Shown in pieces: positions 1-64,000 of a stretch of 64,000 nt of DNA. The DNA is from Acidobacteriota bacterium (GTDB taxonomy: Bacteria; Acidobacteriota; Terriglobia; Terriglobales; Acidobacteriaceae). The translations under genes were made by a program, and so were the position numbers. Numbering within the stretch: position 1 is the first letter of the stretch; each line of letters starts with the position of its first letter. Under the pieces are notes generated by a model. It was given only the letters and a program-made list of their open reading frames with translations. It was not told where the DNA came from and searched no databases. The stretch spans positions 1-64,000 of the forward strand of contig JANYDG010000114.1 of the NCBI GenBank assembly GCA_025359885.1, in the 5' to 3' direction.

Positions 1-495
1 CAGATTGTGGCGTGGCTGCTGCATACGGGGATGCTGGGGGGATTTCACTTCAATGACCGGCGGTACGCGGATGATGATCTGACGCTGGGCTCAATTGATC
101 CTTACCAGGTGTTTCGGATTTTCCATGAAATTCATGCGGCAAAGGCGGAAGGGCTGCCGATGGATGTTGCGTTCATGATTGACCAGAGCCATAACCTCAA
201 GGGGAAGATGGAGGCGATGGTGCAGACGGTGATGAGTGCGCAGGAGCTCTGGCTGAAGTCGGCGCTGGTGGATGGGGAGAAGCTGTCTGAGTTGCAGGAT
301 CGCTGTGAACTGGTGCGGGCTGAGGAGGTTTTCCGGGGAGCTTTCTGGCAGGACGTGCGTCCTCTGCTTGGCGCGTGGCGGGAAGCGCGGGGATTGCCGG
401 TGGACCCGCTTTGCGCGCTGCGCAGGGGCGGCTATGTGGAAAAAATCACCGCCGAGCGCGAAGGAAGGCAGAGCGGCGGCGGCAGTTACGCCTGA
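1..495 (+). CDS. rhaI: L-rhamnose isomerase, C-terminal part (cut by window edge)
   Basis: Only the last 164 codons are present; the reading frame is open from base 1, so the 5' part lies outside the window. The visible part has the glycine-rich stretch GMLGGFHFNDRRYADDDL and the block DQSHNLKGKMEAMVQTV, both typical of the Pseudomonas stutzeri/Bacillus-type L-rhamnose isomerase (RhaI) with a TIM-barrel fold and metal-binding Asp/His near the C-terminus. This enzyme converts L-rhamnose to L-rhamnulose in the cytoplasm. The alpha-L-rhamnosidase gene a few kb downstream on the same strand supports a role in use of rhamnose freed from plant polymers. A rho-independent terminator follows directly. 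The family call is firm; whether the protein accepts other 6-deoxysugars cannot be read here. Confidence 0.85.
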   Translation, partial: QIVAWLLHTGMLGGFHFNDRRYADDDLTLGSIDPYQVFRIFHEIHAAKAEGLPMDVAFMIDQSHNLKGKMEAMVQTVMSAQELWLKSALVDGEKLSELQDRCELVRAEEVFRGAFWQDVRPLLGAWREARGLPVDPLCALRRGGYVEKITAEREGRQSGGGSYA

Positions 496-523
496 AGTAT
501 TCTTTGAGGTACGAGGAGATTGG

Positions 524-555
524 AACCGCCCGGGCAGATTGCCGGGCGGTTTTTC
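524..555 (+). terminator. Rho-independent terminator after rhamnose isomerase
   Basis: A perfect 10-bp inverted repeat (AACCGCCCGG at 524-533 with CCGGGCGGTT at 542-551) encloses an 8-nt loop and runs into TTTTC. It begins 28 bases after the isomerase stop codon, so it ends that transcript and separates it from the receptor gene. Confidence 0.85.
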
Positions 556-773
556 TTGTGGGTGTGGAATTCAATAGAGAACGTGTATATAGCTGCTTTT
601 TCGTTTTAGTAGGTGTTGAAAGAGGGTTGAAATTCAAAAATGGAGTGTTTGTCGTATCGGCTCAGAAAGAGAGGCGAAAGACCGGACAGGAATATTTGAT
701 TCTGTGAAAACGTAGCCAATTCAAAGGGGCGCAAAAAGAGGTTAAAAATTTCAATTCGAAAATAAATTCGTTG

Positions 774-803
774 TTGACAATTCCTAAATTGAATCGTTAG
801 AGT
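774..803 (+). promoter_or_regulatory. Candidate sigma-70 promoter for the TonB-dependent receptor
   Basis: TTGACA at 774-779 is followed after 18 bases by TAGAGT at 798-803 (four of six matches to the -10 consensus). The 60 bases before it are very AT-rich, with A and T tracts that could act as an UP element. The start codon of the receptor gene lies about 145 bases downstream, giving a long leader. The -35 is perfect but the -10 is weak, so this is a moderate call. Confidence 0.4.
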
Positions 804-946
804 CGCGATGCACTGAAATCCACCCCTCGAACTGGAGTGAACCCAACCAGGATTCGCAGGGTGCGGGCAATTCCGGAGGACGCAATCGAATGGTGGAATC
901 GGAATCAAGGTGTGCAGCGGGTAGGAAAAATTCAGGAGGTCTTGCA

Positions 947-3900
947 ATGATGGGAAGAAGAAGTCTGGTTCTGTGGGCTCTACTGCTGGTCGGAATTTTT
1001 GGATCAGGGTTGAAGCTGGCAGCACAGGGAGCGACCGGCTCGATTCTGGGCTCGGTCAAAGATTCATCCGGCGCAGTTGTGCCAGGTGCGACGGTAGTGA
1101 TCACAAATACGGGGACGGGCGTCAAGACGACTGTTTCTGCAACGAGTACTGGTGACTACACGGTGCTGAGCCTGATTCCGGGTTCATACCAGGTATCTGT
1201 GCAGGCCTCAGGTTTTTCAAAGGAAGTTGTGAGTGGAATCACGCTGACGGTTGACCAGCAGGCACGTGTCAACCTGACGCTGAAGCCGGGCGGGGTTTCT
1301 GAAGTGGTTGAGGTGACGGCGCAGGCCGTTGAACTCGATACGGACAACTCGGCGATTTCGCAGCTGGTGAGCGAAACGCAGGTTGTTGAGCTTCCGTTGA
1401 ATGGGCGAAACTTCCAGTCACTGCTCTTCACCGGAGTGGGTGCAGTTACGACTGGCGGCGAGCAGGGCGGTATGCGGGTTGGCAAGGGCGACGGCATCAG
1501 CATCAACGGCAGCCGGCCTGAATCAAACACCTATCTGCTCGACGGCATGTTGAACACGGACCAGGCGCTGAATACGCCCTCGGTGATCATGTCGGTGGAT
1601 GCGATTCAGGAATTCAAGGTGCTGAGCGAAACGTACTCGGCGCAATACGGGTTTGGTGCGAACCAGATCAGCGTAACGAGCAAGAGCGGAACCAACAGCA
1701 TTCACGGATCGTTGTTTGAGTTTGACCGCAACGATGCTTTTGATGCGAAGAGCTATTTCCAGGGCGGCGCGGTGAAAGAGAAGCTGCGTCAGAACCAGTT
1801 TGGCTATGTAGCCAGCGGTCCGGTATGGATTCCTTTCCTGTACAACGGTCGAGACAAGTCGTTCTGGATGGCGAATTATGAAGGCGAACGGCAGAGCACG
1901 GGTGGTGGTTCGAGCTTCACCGCTGTACCTTCGCCTGCGAACCTGGCGGGTAACTTTGATACTGAAGTCATGGATCCTTTGACGGGAAAACCCTTCCCCG
2001 GCGGGAATGGCTTCGCGTCGATCGTTCCCAGTGATCGTTTTGCACGGCTTGCGAAGGTTTCGATCGGGGCAGGCATGTTCCCGGCTCCAAATTGCACAAC
2101 CTGCCCGACCGGCTTCAACTACCGGGTAGCGTCTCTGGGCACGCTTACCACGAACCAGCAGACCTACCGGTTTGACCAGGATCTTGGCAAGTTTGGCCGC
2201 ATCTTTGGTCGTGGAACCTATTCCAAGATCGTCAGCGGTTCACAAGGTTCTCCTTCGGGCTCGGTTGGCGGCACGTTCTTTACCGAAACTGATGCGAACT
2301 GGATGGCTTCGCACACGATCAGCTTTACCCCTCACCTTGTGAACCAATTCAGCATTGGTCAATTGGACGCCTACTCAGTGCAGAACGGCGCAACAGCGAG
2401 CGCAGCGTTGATTGCTTCTCTTGGCCTGACGGGAACCTTCCCGACGCAGACTGATGCGCAGCGGTCGTTTTCGAGCATCAGCTTTGCTAACCAGAATGGG
2501 CAGAAACTTGGCGGCTTTGGCGGCCCTGTCAATGCGTACACCTACAGCGACAACCCGATGTGGCAGATCAACGATACGGTTTCGTACATTCACGGTGCGC
2601 ACACGCTTGCAATTGGCGCGGACTTCCGCACGTGGCACCTGTATCGCGATCTGGCCGATGACTTCAACGGTGACTACACGTTTGCCGGTTATGCAACGGG
2701 CGACCAGGTAGCCGACTTCCTTATCGGAAGCTATTCGGGTGCGGCAGGCTTTGTGCCTGGGCCGTTCAGCACGCCGGGCAAGGCGGGTAACCAGCATGAC
2801 TACCGCTTTGGCTATTTTGCAGGCTACCTGCAGGATGACTGGAAAGTGGACAGCAAGCTGACCTTGAACCTTGGTCTGCGTTGGGACCTGCGTTCTGTGC
2901 CGACGGAATCAAAGAACCACATGGGCTGGCTGGATGTATCCAATGCAGCCGGCGGCATGTGCATTGCGGACAAAACGTTGCTTACGGACGGTGTGGCGCC
3001 GGAGGGCAATGGCTTTTACCGCTATTGTGGCCGTAACAACCCGGCTCCAAATGAGTTAAGCGACTTTGCTCCCCGCGTTGGTGGCGCGTATCGTATCAAT
3101 GCGAAGACTGTGGTTCGGGCGGGTTACGGCCTGTTCTGGGACGGCGTCGAGGGCCGAGAAATTGACGACTCGGGCGACATCTATCCTTATGTGAGCCGCA
3201 CCAATCTGCAGCAAAACATTGGGCAGGAGACCTACAAGTCTACCGACCAACTGTTCCCGGCCTTCGGAGCGGTCAAGCCGATCACGGGTGGCCCGAGCGG
3301 ACCGAACAGCTTCATCGCGGTTATTATCTCGGAGAAGCCCAAGAATCCGCTGGTGACGCAATGGTCTGCTTCGTTTGAGCGCGAGCTTGCGCGGAACACG
3401 ACCCTTGAAGTGAGCTATACGGGCAACAAAGGGAACCGCCTGCTGGCCCGCAACAATATCAACCAGGCGTATGCTCCTTCTGACCCAGCAGCTTGCAACG
3501 TAACGCCGCTTCCGGCGAACTGCGATGTGCAGGCACGTCGGCCTTTCAGCAACTTCGCTACCTACCTGGACAGCAAGTGGGTGGGCTACTCCAACTACAA
3601 TGCGTTGAATTTCAAGGTGGAACGCCGCAACAACAACATGGCGATCACTTCGATCTTCACCTGGGCCAAGAACCTGGATGACAAATCGAGCGCGGCGAGT
3701 GCTGGTGGTGCTGCGACCGGTTGGCAGGGCTTCTTGAACAACCATGATCCAGCGCGCGACTATGGGCGTTCGGATTTCGCAGTGGGCAAGCGTTTCGTGA
3801 CCAGCTTTGTGTACCAGCTGCCGTTTGGCCGTGGCCAGAAGTTTGGTCATGATATCAATCCCATTGCCAATGCGCTTGTAGGCGGCTGGGAAGGAACTGG

Positions 3901-4339
3901 AATCGTCAGCTTGCAGGAGGGCTTCCCTGTCGATGTGGGCGCGAGCGATCCTGGCGGTCTTCTGGACAGCTTTGGCTACAACCGTGCCAACGTTCTGGGT
4001 AACCCGAAGAACGTGAAGTGGAGCGTCAGCAACAAGTATGCGTCTCAGAACCTTTCACTCTTTTCCGCACCGGCCTTTGCGTCCTACGGCAATTCAGGAC
4101 GTAACACTCTGACAATGCCTGGAACGGCGAACCTTGATTTTGGCTTTAACAAGTCGATCGAGTTTACCGAGCGGGCACGCTTCCAACTGCGCTTTGAGGC
4201 ATTCAATGCGCTTAACCATCCGCAGTTTGGAACGCACGGTGTCCCGGTGGTGAACAGCATCTCCCAGGTTAACTTTGGGCAGATCACTTCTGCGGCAGCA
4301 GCACGTATCTTGCAGGTGAGCGGCAAGTTCGTGTTCTAA
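947..4339 (+). CDS. TonB-dependent receptor, carboxypeptidase-regulatory-like (Oar-like) type
   Basis: Predicted outer-membrane receptor of 1130 residues. The start at 947 is chosen over 890 because AGGAGGT sits at 934-940 and the protein then opens with a normal signal peptide (residues 1 to about 28, ending LAAQG). Residues about 30-115 form a carboxypeptidase-regulatory-like beta-sandwich (GSILGSVKDSSGAVVPGATV). A plug domain follows, with VELPLNGRNFQSLL and the acidobacterial-type motif INGSRPESNTYLLDG. The rest is a long TonB-type beta-barrel ending in a terminal phenylalanine (GKFVF), as expected of outer-membrane barrels. No SusD-like gene follows; a TPR protein is next instead. With the GH78 enzyme and rhamnose isomerase nearby, uptake of rhamnose-containing oligosaccharides is the likely job, but the ligand is inferred only from context. 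Confidence 0.9.
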   Translation: MMGRRSLVLWALLLVGIFGSGLKLAAQGATGSILGSVKDSSGAVVPGATVVITNTGTGVKTTVSATSTGDYTVLSLIPGSYQVSVQASGFSKEVVSGITLTVDQQARVNLTLKPGGVSEVVEVTAQAVELDTDNSAISQLVSETQVVELPLNGRNFQSLLFTGVGAVTTGGEQGGMRVGKGDGISINGSRPESNTYLLDGMLNTDQALNTPSVIMSVDAIQEFKVLSETYSAQYGFGANQISVTSKSGTNSIHGSLFEFDRNDAFDAKSYFQGGAVKEKLRQNQFGYVASGPVWIPFLYNGRDKSFWMANYEGERQSTGGGSSFTAVPSPANLAGNFDTEVMDPLTGKPFPGGNGFASIVPSDRFARLAKVSIGAGMFPAPNCTTCPTGFNYRVASLGTLTTNQQTYRFDQDLGKFGRIFGRGTYSKIVSGSQGSPSGSVGGTFFTETDANWMASHTISFTPHLVNQFSIGQLDAYSVQNGATASAALIASLGLTGTFPTQTDAQRSFSSISFANQNGQKLGGFGGPVNAYTYSDNPMWQINDTVSYIHGAHTLAIGADFRTWHLYRDLADDFNGDYTFAGYATGDQVADFLIGSYSGAAGFVPGPFSTPGKAGNQHDYRFGYFAGYLQDDWKVDSKLTLNLGLRWDLRSVPTESKNHMGWLDVSNAAGGMCIADKTLLTDGVAPEGNGFYRYCGRNNPAPNELSDFAPRVGGAYRINAKTVVRAGYGLFWDGVEGREIDDSGDIYPYVSRTNLQQNIGQETYKSTDQLFPAFGAVKPITGGPSGPNSFIAVIISEKPKNPLVTQWSASFERELARNTTLEVSYTGNKGNRLLARNNINQAYAPSDPAACNVTPLPANCDVQARRPFSNFATYLDSKWVGYSNYNALNFKVERRNNNMAITSIFTWAKNLDDKSSAASAGGAATGWQGFLNNHDPARDYGRSDFAVGKRFVTSFVYQLPFGRGQKFGHDINPIANALVGGWEGTGIVSLQEGFPVDVGASDPGGLLDSFGYNRANVLGNPKNVKWSVSNKYASQNLSLFSAPAFASYGNSGRNTLTMPGTANLDFGFNKSIEFTERARFQLRFEAFNALNHPQFGTHGVPVVNSISQVNFGQITSAAAARILQVSGKFVF

Positions 4340-4358
4340 ATTGGTTGCGGCATAACCC

Positions 4359-4405
4359 AGGTCCGCCATGGTCGTTTTCAGGCTGTGGCGGACCTTAACG
4401 TTTTC
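4359..4405 (+). terminator. Inverted repeat between receptor and TPR gene
   Basis: A perfect 10-bp inverted repeat, AGGTCCGCCA at 4359-4368 and TGGCGGACCT at 4386-4395, has a 17-nt spacer and is followed by TAACGTTTTCC. It may be a weak terminator or attenuator that lowers expression of the downstream genes relative to the receptor. The long loop and short T tract keep confidence modest. Confidence 0.45.
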
Positions 4406-4422
4406 CTTGTATTCTGGCGGCC

Positions 4423-5700
4423 ATGTTCAACGTGAAAAAGATAGTTTGTCTAGGGCTGCTGGTGTCACTGGGGAGTGGTTCCGGGGCGATGCTGGCCCAG
4501 GAAAAGACGGATTCGCAGCAGTTTTCACACAAGGTCTCTCTGACGGCCTCGGCCGGTGCAGCATCCTCTTCGCAGAATGATCAAGTCGCCGAGCTGGCTC
4601 AGCAGGGCAGTGAGGCGTTGGCGGCGGGGCAGTTTGCAGCGGCGGAGGCCGCATTTTTAGCTCTGAGCAAATTGCAGCCGGGGGTGGCGGAGATTTATGC
4701 CAACCTGGGTGCGATTTATTTTCAGGAAGGGAAGTTTGACGATGCGGTTGAGGTTCTGAAGAAGGCCTTGAAATTGAAGCCTGCGCTGACGAAGTTGAAG
4801 ACGCTGCTGGCGATTTCGCTGGAGGAGTTGGGGAGGACGGCGGAGGCGGTGCCGGGGCTGGAGGCTGGGTTTCGGAGCGCGACAGAGGCGGATGTGAGGC
4901 GGCAATGTGGTCTGGAGCTGTTGCGGGCGTATACGGCCCTGCATCGGGATGCGGACGCGGTGACTGTGGGGCTGGCTCTGAACAAGGCGTTCCCGGACGA
5001 CGGTGAGGTTTTGTACGAGACGGGCAAGATTTACGGCAATTTTGCATATATAGCGATGGAACGACTGCGCGACAAGGCTCCGAACTCGGTGTGGATGCTG
5101 CAGGCGGCGGCCGAGGCACAGGAGAGCGAGCAGAAGTTCGACGACGCGATTGCGAGTTTTGAGGGAGTGTTGCGGCTGGAGCCGCGGCGGCCCGGGGTGC
5201 ATTACCGGATGGCTCGGGTGTACCTGGCGAAGTATGAAGGGGCGCATGAGCCGAAAGACCGGGACTTGGCGGAGGGGGAGTTTCGCGCAGAGCTGGAACT
5301 GGACCCGAGCAATGGGAATGCGGCGTATGAGCTGGCGCAGATTCACTATGACGAGGGGAATCTGGAGATGGCGCGGGGAGAGTTTGAGGCGCTGGTGGAG
5401 CGGCGGCCGGCGTTTGAGCAGGCGCAGGTCGGTCTTGCGGGCGTGTTGATTGAGAGCCAGAAGCCGGAGTTGGCGGTGCCGCATCTGAAGCGCGCGACGG
5501 AGTTGAAGCCCGAAGATGAAGTGGCGTGGTACCGGCTGGGGCGGGCGCTGCGGGTGACGGGGGACGCGGACGGGGCGAAGCGGGCGATGGTGGAGTTTCA
5601 ACGGCTGCATGGGCTGGAGTCGGGGCGCAAGGCGAGAGCCGGGATTTTGGCGGAGGCTGGTGCGGTGACTCCGCAGCAGATTGGGCCGGAGCAGCAGTAG
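4423..5700 (+). CDS. Exported tetratricopeptide-repeat protein
   Basis: A 425-residue protein with a signal peptide (residues 1 to about 26, ending MLAQ) followed by about nine TPR-like helical pairs. Repeats can be seen as regularly spaced signatures such as AEIYANLGAIYFQEGKFDDAVEVL near residue 90 and the later VAWYRLGRALRVTGDADGA. TPR arrays bind proteins or peptides; there is no enzymatic motif. It lies 83 bases after the TonB-dependent receptor and 50 bases before the rhamnosidase, an arrangement that suggests a periplasmic partner of the receptor or of the export/uptake machinery. The coding strand is extremely G-rich, like its neighbours. The fold is certain; the function is not. Confidence 0.8.
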   Translation: MFNVKKIVCLGLLVSLGSGSGAMLAQEKTDSQQFSHKVSLTASAGAASSSQNDQVAELAQQGSEALAAGQFAAAEAAFLALSKLQPGVAEIYANLGAIYFQEGKFDDAVEVLKKALKLKPALTKLKTLLAISLEELGRTAEAVPGLEAGFRSATEADVRRQCGLELLRAYTALHRDADAVTVGLALNKAFPDDGEVLYETGKIYGNFAYIAMERLRDKAPNSVWMLQAAAEAQESEQKFDDAIASFEGVLRLEPRRPGVHYRMARVYLAKYEGAHEPKDRDLAEGEFRAELELDPSNGNAAYELAQIHYDEGNLEMARGEFEALVERRPAFEQAQVGLAGVLIESQKPELAVPHLKRATELKPEDEVAWYRLGRALRVTGDADGAKRAMVEFQRLHGLESGRKARAGILAEAGAVTPQQIGPEQQ

Positions 5701-5750
5701 GGCTGAATTTGATTTTGGGTGGACGAGACTAGTTGAGAATTCGAGGAATG

Positions 5751-8700
5751 ATGACGAAGTTGCGAATTGCGAAGCGGATGACGGTGGTGTGTGCGGGCCT
5801 GCTGATGGTGGCTGGGTCAGTGGCGAGTTTTGCAGAAACGGCGACGAAGACAGCTCCGGCGAAAGCCACGGTAACGATGGGTGCTCCGGTGAAGCTGCGC
5901 ACGGATGATCTGGCGATGCCGCTGGGTTTGGACGATGCTGCGCCAAAGTTTGCGTGGCAGTTGACGGATGCGCGGCCTGGGGCGAAGCAGACGGCATACC
6001 AGATTCAGGTGGCGAGCAAGCGGGAACTGCTGACGGCGGGGAAGCCGGATGCGTGGGATAGCGGCAAGATTGTTTCGGAGCAGTCGGTGGGCGTGGCGTA
6101 TCGCGGAGCGGCGCTGGCTCCGGCGATGCGGTATTTCTGGCGGGTGGTGGCCTGGGACCAGAGTGGGAAGGCGTATCCGGCGAGTGGCGCGAGCTGGTGG
6201 GAGACGGGTCTGCTCGGCCAGGACAACTGGAAGGCGCAGTGGATCGGCTTCCAGACATGGGAAGAGTCGGCGGTGCGGAATGCTGGGGCGGTGTGGGTGA
6301 CCAGCCCTGATTTTCAGGCGCTGGCGGATGCCAAGGCGGCGGAGCAGAAGATTGGGTATCGGTTGCCATTTCAGTTGAGTGGCAAGGTGACGAAGGCGTG
6401 GCTGTTTGTGACCGGGCAGGATGTGGCCTCGGCGTGGGTGAATGGCGCGCAGGTGGCGAAGGGTGCTCCGCTGCCGGGCTGGAAGCAGTTGCCGTGGAAG
6501 AAGTATGTACAAGTGGATGTGACCGGCAAGGTGAAAGATGGCGCGAACAGCCTGGCGGTTGAGATTACGCATTATGTCGTGAATCCAAACGGAATGGCAA
6601 GCAAGGATCCGCCGCCGATGAGCGCGACGCTAGTGGCGCAGATGGCGGATGGATCGGTGGTTCACTTTGCGAGCGGGACGGGCGGAAGCTGGAAGGCTTC
6701 GATCAGCCCGGCAGCCGGATGGGTGAGCGGCGGCGGTGAGGATGCGAGCTGGAAGCCGGTGATTACGTATGTTCCAGAGCCGGGGCCGGATGCTGGACTG
6801 CCCGGAAATCCGTGGCCTTCGCAGACGGTGAAGGCGCTGCGGCAAGACTTTGATGTGACGAAGCAGGTAGCTTCGGCGCGGCTTTATGCGACGGCGCTGG
6901 GAGCTTACCAGATGTTCCTGAATGGCAAGCGGGTTGGGGATGATGTGCTTTCGCCGGGTTGGACCGATTATCGTCTGCGGCTGAAGTATCAGACTTACGA
7001 TGTGACCGGAATGATTGCGCCGGGGACGAATGCGGTGGCGGCGCTGCTTGCGCCGGGATGGTATTCGACGCCGTTGCAGTGGTTTCAGCAGCCGAATGTG
7101 TATGGCACGGCGGCTCCATCTCTGCGAGCGCAACTGCGCATTGAGTATAAGGACGGCAGCGTGGAGTGGGTGGCAACGGATGCTGGCTGGAAGGCGGATG
7201 TTTCGACGACGCTGAAGGCGGAGATTTACGACGGCGAGACGCAGGATGCTCGACGGGCGCAGCCGGGTTGGAACGCGGCACACTTTGCTGGCAAGGGCTG
7301 GAAGGCGGTGGAGATTCACACGCCGGAACTTGCGGGCGTGAAGATCGATGGTCAGGATTTTCAGCCGATTCGCGTGGAACGGACTTTGATGCCGAAGGCG
7401 ATGACGGAGCCGAAGCCGGGTATCTACATCTATGACATGGGGCAGAATTTCAGTGGTGTGGAGAAGCTGCGCCTGAGCGGGCCGGGCGGCACGGATGTGC
7501 GGGTGCGGACGGCTGAGATTGTGAATGCGGACGGGACGATCTACACGGATAATCTGCGGACAGCGCTCTCGACGGACCACTTTATTCTTGCGGGCAAGGG
7601 TGTGGAGGAGTTTCAGCCGCAGTTTACTTTCCACGGATTCAGGTATCTGGAGCTTACCGGGTTGCCGTCCAAGCCTGGATTGGATGCGGTGCAGGGAGTG
7701 GTGTTCCACACGGATGCGGAGTTTACGGCGCAGCTGAAGACGGGCAGCACGATGATCAACAGCTTGTGGCGGAATATTCTGTGGGGACAGCGATCGAACT
7801 TTATCGGTGTGCCGACGGATTGCCCGCAGCGGGATGAGCGGCTGGGCTGGACGGCGGACGCGCAGGTGTTCTGGCGGACGGCGACTTACAACATGGACCT
7901 TGCGGCGTTTTCGCGGAAATATACCGAAGACATTCGCGGGACGCAGGTGGGTAGTGGTGAGGGCACTGAGGCTGCCGGGGCGCTGTTTGGAATTTTTGCA
8001 CCGGGAATTTCGACGACGGCGGCAAACTCTGGGGCGGGTTGGAGCGATGCCGGGGTGATTATTCCGTGGACGTCGTGGATTCAGACGGGCGACACGACGG
8101 TGCTGGAGCAGAACTGGGCGGCGATGAGCAAGTATGTGGATGCGATCGAGCGTTCAAATCCTGACCATCTTTGGATCAAGAATGGGGGGACTCCGTTTGG
8201 CGATTGGCTTTCACCGGAGGGTCCGACGAAGTATCCCCTGGTAGCAACTGCTTCGTGGGCGTACGACGTGACGTTGATGCAGCAGATGGCTCATGCGCTG
8301 GGCAAAACGGCGGATGAGGCGAAGTATGCGGCGGAGTTTGCTGCGATCAAGGGTGCGTTTGTGAAGGCTTTTGTGAGGGAAGATGGGTTTGTGGCCGGGG
8401 AGGATGATGGCCCTTCGCCGTTTGGGGTGATCAACAATCCGAATGCGAAGGCGAAGGGCGGCGATACGCAGACGGGGTATGTGCTGGCGCTGCATATGAA
8501 TCTGTTGCCGGAGAATCTGCGTGCGGCTGTGGCGCAGAAGCTGGTGGACAAGATTGAGGGCAATCGCGGGCTGCTGGGCACGGGGTTCCTGGGAACTCCG
8601 TATCTGCTGGCGGTGCTGACGGAGAGCGGGCATCGGGACCTGGCTTACAAGCTGCTGCTGAATACGCAGTATCCCTCGTGGGGATACCTGGTGGGGCATG

Positions 8701-9158
8701 GGGCGACGACGATGTGGGAGCGCTGGAATGGCGACCAGATGAAAGATGACCCGAGCATGAATTCATACAATCACTATGCCTATGGCGCGGTGGCGGACTG
8801 GATTTATCGCTATGCGGCGGGTGTGGATACGACGACGACGGATGCCGGGTTCCACACGATTTACCTGCACCCTTCGTTTGACAAGCAGCTGGGGAGTATT
8901 GACTTCAGCTATCCATCGCCTTATGGGGTGATTCACTCGGCGTGGACGATCAAGGCTGGGACGGCGAGTTGGAATTTGACGATTCCGGCGAATGCCTCTG
9001 GGTGGTTGCCGCTGAGTGATGCGGAGGCTGCCCGGTACAAGCTGGGAGGGGTGGCGCTGGCGGTAGCGAAGGGTGTTCATTCGTCTGTGGTGGATGGGGT
9101 GCGCGGGTTTGTGTTGCCTGCTGGGAGTTACAGCTTTGAGGTTGGTGGGGTGGAGTAG
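5751..9158 (+). CDS. Alpha-L-rhamnosidase, GH78 family, exported
   Basis: A 1135-residue glycoside hydrolase that cuts terminal alpha-L-rhamnose from plant glycans or glycosides. Order of parts: signal peptide (1 to about 30, MTKLRIAKRMTVVCAGLLM), an N-terminal fibronectin-like region, beta-sandwich domains (VLSPGWTDYRLRLKYQTYDV near 400), and the (alpha/alpha)6 barrel in the second half. The catalytic region is visible as DCPQRDERLGWTADAQ, with Glu696 as the expected general acid, and ATTMWERWNGDQ, with Glu990 as the expected general base. Length fits the family. Possible starts are 5748 and 5751; 5751 is chosen because GAGG at 5743-5746 gives it a usable spacing, while a TTG further up at 5733 has no support. 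Its product would feed the rhamnose isomerase at the window's start. Confidence 0.92.
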   Translation: MTKLRIAKRMTVVCAGLLMVAGSVASFAETATKTAPAKATVTMGAPVKLRTDDLAMPLGLDDAAPKFAWQLTDARPGAKQTAYQIQVASKRELLTAGKPDAWDSGKIVSEQSVGVAYRGAALAPAMRYFWRVVAWDQSGKAYPASGASWWETGLLGQDNWKAQWIGFQTWEESAVRNAGAVWVTSPDFQALADAKAAEQKIGYRLPFQLSGKVTKAWLFVTGQDVASAWVNGAQVAKGAPLPGWKQLPWKKYVQVDVTGKVKDGANSLAVEITHYVVNPNGMASKDPPPMSATLVAQMADGSVVHFASGTGGSWKASISPAAGWVSGGGEDASWKPVITYVPEPGPDAGLPGNPWPSQTVKALRQDFDVTKQVASARLYATALGAYQMFLNGKRVGDDVLSPGWTDYRLRLKYQTYDVTGMIAPGTNAVAALLAPGWYSTPLQWFQQPNVYGTAAPSLRAQLRIEYKDGSVEWVATDAGWKADVSTTLKAEIYDGETQDARRAQPGWNAAHFAGKGWKAVEIHTPELAGVKIDGQDFQPIRVERTLMPKAMTEPKPGIYIYDMGQNFSGVEKLRLSGPGGTDVRVRTAEIVNADGTIYTDNLRTALSTDHFILAGKGVEEFQPQFTFHGFRYLELTGLPSKPGLDAVQGVVFHTDAEFTAQLKTGSTMINSLWRNILWGQRSNFIGVPTDCPQRDERLGWTADAQVFWRTATYNMDLAAFSRKYTEDIRGTQVGSGEGTEAAGALFGIFAPGISTTAANSGAGWSDAGVIIPWTSWIQTGDTTVLEQNWAAMSKYVDAIERSNPDHLWIKNGGTPFGDWLSPEGPTKYPLVATASWAYDVTLMQQMAHALGKTADEAKYAAEFAAIKGAFVKAFVREDGFVAGEDDGPSPFGVINNPNAKAKGGDTQTGYVLALHMNLLPENLRAAVAQKLVDKIEGNRGLLGTGFLGTPYLLAVLTESGHRDLAYKLLLNTQYPSWGYLVGHGATTMWERWNGDQMKDDPSMNSYNHYAYGAVADWIYRYAAGVDTTTTDAGFHTIYLHPSFDKQLGSIDFSYPSPYGVIHSAWTIKAGTASWNLTIPANASGWLPLSDAEAARYKLGGVALAVAKGVHSSVVDGVRGFVLPAGSYSFEVGGVE

Positions 9159-9179
9159 CTGGTTTTGAGTTGGGTGAGT

Positions 9180-9205
9180 CCCATGTCTTAAAGTCGGGAC
9201 ATGGG
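9180..9205. repeat. Short palindromic (REP-like) intergenic element
   Basis: CCCATGTC at 9180-9187 and GACATGGG at 9198-9205 form an 8-bp perfect inverted repeat with a 10-base spacer, followed by GGCACCCGGC. It sits between two convergent genes. There is no T run, so a classic terminator is not supported. From memory, similar ATGTC/GACATGGGGCACCC hairpins recur between genes in acidobacterial genomes; no second copy was found in this window. Confidence 0.4.
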
Positions 9206-9241
9206 GCACCCGGCACTCGACGGCTGGGGCGTGTCTGACAG

Positions 9242-10087
9242 TTACTCTGCGAAAGAGTATCCAGACCTGGCTCGCTTTGCCACATACATGGCCTGGTCCG
9301 CGCCTGCGATCAACGAATCTGCTGTTGTGCCGTGCTGAGGGAAAACGGCGATTCCCATACTTGCCCTGACTTTTTGAGTTACCACGACATTGCGGATGAG
9401 GATGTCACAGGGTGCCTGGATCTTTGCAAGTATCTTTTGCGCGATCAACGATATGTCAGTTTCTTTGCGAACCTCATTGATCAGGATATTGAATTCATCA
9501 CCGCCATGGCGGCAGACCGTATCGTCGCCGCGTATGCTTTCTTTGAGCCGTTCGGCAGTGAGTTGCAAGACCCTGTCTCCGGCTTCGTGCCCATAAGTAT
9601 CGTTAATGATTTTGAAGTCATCCAGATCGACGAACATAACAGCGAAGGCACAGCTGTGCCGTTTGGAATACAGGAATGCGTGTTCCAACCGGTCATAGAA
9701 CAGCGCCCGGTTTGGCAGGTCGGTGAGGCGATCATGGAGGGAGGCATGGCGATCAGCTTTTGATTGTTCCGTGACCTCGGCTAACTTACCCTCGAGCTTG
9801 TGGCGTTCATCTACCTCTTCCTTGAGCGCGATGTTAATGTCGGATAACTTATCTGAGGCTTCCTGTACTTTTTCTTGAACTGCTTCACTTTTCTCAAGCG
9901 CACTTTCGAGCCCAAGCGGTGAGCCTTGATTTACGATCTCCGCCTTGATACCGGCATTGACCGATGCCAGTTCTTCAGCGGATTCTTTAACCAAGCTCCC
10001 GACCTGCTCGCTTTGCAACAAGACATCAGGAAGCGATGGTTGCGGTGTGGCATTTTGACGCATTGGTTTGGTTCTCTCGGATTTCAT
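9242..10087 (-). CDS. Diguanylate cyclase (GGDEF), soluble, with N-terminal coiled coil
   Basis: Makes the second messenger cyclic di-GMP from two GTP. The start at 10087 (MKSERTKPMRQ) gives 281 residues; the open frame further upstream is basic and low in family resemblance, so it was dropped. Residues about 20-115 are helical and rich in E, K and Q, probably a coiled coil for dimerisation; there is no transmembrane segment or recognisable sensor domain. The GGDEF domain follows (HDRLTDLPNRALFYDRLEHA), with the exact active-site motif GGDEF at 195-199. The allosteric inhibition site RxxD is present as RGDD at 186-189, exactly five residues before GGDEF, so product feedback inhibition is expected. 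Convergent with the rhamnosidase gene; no obvious functional link. Confidence 0.88.
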   Translation of the reverse strand: MKSERTKPMRQNATPQPSLPDVLLQSEQVGSLVKESAEELASVNAGIKAEIVNQGSPLGLESALEKSEAVQEKVQEASDKLSDINIALKEEVDERHKLEGKLAEVTEQSKADRHASLHDRLTDLPNRALFYDRLEHAFLYSKRHSCAFAVMFVDLDDFKIINDTYGHEAGDRVLQLTAERLKESIRGDDTVCRHGGDEFNILINEVRKETDISLIAQKILAKIQAPCDILIRNVVVTQKVRASMGIAVFPQHGTTADSLIAGADQAMYVAKRARSGYSFAE

Positions 10088-10480
10088 GACTCTCACGCAC
10101 TTTCGGTGAACGGGTGTAGAGGTTTTTATACTTGTCCGTGCCGTGCAAGGGATTGGAATTGCGCATTGAGCTTTGTCAGTCGGTGTCAGGCGCAACGCCT
10201 GGAGGGAGGTAAATCGACTCGGGAGCGACTGGTTTACCTGGAGGCGAATCAAGGTAGGTGTTCCGGTAAGTGTTCTGCTTCTACGGCGCAGTAATTTGTA
10301 TATTACCGCGGACCCAAGAAGCAATCTGATTCAATCTATACAGCGGGTCTTTCCAGGCCTTCCCAGAATCGGGGTAGGCGGGGTACACCACTTTTTGAGT
10401 TTAGGTTTTGGTGAGGTGTTTGGGAGTAGACTTGCGCAGTATCTGGTGAGGCTTTGGAATAGCATTTGTGCGAGGTGGCT
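10088..10480. other. Divergent intergenic region, 393 bases
   Basis: Lies between the oppositely oriented diguanylate cyclase and secreted-protein genes, so it should hold both promoters, but no convincing -35/-10 pair is seen. It contains an inverted repeat AGGTAAA (10207-10213) / TTTACCT (10233-10239) and two copies of CCTGGAGG flanking it. No known riboswitch pattern, including the cyclic di-GMP classes, was recognised. Confidence 0.35.
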
Positions 10481-11875
10481 GTGGAGAATCGATTGCGTTT
10501 CGGGCGTTTGCTGTCTGTTGGGACGGCTTTGTGGGTGATGTTTGCGTGGGTGGTGGTGGGGACTGCGGCGCGGGCGGATGAGGGTTTGAAGTCGATTGAT
10601 AACCCTGGTGGCGGGCAGGTGGTTTATGGGCCGGTTGAGGGGCAGACGACGATGCAGGGGGCGATGGGGTTCATGCTGCGCAAGGTGCATGGGCATTTTG
10701 GGGACAGGCCGGAGATTGGGAAGTTTTTTCAGGGGCGGGGCGGCGACTCGGTGGCGACGTTTTTTACGCTGACGGCGAAGAATCAGGGCGGAAAGAAGAT
10801 GTCGGGGCTGGTGATCGTTTCGATGCCGAAGGGCGCGCGCCCAGCGGCGGCGGTGCTTTATGACGAGGCGGCGCGGTTTGGCAAGACGGAGCCGGTGCTG
10901 ATGAAGAAGCTGAATGAGGCGTGGCAGGCGGGGAGTGTGCGGCCTGCGGGTGCTACTGCGGCTGGGGCGGTTACGGGACAAGCTGCTACGGGGCATGCAG
11001 CGGCTGTGCCGCCGTTGCAGAGAGCTTCCGTGGCGGATGGCAGCGGGAGTATCGGGTTGCCGGCGGGGTGGAAGATTACGGGCGGAGGGGGTGGTTCGCT
11101 GCATGCGGCGGGGCCGGGGGGCGAGACGGTGAATGTGGGGGTGATGATTCAGCAGATTTATGACCCGAACAATCCACGGTCGCGGCAGATGATTCAGTAT
11201 ATGCAGATGGCTCACAAGCCGGTGTTTGTATGCCCGAGTGGCGGCGACCTGATGGCCGCGTATATGTGTGTGGCGAAGCAGAACCACGAGCGGCAGAACC
11301 TGCCGGTGCCGACGTTTCAATTGACGAGCGAGCAAAAGCTGCCGGGGAACCAGTTTGAGGCGCCGGCGGGGTGGGTGGTTGGTGAGCTGGATATGCATGA
11401 CGGCAAGGGGCCGCAGGTAATGCATGCGCGGCTGGGGGCGACGCGGCCTGGGCAGGACGGGGCGTGGGTGCTGACGATCAATGCGTCGAATGTGCCGGAT
11501 GCGCTGGCGGCGGAGGAGCCGACGATTTCAGCGATTGTGGCGAGTTTTCGGCAGAATGGGCAGGTGATTCAGCAGGAGACGAACCAGGTGATTGATCAGA
11601 TTCACGCGAATGCGAAGGCGGCGCAGATACGGGCGGATGCGACGAGCGCGGCGAATGATGCGCATAATGCGGCGGTAGAGCAGCAGTGGGATACGAATGC
11701 GAAATATAACAAGAGCTTTGAGAATTACCAGCTGGACCGGACCGTGATTCAGGACAATGCGTATTCTGAGCGGGGAACGACGGGGTATGCGTTGGGGGAT
11801 GCGCTGGTGAAGAGCGATCCGAACCGGTTTCAGTATGTGCCGACTCAGGATTTTTTGAAAGGGATTGATTATTAG
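10481..11875 (+). CDS. Secreted protein of unknown function
   Basis: 464 residues, family not recognised. A GTG start at 10481 is chosen because GAGG at 10472-10475 is correctly spaced and the protein then opens with a clear signal peptide (ENRLRFGRLL then a hydrophobic core ending TAARADEG). Three parts can be seen: an N-terminal region of about 120 residues, an alanine/glycine-rich low-complexity link near 150-200, and a C-terminal helical stretch rich in N, A, Q and E (from about 365) that may be a coiled coil. There are two cysteines near the middle (VCPSGGDLMAAYMC) that could form a disulphide. No catalytic motif. The coding strand is strongly G-rich like the upstream genes, so it appears native rather than part of the damaged zone that follows. 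Confidence 0.7.
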   Translation: MENRLRFGRLLSVGTALWVMFAWVVVGTAARADEGLKSIDNPGGGQVVYGPVEGQTTMQGAMGFMLRKVHGHFGDRPEIGKFFQGRGGDSVATFFTLTAKNQGGKKMSGLVIVSMPKGARPAAAVLYDEAARFGKTEPVLMKKLNEAWQAGSVRPAGATAAGAVTGQAATGHAAAVPPLQRASVADGSGSIGLPAGWKITGGGGGSLHAAGPGGETVNVGVMIQQIYDPNNPRSRQMIQYMQMAHKPVFVCPSGGDLMAAYMCVAKQNHERQNLPVPTFQLTSEQKLPGNQFEAPAGWVVGELDMHDGKGPQVMHARLGATRPGQDGAWVLTINASNVPDALAAEEPTISAIVASFRQNGQVIQQETNQVIDQIHANAKAAQIRADATSAANDAHNAAVEQQWDTNAKYNKSFENYQLDRTVIQDNAYSERGTTGYALGDALVKSDPNRFQYVPTQDFLKGIDY

Positions 11876-11940
11876 TGCGGGTTGGGGAGTTCTTCAGAGG
11901 TTCCTTAAGATTGTGGGGCGAAGGAAGGGAAGGCAAGGGT

Positions 11941-12120
11941 CTGATCTTCCCGACCAAAAACGGTCAGCCAAACACAAAGATGCTCGCAGCTCTCAAGACC
12001 CTCGCGCGGCAGGCTGGACTCAACTGCCGTGTCTGTGAAGGGTATGTCGGCAAGAATCGGGAGTGTGCGGAATTTACCTTCCACCGGTTCCGGCGTACGT
12101 GTATCACGACACTCCTAAGT
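11941..12120 (+). pseudogene. Tyrosine recombinase (integrase) fragment, C-terminal core
   Basis: About 60 codons match the catalytic end of a phage-type integrase: LIFPTKNGQPNTKMLAALK, then a paired-cysteine region, then FTFHRFRRTCITTLL, which corresponds to the H-x-x-R block (usually LHKFRRTFATxL). The N-terminal two thirds and everything after this block, including the tyrosine nucleophile, are missing. Resemblance stops abruptly near 12117, where an oppositely oriented HTH fragment begins. There is no start or ribosome site; this is debris of a mobile element. Confidence 0.7.
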
Positions 12121-12275
12121 CGATGGCAAGGTATCTGCCCCGAGGAGGCCATATCATAAATGGTCGTGCGGCTCATGCACAAAATGGTAGCAAGCTTCGA
12201 TGCGGTTAGCGCGGTCCCGTGGGATTCGAGTTGCTCAGCGAGGTTGGCAGGTTTCCGCTGTGTATGTTTGCTCAT
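12120..12275 (-). pseudogene. Excisionase-like helix-turn-helix fragment
   Basis: Reading leftward from ATG at 12275, about 50 codons give an excisionase/MerR-type HTH domain: LTASKLATILCMSRTTIYDM followed by ASSGQIPCHRL, close to the common pattern of a helix-turn-helix then a short wing. Family resemblance ends at about 12120, exactly where the integrase fragment on the other strand ends, although the frame stays open to 11964. A full domain would continue with a wing strand and a short tail. It is probably the remains of an excisionase or element-borne DNA-binding protein, truncated by the deletion that created the junction. Confidence 0.6.
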
Positions 12276-13182
12276 ACAAGGTAAATACTGAGCAGACCGT
12301 ATCGACCTCACTAATCTGCCAAATTTATTTTTCACGCTTTGCATTGGCCACTAAGGGCCGGGTCGGTTGAGAACAAACTGTAGGGACCAGGGTCAACGGT
12401 TAGTTAACCTTCGCTGTAGCATAACCTTTCCCGGTTGATCGTCCCGTAAGCCACGGTGCGAATACCCAAGCTGACGGGACTTCTGAGTCACCGGGAGGCA
12501 TTGCGCAATCAATCTATCCAGTGCTCTATATTGCCGGATGTCGACCTCCTCAGGCGTAACGTATCCATTGACTAGTTTGGACAACGATTGGGCGGGAGCG
12601 TCAGGGAGAGCTAACTTAATTCTCGAGGTTGGTGCCGCATGGAGCGTATGTCAATCCCGGTGTGCAACAAACGGTATCCGTTCATGGTTTTCTCAACCGT
12701 GAGCATGGTCACTCTTCATATAAGCAGCGCTGCCTCTCTCTAACAGGGCGGGGCACACCGCAGAGCCATCACATAGACGTTATGGGGTAGCTTCGCAGAT
12801 TCGACTTTCGCTCTGATACCGGTTTGTTTGTTGTTAAGTACTCTTCTGTACCCGGGAGGTGTTAGGGGATCGAAGGCAGGTTTCGATAGGCTGAGATTTG
12901 TTTATCGATTGACGATTGCCTGCAAACGACCAAGGTGATATTTCTCTTTTCAAAGGGAGCGCAGCGAGATCATGAAAGCATACGGTTTGCTGGTGTAGGC
13001 GAAGAACTTCCCTGGCGGAATCCGATTTTCGCTTGCCGATCACGGTTCAATGAGTGACTCGGCGATTTCGCATCCGTCGAGAATTGCGGCTTCGGGAATA
13101 GCTTCTAGGTCTTCGCAGACTACAACGCGAGGAATTCGGTCAAGCCCAAGCCCGCGCCCTCTGACCGCGCGGCCGACTCCCT
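12276..13182. other. Gene-poor decayed region, about 900 bases
   Basis: Only short open frames are present (for example 63 codons at 12393-12584 and 67 codons at 13040-13243, both minus) and none resembles a known family or has a convincing ribosome site. Base composition is lower in G on either strand than in the adjacent genes. Together with the recombinase fragments on its left it is best read as remnants of a degraded mobile element. No RNA gene or array is seen. Confidence 0.5.
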
Positions 13183-14982
13183 CTACTGTCCGTGGAACAG
13201 TTGATGGGGGCCGCTCGCGAAACAGGGCATCGAATCTTCCCAATGACTCTCGGTGAGCTGACGCTTATTCGTTCCGTCGGCATTCATGATCCAGTTGGAA
13301 CCATAAGGCTGGAAAGAATTGTCGTAGAGCGCAGCCTCGTCGCGGAACCCGTATTCTCCGCTGTTCCACATGATGTACTTTCCGTCACCGCTCCAGACGG
13401 CGTGAGCGTCGTTGGTGGGAAAGGTCGTCAAACGCTGGATATCTGAGCCATCTGGCTTGATGGTGTATATGTCAAAGTTGCCGTTATCCTCTCGTGTGAA
13501 GAGAATCCGGGAGCCATCCGGTGCCCAGTACGGCAGGTTGTCCACACCGTTTGTCAGCTCGCGTGTAGCGTGAGTGTCCACGTTGATGATTCGCAGCCCC
13601 CGCGCATCTTGTGCGAACGAACGATAGACAATTTCTTTTCCATCCGCAGACCAGCTTGGAAAGCCGGCATTCGGCATATCAGGCGTCAGTTCCTCGACGC
13701 CTGTCCCGTCGCGATTCACAAGTATGATCCGCGCGCCGCTTGTTCGGCGCCCTTGCAGAAAGCCACCGTATCCGAAGGCAATTCGCTTGCCGTCGGGCGA
13801 CCAGCTTGGCGCGAACGCCGCACCCTGAACGGCTTGAAAGACAGTCTTCCGATTGGTCCCATCCGCGTTCATGGTTACGATTGACGAATCGACATCTTTG
13901 CTGGTGATCAGAAGTGTGCCGTCCTTCGCAAAGCTTGGGAAAACATCTGTATTACAAAATTCGTCCTGGGGCTCCCAGCTGTAAAGGAGCTGATTTTGGG
14001 GTCGTGGGGTGTAGTCCACCTTTTCGTAAACAACCTGCGTTCCAGTAGGGGACCAGGACGGAGAACGAAGACTTGCCGGGAATGTTCCCTTGCCACTTGA
14101 ATATGCGATCCCCTGTTCTTTGCCCGCATAGCCTACGCGGCCATCCGGCATAAACTGTGGCTCAAGTTTCAGGCCCGGCCCGGAAGTGATCTCCGTGCGT
14201 TTGCCGCTTTCGATCTCTAACGACACGATCTGCGATGTCGCTCTTGCAGACAAGCTGAAGACTCGAGCGTTCCATGTACCTTCAACGGGAATCTCGTAAA
14301 AGACGATCTGTTTGGAATCAGCAGACCACTTCGGAGATCCGGAGCAGATCCCGCCATTCGTGATTCGGCGAAGACCGGTACCGTTTGAATGAACGATGTA
14401 AATGCTGAGCTCCTGGGTATGTTCCCAGCCGCTGCCGTTACCGTGCCCCCTCCATTCCGTATTGCGATCTGACGCGAAAGCGATCCACTTGCCGTCGGGG
14501 GACCATGATGGCCTAAAAAAACCATCCGGCCTGGTCGGATCGCCTTGAATTTCTGGGCTGTTGGTTAGACCGGTTGCGCGTTTCGTCGCAAGGTCAAGAA
14601 TCCATACGTTGGCACGATGAGTAGCTCCGCGAGTCGAGACAAATGCGATCTGCCTGCCATCGGGTGAGAAGACAGCCTGGTCGTCGAGGGCGGGGTCATT
14701 GGTGAGTTGCTCAAGCCCTGTTCCATTGACGCGAACGCGGTAGATGTCTGCCTGACCATAGCCAACCCGTTCTGAGGTGAACACGATCCACTTGCCGTCT
14801 CTGGAGTACGAAGCGTGATAATCGAATCCGGTCGACGGAATCAGCTTTTGCTCGCCGCTGCCATCGGCATTCGCAAGATACAGCTCCGAAGAAGATGGCC
14901 CAATCCGGTTCATCAGAAGCACGTCTTTTCCGAAGGCTGGGAGGCTCAACGCGAAGGTCAGTAGGAGGGTGATTGACTTCAT
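13183..14982 (-). CDS. Secreted TolB-like beta-propeller protein (PD40/WD40-like repeats)
   Basis: 599 residues. The start at 14982 (MKSITLLLTFALSLPAFGKD) gives a short signal peptide; the longer frame to 15084 lacks one and is rejected. The mature protein consists of repeated blades with the PD40 signature, seen as YSRDGKWIVFTSE, FSPDGRQIAFVSTR, WSPDGKWIAFASD, WSPDGKRIAFGYG, WSADGKEIVYRS, WAPDGSRILFTRE and WSGDGKYIMWNS, often paired with N/RDGT turns. Such propellers resemble the C-terminal half of TolB and the N-terminal part of tricorn-like proteases, but no protease domain or TonB/Tol genes are present here. It is probably a periplasmic or outer-membrane-associated binding scaffold. It lies alone between a decayed region and an IS110 remnant, so it could have travelled with mobile DNA. 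Confidence 0.85.
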   Translation of the reverse strand: MKSITLLLTFALSLPAFGKDVLLMNRIGPSSSELYLANADGSGEQKLIPSTGFDYHASYSRDGKWIVFTSERVGYGQADIYRVRVNGTGLEQLTNDPALDDQAVFSPDGRQIAFVSTRGATHRANVWILDLATKRATGLTNSPEIQGDPTRPDGFFRPSWSPDGKWIAFASDRNTEWRGHGNGSGWEHTQELSIYIVHSNGTGLRRITNGGICSGSPKWSADSKQIVFYEIPVEGTWNARVFSLSARATSQIVSLEIESGKRTEITSGPGLKLEPQFMPDGRVGYAGKEQGIAYSSGKGTFPASLRSPSWSPTGTQVVYEKVDYTPRPQNQLLYSWEPQDEFCNTDVFPSFAKDGTLLITSKDVDSSIVTMNADGTNRKTVFQAVQGAAFAPSWSPDGKRIAFGYGGFLQGRRTSGARIILVNRDGTGVEELTPDMPNAGFPSWSADGKEIVYRSFAQDARGLRIINVDTHATRELTNGVDNLPYWAPDGSRILFTREDNGNFDIYTIKPDGSDIQRLTTFPTNDAHAVWSGDGKYIMWNSGEYGFRDEAALYDNSFQPYGSNWIMNADGTNKRQLTESHWEDSMPCFASGPHQLFHGQ

Positions 14983-15282
14983 GATCCCAGTATGCTCCCT
15001 GCACCCTGAGGCCAGCCGAGGAATTTGGGAATTATTGATATCTGGTGATGGAGCATGGGCCAATTTATATCCGGAGATGATCAATCCTCGCCACCCATAA
15101 TGAACGCCCCCATCTCGACGACCTTCAAATCCTAATCGGCGAAGGCGACGGCGATTTGGAGGGCTTCGTTCAATCGCAGTTAGCAGGCCGATGCACTGAT
15201 CTACTCTGAGTTATGGCCGCGAGTCGGTCAGATGTAGAACAGCGGATCAGCGCCCAAAGACGCGCGCTTCCAAAAGAGCCGG
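14983..15282. other. Intergenic region upstream of the propeller gene
   Basis: 300 bases between the propeller gene and the transposase remnant. No open frame with family resemblance and no clear promoter, terminator or RNA structure is seen. Confidence 0.35.
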
Positions 15283-15895
15283 TCAAGACAACGTGATGCT
15301 CGGAAACAGCTTTGTCCCCTCGTACTTCAGGCCGCTTCGGAATAGCCCATAGATGGCGTCCAGCAACTTCCTCGCAACAGCAATGAGCGCCTGTAGACGA
15401 GCTGTCTTTCGAACCAGCAGGCCTTCGAAGAAGGCTTTGCATAGGGATCGCAACGAGATGCGACCAGCGCCGGCATGTAAAGCGCTCTTCTCAGGTGACG
15501 ATTTCCAGCACAGCTGATGCGCGATGCCTTTCTCGCACCGTAAGATCTGACGGCAGCGTAGACAGTTCTGCGAGCAATTGCATCGCGCTCAGCTGTGCGA
15601 TGCCCGGAATGCTGATCAACAGCTCATATCTCTTGCGGAGCAAGTCATCTTGCCGGACAAGTATGATCGCTTCGCGTCGAAGTCTTTGGATACGGAGTTC
15701 CAGAGATGCTACCGAGCGCTTTAAATCCTGAAGAACATATCCAGGTGTGGAAGAGGAGCCGAGTGCTGCGTGAAGACGGTTCTGATTCTGAGCGCTCTGC
15801 GCAGACAGACTCTCGACGTGGCGGACAATTGAGCGCAGTCGCATTGAAACAAGACTGGGTGCGACCCGAGTATACTTTGGCTAAACAGCTTGGAT
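15283..15895 (-). pseudogene. IS110/IS116/IS902-family transposase remnant
   Basis: On the minus strand the pieces of one transposase can be followed through several frame changes. First APSLVSMRLRSIVRHVESLS then NQNRLHAA (about 15870-15760), then RYELLISIPGIAQLSAMQLL, the helix-hairpin-helix-like core of the C-terminal domain (about 15650-15590). After a short deletion comes SRISCAGNRHLRRALYMPAL (about 15520-15460), then ARLQALIAVARKLLDAIYGL and the end at 15283. In-frame stops, at least two frameshifts and loss of the N-terminal RuvC-like half show it is dead. IS110 elements have no terminal inverted repeats, and none is seen here, so its ends cannot be set. Confidence 0.75.
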
Positions 15896-16336
15896 AAGCT
15901 GATAACAGTACTGGATGCGGGAAAGTAGTCACAACTGTTGACCCAAAAAACGAGAAAATCCTCCATTTAAAGTCGAGAAAAACGGGGTAGGTCAGTGTAG
16001 ATGCGGAGGTTTTTTATGGGATTGTGAAGTCAGCTTGCGTTTGCCGACCCAATGCAGAGATGGCCATAACGGGGCAACTCCCGATTCCAGGACTGCCGCG
16101 ACTGGAATTGCGAGTTGGCAATGACGTGTTCATCGGGATCTTGCGATCGCTTCTTCGATACGCGAGCCAGCACGGGACGCGTATACACCCATGAACGGGC
16201 ATACATAAAATAATATGTCGGTGAGTGACTCGGCGAGTTTTGGGCAGACTGGAAGGGCTACCGCGTCTAGGGTGGCGTCAATCGCGGTCCGTAACAGGTG
16301 AATTATGCTGAGCAACAACAAAGGAAGGACTCTTGG
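15896..16336. other. Intergenic region before the TetR gene
   Basis: About 440 bases with no recognisable gene. A 43-codon plus-strand frame from about 16061 to 16193 was seen but has no family resemblance. It presumably contains the regulator's promoter and the outer edge of the IS110 element, neither of which can be placed exactly. Confidence 0.35.
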
Positions 16337-16984
16337 GTGAGGAAGAACACGCGTGCGCCGCAGGCGACCTCGAGGGAGAAACTGATTCTTAGCGCTGAGC
16401 GCCTTTTTTCCGTTCGAGGTTTCGACGGGGTTTCTGTGCGAGACATTGCGAACAATGCCAAGGTCAATTCCGCTCTGCTTGGATATTACTTCGGCGGTAA
16501 GGCAGGCCTGTTGGCTGAGGTTTATACGCGCCATTGCGAACCCTTGAGGCGCGAACGCGGCCGCCTCTTGGACGCGTACCGGGCGGAAGCAAAGTCTCTG
16601 ACTGTGGAGGCTGTCCTCGATGCCTTTATTCGGCCCTCGTTGGAGGCCAATCAAGGCACTGAGCAGGGCCGGAGCTTTTCCCGACTGCGAGCCATCCTCT
16701 TGGCGGAGAACTCTATGTTGCTGGAGCAGCTTGTCGCGGAGAATTTCGATGAGACGAGCCGAACTTTCGTGAAAGCGTTCTGCGAATGTTTGCCCCATTT
16801 GAAGATTGAAGACGTCTTGTGGCGATTTCACTTTCTGCTTGGAGGAATTTACTACACAGCATTGGGACCGCACCGCATTCACATCCTCTCCAATGGCAAG
16901 TGCAATCCATCGGATCCTGACGCCGCGCGAGAGGAGCTGATACGGTTCGCTGCCGCCGGCTTTCGAGCACCAGCCAAACAGTAA
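16337..16984 (+). CDS. TetR/AcrR-family transcriptional regulator
   Basis: 215 residues. A GTG start at 16337 is preferred to the GTG at 16298 because AAGGA at 16325-16329 is well spaced and because the protein then begins just before the DNA-binding domain. Residues about 12-60 are a classic TetR three-helix HTH: REKLILSAERLFSVRGFDGV, then SVRDIANNAKVNSALLGYYF, where the recognition helix ends in YYF. The remainder is an all-helical ligand-binding and dimer domain without a recognisable subfamily. It lies directly upstream of, and in the same direction as, the gallate operon, whose promoter carries a palindrome over the -10 box. Most likely a repressor released by a pathway compound, possibly gallate or an intermediate. 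The effector is inferred, not seen. Confidence 0.85.
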   Translation: MRKNTRAPQATSREKLILSAERLFSVRGFDGVSVRDIANNAKVNSALLGYYFGGKAGLLAEVYTRHCEPLRRERGRLLDAYRAEAKSLTVEAVLDAFIRPSLEANQGTEQGRSFSRLRAILLAENSMLLEQLVAENFDETSRTFVKAFCECLPHLKIEDVLWRFHFLLGGIYYTALGPHRIHILSNGKCNPSDPDAAREELIRFAAAGFRAPAKQ

Positions 16985-17060
16985 GGGCCAAAAATCCGCG
17001 TCTTGCCGCTTCACAGAATCGGCGACCTGTCGTGCCGAAAAGAGAGAAGTGCTATCTAGC

Positions 17061-17088
17061 TTGACAGTTGGCCTTTCACATTTATACA
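17061..17088 (+). promoter_or_regulatory. Sigma-70 promoter of the gallate operon
   Basis: A perfect TTGACA (17061-17066) and TATACA (17083-17088, five of six) are separated by 16 bases. The first gene starts at 17128, leaving a short leader of about 30 bases. This is the best-looking promoter in the window. Confidence 0.7.
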
Positions 17089-17097
17089 ACTGTGTAA
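17082..17097. promoter_or_regulatory. Palindromic operator overlapping the -10 box
   Basis: TTATACA-AC-TGTGTAA is a 16-base palindrome with seven-base arms and one mismatch. It covers the -10 element and the probable transcription start, the usual place for a TetR-type repressor to block transcription. The TetR gene ends about 100 bases upstream. Confidence 0.55.
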
Positions 17098-17127
17098 TGC
17101 CAGGCTAGGCAAGTGGCGAGGTGTGAC

Positions 17128-18225
17128 ATGGAATCTGGAATTCGCTGCATGCTGATGCGTGGAGGAACTTCGAAGGGTGCCTATTTTCTTGTCAACGACC
17201 TTCCGTCGAATTTAGCCGAGCGAGACGATCTTCTGCTGCGCATTCTGGGGTCGCCCGACTCTCGCCAAATCGATGGCATCGGAGGTGCCCATCCACTCAC
17301 GAGCAAGGTCGCCATCGTGAGCCGGTCTTCGTCATCCCAAGCGGACATTGATTTTCTCTTCGCCCAGGTGGGCGTTGAAGAGCCCCTTGTGGACACCACA
17401 CCCAACTGTGGGAATATTCTTGCCGGCGTCGGTCCTTTCGCCATTGAGCGCGGCCTGGTTCAGGTGACTTCGGACGAGACACGTATACGAATCAAGACCC
17501 TCAATACCGGAACTCTCGCGGAAGTCATAGTGGCGACCCCGAATGGTCGTGTCGAGTATGCGGGAGAGACTGCTATTGCCGGCGTACCGGGTACCGCAGC
17601 TGCCATTCCGATCAATTTTCTGGATACGGCAGGATCTGTCTGCGGTTCACTTTTCCCAACGGGGCAACGAATCGACATGGTGAAAGGCATTGCAATCACA
17701 TGTATCGATAACGGAATGCCAGTAGTTCTACTTGCTGCCGCGGACTTCGGGTTTCGTGGGACGGAGAGCTGTCAGGAGATTGAAGCTGCGACCGAGGCTC
17801 TGCAGAAAATCGAGAGCATACGGCTTGAGGCCGGATGCCGCATGGGGCTCGGAGACGTCTCGGACGCGGTGTTTCCGAAGATGTGCCTTATCTCATCGCC
17901 GATTGACGGCGGATGCGTTAATACGCGAACGCTGATTCCAAAGAAGTGTCATACTTCGATCGGAGTCTTCGGTGCAGTGAGCGTCGCCAGCGCAAGTGCG
18001 CTGCCAGGAACGATTGCTTACCCAATGGCGGTGCGGCCCGATGGTCGAATCAAGATCATGGATATCGAACACCCCACCGGGAAGCTCGAAGTAAGGTTGG
18101 AGATCGGTGGGACAGACGAGGAGCCGACGGTTGAACGCGGAGGGCTGGTTCGCACTGCGCGCGCCCTGTTTGATGGAACAGTATTTCCGCGACCCCTGCG
18201 AGCAAATGCCGTGGTGGTTGCATGA
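17128..18225 (+). CDS. galD: 4-oxalomesaconate tautomerase (PrpF family)
   Basis: 365 residues; interconverts keto/enol isomers of 4-oxalomesaconate in the gallate and protocatechuate 4,5-cleavage pathways. ATG at 17128 has GAGG at 17118-17121; an upstream GTG (17113) lacks one. PrpF/DapF-like fold is indicated by the opening IRCMLMRGGTSKGAYFLVND, by the cysteine-bearing loop TTPNCGNILAGVGPFAIERG (about residues 92-111), and by the second half GTAAAIPINFLDTAGS. PrpF relatives that isomerise aconitate share this fold, but the following three genes are all gallate-pathway enzymes, so GalD is the best reading. First gene of the operon, it overlaps the next by four bases (ATGA). Confidence 0.88.
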   Translation: MESGIRCMLMRGGTSKGAYFLVNDLPSNLAERDDLLLRILGSPDSRQIDGIGGAHPLTSKVAIVSRSSSSQADIDFLFAQVGVEEPLVDTTPNCGNILAGVGPFAIERGLVQVTSDETRIRIKTLNTGTLAEVIVATPNGRVEYAGETAIAGVPGTAAAIPINFLDTAGSVCGSLFPTGQRIDMVKGIAITCIDNGMPVVLLAAADFGFRGTESCQEIEAATEALQKIESIRLEAGCRMGLGDVSDAVFPKMCLISSPIDGGCVNTRTLIPKKCHTSIGVFGAVSVASASALPGTIAYPMAVRPDGRIKIMDIEHPTGKLEVRLEIGGTDEEPTVERGGLVRTARALFDGTVFPRPLRANAVVVA

Positions 18226-19094
18226 TGCGGGCGCTGAAGGAGTTCGGTGCATGCGATTGTCACAGCCATGTGTTTGGGCCGTTCGATGCGTTTCCCCCGT
18301 CAGCGCAACGAAGCTATGACACTCCAGAAGCTCCGATCGAATCGCTTGAGGCTGTATGGCGCGATATCGGAATCGACCGGGCTGTTCTCGTGCAAGGGAG
18401 CATTTATGGTCCAGATCACCGGGTATTGCTGGCGGCCTTGCGGCGCGACCCCAAGACGCGACGAGGCGTCGCTCTCCTTGACCACACGGTCGGCGAGGCC
18501 GAGCTCGAGGACTTCCACAGCAAGGGCATTCGCGCGGTCCGTCTGCATTGGGTACAACATCTGCAGGCATACGGCAATCGGACAGAAGCGCAGCGGATCG
18601 CGGAGGCCTCGGCGTTGTGCGAACGAATTGCCCCGCTAGGATGGCATATCGAGATTCATCTTGATGCAGCCGATTTAGAGATACTGAAACGGCTTAGATT
18701 GCCAAGCGACATGCCGGTGGTGATTGACCATATGGCGCGAATCGACATGGCAGCGCCAGAGAGTGACGCTCAACTCGGACTGCTGAGCTGGCTTCTCGAG
18801 AACCCCGTCTTCTGGATCAAACTGAGCGGAGGCGATCGTCTGGCTCAGCAACGCGATGACCTCCGCGATGCTCTGAAGGTGATGACGCATCTCTTGAGGG
18901 TCGCCCCAGACCGTTGTGTATGGGGCCTCGATTGGCCGCATGTGAATTTGCCGAAAAGACGCAGCGACCTGTCTCTTTCGCAGTTGCTCGTGGAGGCTAC
19001 AGGAGAAGAGCAAGTATTGAGAAAAGTACTCAAGGACAATCCGGCACGATTGTACGGTTTTGACGATTTGGTTTTGGCCGAACGGAGGCAGTGA
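18222..19094 (+). CDS. ligI: 2-pyrone-4,6-dicarboxylate hydrolase-like amidohydrolase
   Basis: 290 residues, amidohydrolase (TIM-barrel) family. It begins with CDCHSHVFGPFDAFP, matching the HxH-FGP opening of LigI, and has VWGLDWPHVNLPKR near residue 235, where the Asp is the expected catalytic general base; IDHMAR in the middle is also typical. LigI opens 2-pyrone-4,6-dicarboxylate to 4-oxalomesaconate. In gallate degraders this rescues the pyrone formed when ring-cleaved gallate cyclises, which fits this operon, since there is no dehydrogenase for making the pyrone from protocatechuate. Translation is coupled to galD by a four-base overlap and the galB start follows six bases after the stop. 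Confidence 0.83.
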   Translation: MMRALKEFGACDCHSHVFGPFDAFPPSAQRSYDTPEAPIESLEAVWRDIGIDRAVLVQGSIYGPDHRVLLAALRRDPKTRRGVALLDHTVGEAELEDFHSKGIRAVRLHWVQHLQAYGNRTEAQRIAEASALCERIAPLGWHIEIHLDAADLEILKRLRLPSDMPVVIDHMARIDMAAPESDAQLGLLSWLLENPVFWIKLSGGDRLAQQRDDLRDALKVMTHLLRVAPDRCVWGLDWPHVNLPKRRSDLSLSQLLVEATGEEQVLRKVLKDNPARLYGFDDLVLAERRQ

Positions 19095-19100
19095 GAAGCA

Positions 19101-19829
19101 ATGCAACACAATGGGAAAAAGACTGGGTTGGTTGTTGGGGCACATTCGGCAGACTTCATCTGGCGAGCTGGCGGAGCCATCGCGCTCCACGCAGAGATGG
19201 GCTGGGACATTACGGTTGTATGCCTTACCTTTGGTGAAAAGGGAGAGAGCCAAAAGCTCTGGAAGGATCCGAGCATGACGCTCGATCGGGTAAAGACCGA
19301 ACGAAGAGCTGAGGCAGAACGCGCCGGCGCCATCCTGGGTGTTCAGGACATGCAGTTCTTTGACCTCGGCGACTATCCGATGCGCACTACGGTCGACGAT
19401 GTGGAGCGAATGGCCGATATCTATCAGGGCGTTCGGCCGCAATGGGTGCTGACGCATTCACTCGAAGACCCGTATAACTTTGATCACCCGGAGGCTACGC
19501 GCTTCGCGCAAGAAGCGCGTGTTGTAGCTCAAGCGCATGGGCGCCGGGGAATTACGGCTGCCATAGGTGCGCCCCCCGTCTTTCTGTTTGAGCCACACCA
19601 GACGGAGCAATGCAATTGGAAGCCGCAAGTCATTCTCGACATTAGCGATGTGTGGGACATCAAACGTAAGGCGTTCGAGAGTATGGATGCGCAGGAACAT
19701 CTTTGGGAATACTACACACGCGTGGCCCTGCAGCGCGGCATGCAGGGAGCCCGCAACTCGGAACGCAAGATGAAGTACGGAGAGGCTTATCAACGGGTGT
19801 TTCCGATGGTGACGGGAGAGCTTCTATGA
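19101..19829 (+). CDS. galB: 4-oxalomesaconate hydratase, PIG-L/LmbE-type
   Basis: 242 residues. The LmbE/PIG-L fold is shown by GLVVGAHSADFIWRAGG (residues about 9-25), where His and Asp bind zinc, and by HSLEDPYNFDHPEATRFA (about 120-137), with the second metal-binding His cluster. GalB of Pseudomonas putida is the known member of this fold that hydrates 4-oxalomesaconate to 4-carboxy-4-hydroxy-2-oxoadipate instead of removing acetyl groups, and the AHSADF variant of the usual AHPDD agrees with it. The classical LigJ hydratase is absent. Overlaps galC by four bases (ATGA). Confidence 0.85.
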   Translation: MQHNGKKTGLVVGAHSADFIWRAGGAIALHAEMGWDITVVCLTFGEKGESQKLWKDPSMTLDRVKTERRAEAERAGAILGVQDMQFFDLGDYPMRTTVDDVERMADIYQGVRPQWVLTHSLEDPYNFDHPEATRFAQEARVVAQAHGRRGITAAIGAPPVFLFEPHQTEQCNWKPQVILDISDVWDIKRKAFESMDAQEHLWEYYTRVALQRGMQGARNSERKMKYGEAYQRVFPMVTGELL

Positions 19830-20530
19830 AGATGGGTACCGTAGTACGGACGATTCCCCGTTGCCCGACGGAGTTGTTGAAGGAGTTGGCGACGGCCGGA
19901 GTTGCGACGACGCATGAGGCGATGGGCAAAATTGGTCTGATGCAGCCATACATGCGGCCGATCTATCAAGGCGGGCGCATAGCGGGGAATGCCGTGACCG
20001 CACTGGTACATCCGGGTGATAACTGGATGCTCCATGTCGCGGTCGAACAATGCCGTCCAGGAGATGTCCTGGTGGTTGCTGTTTCTGCAGAGAATCACGA
20101 TGGGATGTTCGGCGACCTATTGGCGACTTCGTTGAAAGCGCATGGCGTGGCGGGACTGGTGATCGACGCTGGCGTCCGCGACGTCGAAGATCTGCGGCAG
20201 ATGCAGTTTCCCGTGTGGTCGCGCTGCGTGTCGGCGAAGGGAACGATCAAGGCGACCCTCGGCATGGTCAACACGCCCGTTGTGTGCGCTGGCGCTTCTG
20301 TGCGCGGCGGAGATATCGTTGTAGCCGACGACGACGGAGTTGTCGTGGTCCCGTTTCGTGCGGTGGACGCAACGCTGGCGGCATGCCGTCAACGGCTGGC
20401 GAAAGAAGCGACGAAGCGACAACGGCTGGCGAACGGTGAGTTGGGTCTTGACATCGAAGTGATGAGGCCAACACTCGCACAACTTGGGATGCGCTATTAC
20501 GACACGTTGGAAGAAGCTGAAAGTTCATAG
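19826..20530 (+). CDS. galC: 4-carboxy-4-hydroxy-2-oxoadipate aldolase (RraA-like)
   Basis: 234 residues. The start at 19826 overlaps the galB stop as ATGA; the longer open frame upstream is shadow. The RraA/HMG-CHA aldolase core is clear: TTHEAMGKIGLMQPYMRP near residue 30, GDLLATSLKAHGVAGLVIDA then GVRDVEDLRQMQFPVW (about 95-130), in which the Arg and Asp of GxRD bind substrate and the metal. It cleaves 4-carboxy-4-hydroxy-2-oxoadipate to pyruvate and oxaloacetate, the last step before the citric acid cycle; the same family can also decarboxylate oxaloacetate. This completes the lower gallate pathway inside one operon. Confidence 0.88.
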   Translation: MKMGTVVRTIPRCPTELLKELATAGVATTHEAMGKIGLMQPYMRPIYQGGRIAGNAVTALVHPGDNWMLHVAVEQCRPGDVLVVAVSAENHDGMFGDLLATSLKAHGVAGLVIDAGVRDVEDLRQMQFPVWSRCVSAKGTIKATLGMVNTPVVCAGASVRGGDIVVADDDGVVVVPFRAVDATLAACRQRLAKEATKRQRLANGELGLDIEVMRPTLAQLGMRYYDTLEEAESS

Positions 20531-20542
20531 CGAAAGGTGCTT

Positions 20543-21499
20543 ATGACATATCATCCGCAGTTCGGAGACATTGCGCATCTTGGGCACATCGAACTCCGCA
20601 CCTCGAAGTTTGAAGAAAGTCTCGCTTTCTTCACCGATATCATCGGATTGCATGAATCGGGCAGAAGCCGTGACTCTGTCTTCCTGAGAGCCTGGGCGGA
20701 TTATGAGACGTTCACGTTGCAGTTGACGCGCGCAGAGTCTTCAGGCCTGGGTCACGTAGCCTTCCGTACGCGCAGCGAGGCCATCCTCGCCCAGCTCGTT
20801 CGAAGTATTGAAGAGCACGGCATCAGGGGAGAGTGGCGCACGGAGAACTTTGGTCACGGACCAGCGTACCGTATTGCAAGCCCGGATGGACATCCCGTCG
20901 AGATTTACTTTGAGACTACGAAATTCCAACCAGTAGGTGACCAGACTCCCGGTTATAAGAACATGCCGCAGCGGTACCGACCTTTGGGAATCGCGCCTAA
21001 AAGACTGGACCACCTGAACCTTCTGGCTCAGGACATTAAAGGCTGTCGTCTCTTCTTTCACGATCTGCTTGGCCTGCGTGTGACGGAGCAAATCGTCTTT
21101 GAAGATGACGAAATGGGTGCATGGCTCGCTGCCACCAATAAGTCCTACGACATAGCTTTTACACGCGACAGAAGCAAGGCAAGTGGCCGCTTCCACCACC
21201 TGACATACATGATGGACAGCCGGGAAGATGTATTGCGCGCCGCCGATATCCTCGTTGAAGCCGGAGTCGCTATCGAAACAGGGCCACATAAACACGCCAT
21301 CGGACAGACTTTCTTCCTGTACTTCTACGAACCGGGTGGAAACCGCATTGAGATTGGTGCAGGCGGGTATCTCATCTTCGATCCGGACTGGCAGCCAGTT
21401 GTGTGGTCGCGGCAAGAGCGCAGCAAAGGACAGGCATGGGGCTTGCCAACAGTCAGCACATTTCACAGCTATGGCACGCCTCCTGAGAGCGCGGAATAA
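20543..21499 (+). CDS. Type I extradiol ring-cleavage dioxygenase (VOC fold), candidate gallate dioxygenase
   Basis: 318 residues with two vicinal-oxygen-chelate domains. ATG at 20543 has GAAAGG at 20532-20537; the GTG six bases earlier overlaps that site. Domain 1 starts LGHIELRTSKFEESLAFFTD; domain 2 starts RLDHLNLLAQDIKGCRLFFH. The expected iron ligands are His157 (RLDH), His218 or His219 (FHHL) and Glu270 (GGNRIE), and LYFYEPGGNRIE closely matches the extradiol dioxygenase signature, including the active-site Tyr. Catechol 2,3-dioxygenases share this layout. In this operon every other enzyme acts after ring cleavage of gallate, and no LigAB/GalA-type (class II) dioxygenase is present, so this protein is the only candidate for opening the ring. 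The substrate is inferred from context. Confidence 0.8.
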   Translation: MTYHPQFGDIAHLGHIELRTSKFEESLAFFTDIIGLHESGRSRDSVFLRAWADYETFTLQLTRAESSGLGHVAFRTRSEAILAQLVRSIEEHGIRGEWRTENFGHGPAYRIASPDGHPVEIYFETTKFQPVGDQTPGYKNMPQRYRPLGIAPKRLDHLNLLAQDIKGCRLFFHDLLGLRVTEQIVFEDDEMGAWLAATNKSYDIAFTRDRSKASGRFHHLTYMMDSREDVLRAADILVEAGVAIETGPHKHAIGQTFFLYFYEPGGNRIEIGAGGYLIFDPDWQPVVWSRQERSKGQAWGLPTVSTFHSYGTPPESAE

Positions 21500-21501
21500 C
21501 T

Positions 21502-22740
21502 ATGCCCGACCATCGCCTTTTATCTCGCCCTGCGCAGACATCCTGGCTCACGGTACTCCTGGCTATTTCAGCGGGAGTGCTGGCTGCTTTTCAGGTAGGC
21601 AAGGTGCATATCGCGCTTTCGTCGATCCGCCAGTCGTTCTCGCTCGGGCTGGTAAACGCGTCGTGGATACTGTCTGCCCTCAGCATCGTTGGCCTATTTG
21701 CGGCAATTCCCACCGGCACGCTCGGAGACAGATTTGGGAACAAACTTACTGTCATCGCCGGCCTGGTTCTCATCGCAATAGCCAGCGGCCTGGGCGGTTT
21801 GGCGCCAAGCCTGCCGTGGCTGCTGGTCTCTCGCTTGGTTGAGGGTATCGGCTTCGTGATGGTGGTTGTCGCGGCCCCATCCATGGTGGTTGGAGCAACC
21901 GCACCCGAGAACCTTCGAATTGCTCTCGCTGGGTGGTCTGCCTACATGCCCGGCGGGATCGCATTGATCACATTTCTTGCACCACTCGTGTTTGCGCACC
22001 ACACCTGGAGAGCTTTGTGGTCGTGCAACGCGATTCTGTTGCTCGTGCTTGCCGTTGCGATTGGGCTGCTCGCTCAAGGCGCAAGACCAGTCGGTGCAAG
22101 AGCGCACACACGTCGTCCGCTGGAAGAGTTGAAGAGCGTAATGACTGCCAGGGGCCCGGTGGTCCTTGCGCTCATCTTTGGCATGTATACCATGCAGCAT
22201 CTGTCCGTAATGGGCTTTTTGCCGACGCTCCTGTACGAGCGCTTTCAAGTTCCGGATGCTCGAATCGGATGGCTGGTTTCGATCGCGATGGCCTCCAACA
22301 TCATTGGCAATCTCGCCGCGGGAGTCCTACTCCAACGAGGCGTCTCTCGATCGAGCATCATTGCAACCGCATCGATCTTCATGGCGTGCATGACGGTCGG
22401 AATGTTCGTGCTTCCTCTGCCGTTCACCGCGTTCTATGCTTGCGCCTTTGCGTTTTCCTGCTTTGGCGGCCTTGTGCCTTCGTGTGTCATGGGCGCGGCA
22501 CCCTTCCACGCCCCGGAACCATCTCTGCTTGGCGCAACCAACGGGCTGCTCGTGCAGGGCAGCAACCTCGGGACAGTCTTCGGCCCACTCTTGATGAGCA
22601 CCATCGCGACCCATCTCGGTTGGACCTGGGTACCAGTCCTGACAGGCGGCGCTGCTGCCATTGCCGCGCTTCTTGCCGGCAACCTCCGTGCCACAACGCA
22701 CTCGCAACCGGACTATCTCGCGTCGGAGGTTATTCCGTAA
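21502..22740 (+). CDS. Major facilitator superfamily transporter
   Basis: 412 residues with about 12 hydrophobic segments in two groups of six, separated by a polar stretch near residues 195-215 (GARAHTRRPLEEL). The MFS loop 2-3 motif is present as GTLGDRFGNK at about residue 75. It resembles the CynX/NimT-type branch more than the aromatic acid:H+ symporters (PcaK/GalT). It starts two bases after the dioxygenase stop and its TAA overlaps the next ATG, so it belongs to the operon. Most likely it imports gallate or a related aromatic acid through the inner membrane; export of toxic phenolics is the alternative. Confidence 0.82.
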   Translation: MPDHRLLSRPAQTSWLTVLLAISAGVLAAFQVGKVHIALSSIRQSFSLGLVNASWILSALSIVGLFAAIPTGTLGDRFGNKLTVIAGLVLIAIASGLGGLAPSLPWLLVSRLVEGIGFVMVVVAAPSMVVGATAPENLRIALAGWSAYMPGGIALITFLAPLVFAHHTWRALWSCNAILLLVLAVAIGLLAQGARPVGARAHTRRPLEELKSVMTARGPVVLALIFGMYTMQHLSVMGFLPTLLYERFQVPDARIGWLVSIAMASNIIGNLAAGVLLQRGVSRSSIIATASIFMACMTVGMFVLPLPFTAFYACAFAFSCFGGLVPSCVMGAAPFHAPEPSLLGATNGLLVQGSNLGTVFGPLLMSTIATHLGWTWVPVLTGGAAAIAALLAGNLRATTHSQPDYLASEVIP

Positions 22741-23279
22741 TGCACGTCAAAAAAGATGGACTGGAAAAGCCTGCCATTGATCGATCACGACCGAACCCCA
22801 ACGGAGTTCGGGAAGCCGTACACGCCGGCCTGCTCGGCGGACTGGCCGGTGGAGTCACCATCTGGATCTACGAAGCTCTCGTCTGGGTAGGAGCACAGCA
22901 CTTGCTGCCGCTCTCCGGCATCCCGTCGAATGCAGTGGGGCTGGTCTTCGGCAATGCGTTCAAGATGGCGATTGGAGCATGGGCCTATCCTCTTGGAACC
23001 CTCATCCATTTTGGATTCGCGATCATCTGGGGCGTTTTGTTCGCTACGCTCTGGCCGTCTGCCCGTCGGCGCGGTTACGAGGCCACCTTCGTCGCCATCC
23101 CCTACGCCGCTGTCGCCTGGGTTACGATGCATATTGCCATCTCAATTTCCTCCCGGGACCACCCGAACTATTACGATCCCGTCGTGATCATCGGCGGCGT
23201 GATGTCGCACATTTTTTTCGCGGTACCAATGGCGTTGGTGATAAAGCGGCAGATGTCTAACGCAGTGCCGGAGATGTGA
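22740..23279 (+). CDS. Small inner-membrane protein of unknown function
   Basis: 179 residues; ATG at 22740 overlaps the stop of the transporter (TAATG). After a charged 25-residue N-terminus there are five hydrophobic segments, including AGLLGGLAGGVTIWIYEALV, GFAIIWGVLFATLWPS and VVIIGGVMSHIFFAVPMALV. The pattern recalls YagU/DUF1440-like membrane proteins, but the match is by general look only. Tight coupling to the transporter and tannase suggests a helper in uptake or in phenol or acid tolerance. Function not recognised. Confidence 0.6.
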   Translation: MHVKKDGLEKPAIDRSRPNPNGVREAVHAGLLGGLAGGVTIWIYEALVWVGAQHLLPLSGIPSNAVGLVFGNAFKMAIGAWAYPLGTLIHFGFAIIWGVLFATLWPSARRRGYEATFVAIPYAAVAWVTMHIAISISSRDHPNYYDPVVIIGGVMSHIFFAVPMALVIKRQMSNAVPEM

Positions 23280-23308
23280 AAGCTAGATGGAAAAGGATCG
23301 AGCACACG

Positions 23309-25138
23309 ATGATGCGTCAGTACAATCGTAAGAACTGGTTCTTCCTGGTGTTTGCGGCGTTGGCGATGTTTTCGATAACCCCGCAAATACTTAGCGCACA
23401 GAATGCTCAGACAGCGCCGCCCGCGACTCCACAAATTGCTGTACTCGGAGTCATAGCCCCGGCAACCTCATGTGAGGAGCTTGCCAAGGCAGACATCAGC
23501 GGGACAGTTGGTGCGAAGGCGCACATCACTTCCGCCGAACGAGTGCCGCACGGAAGCCCTGCTCCATACTGTCGTGTGACCGGCTTCATAGAGCCCATGG
23601 TGAAGTTTGAGGTGCGACTTCCGCTCAACACATGGACACAGCGCTTTGTTCAGACTGGGTGCGGTGGCCTATGCGGGAACCTCAGCATCCATCTCGGCAA
23701 CGACGAAGGTTGCTATCCTGCGCAGCATGGAGAGCTTGCACTCGCATCGACTGACATGGGTCACACGGGCGGCATGGATGGGCAGTTTGGAGAGAAGGAC
23801 TATCAGCTCCGCATCGACTTTGCCTATCGCGGTGTGCACGTAACCACGCTTGCAGCCAAGGCACTCATCCATCAGTTTTACGGGCAAGACGCCAGGTATT
23901 CGTACTTCTCGGGCTGCTCCGATGGCGGACGTGAGGCGCTGATGGAGGCCCAGCGCTATCCGCAGGACTTCAACGGCATTGCCGCCGGTGCGCCGGCAAT
24001 GAACTTCACCACACAGAACACCTTTTACCACGGTTGGAACGCGCTTAAGAACACCGGGGTAGATGGGAAGCCGATTTTGACTGCGGATAAACTCCCCATC
24101 CTGTACCAAGCGGCTCTAGAAGCCTGCGATGCAATCGATGGCTTGAAGGACGGCCTGATCAGCGATCCGTTCTCCTGCCACTTCGATCCTTCGGTCGTTG
24201 AATGCAAAATGGGAACAAATCAGGAGGGATGCCTCACGCACGCACAGGTTGAGACAGCACGCGCTATCTACCAGGGTGCCCACGATGCCGAGGGAGACAG
24301 ACTTGTCTTGAGCGGGCCACTGCCTGGGTCAGAACTGGCCTGGGCTGGTGTCTACGTTCCGCAGCCAGGCAACGATCGCATCATGAGTGCGATGATTTCA
24401 ACTGGAACACTGAAGAACCTTGCCTATGAAAAGAACCCGCCGCCGGGTTATACGCTTCAAGATCTCGAATTCACTCCAGCGTTGTTCGAGGCGACTACCA
24501 AACTGCACGCTCTCTACGACGCGACCGACCCGCAGCTTACGCCCTTTGCCAAGGCTGGCGGAAAGCTGATCCTGTGGCATGGTCTGGCGGATCCGCATAT
24601 TTCGCCTCTCAACACGATTGCGTATTACGAGGCTTTGAACAAAACAATGGGCGCGAAGGAGGTTCAGCAGTTTGCGCGAACGTATCTGTTTCCGGGCGGC
24701 TACCATTGCGGGGGCGGAGAAGGTCCGTTCAGTTTTGATGTGATGAGCGTCTTGATGGCCTGGGTGGAAAAGGGCACTGCACCGCACGCCCTCGTTGCTT
24801 CGCATCAGGTTGACGGTCCGCGCGGGCCGATTGCTGGAACTTCCCAAAGTATGCCTCAGGCAGCGCTGCCCCTTGGTCGCGGCACTCCGGATATAGATAT
24901 TGCTGCCCGCGGTACCGCACCAACGGTCGATCGGATGCGGCCAGTCTATCCTTATCCACTTACGGCAAAGTACACAGGGACAGGCAGCATAGACGACGCA
25001 AAAAACTTCATCGTGGGGCCTCCAATCTCAGTGCCATCGTCACAACTTACTTGGCTCGGCTCAGCTTTTTTCACTCATCACCCGATGGTATGGTGCGTGG
25101 GGCAAGGTGCCCGCATGAACTGCACCTCGAAGCCATAA
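23309..25138 (+). CDS. Tannase/feruloyl esterase-family secreted esterase
   Basis: 609 residues. ATG at 23309 gives a good signal peptide (MMRQYNRKNWFFLVFAALAM...) with AAGGA at 23293-23297; a GTG at 23276 overlapping the preceding stop would add 11 residues before it. Alpha/beta-hydrolase of the tannase family: nucleophile Ser204 in SGCSDGGREALMEAQRYP, an Asp in LILWHGLADPHISP and a His in FPGGYHCGGGEGP; cysteines flanking Ser and His (GCS and HC) match the family's CS-D-HC disulphide. It would release gallate from tannins or hydroxycinnamates from cell-wall esters outside the cytoplasm. As the last gene of a gallate-degradation operon, tannase is the better reading. Confidence 0.87.
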   Translation: MMRQYNRKNWFFLVFAALAMFSITPQILSAQNAQTAPPATPQIAVLGVIAPATSCEELAKADISGTVGAKAHITSAERVPHGSPAPYCRVTGFIEPMVKFEVRLPLNTWTQRFVQTGCGGLCGNLSIHLGNDEGCYPAQHGELALASTDMGHTGGMDGQFGEKDYQLRIDFAYRGVHVTTLAAKALIHQFYGQDARYSYFSGCSDGGREALMEAQRYPQDFNGIAAGAPAMNFTTQNTFYHGWNALKNTGVDGKPILTADKLPILYQAALEACDAIDGLKDGLISDPFSCHFDPSVVECKMGTNQEGCLTHAQVETARAIYQGAHDAEGDRLVLSGPLPGSELAWAGVYVPQPGNDRIMSAMISTGTLKNLAYEKNPPPGYTLQDLEFTPALFEATTKLHALYDATDPQLTPFAKAGGKLILWHGLADPHISPLNTIAYYEALNKTMGAKEVQQFARTYLFPGGYHCGGGEGPFSFDVMSVLMAWVEKGTAPHALVASHQVDGPRGPIAGTSQSMPQAALPLGRGTPDIDIAARGTAPTVDRMRPVYPYPLTAKYTGTGSIDDAKNFIVGPPISVPSSQLTWLGSAFFTHHPMVWCVGQGARMNCTSKP

Positions 25139-25187
25139 CCGCTTTGAAGTTAATCTCAGGTCACGATCAGTGTTTCGTGCGGTGGTG

Positions 25188-25505
25188 TCAAGGGCGGAGT
25201 AAAACTATGCCAGTGTATATCTGCGCTCGCTCGACCGTCTTTTCCTCTTTGCGCTTGGTCATCGGATCGATGCCATGAGCGAGCAGCTTTCGGGCCTGAT
25301 CTCGGCGTTCCCTGGCGTCTGCGAGGGTGATAATGGGGTATTTGCCCAGGGACATGAGCTTTTCGCGTCCTTCGAACTCATAGGCCCAGCGCCATAGCTT
25401 GCCCCCGGCAGGCGTAATCCAAAGAAATAGGCTATTTGCATCGCTCAAGCGATAAGGTTTGTTGCCGGGCTTGGACTTCCGCACTTCTGTATCGGTTAGC
25501 GGCAT
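25188..25505 (-). pseudogene. Integrase N-terminal fragment (DUF4102/arm-binding domain)
   Basis: Reads leftward from ATG at 25505. The first 95 residues are a normal arm-DNA-binding domain of a CP4-57/P4-type tyrosine recombinase: MPLTDTEVRKSKPGNKPYRL, then ITPAGGKLWRWAYEFEGREK, then SLGKYPIITLADARERRDQA. Family resemblance stops at about residue 95 and the frame closes at 105, against a usual length of about 400, so the core-binding and catalytic domains are lost. The gene would point away from the tRNA-Ser gene 165 bases to its right, which is the normal layout for an island integrase next to its tRNA attachment site. This end of the element is therefore still recognisable. Confidence 0.82.
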
Positions 25506-25557
25506 AAAATACCCCCCTTAAATATCCCTGAGAAAAGTACCCCCTAAAGTACCCCCC
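25506..25557. repeat. Three direct repeats of AAARTACCCCC beside the integrase stub
   Basis: Copies at 25506-25517 (AAAATACCCCCC), 25533-25544 (AAAAGTACCCCC) and 25546-25557 (AAAGTACCCCCC), between the integrase start codon and the tRNA. Short repeated boxes in this position are typical of arm-type integrase or excisionase binding sites and may also control the int promoter. Confidence 0.55.
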
Positions 25558-25670
25558 TCTAGAGTTGGCTTCTATAGTACCGCTTTGGACGTAGAAATAC
25601 GAAAGCCCCAGTGTTTACCGGGGCTTTTGGCGCTTTTTGGGATGTCTTGGGAGGGCTTAAAATCGATGTT

Positions 25671-25758
25671 TGGCGGAGAGACAGGGATTCGAACCCTGGT
25701 TACCTTGCGGTAAACACGCTTTCCAAGCGTGCGCCTTCAGCCACTCGGCCATCTCTCC
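25671..25758 (-). tRNA. tRNA-Ser(GGA)
   Basis: The minus strand folds as a class II tRNA of 88 nt with encoded CCA: acceptor GGAGAGA pairs with TCTCTCC, discriminator G, T-arm CAGGGTTCGAATCCCTG, a long variable arm (TTTACC-GCAA-GGTAA), and anticodon GGA at 25722-25724 in the loop CTTGGAAAG. It reads UCC/UCU serine codons. Its 3' end faces the integrase fragment, making it the likely attachment site of the island to the left. Confidence 0.97.
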
Positions 25759-25831
25759 CGACCCGGTCTACAAGACTGAGTGTACCAGAGTGGCGGGGGA
25801 TTGGGTTTGGGTGGGGGTAGTTGGGTTTGGG

Positions 25832-25845
25832 TGAAAGCGTTTACT
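25832..25845. promoter_or_regulatory. LacI/CcpA-type operator-like box 1
   Basis: TGAAAGCGTTTACT is nearly palindromic around a central CG and fits the cre/LacI-family consensus TGWAANCGNTNWCA except for the last base. It lies about 235 bases before the GH2 gene. Confidence 0.5.
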
Positions 25846-25879
25846 GGAGGGAGAAGATTGCTGTATATTTGGCACGTGT

Positions 25880-25893
25880 TTCAAGCGTTTTCA
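25880..25893. promoter_or_regulatory. LacI/CcpA-type operator-like box 2
   Basis: TTCAAGCGTTTTCA shares the AAGCGTTT core with box 1; the two central CG steps are 48 bases apart. Paired boxes suggest a LacI-family regulator controlling the downstream GH2 gene. The regulator gene itself is not in the window. Confidence 0.45.
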
Positions 25894-25926
25894 GAAATAC
25901 TGTGAACTCTCTGACCATTGGTTCCT

Positions 25927-25951
25927 GTTGATTTTCTCGAGGAAAATCAAC
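25927..25951. promoter_or_regulatory. Perfect 10-bp inverted repeat upstream of the GH2 gene
   Basis: GTTGATTTTC (25927-25936) and GAAAATCAAC (25942-25951) surround TCGAG. With a 5-base spacer and no T tract it looks like a protein-binding palindrome rather than a terminator, though it could form a hairpin in the leader RNA if transcription starts upstream of it. Confidence 0.5.
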
Positions 25952-26080
25952 TCGGCAGTGGTTGTGCTGGTCTACACAATTTCTGGAAATGCTGTCGGGC
26001 CTCGCTCTGAAGGCTGTTGCAGTTTTGCAGGGGCCAGGCTGGTTAAACGGAATTACTGGATTGATTGAAGGGGAGTTTTT

Positions 26081-28585
26081 ATGCCAACTGTTACCCGCCG
26101 CGACCTGCTTCGCTCGACGATTGCCCTCTCTGCCTCAACTTTGCTTGCGCGCTCGGCGATGGCCCATGCTGATGCGCTGATGGAGGCGACTACGGCGACG
26201 GTGCCGGCCCTCGCTCCCCGGGAACGGCTTCTGTTTGATTTTGGCTGGAAGTTCCAATTTGGCCACTCGACGGACCCGGTGCGGGATCTTGGTTTTGGCA
26301 ACAGTCAGGGAGACTTTGCCAAGACGGGCGACTTTGAATTTGCCAAGCTTAAGTTTGACGACTCGAAGTGGCGCAGCCTGAACCTGCCCCACGACTGGGC
26401 GGTGGAACTGCCTTTTGTGAACGATGACGTGCAGAATTCGCATGGGTTCAAGCCATTAGGCCGTCGCTACCCTGAAACGAGCGTTGGGTGGTATCGCCGG
26501 ACCTTTGATATTGCTGCGACCGACCTTGGCCGCCGCATCAGCGTGGATTTTGACGGGGCTTTTCGCAGCGTGCTGATTTGGGTCAACGGCTGCTTCATTG
26601 GTCGGAATGACAACGGATATGCGCCATTCCATTTTGACCTGACTGACTTCATTGCATACGGGCAAAAGAACGTGATTGTTGCGCGGGTGGATGCGAGCTT
26701 TGGCGATGGCTGGTTCTATGAGGGGGCTGGCTTGTATCGCCATGTCTGGCTGACCAAGACGGACGCGGTGCACCTGGGGAAATGGGAGAGCTACGCACGA
26801 GCCTCGGTAAGCGGTACGGGGGCGGTGATCAGCCTGGGCACGGTCGTTCAAAATGACGGCGCCGCCACAGCCTCGGCAAAGGTGAGTTGGAAGATTGTTG
26901 ACACGGCGGGCAAGACGGTGGCGACGGCCGACGCTGCCGCGCAATCTGTTGCGTCGGACGGCTCAGCCGTGTATACGGCGAGTGCAAAAATCGCCAATCC
27001 TGCGCTTTGGTCGATTGAGAATCCGAACCTGTACGCGGCGATTGTCACGGTCGAATCCGGAGGCAAGGTTTCTGACGCTGAGCGCTTCAATTTTGGCGTG
27101 CGGACGGTGGTATTTGATGCGGACAAGGGATTTTCGCTGAATGGCAAGTCGATGAAGATCCAGGGCACGTGCAACCACCAGGATCATGCGGGAATTGGTG
27201 CGGCGCTGCCGGACCGGATGCAGTACTTCCGGCTGGGTGTGCTGAAGGAGATGGGCAATAACGCGGTTCGCACTTCGCATAACGCGCCGACGCCGGAGTG
27301 GGTGGAGGGTTGCGACCGACTGGGCGTGATGATGATGTGCGAGACGCGCCAGATGTCGTCGAATCCTGAAGGTCTGGCGCAACTGGAAGTGATGGTCAAG
27401 CGCTACCGCAACTCGCCCTCGATCATTTTGTGGTCGGTGGGGAACGAGGAGTGGATTTTGCAGGACGACATGGCGGAACAGGGAGCGAAGATTGCGACGA
27501 CAATGGTGCGCCGATGCCACGAACTGGATCCGACGCGGCCAGTTTCGGCGGCGGTGAATGGCAGCAATGAAAAGGGTGTTTCGACGGCATTTGACATTAT
27601 CGGCTTCAATTATCACGCTGAATTTCCTGAGGGCTACCACAAGGAGCATCCGAAGATGGCCCTTTACGGCTCTGAAACCTCGAGCGCCATCTCAACCCGG
27701 GGCGTTTACGCAAATGACCCGCTGCGCAACACGATGAACGCCTATGACGGCGTTGTTCCCTGGGGACAGACGGCCGAGGACTGGTGGAAATTTTACGGGG
27801 GCAAGGAGTGGGAGGCGGGTGGTTTTGCGTGGACGGGATTTGATTATCGCGGCGAGCCAACACCGTATGGGTGGCCTTCGATCAATTCGCAGTTTGGGGT
27901 GATCGATATGTGCGGATTCCCGAAGGACACGTTTTATTACTACAAGGCGTGGTGGGGGAAGGAGCCGAGCCTGCACCTGTTTCCACATTGGAACTGGGAG
28001 GGCAGGGACGGCGAGGCGATCAAAGTATGGGTTTACTCCAATTGCGAGGAAGTCGAGCTTTTTGTGAACGGAGCAAGCCAGGGCAGCCAGAAGATGCCGC
28101 ACCTGGGTCACGTTGAGTGGACGGCACAGTATCATCCCGGCGTGATCGAAGCGCGAGGCAGCATTGGCGGCAAAGTCGTGCTGACGGAGAAGCATGAAAC
28201 CACGGGTAGGCCGGCCAGTATTCGGCTCAGTGCTGATCGGACTGAGATCAGTGCCGATGGCGAAGACGTTGCAGTTCTGAAGGTGGAGGCTCTGGACAAA
28301 GAGGGGCGGCCGGTACCGACGGCGAGCAATCTGATTGGCTTTAAAGTGTCAGGCGCGGGAGTGCTGATTGGCGTGGGCAACGGGGACCCCAATTGCCAGC
28401 AGTCTGACAAGGAGCCCAAACGCTCGCTCTTTAACGGGCTGGCGCAGGTAATCGTTCAAGCGACGAAGGAGGCGGGGGAAATCCACATTGAAGCGGTGAA
28501 GGAAGGCTGGGAGGGACCGGAGCTGATGCCGGCCAAACTCATGATTTTGACGAAGGCGGTGCAGCTGCGGCCGCAGGTTGGGTGA
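26081..28585 (+). CDS. Glycoside hydrolase family 2 (beta-galactosidase-like), Tat-exported
   Basis: 834 residues. The N-terminus TRRDLLRSTIALSASTLL followed by ARSAMA is a twin-arginine signal, so the folded enzyme is sent to the periplasm or beyond. Domains in order: GH2 sugar-binding domain (about 55-215, with LPHDWAVELPF and SVGWYRRTF), immunoglobulin-like domain (about 225-335), TIM barrel (about 340-640), then two beta-sandwich domains ending near 825. Catalytic Glu456 (SVGNEE) is the expected acid/base and Glu532 (GSETSS) the expected nucleophile. Beta-galactosidase is the likeliest activity, but GH2 also covers glucuronidases and mannosidases. AAGGGGAG precedes the ATG by six bases. 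Two LacI-type boxes and a palindrome upstream suggest sugar-responsive control. Confidence 0.9.
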   Translation: MPTVTRRDLLRSTIALSASTLLARSAMAHADALMEATTATVPALAPRERLLFDFGWKFQFGHSTDPVRDLGFGNSQGDFAKTGDFEFAKLKFDDSKWRSLNLPHDWAVELPFVNDDVQNSHGFKPLGRRYPETSVGWYRRTFDIAATDLGRRISVDFDGAFRSVLIWVNGCFIGRNDNGYAPFHFDLTDFIAYGQKNVIVARVDASFGDGWFYEGAGLYRHVWLTKTDAVHLGKWESYARASVSGTGAVISLGTVVQNDGAATASAKVSWKIVDTAGKTVATADAAAQSVASDGSAVYTASAKIANPALWSIENPNLYAAIVTVESGGKVSDAERFNFGVRTVVFDADKGFSLNGKSMKIQGTCNHQDHAGIGAALPDRMQYFRLGVLKEMGNNAVRTSHNAPTPEWVEGCDRLGVMMMCETRQMSSNPEGLAQLEVMVKRYRNSPSIILWSVGNEEWILQDDMAEQGAKIATTMVRRCHELDPTRPVSAAVNGSNEKGVSTAFDIIGFNYHAEFPEGYHKEHPKMALYGSETSSAISTRGVYANDPLRNTMNAYDGVVPWGQTAEDWWKFYGGKEWEAGGFAWTGFDYRGEPTPYGWPSINSQFGVIDMCGFPKDTFYYYKAWWGKEPSLHLFPHWNWEGRDGEAIKVWVYSNCEEVELFVNGASQGSQKMPHLGHVEWTAQYHPGVIEARGSIGGKVVLTEKHETTGRPASIRLSADRTEISADGEDVAVLKVEALDKEGRPVPTASNLIGFKVSGAGVLIGVGNGDPNCQQSDKEPKRSLFNGLAQVIVQATKEAGEIHIEAVKEGWEGPELMPAKLMILTKAVQLRPQVG

Positions 28586-28688
28586 AGCGGGGTGTGATCG
28601 GGAACTGTGGATTGTCTGAGGAGATCAAAAGACGGAGAAGCAGGTCTTTCACTTCGTTCAGGATGACAAACATCATTTTGTCAGCGGA

Positions 28689-31310
28689 TTAGCCCTGAGG
28701 CAGGAGCTTGTTCAAAGCCTCTTTGAGGTGATGGACGAGGCTTTGCTGGAGTTCAAGGCTTAATTTGTGGCCGTATTGGGTGAGATAGAAGACGTCGATG
28801 GCTGTTTCGCCTTCGGTATCGACCAGGGCGACCTCAATATTGCAGTCATGAGCGTGCAGGACGAGAGCGATTTGGCGAAGGAGGCCGGGTGTGTCCTGGG
28901 CGACGACTTGCAGCAGCGTGCTGTGGGAGCTTGAATCTGAGTCGAATTCGAGCCGGGTGGAAACTTCAACCTTGACGGTTCCGCTGCGGGTGGCAAGGCG
29001 GCGATTGGCGAGCAGTTGTTCGATCTGGTCTCGGGTGCCGGTGATGCCCTGGGAAAGGATTTCGCGGACGTTTGTAACGAAGCGGTCTTTTTCTTCGGGG
29101 TTAAGTTCGAGTGTGCGGAAAGTGTCAGTGAACTGGAAGCTATCGACGATGATGCCCGCGTCGTTTGAAAAGGCGTCGGCTTTGACGATATTCATGCCCC
29201 AGGCGGCAAGGGCACCGGCCACATCTGCAAAGAGCCGACGGCGGTCTCTTGCGATCACGGTCAGCTCGAGCAACTGGCGGATGGGCCTGAGTTCCAGTTG
29301 AATAGGCTCCCAATCGAGCTTGGTGGCGAGCAAAAAGTGATTGCGAATCTGCTCTGGCAGGCGTGTTTGGAGATAGCGGTGGGGTAAACCATCGAGGAAC
29401 TGTCGGATTGCCTTTTCGCGGCCCGGGACCATGGAGCCGATTCGATAAAGCAGGGTTGGATCGAGATCGACGTGGTAGCGCACTTCATCGACGCTGCGGT
29501 CCATGAAATTGGCGGTAGACATGTAGAGCTGCCAGAGGTTCTCGGCCTTCCAGGGCGTCAAGGCGTCGGGGTGGACGGCCTTGATGTCGGCGTAGGTCAT
29601 GAGGGTGAGCATTTTGAGGAGCATGGGGCTGCCGATTTTTTCGCTGAGCAGGTGCACGTTTTCGCTATCGAAGATGTCGCGGCGGAGGGCGTTGGACATT
29701 TCCAGATGGCTTCGAATGAGCTTGCGGACAATCTCGCGCTCTTCAATATCAAAGTCGAGCCGGGCGAGGAAGCTGTCTGCGAGTTCGACGCTTGCGGTGG
29801 TGTGGTCAGCGTTGCGCCGGGCCTTGCCGGTGTCATGGAGGAGCAGGGCAAGCAGGAGCAGGTCGAGGCGGTCAATCTCAGGCAGCAGGGTGCCCAGACG
29901 TTTTTCGTAGTCCTGCAGGGGACGCCGCAGGGCGTGCACGTTGTCAATGGTCAGGAAAGTATGTTCGTCGACGGTGTAGCGGTGGTAGCTGTCACGAATG
30001 ACGAGAGCGTCAATGCCGTGAAACTCGGGGAGTAGCATCTCGAGAATTCCGAGGGCGTGCATGGTGCGGAGAGCGTTGGCGGCGTGTGGGCCGAGGAGGA
30101 CTTCGCGGAGGCAATTCCAGAGATAAGGCCCCTCGGGGATGTGAATCGCGAGCACGGGTAGCGCGTCGGTGATGCGGTCTTCCGCGGCCTGGGTGAGGGT
30201 GTAACCGTGGTTGCTGATGATGGCGAATACCCGCAGGAGCGCATCGGTATCAGTGAACTGGGCGGTGGGCGAGATGTCGATTCGGCCCTGGTCGAGGTGA
30301 AAATCGGTGCCAGTAATGGGCGTGCGCCGTTTTCTGAACTGCTTGTAGAAGCTGACCGGCGCCGGCAGGTGCTCCATGAGCAAGACAGCGCGACGATAGT
30401 TAGTGCGGGCGTGGCGATAGTAGGTGCGCATCCAGTAGGCAGGGTCAGCGGTGCCGCGGGTTTCGAGGCCGATGCTGTTGGCTGCGGCTTCGTCCTGGGA
30501 TTGCCAGTCGAGTGAATTGTCATCGCGACTGTGCCGGAAGTGAAGAAAGCAGCGGGTAGAGGCGAAGAAATCAAAGGCGGCCTCTGCATCGCCGTGGGCC
30601 GAATGAAAAACGCTGCGCTGCCGCGGCCACTCCTTGTTTTCTTTCAGATGGAAAAGGAGGGCGAACCAGGGGGCGAGGTTGTAGTCGCGCAAGCCTCCGG
30701 GACATTCTTTCAGGTTGGGTTCCAGATGAAAGATGGTGTTTCCGTATTTGGCATGGCGGGCCCTGGCCAGCTCCCCAAGTTTCTGCGCGATGTCATTCCA
30801 TTCGCTGAGGATCACGCCTGGAATCGTTTCGTTGTGCAGCTTTTGATAGAGCACGAAGTTACCCGCCAGAAAGCGGTGATCAAAGGTCGCGAGGGTGAAT
30901 TCGAGATTGTCCGGGTCGAAGCGCGAACACTCCTTGATGGTGCGCGAATTTGGGCTTGCACGCAGACCGACGTCCCACATGGCCTGAATGATGGCGCGGA
31001 CGGCGGGCCGGAGAGTTTTTTCGGTATCTTCGTCGGCGAAGGCAAACAGGACGTCAATGTCAGAGCAGGGGAAGAGGTCTTTGCGTCCGTATCCGCCGAG
31101 AGCCAGCATCGCTACCCTGGAGTTGACGTCTGCGCTGATGGCAGTGAAGGCGCGCCGCCAAAGCTCAATCATGAGGCGATCGACGATCGAGGCGCGGCGA
31201 CGAATGGCCGCAGTTCCGTCACCGGTGCGGTCAAATGTCTGACGGACCAGCGCCATCTGCTGGTTATATTGCTCGCGAAGGTCGTCGAGGACGAGGGCAG
31301 TCGTTTCCAT
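28689..31310 (-). CDS. glnD: [Protein-PII] uridylyltransferase / uridylyl-removing enzyme
   Basis: 873 residues, normal length for GlnD. It uridylylates PII when glutamine is low and removes UMP when glutamine is high. Visible parts: nucleotidyltransferase motif [18 protein letters not shown] at 72-89 with the metal-binding DxD; a GlnD linker with [17 protein letters not shown]; the HD domain [20 protein letters not shown] (about residue 500) that performs UMP removal; and two C-terminal ACT domains that sense glutamine, the last one including [20 protein letters not shown]. Its substrate PII is encoded just upstream on the same strand, separated by a DUF429 gene, which supports one nitrogen-signalling unit. 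Confidence 0.95.
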
Positions 31311-31519
31311 GTATCCGTAGAAGGCTCAAGTATGGGAGGCGAATGAGGTTTTAGAACGTGATGTCGCAGGGTCCTCTTGAGGATAAGCGAAATTGAAGTA
31401 ATTTTTAAGCGAGTGTGAAAGAAAGAGGATTTTGCTGCAGCGGGGAATCGGTTTGGCTGACTGACCTTCGTTTCAAAAACGGTTTGTGCGGCGCGGGGAA
31501 TCGGGTCCATCCGGAGGGG

Positions 31520-32464
31520 CTAAGACTGACCGAGGATCCAGCCCTCGATAGGACTCACGGCGGGGTCAGGATGCGCGCCTTCTGTTCTGAGGCCCCATAC
31601 GACATCGAGCATGGCAAAGAGCCCAATCACTGCATCAAAAGCGTCGTCGCCCTGGGGGAATCCGAGTTGGATCTGGTGGGCCAGCTCAGGTGCAATGTCG
31701 AGCTGGCTGGCTCGAGCCTCGATCCATTCAGAAAGAGCGGGCGCGGCTTTGGCTCGTACGGCCTGGTCGGTTTTGGAGCCTTTGAGCGATTGAAACAGGG
31801 TGCGGTAGTACTCCGCCGGATAAGTTTCCGCTACGACGAGGTTGCCTGGCTTCAGCAATTGATTGAGTCGGCCATGAAACGGCCAGATTTTGATGGATTG
31901 GCTACGGATGGCGGGAGTCAGCATGTCACGCCAGCCGACGATTGCGGCCTTGCCGACCTGCTTTGCTCCCATGGTCCAAAAGAGTGCCGCAGCCTCGGCG
32001 CGGTTCTTTCGCGGTTGGTCGCATGTTCTAAGGAGTTGGGAATAAGGGATTCCCAGGCCCTCAGTCAGATGCTCTCTCTTCTTGCTGCCGGGTGCATGCG
32101 GATAGAAAGGGCGTTCGAGACAGATTTCGTCCCTGGTACGGCAGACGTTGAAAAAAGCAGATTCGGGATGGAGAGTCTGCAGGAAGGGTAGGAACGCGGG
32201 GATTTTGCGGAGGTCTGCAAAGGCGCGGGGAAGGCCGATTGGGAAGTCAAATCCTATAAGCGCGGAGACAGATTCTGTGGGCACATTTTCTGATTGAGTC
32301 GCAGATATTCGCTGGAACAAGGTGCTGAGCTCGCCAGCAAGAGCGGGGGCTTCCGCACGGTATCGCCCACCAGATTGCACTGCTTTTGCCATCCAGCGGC
32401 GCGCTGCGTCTTTGCTCCAGTCGCAGTGCGCGACGACCTGAGGCAGGGGATGAGCTAGCCTCAT
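31520..32464 (-). CDS. DUF429-like protein (RNase H-like fold)
   Basis: 314 residues. Motifs of the DUF429 group of predicted RNase H-like proteins can be seen in order: CDWSKDAARRWMAKA near the start, IGFDFPIGLPRAFADL with acidic residues near 75, VAETYPAEYYRTLF near 210, and GDDAFDAVIGLFAMLD near 275, where the clustered Asp residues could bind metal. No biochemical role is established for the family. It starts eight bases after the glnB stop, so it is probably co-translated with PII, and glnD follows about 200 bases later. That position hints at a link with nitrogen signalling but proves nothing. Confidence 0.7.
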   Translation of the reverse strand: MRLAHPLPQVVAHCDWSKDAARRWMAKAVQSGGRYRAEAPALAGELSTLFQRISATQSENVPTESVSALIGFDFPIGLPRAFADLRKIPAFLPFLQTLHPESAFFNVCRTRDEICLERPFYPHAPGSKKREHLTEGLGIPYSQLLRTCDQPRKNRAEAAALFWTMGAKQVGKAAIVGWRDMLTPAIRSQSIKIWPFHGRLNQLLKPGNLVVAETYPAEYYRTLFQSLKGSKTDQAVRAKAAPALSEWIEARASQLDIAPELAHQIQLGFPQGDDAFDAVIGLFAMLDVVWGLRTEGAHPDPAVSPIEGWILGQS

Positions 32465-32472
32465 GGATTCGC

Positions 32473-33818
<1,346 letters not shown>

Positions 33819-33895
33819 AACACTTCCGACCGAAACACATGCAAATTTGACCAACGAATGTGTTTATGAAGCACCTCTGAGGGTATACTGGAGGC

Positions 33896-34525
33896 ATGTC
33901 AGAGACTACGGTTACGGGGAATCCGGACAGGTATCTGGGTGGAGAATCGGAGGAGAACGTTACTGGCAAAGACCAGTACTTCTTCGGTTCGCTCGAGAGC
34001 AGTGCGAGGAATCGCGCCAAGGTGCGTGAGGTGAGTTACGGTTTCGAGCAGCCCGAAGGTGTATTCCTTACCTCTCTTGATTTTGCCGTAAATTGGGTTC
34101 GCAAGAACTCGGTCTGGCCGATGACTTTTGGTCTGGCCTGCTGTGCGATCGAGATGATGTCGATGGGAGCATCGCGCTTTGATCTGGCGCGCTTTGGTGC
34201 CGAGGTATTTCGCCCTTCGCCCCGGCAATCTGATCTGATGGTCATCGCCGGACGGGTATCACAGAAGATGGCGCCGGTGATTCAGAGGTTGTATGAGCAG
34301 ATGCCCGAGCCCAAGTGGGTGATCTCGATGGGGGCTTGCGCGACTTCTGGAGGAGTTTTCAATAATTACGCCCTTGTTCAAGGGGTAAATCAAGTCATTC
34401 CGGTCGACATTTACGTTCCCGGTTGTCCACCACGGCCTGAACAACTGCTGTATGCCATTACCCTGTTGCAGGAAAAGATTCAGCGAGAACGTGGGAGCCT
34501 GAGGAAGACGCTGAATCTGGGATGA
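33896..34525 (+). CDS. nuoB: NADH-quinone oxidoreductase subunit B (solitary nuoB)
   Basis: 209 residues. NuoB carries the N2 [4Fe-4S] cluster that passes electrons to quinone in complex I. All four ligands are present: adjacent Cys82 and Cys83 in [10 protein letters not shown], Cys148 in MGACATSGG and Cys177 in [10 protein letters not shown]. The N-terminus is about 45 residues longer than the core and rich in polar residues. GGAGG lies one base before the ATG, an unusually short gap, and a TATACT hexamer just upstream (33884-33889) could be a -10 box. Unusually, no other nuo gene is adjacent: the neighbours are an unknown exported protein and an OmpA-like gene. It may be the lone B subunit of a split complex I locus or a second copy. 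Confidence 0.93.
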
Positions 34526-34784
34526 GGGTCGGGGCTGACAGATTTGAAATTGAGGCTGAAATCGTGAGTGCAAGCAAGGATTTTGACAGTGTCAGACTTG
34601 ACAACCGGCCCACAAATTTGTGTTCTGCTGATTTGAGCTTATGGTAGTTTGAAATTGCTGTATTTTGTTGATGTCTGCATTTAACTTCAAGGAATCATTG
34701 CCCGCTCCAATGCGGGTGCCACAATTCACCAGTTGAATTCTTGAAATGCCAGTTGCCTTTCAAGCATTGTTGCGGAGGAGACGT

Positions 34785-36455
34785 ATGAAATTTCGTATGA
34801 ACAAATCTTTGGTTCTGGCAGTTGCAGCGGCGGCCTGTTTTGTGCCTACCGGTGCATTTGCTCAGGAGAAGCCGGCGGCTAAGCCCCCAGCAGACGCATC
34901 AGCGTCGCGCTGGGATATTTTTGCCGGCTACAGCTATCTTGCGCCTCACGGTACCGTCAATGTGATTCAACCGGACTCAGGCAAGGTGATTCCGGTTGAT
35001 TACAAGGCAGTTACGGTTGGCGGCATCGGCAGCGTTGCCTACTACTTCAACCGGCACATCGGCGCCCAGGGTGAAGTCGGTATCCACGAGTTCGGCGGAA
35101 CCAACTCCAACAGCAATAACGATGGATTCACCACGATTTCGGGTGGCTTGATTGCACGTTATCCCACGTCTGACCTCACCCCGTTTGTGCACGCCCTGGT
35201 TGGCGGCGCACTGATCAACGGGCCGGAACACGAGCCAAACACCTGGGGCCCGGTGCTCACGGCGGGTGGCGGTGTGGACTACAAGACGCCATTCTTTGGC
35301 GGCCGTCTTGCCTTACGCGTGTTTCAGGCTGACTACGAATACATGCACGCTGACTTCGGGCCCAAGCCCTTTGGCGGTCGCGCAAACATCAATGCTGTTC
35401 GGTTGAGCACGGGTCTGGTGTATCACATCGGCTCCATCGTTCCTCCTCCTCCTGTGACCTACGCTTGCTCGGCTAGCCCTGCTTCGGTTTTCCCTGGTGA
35501 GCCCATCACGATCACCGGTATGGCGGGCGAACTTAACCCCAAGATGAAGGCCGTCTACACGTGGACAGGTTCTGGCGTCACGGGTTCGGGTACTACGGCT
35601 TCAGTGGCTACGGCAGCACTTGCACCTGGCTCCTACACCGTCAAGGGCAACGTGACGGAAGGCGTCAAGGCCGGTCAGTCAGCTGATTGCTCTGCTACCT
35701 TCACTGTCAAGGCTTTTGAGCCACCGACGGTAAGCTGCTCAGCTAACCCCTCGACCATCAAGCCGGGCGGAACCAGCGCGATCTCAGCGACTGGTCTTAG
35801 CCCGCAGAATCGGCCCCTGACTTACAGCTACTCGGCAACTGCCGGTACTGTGAGCGGCTCCGGCCCGTCTGCCACCTACTCCTCTGCCGGCGCGCCGACC
35901 GGTACCTCAACCGTCACCTGCTCGGTATCCGACGACAATGGGCAGACCTCAACCGCGACCACCACGGTCACGATTGAGGCTCCTCCGATGCCGCCGCCGC
36001 CGCCAGTCGCCTCTGCCCTTTGCTCGATCAGCTTCGACAAGGACAAGAAGCGTCCCAGCCGCGTTGACAATGAAGCAAAGGCCTGCCTCGACGATATCGC
36101 TCTGACTCTCAAGAGCAAGTCCGATGCGACCGCAGCGATTGTTGGTAACTCGACGGCAGACGAGAAGGTTGTTCCCAAGAACAAGAAGAAGGCCAAGATG
36201 ATGGTCGATCTCGCTGCAGAACGTGCAGCGAACACCAAGGATTACCTGGTTACCGAGAAGGGCATCGATGCTTCCCGCGTCGCGGTCTACACGGGTACCG
36301 GTGATTCACAAAAGGTCGAAGACTACCTTATTCCTTCCGGCGCATCCTTCAGCGTAGCTGGCACCACGCCGGTCTCTGCTGAGGTCAAGGCTGAACCGCG
36401 CAAGCCCCTCGCCGAGAAGCACCACTCCAAGATGCACAAGAAGATGGCCATGTAA
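34785..36455 (+). CDS. OmpA-family outer-membrane protein with beta-barrel and Ig-like repeats
   Basis: 556 residues; ATG at 34785 has GGAGGAG at 34774-34780. Order of parts: signal peptide (1 to about 27, ending GAFAQ); an eight-strand-type porin barrel (about 40-215, starting WDIFAGYSYLAPHGTVNV and closing GLVYHIG); two Ig-like or PKD-like segments (YACSASPASVFPGEPITITG and VSCSANPSTIKPGGTSAISA); a proline linker (PPMPPPPP); and a C-terminal OmpA-like peptidoglycan-binding domain with DLAAERAANTKDYLVTEKGI. The last domain is degenerate in its first strand. It ends in a lysine- and histidine-rich tail. It should tether the outer membrane to the cell wall. A strong terminator follows. Two TTGACA boxes (34583-34588 and 34598-34603) lie upstream without a convincing -10. 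Confidence 0.87.
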   Translation: MKFRMNKSLVLAVAAAACFVPTGAFAQEKPAAKPPADASASRWDIFAGYSYLAPHGTVNVIQPDSGKVIPVDYKAVTVGGIGSVAYYFNRHIGAQGEVGIHEFGGTNSNSNNDGFTTISGGLIARYPTSDLTPFVHALVGGALINGPEHEPNTWGPVLTAGGGVDYKTPFFGGRLALRVFQADYEYMHADFGPKPFGGRANINAVRLSTGLVYHIGSIVPPPPVTYACSASPASVFPGEPITITGMAGELNPKMKAVYTWTGSGVTGSGTTASVATAALAPGSYTVKGNVTEGVKAGQSADCSATFTVKAFEPPTVSCSANPSTIKPGGTSAISATGLSPQNRPLTYSYSATAGTVSGSGPSATYSSAGAPTGTSTVTCSVSDDNGQTSTATTTVTIEAPPMPPPPPVASALCSISFDKDKKRPSRVDNEAKACLDDIALTLKSKSDATAAIVGNSTADEKVVPKNKKKAKMMVDLAAERAANTKDYLVTEKGIDASRVAVYTGTGDSQKVEDYLIPSGASFSVAGTTPVSAEVKAEPRKPLAEKHHSKMHKKMAM

Positions 36456-36529
36456 TCCGGATGGGCAGAGGGCCGACTCTCTGCCCGCCTCATGACAGGG
36501 TTGAACTGAATGAAGTTGCAACAAGACTA

Positions 36530-36570
36530 CCGGGGCTGACCGATTCTTCCGGTCGGCCCCGGCTCTTTTT
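36530..36570 (+). terminator. Strong rho-independent terminator after the OmpA-like gene
   Basis: CCGGGGCTGACCG (36530-36542) pairs with CGGTCGGCCCCGG (36550-36562) over 13 bp with a single G-U wobble; the loop is ATTCTTC and the stem is followed by CTCTTTTTG. It isolates the OmpA-like gene from the next one. Confidence 0.9.
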
Positions 36571-36605
36571 GCCCTGAAGCAACATCACCGATTCCTGGAG
36601 ATTTT

Positions 36606-38633
36606 TTGTACGCGATGCAGCATCTTTCTGGCGGACTGCGGACCCTCCTCCGATGGCATTCGATGGCCCTGATATTCGTTTCTTTCGCTGTCTCAGTGCC
36701 TTTGCTGGTCGCGCAAAGCTCGGCAGCACTGTGGCAATCGATTGGTCCCTATGGAGGCGACGCACGTTCCTTTGCTGAAGTTCCGGGGCAATCCCAGCAC
36801 CTCTATCTTGGCGGCACCAATACATGGATTTTTGAGTCTCTGGACGGTGGTCAGACGTGGTCACGCCTTGGCAGAGTTGACAGCAGCGACGACTTGATTG
36901 TCGATGATATTGTCGTCGATGCGACGGATCACCAGACTGTGTACGCTGGCGTCTGGCGCGTGGATCGGCCCGACGGAGGGCTTTACATAAGCCACGATGG
37001 TGGTCACTTGTGGAAGCCGGTAGACGCACTGAAGGGCCAATCTGTTCGTTCCCTCGCGCAGGCAGCTTCTGACCCCAACATTCTCGCTGCAGGTACCCTT
37101 GAAGGCGTGTATCGCAGCAAGGATCACGGGGCAACCTGGGACCTGATCAGCCCAGTCGGCAGCAAGGAAATCCACGAGGTCGAATCTCTGGCGATTGACC
37201 CGCAGAACCCCGACATCCTCTATGCCGGCACCTGGCATCTGCCTTGGAAGACGAAAGACGGCGGCCAGACCTGGCAGAACATCAAACAGGGAGTGATCGA
37301 CGATTCTGATGTGTTTTCGATCATTCTGGACCCTGCCCACCCCAACATTGTCTACGCCAGTGCCTGCTCTGGCATCTACAAGAGTGAGAACAGCGGCGAG
37401 CTTTTCCGCAAAGTTCAGGGAATTCCGGCGACTGCCCGACGAACACGCGTCCTGATGCAAGACCCTCGCAACCGGGAAGTTGTGTATGCCGGAACCACCG
37501 AGGGTCTTTACCGGACCCGCGACGGAGGCCATACCTGGACGGCCCTGACCGGCCCGGAAGTTGTAATCAATGACATCTACCTTGACGCTGCGCAGACGGG
37601 CCACATCCTGCTGGCTACTGACAGTGGGGGCGTGTTGGCGAGCACGGATAACGGCGCAACGTTCGCTGAATCCAACCACGGATTCTCGGCGCGCAAAGTC
37701 GAGGCGTTCGTCGCGGATGCGCGTGACCCGCGCCGGATACTGGCTGGAGTTGTCAATGACAAGAGCAACGGGGGCGTCTTCATGACTGTCGATGGTGGCT
37801 CGAGCTGGGCGCATCTGGCCAACGGTCTTGACGGCCGCGACGTTTTTACGCTTGCCGAGGCCAAGGACGGAACGACGCTGGCGGGAACCGGCCACGGTAT
37901 CTTTGCCTTGGAAGCTGGCGAAGGATTCGCCGACCCGCACTGGGTGATGCGGAGCAGCATCGTCAACCATGGTACCCGCCTCGTTACCATCAACAATGCG
38001 GGCCACAAGGTGAACCGCGAAGAAGCGATCACTTTGCCTCCGCGTCAGATGAGCTCGCGTGTGGCGGCCTTTGATCTCTCGGGCGAAGTGTGGATCGCTG
38101 CGACAGGGGACGGGATTTTCACCAGCACGGACGAGGCCGCGACCTGGCAGGGTGGCCTTGTGCTCGGGTCGGCTGCGTACCACTCGGTGGCGGTGTGGGA
38201 TGGGGAATTGCTGGCTGCGCGCCGTGAAGGTGTTGTGTTTTCTCGTGACAAGGGCAAGACCTGGGCACCGATGCGGCTTCCATCGCGGCTGAAAGACATT
38301 CGCCGAGTTGCGTTTTCAAGAGAGGGCGATCTGTGGATTGGTGCTGGCGACGGTGTCTATCTTTCCCGCGACAAGGGAGAGAGCTGGTTCTGGCTGGAAA
38401 AAGTTCCGGTGCGCGATGTGGATGACCTGGCTTATGACGCGGACACGGATCGCATGCTGGTGAGTTCCCGCAGCAATCAGATTCTCTATTCGATCGAACC
38501 GTCTTCGTTTGCCTTTAGCCAGACTCGTACCGGCTACCGACTCTTTCTTGCGCGCTCGGCAGGGGGCATACGCTTTGCGGCTTCGCTTCAAGATGGTGTG
38601 TTGATGGAGCCACCGGTTGGCGTGCAGCGGTAG
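36606..38633 (+). CDS. Exported BNR/YCF48-like beta-propeller protein
   Basis: 675 residues. A TTG start at 36606 is preferred to ATG 36615 because CTGGAG (36595-36600) is spaced five bases from the TTG. A signal peptide or anchor follows (LIFVSFAVSVPLLVAQ). The body is two propellers built from BNR/Asp-box repeats, each of the type S-x-D-G-G-x-T-W: ESLDGGQTWSRL, ISHDGGHLWKPV, RSKDHGATWDLI, KTKDGGQTWQNI, RTRDGGHTWTAL, MTVDGGSSWAHL, TSTDEAATWQGG, FSRDKGKTWAPM, LSRDKGESWFWL. The same repeat occurs in sialidases, sortilins and photosystem assembly factor YCF48, but no sialidase catalytic residues are evident. It is probably a periplasmic or surface binding protein. Isolated by a terminator upstream. 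Confidence 0.85.
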   Translation: MYAMQHLSGGLRTLLRWHSMALIFVSFAVSVPLLVAQSSAALWQSIGPYGGDARSFAEVPGQSQHLYLGGTNTWIFESLDGGQTWSRLGRVDSSDDLIVDDIVVDATDHQTVYAGVWRVDRPDGGLYISHDGGHLWKPVDALKGQSVRSLAQAASDPNILAAGTLEGVYRSKDHGATWDLISPVGSKEIHEVESLAIDPQNPDILYAGTWHLPWKTKDGGQTWQNIKQGVIDDSDVFSIILDPAHPNIVYASACSGIYKSENSGELFRKVQGIPATARRTRVLMQDPRNREVVYAGTTEGLYRTRDGGHTWTALTGPEVVINDIYLDAAQTGHILLATDSGGVLASTDNGATFAESNHGFSARKVEAFVADARDPRRILAGVVNDKSNGGVFMTVDGGSSWAHLANGLDGRDVFTLAEAKDGTTLAGTGHGIFALEAGEGFADPHWVMRSSIVNHGTRLVTINNAGHKVNREEAITLPPRQMSSRVAAFDLSGEVWIAATGDGIFTSTDEAATWQGGLVLGSAAYHSVAVWDGELLAARREGVVFSRDKGKTWAPMRLPSRLKDIRRVAFSREGDLWIGAGDGVYLSRDKGESWFWLEKVPVRDVDDLAYDADTDRMLVSSRSNQILYSIEPSSFAFSQTRTGYRLFLARSAGGIRFAASLQDGVLMEPPVGVQR

Positions 38634-38716
38634 GTTGGCATCACTTTTTCGCACCACGCAGGTCAAAACCAGAGAGTCCTTCAAGTTTCCAGTATCATCA
38701 GACGAGGGGAGCATAC

Positions 38717-39892
38717 ATGCAGGCACAGACTGAAGCAACCCACGATTCTCTTCGTACCCATGCTGTTCGGAGCCATGCTTTTCGCACGCACGACGAGCGC
38801 CTGAAGCCAATCGCCGATAAGGTGATGGCGGGTGAGCGCCTGAGTTTTGACGACGGCGTCACCCTTTATGGAACCAGCGACGTGCTGGCTGTGGGCTGGC
38901 TTGCGAACCATGTGCGTGAGCGCCTTCACGGCGATATTACCTACTTCAACGTGAATCGCCACATCAACCCGACCAACGTCTGCGTGGCCCAGTGCCGTCT
39001 GTGTGCTTTTGGGCGGACTAAAGGCGATAGCGCTGGCTACACGATGGCCCTCGAAGAAGCCTTTGAGACCGCGGCTTCCGGCTATTCTGAGGCGGTGACC
39101 GAGTTTCATATCGTTGGCGGGCTGCACCCCGACCTGCCGTTTGAATACTTCCTCGACCTGGTCAAGGGCCTGAAGGAGCGCTTTCCGAAGGTGCACATCA
39201 AGGCATTCACGATGGTCGAGGTTGCTTTTCTGGCCCGGCGTGCCAAGCTTTCGATTGAAGAGACGCTCATCAAGATGCGTGATGCGGGAGTGGACTCGAT
39301 GCCTGGTGGTGGCGCTGAGATTTTCGCGACACGGGTTCGCAGCATCATCTGCGACCACAAAATCGACGGCGGTGAATGGCTCTCGACTGCACGGCTTGCT
39401 CACAAGCTTGGTTTCCGCTCGAATGCGACGATGTTGTATGGGCACATCGAGAACAATGAAGACCGCGTTGACCACATGCTCAAGCTGCGCGAAGTGCAGG
39501 ACGAGACCGGCGGCTTCCAAACATTCATTCCTCTGGCATTCCACCCGGAAAATACGGCGCTTGACCACTTGCCGGTGACGACGGGGCTCACGGATATTCG
39601 CCAGGTGGCTGTGGGGCGGCTGCTGCTCGACAACTTTGCCCACATCAAGGCTTACTGGCAGATGCTGACCCCCAAGATAGCCCAGATCGCCCTGCGCTTT
39701 GGGGCAGACGACCTCGACGGTACCGTCATCGAGGAAAAGATCTATCATGACGCTGGCGCCACTACGCCGCAGGGGATGACGCGCAAGCAACTCTGCCATC
39801 TGATTGAGTCTGCTGGCAGGGTTCCGGTGGAGCGGGACACGCTCTACCACTCCGTCACGCGTACCGAAGACAGTTTTGTCGTCGCGGTCTAA
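38717..39892 (+). CDS. mqnE: Aminodeoxyfutalosine synthase
   Basis: 391 residues, radical SAM enzyme of the futalosine route to menaquinone. It adds the adenosyl radical to 3-[(1-carboxyvinyl)oxy]benzoate to form aminodeoxyfutalosine. The [4Fe-4S]-binding CxxxCxxC motif is Cys89, Cys93 and Cys96 in NVCVAQCRLCAFGR; the surrounding TYFNVNRHINPTNVC, EFHIVGGLHPDLPFEY and SMPGGGAEIF are MqnE hallmarks that distinguish it from the related MqnC. GGGGAG precedes the ATG by about six bases. No other mqn gene is in the window. This shows that the organism makes menaquinone by the alternative pathway. Confidence 0.94.
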   Translation: MQAQTEATHDSLRTHAVRSHAFRTHDERLKPIADKVMAGERLSFDDGVTLYGTSDVLAVGWLANHVRERLHGDITYFNVNRHINPTNVCVAQCRLCAFGRTKGDSAGYTMALEEAFETAASGYSEAVTEFHIVGGLHPDLPFEYFLDLVKGLKERFPKVHIKAFTMVEVAFLARRAKLSIEETLIKMRDAGVDSMPGGGAEIFATRVRSIICDHKIDGGEWLSTARLAHKLGFRSNATMLYGHIENNEDRVDHMLKLREVQDETGGFQTFIPLAFHPENTALDHLPVTTGLTDIRQVAVGRLLLDNFAHIKAYWQMLTPKIAQIALRFGADDLDGTVIEEKIYHDAGATTPQGMTRKQLCHLIESAGRVPVERDTLYHSVTRTEDSFVVAV

Positions 39893-39933
39893 TCGGTCTC
39901 AGGCCATGATTCTTGATTGGAGGGCTCAGCACG

Positions 39934-40140
39934 ATGGAAGTCTTCGGCTTCGCAGCCCTCTTCGGCCTCATCCTCGGATTCATGTTCGGCGTGGGCTGCG
40001 CCGCTGCGGTCATCTACACCGTTTACATGGGCGGCTACCGCAAGGCCATCAAGGATTCGCTGAGCTCGGAGCGGTCAGAGCAATACATCAATAACTTACA
40101 GAAAGTCCGCACCAAGCTGGGAGAGTCAGGTCCGGGTTAA
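39934..40140 (+). CDS. Small single-span membrane protein (68 residues)
   Basis: ATG at 39934 is preceded by GGAGGG (39919-39924). One hydrophobic segment with repeated glycines (GFAALFGLILGFMFGVGCAA, then AVIYTVYMGGY) spans about residues 4-33. A short polar helical tail (RKAIKDSLSSERSEQYINNL) should lie in the cytoplasm. No family is recognised. It follows mqnE by 41 bases and may be co-transcribed. Confidence 0.6.
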   Translation: MEVFGFAALFGLILGFMFGVGCAAAVIYTVYMGGYRKAIKDSLSSERSEQYINNLQKVRTKLGESGPG

Positions 40141-40206
40141 GTCGCTTGACCTGCAAGAGCCTCGACGGCTCGGTGAATGGCTTCAGGGCGTTAAAATCAT
40201 TCGTCT

Positions 40207-42333
40207 ATGACGAAACTCATCTCCAGTGACAGGGAAATGCAGCGCCGCAGCTTGCTCCGATCAATGACCGCACTCGGCACCGGCCTGATGCTTGATTCGG
40301 TGGCCCCGTTCTCGGTGTTGCACGCCCAATCTCCTGCCGTCCCTGTCAGCGAGATCAAGCGTGTGCTGGTCGTGTTCAAGTGCCATTTTGATGCAGGGTT
40401 CATCGACACGCAGGCAAACGTCGTGCATCGCTATTTCAGCGAATATTTCCCGGCTGCTATCCAGACCGCCAGCGATATGCGCGCGCAGGGCCGCCACCGC
40501 TACGTCTGGACCACCGGTTCCTGGCTGCTTTACGAATACCTTGAGCAGGCTTCGCCCGAAGACCGCAAGCACATGGAACAGGCCATTGCTGGCGGTGATG
40601 TTGCGTGGCACGCTCTGCCTTTTACCTGGCAAACGGAGATGCTCGATCAGTCGATGATTGCCGGTGCTCTGGCAATTTCGCAGTCGCTCGATCGCCGCTT
40701 TGGCCGCATTACTACCGGCGCCAAGATGACCGATGTTCCCGGGCATACGCGTGGCCTGATTGCTCCGCTCGCGGCCCACGGAGTCCAGTTTCTCGACATT
40801 GGCGTCAACGATGCGAGCACGCCAGCAGAGGTTCCACCCCTCTTTCTTTGGAAAGACCTGAAGGGCGCATCTCTTCCTGTCATGTATCACGCTGGATACG
40901 GCAGTGTTTCACAGGTTCCCGGCTCAAATATTGCGATTGCTATCGTGGTTGGAGACGATAACAGCGGTCCGCACAAGCCTGAAGAGATTGCCAAAATCTA
41001 TGCCAATCTCACCAGCCGTTTTCCCAATGCAGAGATCGTGGCAGGCAGCCTTACTGATATTGCGAACGCCGTGGCTCCATTCCGCAGCCATCTTCCGGTG
41101 GTCACCGGCGAGCTTGGCGACACATGGATTCACGGCATCGCCAGCGATCCGCTCAAGGTGGCGCGCTATCGCGAGGTGGCACGGCTTCGCCAATCGTGGA
41201 TCGGGCAAGGCAAGTTGCATGTGGGTGACGCGATAGATGTGGCTCTGCTCCGGCGCGTTCTGCTGGAGGTTGAGCATACCTGGGGAACGGATACCAAGAC
41301 GTGGCTCGACTTTAACAATCTCAAACCAGACGACCTGGACAAGATGATTGCCACAAAGAATTACCAGGTAGTTCAGTTCAGCTGGAAAGAGAAGCGGCAG
41401 GACCTTGTGGACGGCATCGCTACGCTGCCTGAACCGCTGCGCTCTGAAGCGGAGCAAGCCATCGACAAACTCAAGCCGGTTGAGCCGCGCCTGTCTGCAA
41501 AAGCTCTTCAACAGCCGGCAGCAAAAGTGATCGAAACCCCTGATTTTTTGCTGGGCATGGATGCTGAAACCGGGGCAATCACGCGCCTTCGCAGCAAACG
41601 TACAGGCCGCGAATGGGCGAGTGCGACTCATCCCCTGGCGCTGTTTGTGTACCAGACGCTTTCGCAGGCGGATTACGACCAGTTCTTCAAGGATTACCTG
41701 AAGAGTAGCGCGGACTGGGCCTTCAAGGATTTCGGCAAGCCCAACATCGACAAGCTCGGCGCTGAGAGCCGGGAATGGCTTCCAACACTGACTGATTTAC
41801 AGGTTGAAGAGACGGCTGAGGGTCACCGAGTGCTGGCGAATTTGCAGTTTACAGGACTGTCTGCAGCACAGGCCGAGATCGCTTCACCACCGCAGAAAAT
41901 CTATCTTGAGCTGTTCCTTCCGGCCCATGAGCCCGCGATCCACATCGAACTTTCCTGGTTTCAGAAGCGAGCCAATCGTATGCCTGAGGCGCTTTGGCTT
42001 ACGTTCAACCCAATCGCGGGTGCGAACCGCGGCTGGAACCTCGAGAAGTCTGGCCAGCCTGTCTCTCCATTTGATGTCGTGGCCTCTGGCAACCGCCACA
42101 TGCATGCACTTTCGACTGGCTTTTCTTACACGGAAGCAGGGAATTCTCTGGCCGTCGAAACAGTAGACGCGCCGCTGGTGGCGCTTGGTGAGCGCACCTC
42201 GCTTCGCTTCAAAAACGCCCAGCCGGACATGAGCAAAGGCGTTCATTGCAACCTGTATAACAACTCGTGGGGCACCAACTACATCATGTGGTACGGCGAA
42301 GACATGCGTTTCCGCTTTGTGCTGCGTGCATGA
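40207..42333 (+). CDS. DUF5054/GH38-like exported glycosidase-fold protein
   Basis: 708 residues. The N-terminus has a twin-arginine-like signal (MQRRSLLRSMTALGTGLML) starting ten residues in; ATG 40207 is kept because the alternative at 40237 has a ribosome site only one base away. The first 300 residues resemble the seven-stranded barrel of family 38 alpha-mannosidases and their DUF5054 relatives: VLVVFKCHFDAGFIDTQANV, in which His and Asp sit where GH38 enzymes bind zinc, and later TDVPGHTRGLIAPLAAHGVQ. The C-terminal half is a beta-sandwich supersandwich ending DMRFRFVLRA. The activity is not established for DUF5054; mannoside or other glycan cleavage is only a guess. Convergent with the acyl-CoA dehydrogenase gene. 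Confidence 0.75.
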   Translation: MTKLISSDREMQRRSLLRSMTALGTGLMLDSVAPFSVLHAQSPAVPVSEIKRVLVVFKCHFDAGFIDTQANVVHRYFSEYFPAAIQTASDMRAQGRHRYVWTTGSWLLYEYLEQASPEDRKHMEQAIAGGDVAWHALPFTWQTEMLDQSMIAGALAISQSLDRRFGRITTGAKMTDVPGHTRGLIAPLAAHGVQFLDIGVNDASTPAEVPPLFLWKDLKGASLPVMYHAGYGSVSQVPGSNIAIAIVVGDDNSGPHKPEEIAKIYANLTSRFPNAEIVAGSLTDIANAVAPFRSHLPVVTGELGDTWIHGIASDPLKVARYREVARLRQSWIGQGKLHVGDAIDVALLRRVLLEVEHTWGTDTKTWLDFNNLKPDDLDKMIATKNYQVVQFSWKEKRQDLVDGIATLPEPLRSEAEQAIDKLKPVEPRLSAKALQQPAAKVIETPDFLLGMDAETGAITRLRSKRTGREWASATHPLALFVYQTLSQADYDQFFKDYLKSSADWAFKDFGKPNIDKLGAESREWLPTLTDLQVEETAEGHRVLANLQFTGLSAAQAEIASPPQKIYLELFLPAHEPAIHIELSWFQKRANRMPEALWLTFNPIAGANRGWNLEKSGQPVSPFDVVASGNRHMHALSTGFSYTEAGNSLAVETVDAPLVALGERTSLRFKNAQPDMSKGVHCNLYNNSWGTNYIMWYGEDMRFRFVLRA

Positions 42334-42343
42334 CCCGCGCTGA

Positions 42344-43522
42344 CTAGAATGACGGAATCCCGGTAATCGCCTGGCCCATGATGAGGGCGTGGATGTCGTG
42401 GGTGCCTTCGTAGGTGATTACGGATTCGAGATTCATCATGTGGCGCATGATGGGGTAGTCCTCGGTTATGCCGTTGCCGCCCAGAATTTGTCTCGCGATG
42501 CGCGCACATTCGAGCGCCATCCATACGTTGTTTCTCTTGGCGAGGGAGATCACTTCATGGGGCAGCTTGCCAGCGTCCTTCATCCGCCCGGCGTGGAGTG
42601 AAAGCAGTTGTGCCTTGGAAATTTCCGAGACCATCCACACCAGCTTCTCTTGAATGAGCTGGTGGCTGGCGATGGGTTCATTGCGAAACTGCTTGCGCAA
42701 CATGGCATACTGCAAGGCGGTGTCGTAGCAGGACATGGCTGCGCCAATTGCGCCCCAACTGATGCCGTAGCGCGCCTGGTTGAGGCACATCAGCGGGCTT
42801 TTAAGGCCGCCGGTGCCGGGCAGCAGGTTTGCTGCGGGGATGCGAACTTCCTGGAGGGCGAGGCCGGCAGTGACGGAGGCGCGGAGGGACCACTTGCCGT
42901 GGACTTCGTCGGCGCGGAAGCCGGCGCGGTCTGTTTCTACGAGGAACCCCCGGACGCGATCATTTTCATCGGTGACCTTGGCCCAGATGATGGCGAGGTC
43001 GGCAATGGTGCCAGAGGTGATCCACATTTTTTCGCCGGTGAGGATGTATTCGTCGCCGTCTTTTGTGGCGCGGGTGGTCATACCGCCGGGGTTGGAGCCG
43101 AAATTGGGTTCGGTGAGGCCGAAGCAGCCGAGCTTGCGTCCGGCGGCAAGTTCCGGCAGCCACTTCTGCTTCTGCTCTTCAGTGCCAAAGGTGTAGATGG
43201 GATACATGACGAGGGCCGACTGGACGCTGACGAAGCTGCGGAAACCGGAGTCGCCTCGCTCAAACTCCTGCATGACGAGGCCGTATTCGACATTGGACAT
43301 ACCGGCGCAGCCGTATCCATGCAGATTTGCGCCAAAGAAGCCAAGCTCACCCATGATGGGCACGAGTTCGCGCGGGAAGCGCCCCTCGCGGAAGCAGTCT
43401 TCGATGATCGGGACCAGGTTGTCTTCGACAAACGCGCGGGCTGTATCGCGCACCATCAACTCATCTTCATTGAGCAGGGAATCGAAGTTGATAAAGTCTA
43501 CGCCTTGAAATTTGAAGGCCAT
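42344..43522 (-). CDS. gcdH: Glutaryl-CoA dehydrogenase-like acyl-CoA dehydrogenase
   Basis: 392 residues from ATG at 43522 (MAFKFQGVDFINFDSLLNED), with AAAGGTG upstream; a longer frame to 43567 is not needed. Acyl-CoA dehydrogenase fold: FAD-binding FGLTEPNFGSNPGGMTTRAT (about residue 137) and WITSGTIADLAIIWAK (about 168). The features that point to glutaryl-CoA dehydrogenase are SVQSALVMYPIYTFG, the Arg- and Ser-bearing substrate region, and the C-terminal YEGTHDIHALIMGQAITG, whose Glu is the catalytic base. It would oxidise and decarboxylate glutaryl-CoA to crotonyl-CoA in lysine and tryptophan breakdown. No acyl-CoA transferase is next to it. Confidence 0.85.
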   Translation of the reverse strand: MAFKFQGVDFINFDSLLNEDELMVRDTARAFVEDNLVPIIEDCFREGRFPRELVPIMGELGFFGANLHGYGCAGMSNVEYGLVMQEFERGDSGFRSFVSVQSALVMYPIYTFGTEEQKQKWLPELAAGRKLGCFGLTEPNFGSNPGGMTTRATKDGDEYILTGEKMWITSGTIADLAIIWAKVTDENDRVRGFLVETDRAGFRADEVHGKWSLRASVTAGLALQEVRIPAANLLPGTGGLKSPLMCLNQARYGISWGAIGAAMSCYDTALQYAMLRKQFRNEPIASHQLIQEKLVWMVSEISKAQLLSLHAGRMKDAGKLPHEVISLAKRNNVWMALECARIARQILGGNGITEDYPIMRHMMNLESVITYEGTHDIHALIMGQAITGIPSF

Positions 43523-43755
43523 TCTGCGCACCTTTCCTTGAGTCAGGGGCGAGAAGCCCCAAAACACTTGAGGTTAGCAGATGGCGGGTGATGAGGGGAA
43601 GATGAGTCGTGCGATCAGGTTTCGTAGAACGAGAGTTCGAATAGCATGGCTCGTCTACGGTCGCCCCCGCGAAGATCGCGGACGCAGGTATCTATATCGT
43701 CGAATTCAGAACGGTCGGCTCGGATTCCCCAAAATGCTTCGACCACTGTTCCTGG
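43523..43755. other. Intergenic region between ABC ATPase and acyl-CoA dehydrogenase genes
   Basis: 233 bases with two small hairpins: GGGGC-GAGAA-GCCCC near 43548 just upstream of the dehydrogenase, and CCGCGA-AGA-TCGCGG near 43677. No T tract follows either, and no reading frame here looks real. Confidence 0.35.
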
Positions 43756-44598
43756 CTATGCCAAAAACTCTTTGAGGAAGGGGTCTTCGCTTGCCAGCAG
43801 CGCCTCGGTAGAGCCATCGAAGATGATACGGCCCTCGTGCAGGACCAGAAAGGTTGTTTTCGGGTCAATCTGCCCATCGGGGAGCTGGACCATTTTCCCC
43901 TGTTCGCTGTCGTAGTGGTGGGTGGCCATGGTGAAGGCATCCTGCAGCCGATGCGTCACCAGGAGCGCCGGCGTGGCGTAGACATCGCGTTCCTTGACGA
44001 CCAGCTCGTTGATGGTATGGGAGGTTACGGGGTCGAGCCCGCCAGTCGGCGAATCGTAGAGCAAAAATGCTGGCTGGTCGATAATTGCCCGGGCAATGGC
44101 AACGCGCCGCCGCATACCGCCAGAGAGGCTTGCCGGGAGCAGGTCATAGGTGTGCCCCAGCTCGACGAACTGCAGCGCCTCACGGACCCGCCGCGAAACC
44201 TCTTCCTCGGGGAGATTGCGCTCCACCAACTGGTAGCCTACGTTGTCGCGCACTGTGAGGGAATCAAACAGAGCGCTCTCTTGAAAGACCATGCCGGTGC
44301 GCATGCGGAGCTGGAGGAGAGCTTCCTCGTGCATGTGGGTAATCTCCTGACCGAAGAGGAAAATGCGGCCGGAGTCAGGTCGGAGGAGCCCGTTTGCCAG
44401 TTTGAGGAGGACACTTTTGCCGACGCCCGCTGGCCCCAGGAGAATTCGCGTCTCTGCAGGACCTATCTGAAAACTGACATCTTGCAGCACCGGGGGGCCA
44501 TTGAAGCGAATGGACACACTTTCGAACACAACGACCTGATCGCTGGCAGAGATCGGTGTATTCACCTGAGCCTGATTGGTGGGGAGAGGAGGGGCCAT
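43756..44598 (-). CDS. MlaF-like ABC transporter ATP-binding protein with altered Walker B
   Basis: 280 residues. ATPase of a lipid-transport ABC system of the MlaFE type. Walker A GPAGVGKS (55-62), Q-loop VFQESALFDSL (about 104-114), signature LSGGMRRRVAIARA (158-171) and H-loop His216 (VTHR) are all intact. Walker B is LLYDSPTGGLDP: Asp182 is kept but the catalytic glutamate is Ser183. DNA at this codon reads TCG on the coding strand, so this is a real Ser rather than a reading error of mine. In most ABC ATPases that change strongly slows hydrolysis. The gene starts three bases after the permease stop and forms one operon with it. No MCE-domain (MlaD) gene accompanies the pair. Confidence 0.85.
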   Translation of the reverse strand: MAPPLPTNQAQVNTPISASDQVVVFESVSIRFNGPPVLQDVSFQIGPAETRILLGPAGVGKSVLLKLANGLLRPDSGRIFLFGQEITHMHEEALLQLRMRTGMVFQESALFDSLTVRDNVGYQLVERNLPEEEVSRRVREALQFVELGHTYDLLPASLSGGMRRRVAIARAIIDQPAFLLYDSPTGGLDPVTSHTINELVVKERDVYATPALLVTHRLQDAFTMATHHYDSEQGKMVQLPDGQIDPKTTFLVLHEGRIIFDGSTEALLASEDPFLKEFLA

Positions 44599-44601
44599 GA
44601 G

Positions 44602-45390
44602 CTAGATTCCCGAGAAGAGCCAAAGCATGGCGCGGCTGAGAATGAAGTCGGAAAAGATGATGAGTACCGAGGAGACGACGACGGCCTCTGTGGTTGCGCG
44701 GCCAACCCCCTGGGTACCGCCCGTGGTCTTCATGCCAAAGTAGCAGCCGACGGTGGCGATAAGGAAGCCGAAGAAGAGCGGCTTGGTGAGGCCCTGCGCA
44801 ATATCTGCCCAGACCAGCGCCTGGTAGGCAGAGGTGAAGTATTGCGTTCCATTTTGCCCGCTGATGAATACAGAGACAAAGGCACCGCCGGCAGTGCCAA
44901 CCGTATCCGCGACAATCGTTAACAGAAAAAGCATCACCACGGTGGAGAGCATGCGCGGCGTTACGAGCTTCTTCATCGGGTCAGTGCCGAGGGCGCGCAT
45001 CGCATCAATCTGTTCGGTGACGACCATCGAACCGAGTTCGCTGGCCATACCGCTGGCGTTGCGGCCACTGACCATGAGGCCGGTGAGCACGGGTGCCAGC
45101 TCTCGAATCATCGAGAGCGATACAAATCGCCCGGTATATGCCTGAGCTCCAAATTGCGCCAGGGATGCCGCTGATTGCAATGCCAGCACGCCTCCGGTAA
45201 AGAAGCCGGTGAGCACGACAATTGGCAGGGAACCGACGCCGATCAAATCTGCCTGGGTGAGGATGTCTGCGATGTAATGGGGCGCGCGGAAGAGGTTAGC
45301 CACCGACTGCCAGCAGAAGAGGTAATACTCCTGCACGGCGAGGAGCTGGCGTTTGGCAATCGATTCGAGTTGATCAAGAGTCAGTTGCAT
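44602..45390 (-). CDS. MlaE-family ABC permease
   Basis: 262 residues with five to six hydrophobic segments. The MlaE/YrbE signature region is visible as RELAPVLTGLMVSGRNASGM followed by ASELGSMVVTEQIDAMRALG near residues 95-135, the coupling helix and elbow typical of the family, and GTDPMKKLVTPRML. The C-terminal part includes GCYFGMKTTGGTQGVGRATT. It would form a homodimer in the inner membrane with the ATPase encoded next, moving phospholipids or related lipids between membranes. The partner that defines the substrate, an MCE protein, is not encoded here. Confidence 0.88.
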   Translation of the reverse strand: MQLTLDQLESIAKRQLLAVQEYYLFCWQSVANLFRAPHYIADILTQADLIGVGSLPIVVLTGFFTGGVLALQSAASLAQFGAQAYTGRFVSLSMIRELAPVLTGLMVSGRNASGMASELGSMVVTEQIDAMRALGTDPMKKLVTPRMLSTVVMLFLLTIVADTVGTAGGAFVSVFISGQNGTQYFTSAYQALVWADIAQGLTKPLFFGFLIATVGCYFGMKTTGGTQGVGRATTEAVVVSSVLIIFSDFILSRAMLWLFSGI

Positions 45391-45542
45391 GGCAGTGACG
45401 GCAAAGTCGATGGAAGTTCGCGAAGCCTGCCGTCAGGATAGCCTATTTGGGCGACTCGGTTGCTATGGAATAAGCCAATACGCTGGCGCCCGGTCTCTTG
45501 CACATAAACTCGACTGCAGGTCGTGGACAGGCTGCTGCCTCT

Positions 45543-48449
45543 CTATCGAACCGGGCATGGATTTGGCCCTGGCTGCGGCGCAAAAGCTGGATCGCTCTCG
45601 GCACCGGGCCGGGGCTGCCAGGCGAGCGTGTAGTACTCGCCACGGCAACGCGCCCATGGGTCAAACGCGTTTATCACATGCGCCAACTCAGGCGCGAGTT
45701 CGGGAATATTCCGAATCAGAATCCGCTTGAGGGGGGAAACTGGCTGCTTGTGTCCGTTGGGCTCGCCCGCATCCATCTGCTCTGCCCCAGGGCCATTGTG
45801 GATGACCCAATCCACCCCCAACTGCGTGTAGAACTCTGGCCGGAAGCTTGACGTAAAGAATCGATCGCTGAAGAGCCGCCGGGATGCGTTCAAAATGAAT
45901 ACCACGAACTGAGTCTCTGAGATGGCAAATCCATGCGGCCGGGTGTATTCCGCCAGGTAGCCGACCACCGTGTCTACGTCTTCGATGTTGTCAATCACTG
46001 AGCCATTTGGATGCCCGAGGCAGTCATTGATGGGCGTTTTGTCTTCGTTCAACTGCGCGTCGGTGATGATTTTTGATGCGTCGCAGATGTGGGTTCCATA
46101 GACTTGACGCAGCTCGTTGACCGCCTGCTGCTGTTGCTTGTGCGCGTCAGAATCCGCAGGAATCGTCTTATCCATAAAGTCGTCAAAGCTGGTCAATTGC
46201 CGCAATCCGTATTGCCGGCGGAATTCATTGAAGCGAGGTACGCCATGTTCGCGATCACGAATGATGTCCAGCGCGGCAAGGTCAATCTGCCTGGTGGGCG
46301 AATCGAGCCGAGGCAGCGTAATGTTTTGCATGAACTGGGGATGGTTGTGCAGGGTGAGTATGCCAAGCCGTTGCCGCCCCAGGCTCAGGCCCCAGTTCGC
46401 CATGCCTCCTGTCCGCATCGCATCTGTCGATTTGCTCTCAAACGTATTGATGACTGCAACCTTCTGCGCAATCTGGTTGGGGTCTTTGCTGAGATCGCGG
46501 AAGTCGATGAGGTCTGGAATGAGGGGATGCAATCGATAGACGGAAACAAACTCCTCGGGAAAATTGAAGGGTGAACCAAAATGATTGACGCCTCCATTGA
46601 TACTGTCTGCATTGGCGATGCTGTAGTGCTCAACCTTGCTGCCCAGGCCAAAGATGCCTGGTCCTGAAGAGAAGACGGAGTACCAGTTTGTCGCTTTGGT
46701 CGCATTGTGAGACCGGCCAAAATTCTTCGCGACGATGTCCGATAGAACTTTTGTCAACTCCGGGTCTCCGGTGCCGAGCAGTCCATTCCAGTTGGCATTC
46801 ATGCCCTTGTAGAGGGGTTCATCGTAGAGCAGCTGCGGCGTCCATTCGATGGTGTGGATCTTGGCTATCTCCGCAGCGACGACAAGCCGGGCTGCGGCGA
46901 ACAGTTCATCGGACGTAACGTCCTTGTAGCGAATGACCGACTTTGGATTGGATGGATTCCTTAGTCCGGAATCCTTGCTCGGCGTAAGAGCTGCCTGGTG
47001 CCTGAACTCGGTCACAAAGGAATTATGCTCGCGCACGAAGAGGTTGTGCAGGAAGCTCATGCCGATGGTCCAGTTATCCGGGAAGGCTACCGCCTCCTGG
47101 CCGGCCCACTGAGGCTGGAATGGGTCGCCGGGCTGGAGTGAGGGCAGATATCCCTGGCTTGGTGTGGTCGCCGTGGCCGCCGCGTTTGCTGTAAGCATGA
47201 GCAGCTTTGCCGGGTCGGCAGGGTCACGCTTGACACGCTTGATCGAGGTTTCGTCATAGCCATAAATCTGCGAGGCATCCCACCATGCCGTGTTGGTATT
47301 GCTGAAGGTCTTCGCGGCCCGCGCCATGTACTGCTTGCCGTTGAAGGTAAAGCTCTCTGGCGTGGAATCCTGCGCGACATAACCCTGGTCAACCTTATCG
47401 TCTGGGCGGCAACCCAACTGCTGCACATCCTCGGGAGTGAGGGGCACCTCGACGTTATTGACGAGCTTGTACTTGCAGCCAACATCAACATACTGCGGGG
47501 CATTGTGGCCCTCTTCCATGTGTGAAAACCAGTCATGCGTCATGAACTGGATCCAGTAAGCCGCCAGCACATTAAAGAAGGGAGCCTTTTGGTAATCGCA
47601 ATTGGCATCGGTGGAATTGCCGGGCAATCCAAAGCCCGACTTGCATGTGTCAGGACTGGTCTGCGGCCGCGTAAACAGTACCCGGCTGATCACCTGCGGA
47701 TCGGGGGTCATGAGGCTGAGCCGTCCGCCATGGCGGTTTCGAGTGAACTCGGTGGCACCCTGCTCAGGAAAAGCAGTTTCAAACTCAACATTCCTGGCAA
47801 ATGGCATTCCGGTTGAACCCATCAGGGGATTTTTGACGTCGTTACAAATGCCGGTGAGGTTTCGCCCGCGCACCAGGTCGCCCTTGCATACCTGGTCACT
47901 GGCGCCGCCAACCGCCAGATAACTGGCATGGCCCTCGGGAAGTCGCATCTGCGGCCAGGTTTTCAGCGCCTGCCCATCGATACCGGCGCGCCCGCTGACG
48001 AAGTCCTTGTATGTCCCGGCATTGTCAAAGAGGTTGAACTTGATGAGCTCAATTCTCTGGTACTCGAGGTCGAGGAGAGCACCGGTAACACCGCGCAATC
48101 CAGGGCCGCCCTTGAAAATCAGGCCCGGGGGCAGGGAAGCCATGTCGCCTGTGCCCCAATACTGCGACCAATCTACCCACGGCGTATTGCGAAATTGCAG
48201 GGCTTGATATCCGCCGCGGCACATAGCTGTGTAGTCGGCCACCTTGCCTTCAAAACGTAGATTGCGCGCATCGGCAATCGGACGAAGACCCTCGAAGACC
48301 GATTTTCCGCAGGCGAGCAGCGCTGCCTCTTCCTGCTTCTTTTGCGCTGCTCTGTCGGGAGCCGGGCTTTGAGCAATGAGCGTAAGTGGCACCAGGGAGC
48401 CAAGCACCAGCGCTGAAAACAGGAGGGTCTTTGGGGAAGGAGTCTTCAT
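45543..48449 (-). CDS. Large secreted animal-type haem peroxidase
   Basis: 968 residues with a signal peptide (1 to about 26, LVLGSLVPLTLIAQ). It belongs to the peroxidase-cyclooxygenase (animal haem peroxidase) superfamily: distal histidine in YWIQFMTHDWFSHMEEG (about residue 300), then LHNLFVREHNSFVTEFRHQA (about 467), and the proximal histidine region EIAKIHTIEWTPQLLYDE (about 535), followed by a long helical C-terminal part (about 640-900). The first 230 residues have no family assignment. Such enzymes oxidise halides, phenols or fatty acids with peroxide. The start codon lies inside one arm of a 9-bp inverted repeat (48447-48479). It stands alone between the lipid transporter and glutamate decarboxylase. 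Confidence 0.88.
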   Translation of the reverse strand: MKTPSPKTLLFSALVLGSLVPLTLIAQSPAPDRAAQKKQEEAALLACGKSVFEGLRPIADARNLRFEGKVADYTAMCRGGYQALQFRNTPWVDWSQYWGTGDMASLPPGLIFKGGPGLRGVTGALLDLEYQRIELIKFNLFDNAGTYKDFVSGRAGIDGQALKTWPQMRLPEGHASYLAVGGASDQVCKGDLVRGRNLTGICNDVKNPLMGSTGMPFARNVEFETAFPEQGATEFTRNRHGGRLSLMTPDPQVISRVLFTRPQTSPDTCKSGFGLPGNSTDANCDYQKAPFFNVLAAYWIQFMTHDWFSHMEEGHNAPQYVDVGCKYKLVNNVEVPLTPEDVQQLGCRPDDKVDQGYVAQDSTPESFTFNGKQYMARAAKTFSNTNTAWWDASQIYGYDETSIKRVKRDPADPAKLLMLTANAAATATTPSQGYLPSLQPGDPFQPQWAGQEAVAFPDNWTIGMSFLHNLFVREHNSFVTEFRHQAALTPSKDSGLRNPSNPKSVIRYKDVTSDELFAAARLVVAAEIAKIHTIEWTPQLLYDEPLYKGMNANWNGLLGTGDPELTKVLSDIVAKNFGRSHNATKATNWYSVFSSGPGIFGLGSKVEHYSIANADSINGGVNHFGSPFNFPEEFVSVYRLHPLIPDLIDFRDLSKDPNQIAQKVAVINTFESKSTDAMRTGGMANWGLSLGRQRLGILTLHNHPQFMQNITLPRLDSPTRQIDLAALDIIRDREHGVPRFNEFRRQYGLRQLTSFDDFMDKTIPADSDAHKQQQQAVNELRQVYGTHICDASKIITDAQLNEDKTPINDCLGHPNGSVIDNIEDVDTVVGYLAEYTRPHGFAISETQFVVFILNASRRLFSDRFFTSSFRPEFYTQLGVDWVIHNGPGAEQMDAGEPNGHKQPVSPLKRILIRNIPELAPELAHVINAFDPWARCRGEYYTLAWQPRPGAESDPAFAPQPGPNPCPVR

Positions 48450-48510
48450 GGGGAGCCAGATTGGACCTAACTCCCCATGTTAGTCAAGTAGATTTTTTCT
48501 CACGAGGTCG

Positions 48511-49908
48511 CTATCGCCCGGAGTGGTCGTGTCCGCCCGATTCCGCTCCTGAAAGTGCGAGGTCAACAGGGCTTACGGCAAAATGGGCGAGCGCGCTTTG
48601 CATCTCCACCAGCAGAGCTTGAGCCATCGCCCGCGTAAACCCATGGCGAATCAGGATGCGCTGGATAACCAAATCCTCGCGATTGGCCGGCTGCGAATAG
48701 GCTGGCACGAGCCAGCCTCGCTCCCGCAGGCGATCTGCGTAGTCATACAGCGTGAAATTCGCGGAAGTGGGGTCTTTAAGCTCCCAACAAAGCCCTGGAA
48801 TTCCACCCTCGCCGTCATAGATGATCTTGAATGGCCCAAACTCTGCAATTTTCTCCGCGAGATACCGCCCCAGTGCGGCGCACTCTGTCTGAATCTCCCG
48901 GTAGCCCTCTTTGCCGAGGCGCAGGAAGTTGTAGTACTGGCAGATTATTTCTCCCCCTGGTCGTGAAAAGTTCAGCGCAAACGTGGGCATGTTTCCGCCC
49001 AGGTAATTCACGTCAAAGATCAACTCTTCCGGTAGGTCTTGCTTTTCACGCCAGAGCGCCCAGCCTACTCCGAGGGGAGCCAACCCGAACTTGTGGCCCG
49101 AGGCGTTGATCGACTTTACGCGTGGCAGCCGGAAATCCCACAACAGATCAGGCTGCGTAAACGGCGCGAGAAACGCCCCACTGGCCCCGTCTACATGGAT
49201 GGGTACATGCAGCCCAGTCTCCGCCTCAAGTTTGTCCAGCGCGAGGCTGATCGCGTGAACTGGCTCAAACTGTAACGTGAATGTAACCCCAAGTGTGACG
49301 ACAACACCAATCGTGTTTTCATCGCAGCGCTTCAGCACCTCTTCGGGAGTGAGCAGTAGCCGGTCGCCCTCCATCGGTACCTCGCGGATTTCCACATCAA
49401 AGTACCGGCAAAACTTGTGCCAGCACACCTGCACCGGCCCCATGATCAGGTTGGGATTCTCAATTGACTGTCCCGTGGCCTTGCGGCGCTTGCGCCAGTT
49501 CCATTTCAGAGCCAGGCCCCCAAGCATCGCTGCTTCACTTGAACCGGTGGTCGAACATCCGATGGTGGTGGCGGCTTCCGGGGAATTCCACAAGTCTGCG
49601 AGCATGTGCACACAGCGCTCTTCAATGGCCGCTGTTTGCGGATACTCGTCTTTGTCGATCATGTTCTTGTCTGCACACTCAGCCATTAACTGCTCGACCT
49701 CTGGCTCAATCCAGGTGGTGCAAAAGGTCGCCAGGTTTTGCTGCGAATCGCCATCGAGAACGAGTTGCTGATGAATGCACTGGTAGACCAGATGCGCATC
49801 CTGGCGAGTCTCTGGGAACACGTAGGTCTCGGCCGCTGCGTCGTGCGAGCAGGCCTCAACGGGATGGGTCGGTTGTGCTGTCAGTTCCTCAGTTGCGTGC
49901 AGGGCCAC
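48511..49908 (-). CDS. gadB: Glutamate decarboxylase
   Basis: 465 residues, the normal length for Gad. It converts glutamate to GABA while consuming a cytoplasmic proton. PLP-binding Lys273 is in [17 protein letters not shown]; the cofactor Asp is in [16 protein letters not shown]; the substrate region [20 protein letters not shown] is also present. The C-terminus is HDHSGR, histidine-containing like the pH-sensing tail of E. coli GadB but not the same sequence. No glutamate/GABA antiporter (gadC) is adjacent, so a complete acid-resistance system is not shown here; use of GABA for carbon or osmotic needs is an alternative. Confidence 0.92.
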
Positions 49909-50003
49909 AAGTGTCTCCTATGGATGTGAGAAGACGAGTGTAACGCGTGACTCGACTCACAGGGGAATAAATATGAGTGAATCGAATGACTGGGATTTGC
50001 GGA

Positions 50004-51446
50004 TTACTCCCGCCCCTTCTTTTTGATCTCGATCGTCAGTCGTTTAATTTTCTGGTTGAGGGTACTGAGCGGGATATGAAACTGCTCCGCCGCATCGGTC
50101 TGGTTCCAGTTACAACGCTCCAGCTTTTCAAGGATGATTCGACGCTCGATATCTTCAAGAATGTCAAACAAACTCGCGTTTGGATTGTGTTCTAACAATG
50201 CATCCTGAAACGTTCGGCCCGTAATATGTCCCGGCAGCAGCCCGGTGCCAACGATAGGAGTGCTCGAGAGCACAACACTGCGCTCAATGATGTTTTCTAA
50301 CTCACGGACATTACCTGGCCATTCGTAGTCTACCAGCGCACGCATTGCATCTGGTGTCAGCTTGCGGGTCTCCAGGTCGTTCTCTTTTGAGAAATGATCG
50401 AGAAAGCGGTTTACCAGCAGTGGAATATCCTCACGTCGGCTGCGCAGCGGCGGCAAATCAATCGAGATAACGTTGAGCCGGTAGAACAAGTCATCGCGGA
50501 ACTTACCGTCACGGATGGCCTGGCGCAGGTTGACATTGGTGGCGGCGACGATTCGAACATCGACCTGAATCTCCTGGTTGCTGCCGACCGGCATGAACCT
50601 GCGATCCTGCAGGACGCGCAGTATCTTCGCTTGCGTATCCATACTCATGTTACCGATTTCGTCGAGGAAAAGTGTACCGCCGTTGGCGACTTCAAACAGC
50701 CCTTTTTTATTCGCGATGGCCGAAGTGAAGGCGCCCTTGACGTGGCCGAACAGGTTTGATTCCAGCAACTCGGATGGCATGGAACCGGTGTTGACAGGTA
50801 CGAACGCCTTGTCCTTGCGGGGGGAGTTGGCGTGGAGTGCCTTGGCTATCAGTTCTTTGCCGGTGCCGCTTTCGCCTTCAATCAAGACAGTTGATCGGCT
50901 CGGTGCGACCTGGCTGACAAGGTCAAAGATACGCAGCATGACTTCAGACTTGCCAATGATGTTATGGAAGTTATAGCGCTGCTTCAGTGCACGCTTGAGC
51001 TGAATATTCTCTGCCTCAGCCTTGTGCCGTGCGATAGCGGAGCGAATATCAGCGAGGAGTTTTTCATTGTCCCAGGGTTTCTGCACGAAGTTTTCTGCCC
51101 CGGCCCGGACCGCCTCGACGACGTTGTCCACGGTTCCATACGCAGTAATCATCACGACGGGTAATTCAGGGTAGCGCTCGTGAATCTGGGGCAGTAATTC
51201 CATTCCTGATTGTCCGGGCAGCGCAAGGTCGAGCAGCACCAGGTCGTAACTTTGCTGTTCAATCCTGCGCAGTCCCTCTTCGCCATCGATTGCAATCTCG
51301 ACGGTGTAGCCCTCAAGCGTGAGCAGGACTTCCAGCGATTCGCGGATTCCGGCTTCATCATCGATGACAAGGATGCGGCCATCTGCGGTAACTTCGGAGG
51401 TAGGAGTAAGTGCGGATTGGCTCAATGGAGATAAGACCTCAGGCAT
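50004..51446 (-). CDS. NtrC-family sigma-54-dependent response regulator
   Basis: 480 residues. Receiver domain about 24-140, with phospho-acceptor Asp73 (VLLDLALPG) and the Lys of FVQKPWD. AAA+ domain about 160-395, with Walker A GESGTGKE (191-198) and Walker B GGTLFLDEIGNM. A Fis-type HTH ends the protein (NQTDAAEQFHIPLSTLNQKI). The sigma-54 contact loop is GAFTSA (238-243) rather than the near-universal GAFTGA. The gene overlaps the end of the upstream sensor kinase by eight bases, so the two form a two-component pair. Target genes are unknown; no clear -24/-12 promoter was noticed close by. Confidence 0.93.
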   Translation of the reverse strand: MPEVLSPLSQSALTPTSEVTADGRILVIDDEAGIRESLEVLLTLEGYTVEIAIDGEEGLRRIEQQSYDLVLLDLALPGQSGMELLPQIHERYPELPVVMITAYGTVDNVVEAVRAGAENFVQKPWDNEKLLADIRSAIARHKAEAENIQLKRALKQRYNFHNIIGKSEVMLRIFDLVSQVAPSRSTVLIEGESGTGKELIAKALHANSPRKDKAFVPVNTGSMPSELLESNLFGHVKGAFTSAIANKKGLFEVANGGTLFLDEIGNMSMDTQAKILRVLQDRRFMPVGSNQEIQVDVRIVAATNVNLRQAIRDGKFRDDLFYRLNVISIDLPPLRSRREDIPLLVNRFLDHFSKENDLETRKLTPDAMRALVDYEWPGNVRELENIIERSVVLSSTPIVGTGLLPGHITGRTFQDALLEHNPNASLFDILEDIERRIILEKLERCNWNQTDAAEQFHIPLSTLNQKIKRLTIEIKKKGRE

Positions 51447-54402
51447 GTACAGAATTCCTTAAGAGCGGAAACTCTAGATGAAAAGTTGTGCCGGCACCCA
51501 ACGTGCTTTCTACGTTAATCTTGCCAGCGTGTTCCTGGATGATGCCATAACTTACTGACAAGCCAAGGCCCGTCCCACGACGCTCACCCGGCTTGGGCGC
51601 AGTTTTGGTGGTGAAGAAGGGGTCGTAAATTCGTTTCAGATACTCGGGGGCAATTCCCGCGCCAGAGTCTGCGACAATCGCTTCGACATGGCCATTGGCC
51701 ACCGTGCTGACGCGCAATTCACCGCCCTGGGGCATTGCATCCTTGGCGTTGAGTAGCAGATTGAGAAATACCTGCTGCAGCTTTCCGGGGTTGCCATGAA
51801 TGCGCGGCAGTTGACCATCGAGTTCGACCTGCAAGACGATCCGTGCCGTCTTCATCTGATGCTCAACCAATGTCAACGTATCTCGAATGACCTGGTTCAA
51901 ATCGGTCTCGCGAAACTCGGTCGTACTGGTTCGCGAGAAATTGAGGAGTCCATTGGCAATTTCAGAGGCTCGGAAAGTCTGCTGTGTAATCCGTTCGAGC
52001 AGGGGCGTCAGACGCGTGTCGCCCTTCATCTGTTTGGTCAACATCTGCGCGTAGCTGCTGATCACCGCCAGGGGTGTGTTGATTTCATGGGCCACGCCTG
52101 CGGCCAGCAATCCGATCGAGCTCAACTTGTCTGCCTGGGAGAGCTGCGCTTCCAGAGAGACGCGCTCGGTAATATCGTCCACGAGGACGATGCGCCCCAC
52201 CGCGACAAAGTCTCGCGAGAGTAGAGGCGCCACCGCGATATTTGCGGTACGCGCTTCGCCGGCCATCGTGGTGAGGCGGAACTTGTAGAGATGATGCACA
52301 CCTGACTCATGCCGAAAGCGATCGAACGAATCCATGAACTCCGTGGGGAAGACGGCGGCAAGAGGCTGCCCAATCGCTTCTTTCCGGCTGAGCGCATACA
52401 TCGCCTCCATCTGCGCGTTCCAGCTTTCGATCCGATCATCGAGGTCCACGGCAAGGATGCCGACATTGATCGATTCAACGATGTTTTCGTTGAACTCTTT
52501 GAGGCGTTCAAACTCTGCCACCTGCTCCTCGAGGCGGGCGTAGAGACTGGCGCTGTGCAGAGCGATACCGATATAGCTTGCCAGTGACTCCAGCAGTTCA
52601 ACATCTTCGCTGGAGAGGAAGTCTCCGCCGATGGTTCGGCCCAGACCGATTACAGCGATGGTCCGGGTATGGCTCGCACTCCCTGCCTGGCCGCCAGCCT
52701 GTGCGCTCTCTTGTACCCGGCATGGAAGGTAATAATTCAGGTCCAGCAGAGCCGTCGTGCGCTGTTGGGATTCTGGCAGGTGCAGAGTCTGCTGCGTGTT
52801 TTCGAAGAAGATGTGCGATTGACCGTCGGGCTGGTCAAAGTCGAGAAATCCGAGGTCAAAGAACCCTGGGCCAGGGCTCCAGGCGGCATTGGGCTCGTCA
52901 AAAGGCAGGCCGTGAGAAGCAGCCAGGCGAAAACGCGCAGGGGTTTCTGGAGCGTCGGCGAGAAAAACTGCGACCTTGGCCACGAGCAGGGTGCGCGGCA
53001 AGCGATCTGTAATCGATCGCAGAAGGGCATCAAGATCGGTCTCAGAACTGAGCCCGCGCCCAAATTCAACCAGGGCCTTGCGATAGTCGTACTTATGCCG
53101 ATCAAACACCTGGTCTACCCAACTCTGCAAGCGCCGCTTTAGCGGGTCAAAAAGCTGGGCGGTGATGAGGATGGTAATGACCAGGCCCCACTCGCGTACC
53201 GCCTCAGAAAGATGGGTGTGAACCTGTTCAGAGATAAGTGCAACTACCCCAAAATAGACGCCAACCAGTGTTCCTGTCGCCAGCGTATAGGCCACGCCAC
53301 GCTTGAAGATCAGGTCGGTATCCATGAGCCTGTAGCGCACGATGGCCCAACTGAAGGTCAGCGGCAAAAAGACCAGCGAGAGTCCAGCAATCTTTTGCAG
53401 CAGCCCCGGCACTGGAATTCCGGTGAGGAAAGGGATCGCGTACAGCACCGTAAAGGGGAGTACGGCGAGCATCGTTCCGCGGGTGAGCCACTTTAATTGC
53501 TGGCGTAACAGGGGCGTATTGGCCCGCGCGTAGCTGCGCAGGAAGAGCACGGCGGCGAGCACGAAATAGGTTGCGACATACGCTGTGGCCAACTGGTCAA
53601 GCCGCAGCCGCAGGGCAAATGTGGCCTGCCAGAAAAACAGGGCGAACAGCCTAATCCCAACCACCCCAATGGCCGGGGCATAGATCAACGGCAGGAGCCA
53701 GCGGCGATTCCAGGCGCGTAGCCGCTCTTCGGGAAATACCAGTGCAAAATGCAGAAACAGTGCCGGCTGAAGGGCTTCGGCAAGGATATTGCCCCAGTAG
53801 ATTGTCCAGTCAAGCAGGTCCAGTTTGCCGGTGTAGTGGAAGGTATTCAGCGCAAAGGAAACGAGGCAGAAAACATAGAAATGTGTGGCGCGCGGTGCAG
53901 TCCAGCGCCGGAAAAGAACGTAAAGCCCAATCGCGAGATACACCAGGCCAATGACCCGCGTGAATTGCAAGAGGCTTCGATCCGCAGGAATCGGAATCAC
54001 CACGACCGGCGTGTCCAGGAAAATGCCGCGGCGGATGATGCTGTAGTCGGCTTTGCCGTAGACGTCGGTATGCTTCAGTTCGCGATCGAGGTCAGAGCCG
54101 ATCTCGATGGTGTGGTCGTTTACGGCCGTCAACAGGTCGCCGGGTTCAATGCCAGCCTGGGCACCCGGTCCGCCAGCCAGCACATGCACTGCAATCAACC
54201 CTGGCAGGACACGGCTTTGCACCTCAGTCCACACCACGCCATCATCGGGCTGCTGGTAGCGACTCTCCTGCTGGAGGTTAAAAACGGCAAATAGCCCCAG
54301 GGCCACGGTGGCAATTGCCAGCAGCGTTGCAACTACCCGGTTATAGAAATTCGTTTCCATTGGGGGAGCCTTGAGCCAAGACTGATGCACGTTGGTTGCC
54401 AT
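51439..54402 (-). CDS. Sensor histidine kinase with PDZ, multi-span membrane, GAF and PAS domains
   Basis: 987 residues; partner of the NtrC-type regulator. A first membrane segment (about 23-40) is followed by a PDZ-like domain that should face the periplasm (LPGLIAVHVLAGGPGAQAGI, then EPGDLLTAVNDH, about 65-130). Next come about eight more membrane helices (150-430), a GAF-like domain (about 455-620), a PAS domain (about 640-745, SINVGILAVDLDDRIESWNA), and the kinase core: H-box AGVAHEINTPLAVISSYAQM near 765, N-box NLLLNAKDAM, G1 DSGAGIAPEY and G2 GTGLGLSVSYG. The H-box type fits NtrB-like kinases. An internal ATG at 54360 (METNFYN) is a possible alternative start with AAGG upstream; neither start is strong. 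Confidence 0.92.
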   Translation of the reverse strand: MATNVHQSWLKAPPMETNFYNRVVATLLAIATVALGLFAVFNLQQESRYQQPDDGVVWTEVQSRVLPGLIAVHVLAGGPGAQAGIEPGDLLTAVNDHTIEIGSDLDRELKHTDVYGKADYSIIRRGIFLDTPVVVIPIPADRSLLQFTRVIGLVYLAIGLYVLFRRWTAPRATHFYVFCLVSFALNTFHYTGKLDLLDWTIYWGNILAEALQPALFLHFALVFPEERLRAWNRRWLLPLIYAPAIGVVGIRLFALFFWQATFALRLRLDQLATAYVATYFVLAAVLFLRSYARANTPLLRQQLKWLTRGTMLAVLPFTVLYAIPFLTGIPVPGLLQKIAGLSLVFLPLTFSWAIVRYRLMDTDLIFKRGVAYTLATGTLVGVYFGVVALISEQVHTHLSEAVREWGLVITILITAQLFDPLKRRLQSWVDQVFDRHKYDYRKALVEFGRGLSSETDLDALLRSITDRLPRTLLVAKVAVFLADAPETPARFRLAASHGLPFDEPNAAWSPGPGFFDLGFLDFDQPDGQSHIFFENTQQTLHLPESQQRTTALLDLNYYLPCRVQESAQAGGQAGSASHTRTIAVIGLGRTIGGDFLSSEDVELLESLASYIGIALHSASLYARLEEQVAEFERLKEFNENIVESINVGILAVDLDDRIESWNAQMEAMYALSRKEAIGQPLAAVFPTEFMDSFDRFRHESGVHHLYKFRLTTMAGEARTANIAVAPLLSRDFVAVGRIVLVDDITERVSLEAQLSQADKLSSIGLLAAGVAHEINTPLAVISSYAQMLTKQMKGDTRLTPLLERITQQTFRASEIANGLLNFSRTSTTEFRETDLNQVIRDTLTLVEHQMKTARIVLQVELDGQLPRIHGNPGKLQQVFLNLLLNAKDAMPQGGELRVSTVANGHVEAIVADSGAGIAPEYLKRIYDPFFTTKTAPKPGERRGTGLGLSVSYGIIQEHAGKINVESTLGAGTTFHLEFPLLRNSVHA

Positions 54403-54644
54403 GTCGATTGCGAAGCAGTTGCCATGCAGGGTCTATCGTCCAAACTACTGAAAGGAATACGTATAAAGACTTTTCAACTCTTCATTGGTCACGGCTTCTG
54501 GAGGGAATTGTGAAAAATGTCTGACAAACCCAGGCTCATACTATGAAGAATGGAATCGTGCTATGGAAATACAGAGTACTCCCGTGGATACGATATTGAC
54601 CTGTGACTAAGACGATTTTCAAGTCACTTTCAGTCATCGCAGGG

Positions 54645-55379
54645 TCATTTTGAAGTTTTGCTTTTTTGTCCATAGGTGGCTCGGGGGCCGTGCTTGCGCT
54701 GGTAGTGATGTTCTCCGACGTAGGTTGCCAGACCCTCCGCAGGGCCGCCGAGCACAACCGTGCGATAGGCAAGTCGAGCGATAAACTCAAGCAGGTCAGC
54801 ATGTTCCACTGCAGCTGCGGGTGTTTTTCCCCACGCAAAGGGGGCATGACCGGCAACCAACACTCCGGGTACAGCGAGCGGATCGAGGGCCCGCTCGCGG
54901 AACAGGCGTGCGATGACGGTGCCGGTGTTGAGCACATACGCTTCTTCCACCTCGGCTGCGGTCAGCGGAGCCGTGATGGGGACCTGACCATGGAAATAGT
55001 CAGCGTGTGTTGTGCCAAAGCAGGGAATTGGCTTGCAGGCCTGTGCCCAAGAGGTGGCAAATTCAGAGTGGGTATGCACCACGCCGCCAATTTGCGCAAA
55101 TTCGCGGTACAAGAGCAGGTGGGTATCGAGATCGCTGGAAGGGTTCAGCGATCCCTCGACCACGGTTCCATCCAGCCTGGTGAGAACCAGGTCGGCGGGA
55201 GTCATTGTGGCGTACGCGACGCCGCTCGGTTTGATGGCCACGAGGGGCTCCGATCCAGAGCCGTCGAGGCCGCCGCGGTCAATGCCGCTGACGTTTCCAA
55301 ACGTATGCAGAGCGAGCCCTCGGCGGGCGATTTCCTGGTTGGCGTGCAAAACTTCTTCACGAAGTGTGGTGAGCAACAT
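54645..55379 (-). CDS. araD: Class II aldolase family, L-ribulose-5-phosphate 4-epimerase-like
   Basis: 244 residues from ATG at 55379, which has AAGGA upstream; the frame extends to 55475 without a better start. Class II aldolase/epimerase motifs are in order: LHTFGNVSGIDR, VAIKPSGVAYATM, NPSSDLDTHLLLYREF, the zinc ligands HTHSEFATSWAQ and GHAPFAWGK, and FGTTHADYFHGQVPIT. The FGTTHADYF block is that of L-ribulose-5-phosphate 4-epimerase rather than fuculose-phosphate aldolase. It would make D-xylulose 5-phosphate at the end of L-arabinose catabolism. It is divergent from a GH127-like arabinofuranosidase gene 179 bases away, which supports the arabinose link. Confidence 0.85.
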   Translation of the reverse strand: MLLTTLREEVLHANQEIARRGLALHTFGNVSGIDRGGLDGSGSEPLVAIKPSGVAYATMTPADLVLTRLDGTVVEGSLNPSSDLDTHLLLYREFAQIGGVVHTHSEFATSWAQACKPIPCFGTTHADYFHGQVPITAPLTAAEVEEAYVLNTGTVIARLFRERALDPLAVPGVLVAGHAPFAWGKTPAAAVEHADLLEFIARLAYRTVVLGGPAEGLATYVGEHHYQRKHGPRATYGQKSKTSK

Positions 55380-55558
55380 GGCAGATTCCTTGTCGGCAGA
55401 TATGGCTGGTCGAGAGCCGAGAAACCGTTTACCGCAACAGAATAGCAGGTGCTTGCTGGTCGCGGGCAACTCCATCTCTGCTTCCGCTATGATTGGCTCG
55501 CATAGGTCAGGGGCGGTTCGATGAAGGAATCAAATGCGCCGCCCCAAGAGGCTCAGTA

Positions 55559-57349
55559 ATGAATCGTAGAAGCTTTGTGAAATCTGCGGCCCTGACGCCG
55601 CTTGCGCTGGGAAGTTTCAATGCCCTGGCTGCGGCGGTTACGAGCGCGCCAGATACAGCTTTTGCTCCAAAGTCCACAGGGCAGCAACGTCCGGCAGCTG
55701 CACTCCACGGCGAATCCCCCATGGGTGACCGCTTTGAGTTGACGCTGGGCCGCGTGCTTCGCGGCCAGTCTCCCGCCTACGGTGAAGAGTTTCTACTCGC
55801 CGACGTGCGCCCGGTTGCTGGGCGCCGCTTCACCGAATACAGCGGGGATGTCTCAGGGCGCTACATTGGTGCGCTTGCCACGGCCGCCCGCGTGTACCAT
55901 CGCCAATTTCCTCAACTCGACGCGCTCGTGACCAAGGTACTGGCCCTGCAAAAGCCTGACGGGTACTTCGGCAGCTCCTTCCACTACGAGCACCCCGGCG
56001 ACCTTGACATGGCCCTGCTGTGGGGTAATGGACGCCTTCTCGTTGGTCTCCTCGAGTATTACCGCCTTAAACCCTCGCCGTCGCTTCTAGCGTCGTGCGT
56101 GCGCCTCGGCAATTTTCTGCTCCGCGTGGCCCCTGTGATGCTCTCCCCCGCGATACGCGCCAGTTTTGGTGCGCAGCATTTCGCCTCAAGCTACATCTGC
56201 TGGACCCAGCAGACTGAGGGCCTCGCTAACCTGTATGAACTGACGCATGACCAGCGATTTCGCAGCCTTGCCGAACAGATCGCGGCCGTTACCGAGCGCC
56301 GCCCCAGCGACCACGTCCACGGTTACCTTACCAGCCTGCGCGGCTGGGTTGACCTCTACCGCGCAACGGACGACGCCGGGATTCTCGCGCGTTGCGAGGC
56401 TGCCTGGCAGGATGTAGCCCAGTCGCAGGACCTGCTCATCACTGGCGGTGTCCCCGAAGGCTGGTCGCCCAACAACCACCGCACCGAGGGATGCGCTGAG
56501 GTTGACTGGCTGCGCCTCAGTCTTGCCCTGGCCAATGCCACTGGAAAGACGAAGTATCTGGCCATGGCAGAGCGTACTGCGTTCAACGAATTCAGCTTCA
56601 ACCAATTTGCCACTGGCGATTTTGGTCACCGCGTTTACACCGAAACCGGTCTACCCGCAGCCGGAGCTGTCCGTGCCTGGTGGTGCTGCACGCTGCACGG
56701 TCTCCGCTGCTTTCCTGATCTGCAAGCCAGCGCTTTTCGCGAGGGTGAAAACGCCGTCGACTTTAATCTGCCTTTCGATGCCAGCTTCCAATCCGGCCGG
56801 TTTTCTGCAATCTCTACCTCAACCCTTGCAGAGGACGGCATGGTGAAGATCGCGGTGACAGGTGCCCTGGCGGACAAGCCTGTACAGGTTCGCATCCGGA
56901 AGCCGGAATGGTCTGAAAACCTGACAATTCGGATCAACAAAAAGGTAGTCCCATGCGTGTTTGAAAGCGGCTACGCGATGGTCAATCGGACCTGGAAGGT
57001 AGGCGACGTAGTCGAAATTCGCTATGCCATGGCCCTGCGGCACGAGGCGGCGAGCAGCAATCGTGCCAGCTTTTGGTTTGGCCCGTGGCTCCTTGGCGCG
57101 CCCGCTGCAGAAAACCCTGCTTACTTCAATGAACTCACAGCCGAAAACAAGCTTTTGCGGCAAAGCGCGAGTTCTCCGGGACCCTCACGAGCCCATTTCG
57201 CTGTACCTGTTGCCGCAGCCACTTTTCCGTTCATTCCCGCCGAGTTTCCCGAGCAACCGTCAACCGTGACTCTGCGCCCCATTGCCGAGCAGGCAGGTCA
57301 GCCCGTTACCTCGTGGGAACTGCGCTTTTTAACTGAAGTGACATTGTGA
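55559..57349 (+). CDS. GH127-like (DUF1680) beta-L-arabinofuranosidase, Tat-exported
   Basis: 596 residues from ATG 55559 (MNRRSFVKSAALTPLALGSF), a twin-arginine signal; GAGG lies about ten bases before. An (alpha/alpha)6 barrel is suggested by repeated helices such as DLDMALLWGNGRLLVGLLEY and TEGLANLYELTHDQRF. GH127 enzymes use a zinc-bound cysteine nucleophile with a Glu-x-Cys and a Cys-Cys; here Glu310 and Cys312 (TEGCAEVDW) and Cys376-Cys377 (WWCCTLHGLRCF) fit. The spacing between the pairs is 64 residues, shorter than in the reference enzyme as I recall it, so it may be a sister family. The araD-like gene on the other side supports L-arabinose as product. Confidence 0.78.
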   Translation: MNRRSFVKSAALTPLALGSFNALAAAVTSAPDTAFAPKSTGQQRPAAALHGESPMGDRFELTLGRVLRGQSPAYGEEFLLADVRPVAGRRFTEYSGDVSGRYIGALATAARVYHRQFPQLDALVTKVLALQKPDGYFGSSFHYEHPGDLDMALLWGNGRLLVGLLEYYRLKPSPSLLASCVRLGNFLLRVAPVMLSPAIRASFGAQHFASSYICWTQQTEGLANLYELTHDQRFRSLAEQIAAVTERRPSDHVHGYLTSLRGWVDLYRATDDAGILARCEAAWQDVAQSQDLLITGGVPEGWSPNNHRTEGCAEVDWLRLSLALANATGKTKYLAMAERTAFNEFSFNQFATGDFGHRVYTETGLPAAGAVRAWWCCTLHGLRCFPDLQASAFREGENAVDFNLPFDASFQSGRFSAISTSTLAEDGMVKIAVTGALADKPVQVRIRKPEWSENLTIRINKKVVPCVFESGYAMVNRTWKVGDVVEIRYAMALRHEAASSNRASFWFGPWLLGAPAAENPAYFNELTAENKLLRQSASSPGPSRAHFAVPVAAATFPFIPAEFPEQPSTVTLRPIAEQAGQPVTSWELRFLTEVTL

Positions 57350-57431
57350 GAGGGCTACACGTTCACCGGAGATTGAAATTTCACGGAAGGTGCATGTAAT
57401 CCCGCCGAGACAAACATCGTCTACCAAGGTG

Positions 57432-58010
57432 ATGGCAACCTTGACCACAATTCTGGAGAGTATGGGCAAGCAAGCGGCGGCCACCCCTGAGGCGTTGGAT
57501 TTTGCTCAAGTGGCGGGCCAGTATCGGCCACAGATATTTCGGTTTCTACTTTCGTCACTGCGCGACCCAGACGCCGCCGAGACGCTGACCCAGGATTGTC
57601 TTCTGAAGGCGCATCGCAACTGGTCCAGCTTTCGCGGAGAATCAAACGTTCTTACCTGGCTGCTGCGCATTGCCATCAATCTGCAAAAGGATGAGTGGCG
57701 CAGCCGACGGCTTCAGTTCTGGAAGACCACCAGCCGCAACTCGGTTGATGCCGATGACGTGAGCGGATGGTTGGCCAGCGACGAATCGTCGCCCGAGCAG
57801 CAAGTGGTTGCACGGGATCAGGTTCGCCTCGTCTGGTTAGCCGTCAAGGGTTTGAGCGAACGGCAGAGAACAGTCTTCATGCTCCGTCACGTCGAGGAGA
57901 TGGAACTGCAGGAAATTGCTGTCGCAATGAATTTAAGTGAAGGCACAGTGAAAGCACACCTGTCGCGGGCAATGCTCCGCGTACGGGCCGAGTTGGGAGG
58001 GAAACGATGA
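57432..58010 (+). CDS. ECF-type RNA polymerase sigma factor
   Basis: About 192 residues. Region 2 is seen in IFRFLLSSLRDPDAAETLTQ, then DCLLKAHRNWSSFRGESNVL and TWLLRIAINLQKDEWRSRRL; region 4 in LSERQRTVFMLRHVEEMELQ, then EIAVAMNLSEGTVKAHLSRA. The start is uncertain: ATG 57432 and ATG 57462 both have purine-rich sites that are too close, and a GTG at 57390 is possible; 57432 is a compromise. The stop overlaps the next ATG (ATGA), and the downstream gene encodes a one-span protein likely to hold the sigma factor at the membrane. With the Spy-like gene beyond, envelope stress is the probable theme. Confidence 0.88.
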   Translation: MATLTTILESMGKQAAATPEALDFAQVAGQYRPQIFRFLLSSLRDPDAAETLTQDCLLKAHRNWSSFRGESNVLTWLLRIAINLQKDEWRSRRLQFWKTTSRNSVDADDVSGWLASDESSPEQQVVARDQVRLVWLAVKGLSERQRTVFMLRHVEEMELQEIAVAMNLSEGTVKAHLSRAMLRVRAELGGKR

Positions 58011-58483
58011 GCTTTGAAGACAACAAGCCGCAGAGTGAAGATCCGCAGGTTGAGGCAGCACTACGGCAGTTTCGCGAAAGCATTCACCAATGGAGCGACG
58101 AGGAATTTTCGCGGAACCGGACACTTTCCAGGACTGCGCCAAGTAGTTTTGGCAGCATCTGGCAGCGCAGCTTTCACTCCCTCACCCGACCGGCAATAGC
58201 CTCGGCGCTCGCGGGCATCCTGATCGTCGGGGGCGCTGCAGTTCCGATTCTGGTGCATCACGAGAGGCAACTTGCGATTGCCAGTGAAGCCAGGGCGCTA
58301 GAACAGGCCCGGGAACGAGAAAGAATTGCGACCGAGCGTCAGCAGATTCAAAACGTTAGTCAGGCTGCTGACGCCGTAAGCGATGAAAACCTCCTCAGTC
58401 ATGTGGACAGCGATATTGCACAGGCCACACCCGATGCAATGGAGCCGCTGGCCCGCATGATGAACGACCCAAACCCCAGGTAA
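58007..58483 (+). CDS. Probable membrane-anchored anti-sigma factor
   Basis: 158 residues. Start is coupled to the sigma gene (ATGA). The cytoplasmic part (1 to about 62) is acidic and polar, followed by one membrane span (IASALAGILIVGGAAVPILV, about 64-83) and a periplasmic helical segment rich in E, R, A and Q (about 85-120). No zinc-binding HxxxCxxC motif is present, so it is not a ZAS-type anti-sigma. The anti-sigma role is inferred from gene order and topology only. Confidence 0.65.
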   Translation: MSFEDNKPQSEDPQVEAALRQFRESIHQWSDEEFSRNRTLSRTAPSSFGSIWQRSFHSLTRPAIASALAGILIVGGAAVPILVHHERQLAIASEARALEQARERERIATERQQIQNVSQAADAVSDENLLSHVDSDIAQATPDAMEPLARMMNDPNPR

Positions 58484-58527
58484 TCAACCACTTCGGACAC
58501 AATGATCCGAATTCTCAGGGAGTCGAA

Positions 58528-59160
58528 ATGAAACTCAACTTTGCAAAACTCGGGAGGGGAATGGCGATTGCCGCCCTCGGATGCAGCAGTGTCATTGCCG
58601 TAACAGCTTTTGCCCAGGGTCCCGGCGGCATGGGTATGGGCCCGCATCATCCGCCGATGGAGCGAGCCATGGGCCCGCAGGGCGATCACGGCCGCTGGTG
58701 GAATGAACCCAAGGCGATTGAGAAATTCAAACTCAGCGAAACCCAGCGCAAGGCCATGGACGACATCTACCAGCAGCATCGTGTGAATCTAGTCGACCTC
58801 CATGCCACGCTTCAAAAGTCAGAACTCGCCCTTGAGCCTCTGATTCGTACCGACGACCCGGACGAAGGCAAGATTCTCGCCCAGATAGATCGCGTAGCCC
58901 AGGCCCGCGCTGAGCTGGAAAAAGCCAATGCCCGCATGCTGCTCGGCATTCGCAAGCAACTCACGCCTGACCAGTGGAAGCAGCTTGAAGCGGCCCGGGC
59001 AGCGCGCCATGACAAGGGCCGTGATCACGAAGAAGGCATGAGAAGTCACGGCAAAGGGCCCGGCATGGGCGGTATGGGCATGGACAAGTCTGGTCCTGAG
59101 CCACCGAGCGGTCCTGGCCCCAATGACCCCGGCATCGCTGCACCAGGCGCGGACGAATAG
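58528..59160 (+). CDS. Spy/CpxP-like periplasmic protein (LTxxQ family)
   Basis: 210 residues with a signal peptide (1 to about 30, ending TAFAQ). Two long helices carry LTxxQ-type repeats: FKLSETQRKAMDDIYQQHRV near residue 70 and LGIRKQLTPDQWKQLEAARA near 145. The flanks are rich in His, Met, Gly and Pro (GMGMGPHHPPMERAMG; GMGGMGMDKSGPE), which could bind copper or other metals. Family members are stress chaperones or metal sensors in the periplasm. It is the third gene after the ECF sigma and probable anti-sigma, so it may be a target or a sensor of that system. A strong terminator follows about 130 bases later. Confidence 0.82.
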   Translation: MKLNFAKLGRGMAIAALGCSSVIAVTAFAQGPGGMGMGPHHPPMERAMGPQGDHGRWWNEPKAIEKFKLSETQRKAMDDIYQQHRVNLVDLHATLQKSELALEPLIRTDDPDEGKILAQIDRVAQARAELEKANARMLLGIRKQLTPDQWKQLEAARAARHDKGRDHEEGMRSHGKGPGMGGMGMDKSGPEPPSGPGPNDPGIAAPGADE

Positions 59161-59289
59161 CCATCTTGATCACTTCAAGGTTTTGAAGTGGCGGCGAGTT
59201 CGATCGCACTTCGTCGCCGCGTCAAAAAGGGGCCCCAGTACGAGGCCTAGATCTCGCGGAGTCCTAGGAAACAATCGAGCAGAGAGCAT

Positions 59290-59320
59290 CGCGGTGGCTG
59301 CGCAGTCACCGCGTTTTTTT
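59290..59320 (+). terminator. Rho-independent terminator after the Spy-like gene
   Basis: CGCGGTG (59290-59296) pairs with CACCGCG (59307-59313), extended inward by CTG/CAG, and runs into seven T residues (59314-59320). The orientation serves the plus-strand sigma/anti-sigma/Spy-like genes; the gene on the right converges on it. Confidence 0.9.
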
Positions 59321-59328
59321 GCTTCAGA

Positions 59329-60780
59329 TCAATGGGGCTCAGCGATGAACAGCCGCAGGTCCCGCAGGTTGTGCCCGGTTGGCCCGGTCACCACGGAGTC
59401 TCCCAGTGCTGTGAGCAGTGGGCAGGCATCAAAGCGAGCCAGCGCGTCTTCAGGGTCATACCCAAATGCCAGGGCACGCTGCACTGTCGTCGGATCAGCC
59501 ATGGCACCCGCAGCGCGTGTGTTGCCGTCGATTCCGTCTGATCCGGCGCTGAAAACCACGAGCATCTCTTCCGGAGTTTTCGCCAACTCCAGTGCGCAGG
59601 CCAGCACAAACTGCTGATTGCGCCCACCCGCCCCAGGCGTCCGATTGAGCACGACCGTAACTTCTCCGCCAGAAATCAGGCAGCAGCGCGGATGCGCCGC
59701 CTGTTCTGCTGCAAAGCGTTGCAAAAGGTACCGCGCCGCATCCGCATAGTCCCAGTCATCGCAAGAGTTATCCACGACGGCGAAGTAGCCAGCCCGCTCC
59801 GCCGCTATGCGCGCGTTCTCCACCAGGTCATGGCTCGACAGGAGCACTTCAAACACTGAATTTCTGAAAGCCGTTTCCTCTTGCTTGGAATTGACTGTTT
59901 CGGTTGCATGGCCTCGTTCGCCCCAGGGCATAAGCGGCAAAAAAGGACTCGACTTGCCCTTGGTCGGGTTCGAGTCAGCCAACGCGCCCCGTTCAAAGAA
60001 GCTGCGCACGGTCGGCGGAAATTTGTCAGCGAGTGCATAGCGCGCAATCAACTCCTGTACTTCCGCAAGCGTCGTCGAATTCGGTGAGGTGGGTCCGCTC
60101 GCGAGAGTATCCAGGCTGCGCAACGGCACGTCTGGCAGCAGGACTGACAGCTTCGTTGCCGCAGGCGCAGCCAGCGCCAGTCGCCCTCCCTTGACCGCGG
60201 AGAAATACTTCCGAATCGAATTTACCTCTGTGATGGGAGCTCCACAGCCAATCAGCGCCTGGTGAAAGACAATGGCGTCGTTGACCGTAATTGCGGGGTC
60301 CAGTGGAAGATCAAAAAGAGCCGACCCGCCGCCTGAAATGAGAAAAATCACCAGCGTATCTGTATTTGCCTTGCGCAGCAGGGCCAGGGTCGCCCGCGCC
60401 GCTGCAAATGAGTCTTCGTTGGGCAACGGGTGCCCGCCGGCAAAATAGCGAATGCGCCAATTGCGCTTCTCTGGGATTGCGGGCGAGCAACAAATTCCCC
60501 TTACACCCCCGCGCCGCTCCATCCGAAGCAGTAGCGTATCGAGCATGGGCACCGCTGCCTTGCCGATTGCCACAACAAAAATCTGGCGATAGTCTTTTAG
60601 CCGCAGGTCCCGTGGGGGAGCCTCACCGTCGCCCGCCGCTAGAGGCCGACGCAGCACACCGTCTTCAAACTGGATATGCCGGTCAAATGCCGACTCGATG
60701 CGGCAGGCATCCAGCGAATTCAGAAAAATCCTGGTCGCAGTCGCGTGCATTGATTCCAGGTCGCGTTCGTTGCTTGTCAT
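59329..60780 (-). CDS. Glycerate 2-kinase (MOFRL/DUF4147 family)
   Basis: 483 residues, somewhat longer than the usual 420-450. It makes 2-phosphoglycerate from glycerate and ATP in the cytoplasm. Recognisable parts: VVAIGKAAVPML, FLISGGGSALFDLPLD, NSIRKYFSAVKGGRLALAAP, the DVPLRSLDTLASGPTSPN loop, and in the C-terminal MOFRL domain CLISGGEVTVVLNRTPGAGG, RNQQFVLACAL, FSAGSDGIDGNTRAAGA and TGPTGHNLRDLRLF. A segment of about 35 residues near 265-300 (TKGKSSPFLPLMPWGERGHA) looks like an insertion. Starts at 60780, or at 60750 with MHATATRIFLNSL. It is followed upstream by an alpha/beta hydrolase gene with a 14-base gap. Confidence 0.88.
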   Translation of the reverse strand: MTSNERDLESMHATATRIFLNSLDACRIESAFDRHIQFEDGVLRRPLAAGDGEAPPRDLRLKDYRQIFVVAIGKAAVPMLDTLLLRMERRGGVRGICCSPAIPEKRNWRIRYFAGGHPLPNEDSFAAARATLALLRKANTDTLVIFLISGGGSALFDLPLDPAITVNDAIVFHQALIGCGAPITEVNSIRKYFSAVKGGRLALAAPAATKLSVLLPDVPLRSLDTLASGPTSPNSTTLAEVQELIARYALADKFPPTVRSFFERGALADSNPTKGKSSPFLPLMPWGERGHATETVNSKQEETAFRNSVFEVLLSSHDLVENARIAAERAGYFAVVDNSCDDWDYADAARYLLQRFAAEQAAHPRCCLISGGEVTVVLNRTPGAGGRNQQFVLACALELAKTPEEMLVVFSAGSDGIDGNTRAAGAMADPTTVQRALAFGYDPEDALARFDACPLLTALGDSVVTGPTGHNLRDLRLFIAEPH

Positions 60781-60794
60781 CGTAAGTATCTCGA

Positions 60795-61538
60795 TTATTT
60801 CGAATTCGCAGAAAGTGTCTGGTTCACCCAGTTGCTGAGAGCTGCCTGCATTGTCGGCAGGTAGCCGGTAAAGAAGTGGTCGGCTCCTGGGATCAATACC
60901 AGTGTCTTCGGCTCGCTCGCCGTCTGCACGATGCGACGCAGTTGCTCCGGGGGCCCGTAAGGGTCCCGATCACCGCTCAGGAATAATTTGGGAATTTTGC
61001 AGGAGGGGAGCCATGGATAGCTGTAGTCGCGGCCTTCAGCGTGTGCTGGCAAGCCCAGAGATGCAAATCCGCGAACGTCTCTGCGGTTGCAGCAAGCCTG
61101 AAGCCCCATTGCCGCGCCAAATGAAAAGCCAGCGGCCACAATCGGCTTTCCAAACGTCTGTGCTAGCCAATCCAGCCCGGCTCGCACATCGTCAACTTCG
61201 GCTCGACCATTGTGGCTCCCTTCGCTCAGGCCTGTTCCCCGAAAATTGAAGCGCAACACCGGCCAGCCCAGCGCGGAAAATACCTTCATTGCGTGATAAA
61301 CGACTTTGTTGTGCAGAGTTCCCCCGGCCAGGGGGTGAGGATGACAAACCAGGGCGCAATACTCGGCGTCACGCTCTCCAGCATTCAATAGCGCTTCGAG
61401 GTGGCCCGCCGGCCCATCGAAAAAGAGGCTGACCAGCGCGCCGGGTGCCGCAGACAATACGCGCGACCGCTCCTCGGTCTCAGTGAGCTGCTGCGAAAAA
61501 AGCGCGTTGTCGGCGTTGGTCGGCATGCCAGCCTTCAT
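60795..61538 (-). CDS. Alpha/beta hydrolase (dienelactone-hydrolase-like)
   Basis: 247 residues, soluble. Family features: CHPHPLAGGTLHNKVVYHAM near residue 65, LRFNFRGTGLSEGSH near 95, nucleophile Ser in AAGFSFGAAMGLQAC near 140, the Asp in LFLSGDRDPYGPPEQL near 187 and the His in PGADHFFTGYLPTM near 222. The HPHPLxGG-type opening matches a widespread group of bacterial hydrolases of unknown substrate. It is 14 bases upstream of the glycerate kinase gene and divergent from the M20 gene. No specific pathway is shown. Confidence 0.82.
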   Translation of the reverse strand: MKAGMPTNADNALFSQQLTETEERSRVLSAAPGALVSLFFDGPAGHLEALLNAGERDAEYCALVCHPHPLAGGTLHNKVVYHAMKVFSALGWPVLRFNFRGTGLSEGSHNGRAEVDDVRAGLDWLAQTFGKPIVAAGFSFGAAMGLQACCNRRDVRGFASLGLPAHAEGRDYSYPWLPSCKIPKLFLSGDRDPYGPPEQLRRIVQTASEPKTLVLIPGADHFFTGYLPTMQAALSNWVNQTLSANSK

Positions 61539-61585
61539 TCTATGCGCCCATTTTCGCCCCAGTGGTGGAGTATTCTGGCAGTACC

Positions 61586-62662
61586 ATGACCCTTGATTTG
61601 ATCAACACCGGAGAGATTGTAGCGCCTCTTCAAACGATGGAACCCCTCGACCCTATCGCCCTCACCCGTGCGCTGGTAGCTATCGATTCGACGACGTATC
61701 ACGAGGGGGCAGCCGGAGATTTCCTCGCCGACCTCCTCGCCGGTCGCGGATGGCTGGTAGAAAAGACCCCCGTGCCCCAGCCTGACGAAAGCGGCTGCGA
61801 GGGCGATCGCTGGAACGTCTATGCCAGCTCTGCGGACGGCGCTCCCGACCTCGTCTTTTCCACGCACATTGACACCGTACCGCCCTATATTCCATTCACT
61901 GAAGACGATGAGCACATGTACGGCCGCGGCGTTTCTGACGCTAAAGGCATCCTTGCTGCCCAGGTTGCGGCCGCTGAAAAACTGCGCGGGCTCGGATACA
62001 AAATCGGCCTGCTTTTTGTCTCAGGCGAAGAGCGCGACTCCGCCGGCGCAAAGGTCGCCAACCTCGCGCCCAAAGGCGGCCGCTATCTCATCAACGGTGA
62101 ACCCACTGACAACCGCCTCGCGCTCGCCTCGAAAGGTGCCCTCCGCGTCGTGCTCACTGCCAAGGGGAAGATGGGCCACTCGGCCTATCCCGAACTCGGC
62201 GAATCGGCTGTGCACAAGCTTGTGGACGCCCTGGCCCGGGTCCGTGCTCTGAAACTGCCGGTACTCGAAGACATTGGCCCCAGTACCCTTAACATCGGCC
62301 AGATTGAGGGTGGCCGCGCCCCTAACGTGATCGCCGATCACGCCCGGGCGCAGATCCTCATTCGCCTCGTCGGCGACTCCGCCAGTACCCGCGCCGCAAT
62401 CCTCGCCGCGGCTGAAGGACTGGCCGAAGTCGACTTCACGCTCGAAATTCCCTTCGTTCGCCTCCGCGCACTGCCCGGCCTCCCCACCATGGTTGCCAAG
62501 TTCACCACGGACATTCCTCAGCTCAGCAACTGGGGCGAACCGCTCTTGCTCGGCCCCGGATCGATCCATGTTGCCCACACTCCCTACGAAAAGCTCGCCA
62601 AGAAAGAACTCCTCGAAGCCGTTGATCTGTATGTCCATGTCGCCCAGCTGCTGTTGAGCTGA
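61586..62662 (+). CDS. M20-family metallohydrolase (ArgE/DapE/LysK-like deacylase)
   Basis: 358 residues. Zinc ligands and catalytic residues of M20 enzymes are visible: the first His and Asp in FSTHIDTVPPYIPF, the bridging Asp in YGRGVSDAKGILAAQ, the catalytic Glu pair in FVSGEERDSAGAK, a later His in KMGHSAYPELGESAV marking the dimer domain, and the final His in SIHVAHTPYEKLAKKEL. The compact length suits ArgE or LysK-type deacylases of amino-acid biosynthesis or a small peptidase; the substrate cannot be told. ATG 61586 is used; a GTG at 61562 would add eight residues, and neither has a strong ribosome site. Confidence 0.85.
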   Translation: MTLDLINTGEIVAPLQTMEPLDPIALTRALVAIDSTTYHEGAAGDFLADLLAGRGWLVEKTPVPQPDESGCEGDRWNVYASSADGAPDLVFSTHIDTVPPYIPFTEDDEHMYGRGVSDAKGILAAQVAAAEKLRGLGYKIGLLFVSGEERDSAGAKVANLAPKGGRYLINGEPTDNRLALASKGALRVVLTAKGKMGHSAYPELGESAVHKLVDALARVRALKLPVLEDIGPSTLNIGQIEGGRAPNVIADHARAQILIRLVGDSASTRAAILAAAEGLAEVDFTLEIPFVRLRALPGLPTMVAKFTTDIPQLSNWGEPLLLGPGSIHVAHTPYEKLAKKELLEAVDLYVHVAQLLLS

Positions 62663-62681
62663 TTCAAACCGAATCCTCCCA

Positions 62682-62760
62682 CCGGCGTCTAAAGACAGAG
62701 CGTGACCGGTTCACTGGAGAGCGGGGGAGCCCTCCAGGCAACGCCGGCCGTTCTGGAGGA
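62682..62760 (+). promoter_or_regulatory. Structured leader with two alternative hairpins before the barrel gene
   Basis: CCGGCGT (62682-62688) can pair with ACGCCGG (62741-62747), enclosing a hairpin of CTGGAG (62714-62719) with CTCCAG (62732-62737). The same CTCCAG is also complementary to CTGGAG at 62753-62758, which overlaps the ribosome-binding site GGAGG (62755-62759). The two pairings exclude each other, so one state would hide the ribosome site. Confidence 0.45.
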
Positions 62761-62763
62761 TTC

Positions 62764-63372
62764 ATGCAATTGAAGTTTTTATTCGCTCCCCTATCGTCAG
62801 CCCTTATTTTGTGCAGTTCTCTGGGTGCATCTGCCCAGGTAGCGCCTGCAGCTTTTATCAACGGACGCTCAATCGGCGTAGGCGTTGGTTTCTCTGACTA
62901 CTCTCTCGACTACGGGCAGGGTCGTCGCATGGCTGGCCCCGTTGCCCGGGCTAGTGTGGGTATCTTTCACGGTTTCGGCGTGGATGTGAGTGCACGGTCC
63001 ATCTTGCTTTTCAAACCAGACAGCCTTACCCGCATGCGGCAAAACACCTTTCTGGCTGGCGCGTATTACGAAGTGCCTCGCGCCTGGCGAGTTCGACCTT
63101 TTGTTCGATTCGCAGGGGGCCTCGGCACGATTGATTTTCCCTCGCGCGATCCCCGATACACCCACGATTCCTATACTGTTTACGCTCCGAGTGCTGGCGT
63201 AGAGATGCCTCTCGTGCACAATCTCTATCTGCGCGCCGATTATGAATACCAATACTGGAAGCGATATCACGGTCCTCGCGATCTCAATCCTCAGGGAGTC
63301 ACAGTCGGTTTGACCTATTACCTATCAGGAATGCGACCGCATCGTTTCCGCAGAAATCAAACCAATGAATAG
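62764..63372 (+). CDS. Small outer-membrane beta-barrel protein
   Basis: 202 residues; ATG at 62764 follows GGAGG by four bases. Signal peptide 1 to about 24 (LSSALILCSSLGASAQ). The rest has alternating hydrophobic and polar residues in eight or so strands typical of OmpA/OmpW-like barrels, for example SIGVGVGFSDYSLDYGQGRR, NTFLAGAYYEVPRAWRVRPF and LRADYEYQYWKRY, closing in QGVTVGLTYYLSG. A short arginine-rich tail follows. Ligand or role not recognised. The leader may control its translation through alternative base pairing. Confidence 0.78.
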   Translation: MQLKFLFAPLSSALILCSSLGASAQVAPAAFINGRSIGVGVGFSDYSLDYGQGRRMAGPVARASVGIFHGFGVDVSARSILLFKPDSLTRMRQNTFLAGAYYEVPRAWRVRPFVRFAGGLGTIDFPSRDPRYTHDSYTVYAPSAGVEMPLVHNLYLRADYEYQYWKRYHGPRDLNPQGVTVGLTYYLSGMRPHRFRRNQTNE

Positions 63373-63564
63373 TTTTGCTGAGCGGTAGCGCTGAACCGGC
63401 AACCGGGGCGGCGCTCCTGTTCTTGACCCTGGCTGATGATATCTGCGCACAATCTAACCTGATGAAACAATCCGTCTAAGGTTTAAGGCGGAGGTCCAGA
63501 GTGGAAAACCGTGGTCGAGACAGCCCGCGGGAGGGGGCACGACTGGCCCTCGGCTGCGCCTTCC

Positions 63565-64000
63565 ATGTATTCTCACGGCATGGCTGACGCGTCTTCCTCT
63601 TCCTCTGATTCGTGCAATTCTCTTGAATTTGCGGCGTCATCCTACCTCCGTTCTGCCCGTCATCAGCCCGTGCAATGGCACGCGTGGGGCCCGGAAGCGT
63701 TTGCTCGCGCCCAGGCAGAAGACAAGCCCATCCTGCTTGATATCGGGGCCGTCTGGTGCCATTGGTGCCACGTAATGGACCGCGAATCCTACGAAAATCC
63801 CGAGCTTGCAGAGATACTCAACCGGCACTTCATCGCAATCAAAGTTGATCGCGACGAGCGCCCCGACGTCGATGCGCGCTACCAGGCTGCTGTCTCTTCG
63901 ATCAGCGGGCAGGGTGGCTGGCCATTGACGGCTTTCCTTACCCCCGCCGGCCATCCCTACTTTGGCGGAACTTATTTCCCCTCAGACGACCGCTATGGCC
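63565..64000 (+). CDS. DUF255 thioredoxin-fold protein (YyaL/SSP411-like), 5' part only
   Basis: The frame is open from ATG 63565 to the window end (145 codons); an internal ATG at 63580 is an equally good start and neither has a clear ribosome site. The N-terminal thioredoxin-like domain is unmistakable: NSLEFAASSYLRSARHQPVQ, then WHAWGPEAFARAQAEDKPIL and the redox motif WCHWCHVMDRESYENPE, with Cys65 and Cys68 forming CxxC. SGQGGWPLTAFLTPAGHPYF and GGTYFP follow. Full-length members (about 650-700 residues) continue with an (alpha/alpha)6 domain like that of N-acylglucosamine 2-epimerases. The physiological role is not settled. Confidence 0.9.
   Translation, partial: MYSHGMADASSSSSDSCNSLEFAASSYLRSARHQPVQWHAWGPEAFARAQAEDKPILLDIGAVWCHWCHVMDRESYENPELAEILNRHFIAIKVDRDERPDVDARYQAAVSSISGQGGWPLTAFLTPAGHPYFGGTYFPSDDRYG

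Follow-up and report, generated by a model that had tools for sequence, protein, structure and literature searches.

Which enzyme opens the aromatic ring in an operon whose other genes resemble a gallate pathway is the question raised by a locus in the draft genome of a soil acidobacterium (4.2 Mb, 95% complete; assembly GCA_025359885.1). The window, that is, the whole 64,000-nucleotide stretch of contig JANYDG010000114.1 that was analysed, carries a TetR gene followed by eight co-directional genes on the forward strand, in the order galD, ligI-like gene, galB, galC, dioxygenase, MFS carrier, small membrane protein and exported PF07519 esterase. The sequence-only reading had described these as one transcriptional unit. 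We confirmed in the sequence the locus and gene coordinates, the ATGA overlaps at galD/ligI and galB/galC, and the TAATG at the junction of the carrier and membrane protein genes; furthermore, the gene names were borne out by family searches of the operon proteins. A second copy of the tRNA-Ser end, sought in the window as a check for an island boundary, was not found.

We propose, with a probability of roughly 0.72, that this is a TetR-controlled operon for the catabolism of galloyl esters, in which a type I dioxygenase of the VOC fold stands in for the type II enzyme GalA/DesB. The exported esterase would free gallate from galloyl esters and the MFS carrier would bring it into the cell, where the XylE-like VOC dioxygenase would open the ring to give 4-oxalomesaconate (OMA). 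GalD would tautomerise OMA, GalB would then hydrate it, and GalC would split the hydration product into pyruvate and oxaloacetate. The LigI-like enzyme may salvage 2-pyrone-4,6-dicarboxylate (PDC), which can form on opening of either 3-O-methylgallate or gallate. The operon looks able to release gallic acid from plant tannins and then to degrade it. The self-contained route from ester to pyruvate and oxaloacetate, with gallate as the likely substrate of ring cleavage, had been suggested before, and homology and synteny support both points.

Genes of the proposed lower pathway and uptake

The galD gene (17113..18225, with an ATG at 17128 also possible), found in one copy in the genome, encodes a predicted 4-oxalomesaconate tautomerase (NF033377, 509.6 bits, cut-off 440), and galC (19826..20530) a predicted CHA aldolase/oxaloacetate decarboxylase (PRK09262, 355.5 bits, cut-off 179; TIGR02798, 326.6 bits, cut-off 304.5); both products exceed NCBIfam equivalog cut-offs. 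Between them, galB (19101..19829) encodes a protein of the PIG-L fold (PF02585), the best PDB match of which is the 4-oxalomesaconate hydratase 5cgz (305 bits over 235 residues) and which is 59% identical to the annotated GalB of P. oryzihabitans. GalD, GalB and GalC all act only after ring opening, and the gallate reading of the operon is well supported by homology. The ligI-like gene (18222..19094) encodes an amidohydrolase that is probably a PDC hydrolase: its best PDB matches are LigI (E 7e-35), with which the HxH motif and the late Asp align. The only NCBIfam match was below threshold (4-sulfomuconolactone hydrolase, 157 against a cut-off of 500), and the protein is 40% and 36% identical to amidohydrolases of Roseomonas and Azospirillum, respectively, both encoded near galC.

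The MFS transporter (21502..22740; MFS_1) is a candidate aromatic-acid importer that scores only weakly for the aromatic acid/H+ symport subfamily (52.9 bits, cut-off 418.6), and its direction of transport is presumed. The small membrane protein (22740..23279) has hydrophobic segments and matched no Pfam or NCBIfam family; homologues lie close behind the same dioxygenase in two related loci (L036 and L037).

The ring-cleaving dioxygenase

No type II gallate dioxygenase (GalA/DesB, LigB superfamily) was detected among the operon proteins with Pfam and NCBIfam, and the sole ring-opening enzyme of the operon is the VOC protein encoded at 20543..21499 on the forward strand, which we propose to be a gallate dioxygenase (PF00903; TIGR03211, 323.1 bits, cut-off 320.2). 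That a ring-cleaving dioxygenase is present had been recognised, but its VOC type, which is the truly unusual part, went unnoticed. Searches of the draft genome detected a single VOC gene of this kind and a single gene of the LigB family; the latter matches 4,5-DOPA dioxygenase (127.5 bits, below the cut-off of 233) rather than gallate dioxygenase, and beyond it the draft genome gave no GalA or LigAB-type match.

Residues H157, H219 and E270 are invariant in our alignment (A1) and align with those of XylE; we take them to be the 2-His-1-Glu iron ligands. The position of XylE His199, a second-sphere catalytic residue with a presumed role as acid-base catalyst, is occupied by Tyr202. Tyr was found at this position in 37 of 38 relatives with at least 45% identity, and the 2-His-1-Glu ligands are kept. 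XylE, AphC and LapB (PDB 1mpy, 7q2a/3lm4 and 3hpv) share the two-domain VOC family and the ligands with the window enzyme; however, besides the Tyr for His199, the latter has His249 where those enzymes have Thr or Asp, and its gene lies among gallate-pathway genes, whereas theirs lie among catechol-pathway genes. The catechol family model TIGR03211 gives 296.8 bits (below the cut-off of 320.2) for the A. tumefaciens protein and 345 (above it) for that of locus L051.

The closest solved relative is 9wgj, named catechol 1,2-dioxygenase; this title was absent among the best 50 Foldseek matches, and no paper naming 9wgj was found in the accessible part of the open-licence PMC literature. The AlphaFold model, built from an input of seven sequences, was poor (mean pLDDT 59, pTM 0.44), and therefore allows no argument about the pocket. 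Its Foldseek matches, among those listed, were VOC dioxygenases with a TM of only about 0.3, and thus we draw nothing from them beyond membership in the VOC family. The substrate of the enzyme, gallate or 3-O-methylgallate, and its product are inferred.

It is likely that these proteins represent a second class of gallate dioxygenase, unrelated in structure to the first: VOC type I enzymes with Tyr for the XylE His, serving gallate and methylgallate catabolism in Acidobacteriota, Rhizobiaceae and other bacteria. Current annotations of genes in the proposed class read catechol 2,3-dioxygenase or VOC family protein, and the portion of the open-licence PMC literature that was available yielded no description of a gallate dioxygenase of the VOC type. 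If our reading is right, automatic annotation overlooks gallate degraders among soil, root-nodule and plant-associated bacteria, because their VOC gene is assigned to catechol and searches for galA or desB come back empty. Furthermore, gallate ring opening would have a second independent origin, type I catalysis could be tested with a Tyr in place of the presumed acid-base His, and the gene could serve as a marker with which to follow what becomes of hydrolysable tannins in soil.

Neighbourhoods of related dioxygenases and alternative readings

In 14 of the 38 loci examined, the VOC gene has galB, galC and galD on its own strand and no more than 5 kb away, and it is contiguous with them in A. 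tumefaciens, A. vitis, Roseibium, Thioclava and Rhizobium spp.; the same exchange of the ring-opening enzyme thus seems to have occurred in rhizobia and agrobacteria. A quick VOC tree places the gal-contiguous VOC genes from distant lineages in different parts. The galBCD cluster of P. oryzihabitans carries a type II gallate dioxygenase instead (798 bits, cut-off 412), and therefore the VOC gene appears to fill the GalA slot elsewhere. A ligM-like O-demethylase gene adjoins the VOC gene, or lies one gene from it, in five loci, as in L051 with the order ligM-VOC-galB-galC-galD; all five proteins pass the cut-off for vanillate/3-O-methylgallate O-demethylase (752.8-768.8 against 580). In the remaining 24 loci, the three gal genes do not occur together within 5 kb, and some of these VOC genes have a DUF1932 dehydrogenase gene, an amidohydrolase gene and galC, but no galD, in their neighbourhood; thus, substrates may differ within the subfamily. 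Loci with galB/galC and no VOC match (L097-L109), which show a different arrangement, were left out, and L111 had only a distant GalB. Among 19 other genomes of the class Terriglobia with the dioxygenase neighbourhood opened, galB, galC and galD lie beside the dioxygenase in two, and the esterase in neither.

One possible explanation of these arrangements is that the VOC enzyme acts mainly on 3-O-methylgallate derived from syringyl or methoxylated phenolics, giving PDC and methanol, with LigI converting PDC to OMA and the esterase acting not on tannins but on esters of methoxylated phenolics. The LigI-like gene inside the operon and the five ligM-like genes would fit this, and GalA itself is reported, in the part of PMC12481942 available, to turn 3-O-methylgallate into CHMOD, which then gives PDC non-enzymatically. 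However, the window operon has no O-demethylase gene, LigM in L051 would yield gallate ahead of ring cleavage, and no ligI match was found in L036, the closest operon with the esterase, or, at the 11 alphaproteobacterial galB/galC/galD loci, less than 5 kb from the VOC gene. We consider this explanation unlikely.

A route of protocatechuate 4,5-cleavage in which a dehydrogenase not recognised as such replaces LigC shares the LigI, hydratase and aldolase steps with the gallate route, and an Azospirillum cluster of that kind combines PIG-L/galB, galC, galD and amidohydrolase genes with ligAB-type genes and a Gfo/Idh/MocA oxidoreductase gene. Several VOC relatives, including gal-linked ones, have DUF1932 or NAD(P)-oxidoreductase genes nearby. 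The gallate route, however, requires no dehydrogenase, and the window operon has no gene for one; as had been noted for LigC, neither the LigAB nor the LigC families were present among the operon proteins in Pfam and NCBIfam searches. The own genome gave no DUF1932 match, a weak argument as the control genomes matched none either. Such a route is very improbable in our judgement. We give still less credence to an ordinary catechol 2,3-dioxygenase that lies in a gallate operon by chance, the true ring-opening enzyme being encoded elsewhere: the enzyme passes the catechol cut-off by just 3 bits, but against this stand the recurrent contiguity with galB, galC and galD across separate parts of the VOC tree, the conserved Tyr, the lack of GalA or LigAB-type matches in the draft genome beyond the DOPA-type gene, and an operon that holds no gene of the catechol lower pathway.

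Esterase, regulation and known gallate clusters

The last gene of the proposed galloyl-ester operon (23309 or 23312-25138; PF07519, 414 bits) encodes a hydrolase of the tannase/feruloyl esterase family, with GCSDG, D-x-H and HC motifs that we take to be catalytic and an N-terminus that by eye resembles a signal peptide. PF07519 also takes in feruloyl esterases and MHETase. MHETase and the fungal feruloyl esterases (PDB 6qz2 and 6g21) are relatives by sequence; unlike for these, the neighbourhood of the window esterase points to galloyl esters, and we propose this activity by analogy with the surroundings of the A. tumefaciens and B. pyrrocinia genes. In a tree of 12 rows, the enzyme stands apart from the three other PF07519 genes of its genome; the tree had long, joined branches and open forks, and therefore we rely on the identities only, which are 33-35% to its own paralogues and 42-49% to the seven plasmid PF07519 proteins opened.

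It had been thought unusual for an esterase to share a unit with ring cleavage and the lower pathway, proteobacterial clusters being supposed to keep the tannase apart; the data do not support this. On the pAt plasmid of A. tumefaciens 186, galB-VOC-galC-galD-tannase encodes the same five functions (VOC 51% and PF07519 esterase 42-44% identical), although in a different order, without LigI-like, MFS and small membrane protein genes among the annotated neighbours, and with ABC transporter genes running divergently. In Burkholderia pyrrocinia, genes for the esterase, the carrier, ring cleavage and the aldolase share one strand (gallate dioxygenase-MFS-amidohydrolase-ligK-other-tannase-porin), but a gene annotated by name as gallate dioxygenase takes the place of the VOC gene, and an amidohydrolase gene is present and galB absent among the annotated genes shown. 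In P. oryzihabitans, the tannase gene lies about 8 kb from galB. The galTAP/galBCD genes of P. putida KT2440, as described in the parts of PMC12314914 and PMC9942251 available, serve gallate catabolism through 4-oxalomesaconate and share GalD, GalB, GalC and an MFS carrier with the window; unlike the window, they have a type II GalA, a LysR-type GalR instead of TetR and a porin gene, and the window unit in addition includes the esterase and the LigI-like gene. The same portion of PMC9942251 also refers to a gallate cluster in Rhodococcus opacus PD630.

A TetR gene with a promoter and operator had been placed ahead of the operon, and the gene and an operator-like site are indeed found upstream of galD. 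The regulator (16298 or 16337-16984; TetR_N and TetR_C_30 above the Pfam cut-offs) is likely the repressor of the operon, responding to an inducer, and has counterparts, 68-79% identical, at the same position in L036 and in L038/L043 (the same operon, recorded twice). The putative operator TTTATACAacTGTGTAA (17081..17097, forward strand) is identical outside its 2-base centre in all of these, each time ahead of galD, and overlaps the plausible -10 of a putative promoter, TTGACA-16-TATACA (17061..17088, forward strand). TATACA is shared with L036 and L038, TTGACA with L036, and L038 has TTGACT. This promoter was missed by a consensus scan, since TATACA does not satisfy the position-6 rule of the scan; promoter-like sites were not in excess in the region (1, compared with 3.7 in shuffles). 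The operator is a single site in the 4.2-Mb draft genome, with no further copy at up to one mismatch.

The nearest operon, L036 (VOC 83% and esterase 76% identical), is filed as a Rhodanobacteraceae MAG. Its flanking gene is up to 66% identical to counterparts in genomes of the window's own family (matches in 62 of 100) and about 40% identical in the best 8 of 329 plasmid records, plasmids being an unfair test of Rhodanobacteraceae chromosomes. Since the flanking gene is closer to the window's own family, the contig is probably acidobacterial and misbinned, and we make no claim of a cross-phylum transfer.

In Thioclava, Rhizobium SL42 and Q54, DUF1932 or NAD(P)-oxidoreductase genes are oriented divergently to the gal units; in A. 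tumefaciens and A. vitis, such genes lie at a distance of about 5 kb. In R. etli IE4771, there is a stop inside the VOC gene and galC is broken.

Gene content and predicted route

Behind a TetR gene, the window contains eight genes on the + strand, and the coordinates and overlaps given for them in the sequence-only reading agreed with the sequence and the gene calls. Pfam and NCBIfam classify the galD product as a PrpF/4-oxalomesaconate (OMA) tautomerase (509.6 bits versus a cut-off of 440), the only OMA tautomerase found in the draft genome containing the window, the galC product as an RraA-like/CHA aldolase (above two cut-offs), the ring-cleaving protein as a two-domain glyoxalase/VOC protein and the transporter as an MFS member; the small membrane protein has no family in either database. 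Together with PDB sequence searches, the galB product, a PIG-L protein, groups with OMA hydratase (305 bits), the ligI-like product, an Amidohydro_2 protein, matches the 2-pyrone-4,6-dicarboxylate (PDC) hydrolase LigI (E 7e-35), and the esterase (PF07519) matches MHETase and feruloyl esterases. From these matches, the whole tannin/gallate route claimed earlier is therefore complete on paper: a tannin or galloyl ester would be converted to gallate, then to OMA, and finally to pyruvate and oxaloacetate. In gallate, a hydroxyl sits on the ring-opening carbon, so that extradiol cleavage yields the tricarboxylate OMA directly, without a LigC-type dehydrogenase. The operon is ordinary in its pathway logic, and its novelty is the ring-opening enzyme.

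A type I enzyme at the ring-opening step

The ring-cleaving dioxygenase noticed in the sequence-only reading is present, and its kind, left unstated there, was found to be type I (VOC) extradiol. The VOC protein (window 20543-21499, + strand) matches TIGR03211, catechol 2,3-dioxygenase, with 323.1 bits versus a cut-off of 320.2. The LigB superfamily is described as the home of gallate dioxygenases in an excerpt of the AromaDeg paper (PMC4250580), and DesB is placed in it in an excerpt of PMC3962378; a literature search of limited scope, covering sources in part, found no VOC or type I gallate dioxygenase. In the draft genome (125 contigs, completeness 95%), one VOC match of the window type was found. 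The LigB family likewise gave one match, a 301-aa frame; in NCBIfam this frame matches only 4,5-DOPA-extradiol dioxygenase at E 1e-30 or better, with a score under the cut-off.

In a seven-row alignment, H157, H219 and E270 are invariant and correspond to XylE residues. Tyr202 occupies the position of XylE His199, a catalytic acid-base residue. Tyr is found there in 37 of the 38 relatives with at least 45% identity and in 9wgj, the closest solved protein, and His in three more distant relatives (31-43% identity) and in the four aligned PDB entries of catechol type (3lm4, 7q2a, 3hpv and 1mpy, of which 3lm4 and 7q2a are alike). Within the fetched sequences His249 shows a similar pattern, with two exceptions: 9wgj has Ser, and L056, the one relative without the Tyr, also has His249. 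In this VOC paralogue (genome G299), the ligand His157 is lost and residue 202 is His; judged from these residues, it is probably inactive or repurposed.

A type I gallate dioxygenase replacing GalA is the likeliest mechanism of the operon, with a probability of about 0.72. The main alternative is that the VOC enzyme acts on 3-O-methylgallate. According to an excerpt of PMC12481942, 3-O-methylgallate is converted to CHMOD and then, non-enzymatically, to PDC, and PDC formation has also been reported for PcaHG with gallate. Since PDC may thus arise from either compound, the LigI-like enzyme would have a role in PDC salvage, which would explain why L036, the contig with the nearest related operon, can do without a ligI-like gene.

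VOC relatives and their neighbouring genes

In a search of 399 genomes of the class Terriglobia, 96 had some VOC match; 23, including that of the window, had a full-length match with at least 52% identity, one had a fragment and the others had weaker matches. From 19 of the other genomes we inspected 20 regions, each no longer than 20 kb, leaving out three genomes with 52-55% matches and the one with the fragment. Together with two contigs (L036 and L037) and 16 regions of plasmids, the latter hand-picked from the match list and thus non-random, these make 38 loci, from which L039-L041 (31-43% identical) were excluded; one A. tumefaciens walnut isolate stands for all those with near-identical matches (19 among those listed). 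Among genes on the strand of the VOC gene and at most 5 kb from it, galB was found in 15 loci, galD in 15, galC in 19, all three together in 14, a PF07519 esterase in two and a LigI-like gene in two. All three gal genes are present in 11 of the 16 plasmid regions, with the order galB-VOC-galC-galD typical of A. tumefaciens, A. vitis, Thioclava and Rhizobium spp., and VOC-galB-galC-galD in Roseibium. In one of the 11, the R. etli IE4771 plasmid, a stop interrupts the VOC gene and galC is broken (two-piece match), and the galB-VOC-galC-galD unit seems decayed. In P. oryzihabitans, by contrast, the partner of galBCD is a type II gallate dioxygenase (798 bits).

Within the class of the window, the acidobacterial locus L051 has the order ligM-VOC-galB-galC-galD. 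Its LigM-like protein and those of L052, L059, L060 and L061 score 752.8-768.8 versus a cut-off of 580, and do not reach the syringate demethylase model's threshold; the gene adjoins the VOC gene in all but L052, where it is one gene away. In a quick 42-row tree, gal-linked VOC genes do not form one group but are split between three positions: the window clade, L051 and alphaproteobacterial plasmids. Thus, the association is either ancient with several losses or has arisen several times, and both origins speak for a functional link.

The full galB/galC/galD set is missing nearby in 18 of the 20 class regions, and some VOC relatives are accompanied by galC, an amidohydrolase and a DUF1932 dehydrogenase; therefore, the subfamily may use more than one catechol. 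Genes for DUF1932 proteins or NAD(P)-oxidoreductases also occur beside several gal-linked units, and R. daejeonense has galB, galC, DUF1932 and galD without an annotated VOC gene within 6 kb. VOC relatives in L049, L053 and L058 are grouped with galC and with genes for a SnoaL_4 protein and a DUF1932 dehydrogenase; L049 and L053 also have an amidohydrolase and an alpha/beta hydrolase there. This grouping may be a methylgallate route resembling MgaC/MgaD of Pseudomonas sp. NGC7. In 13 loci of other acidobacterial families (L097-L109), stretches without VOC or galD matches, galB-galC pairs lie beside a conserved gene of about 313 aa in 12 (a Thermus oshimai relative is annotated DUF6282) and a second gene of about 395 aa in eight.

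The placement of the esterase in the operon, previously regarded as unusual, is not special: A. tumefaciens 186 has galB-VOC-galC-galD-tannase, B. pyrrocinia is annotated with gallate dioxygenase-MFS-amidohydrolase-ligK-one other gene-tannase-porin, and in P. oryzihabitans a tannase gene lies about 8 kb from galB. In E. albertii the tannase gene is near UbiD/UbiX-type genes, and in the three other tannase neighbourhoods examined (Rahnella, Caballeronia and Thioclava) no gene annotated within 6 kb is a gallate gene. Thus, PF07519 genes 42-49% identical to that of the window are sometimes, not always, near gallate genes. The three other PF07519 genes of the draft genome are 33-35% identical to it.

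Putative operator and flanking regions

An imperfect dyad, TTTATACAnnTGTGTAA (17081-17097), overlaps a TATACA element that follows TTGACA at a spacing of 16 bases. This operator-like dyad was found in four of 133 loci, namely L036, L038 (a second related operon), L043, which judging by length and matches is the L038 contig again, and L127, which is the window's own site; allowing up to one mismatch, it occurs once in the draft genome. A putative operator over a putative promoter would fit a promoter-blocking repressor.

Directly behind the operon, a truncated integrase (25188-25505, - strand; Arm DNA-binding domain only, PF13356, 92 bits) lies beside a tRNA-Ser(GGA) gene (25671-25758, - strand). 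The two are probably what is left of a tRNA-site island; even with up to 3 mismatches allowed, the tRNA end does not recur in the window. Upstream, short overlapping open frames at 15491-15966 (- strand) look by eye like a decayed transposase; 15491-15844 has no Pfam family.

The nearest operon (L036 1-20954; TetR-galD-galB-galC-VOC-Mem-Tan, ending with the small membrane protein and tannase-family esterase genes) is on a contig filed as a Rhodanobacteraceae MAG, which is probably a misbinned acidobacterial one because one of its flanking genes matches (66%) the family to which the window belongs. Three loci encode a small membrane protein of no known family close behind the VOC gene: the window (22740-23279), L036 (10960-11466) and L037 (about 12311-12829), where the remaining gal genes are not nearby. 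This protein may take part in uptake.
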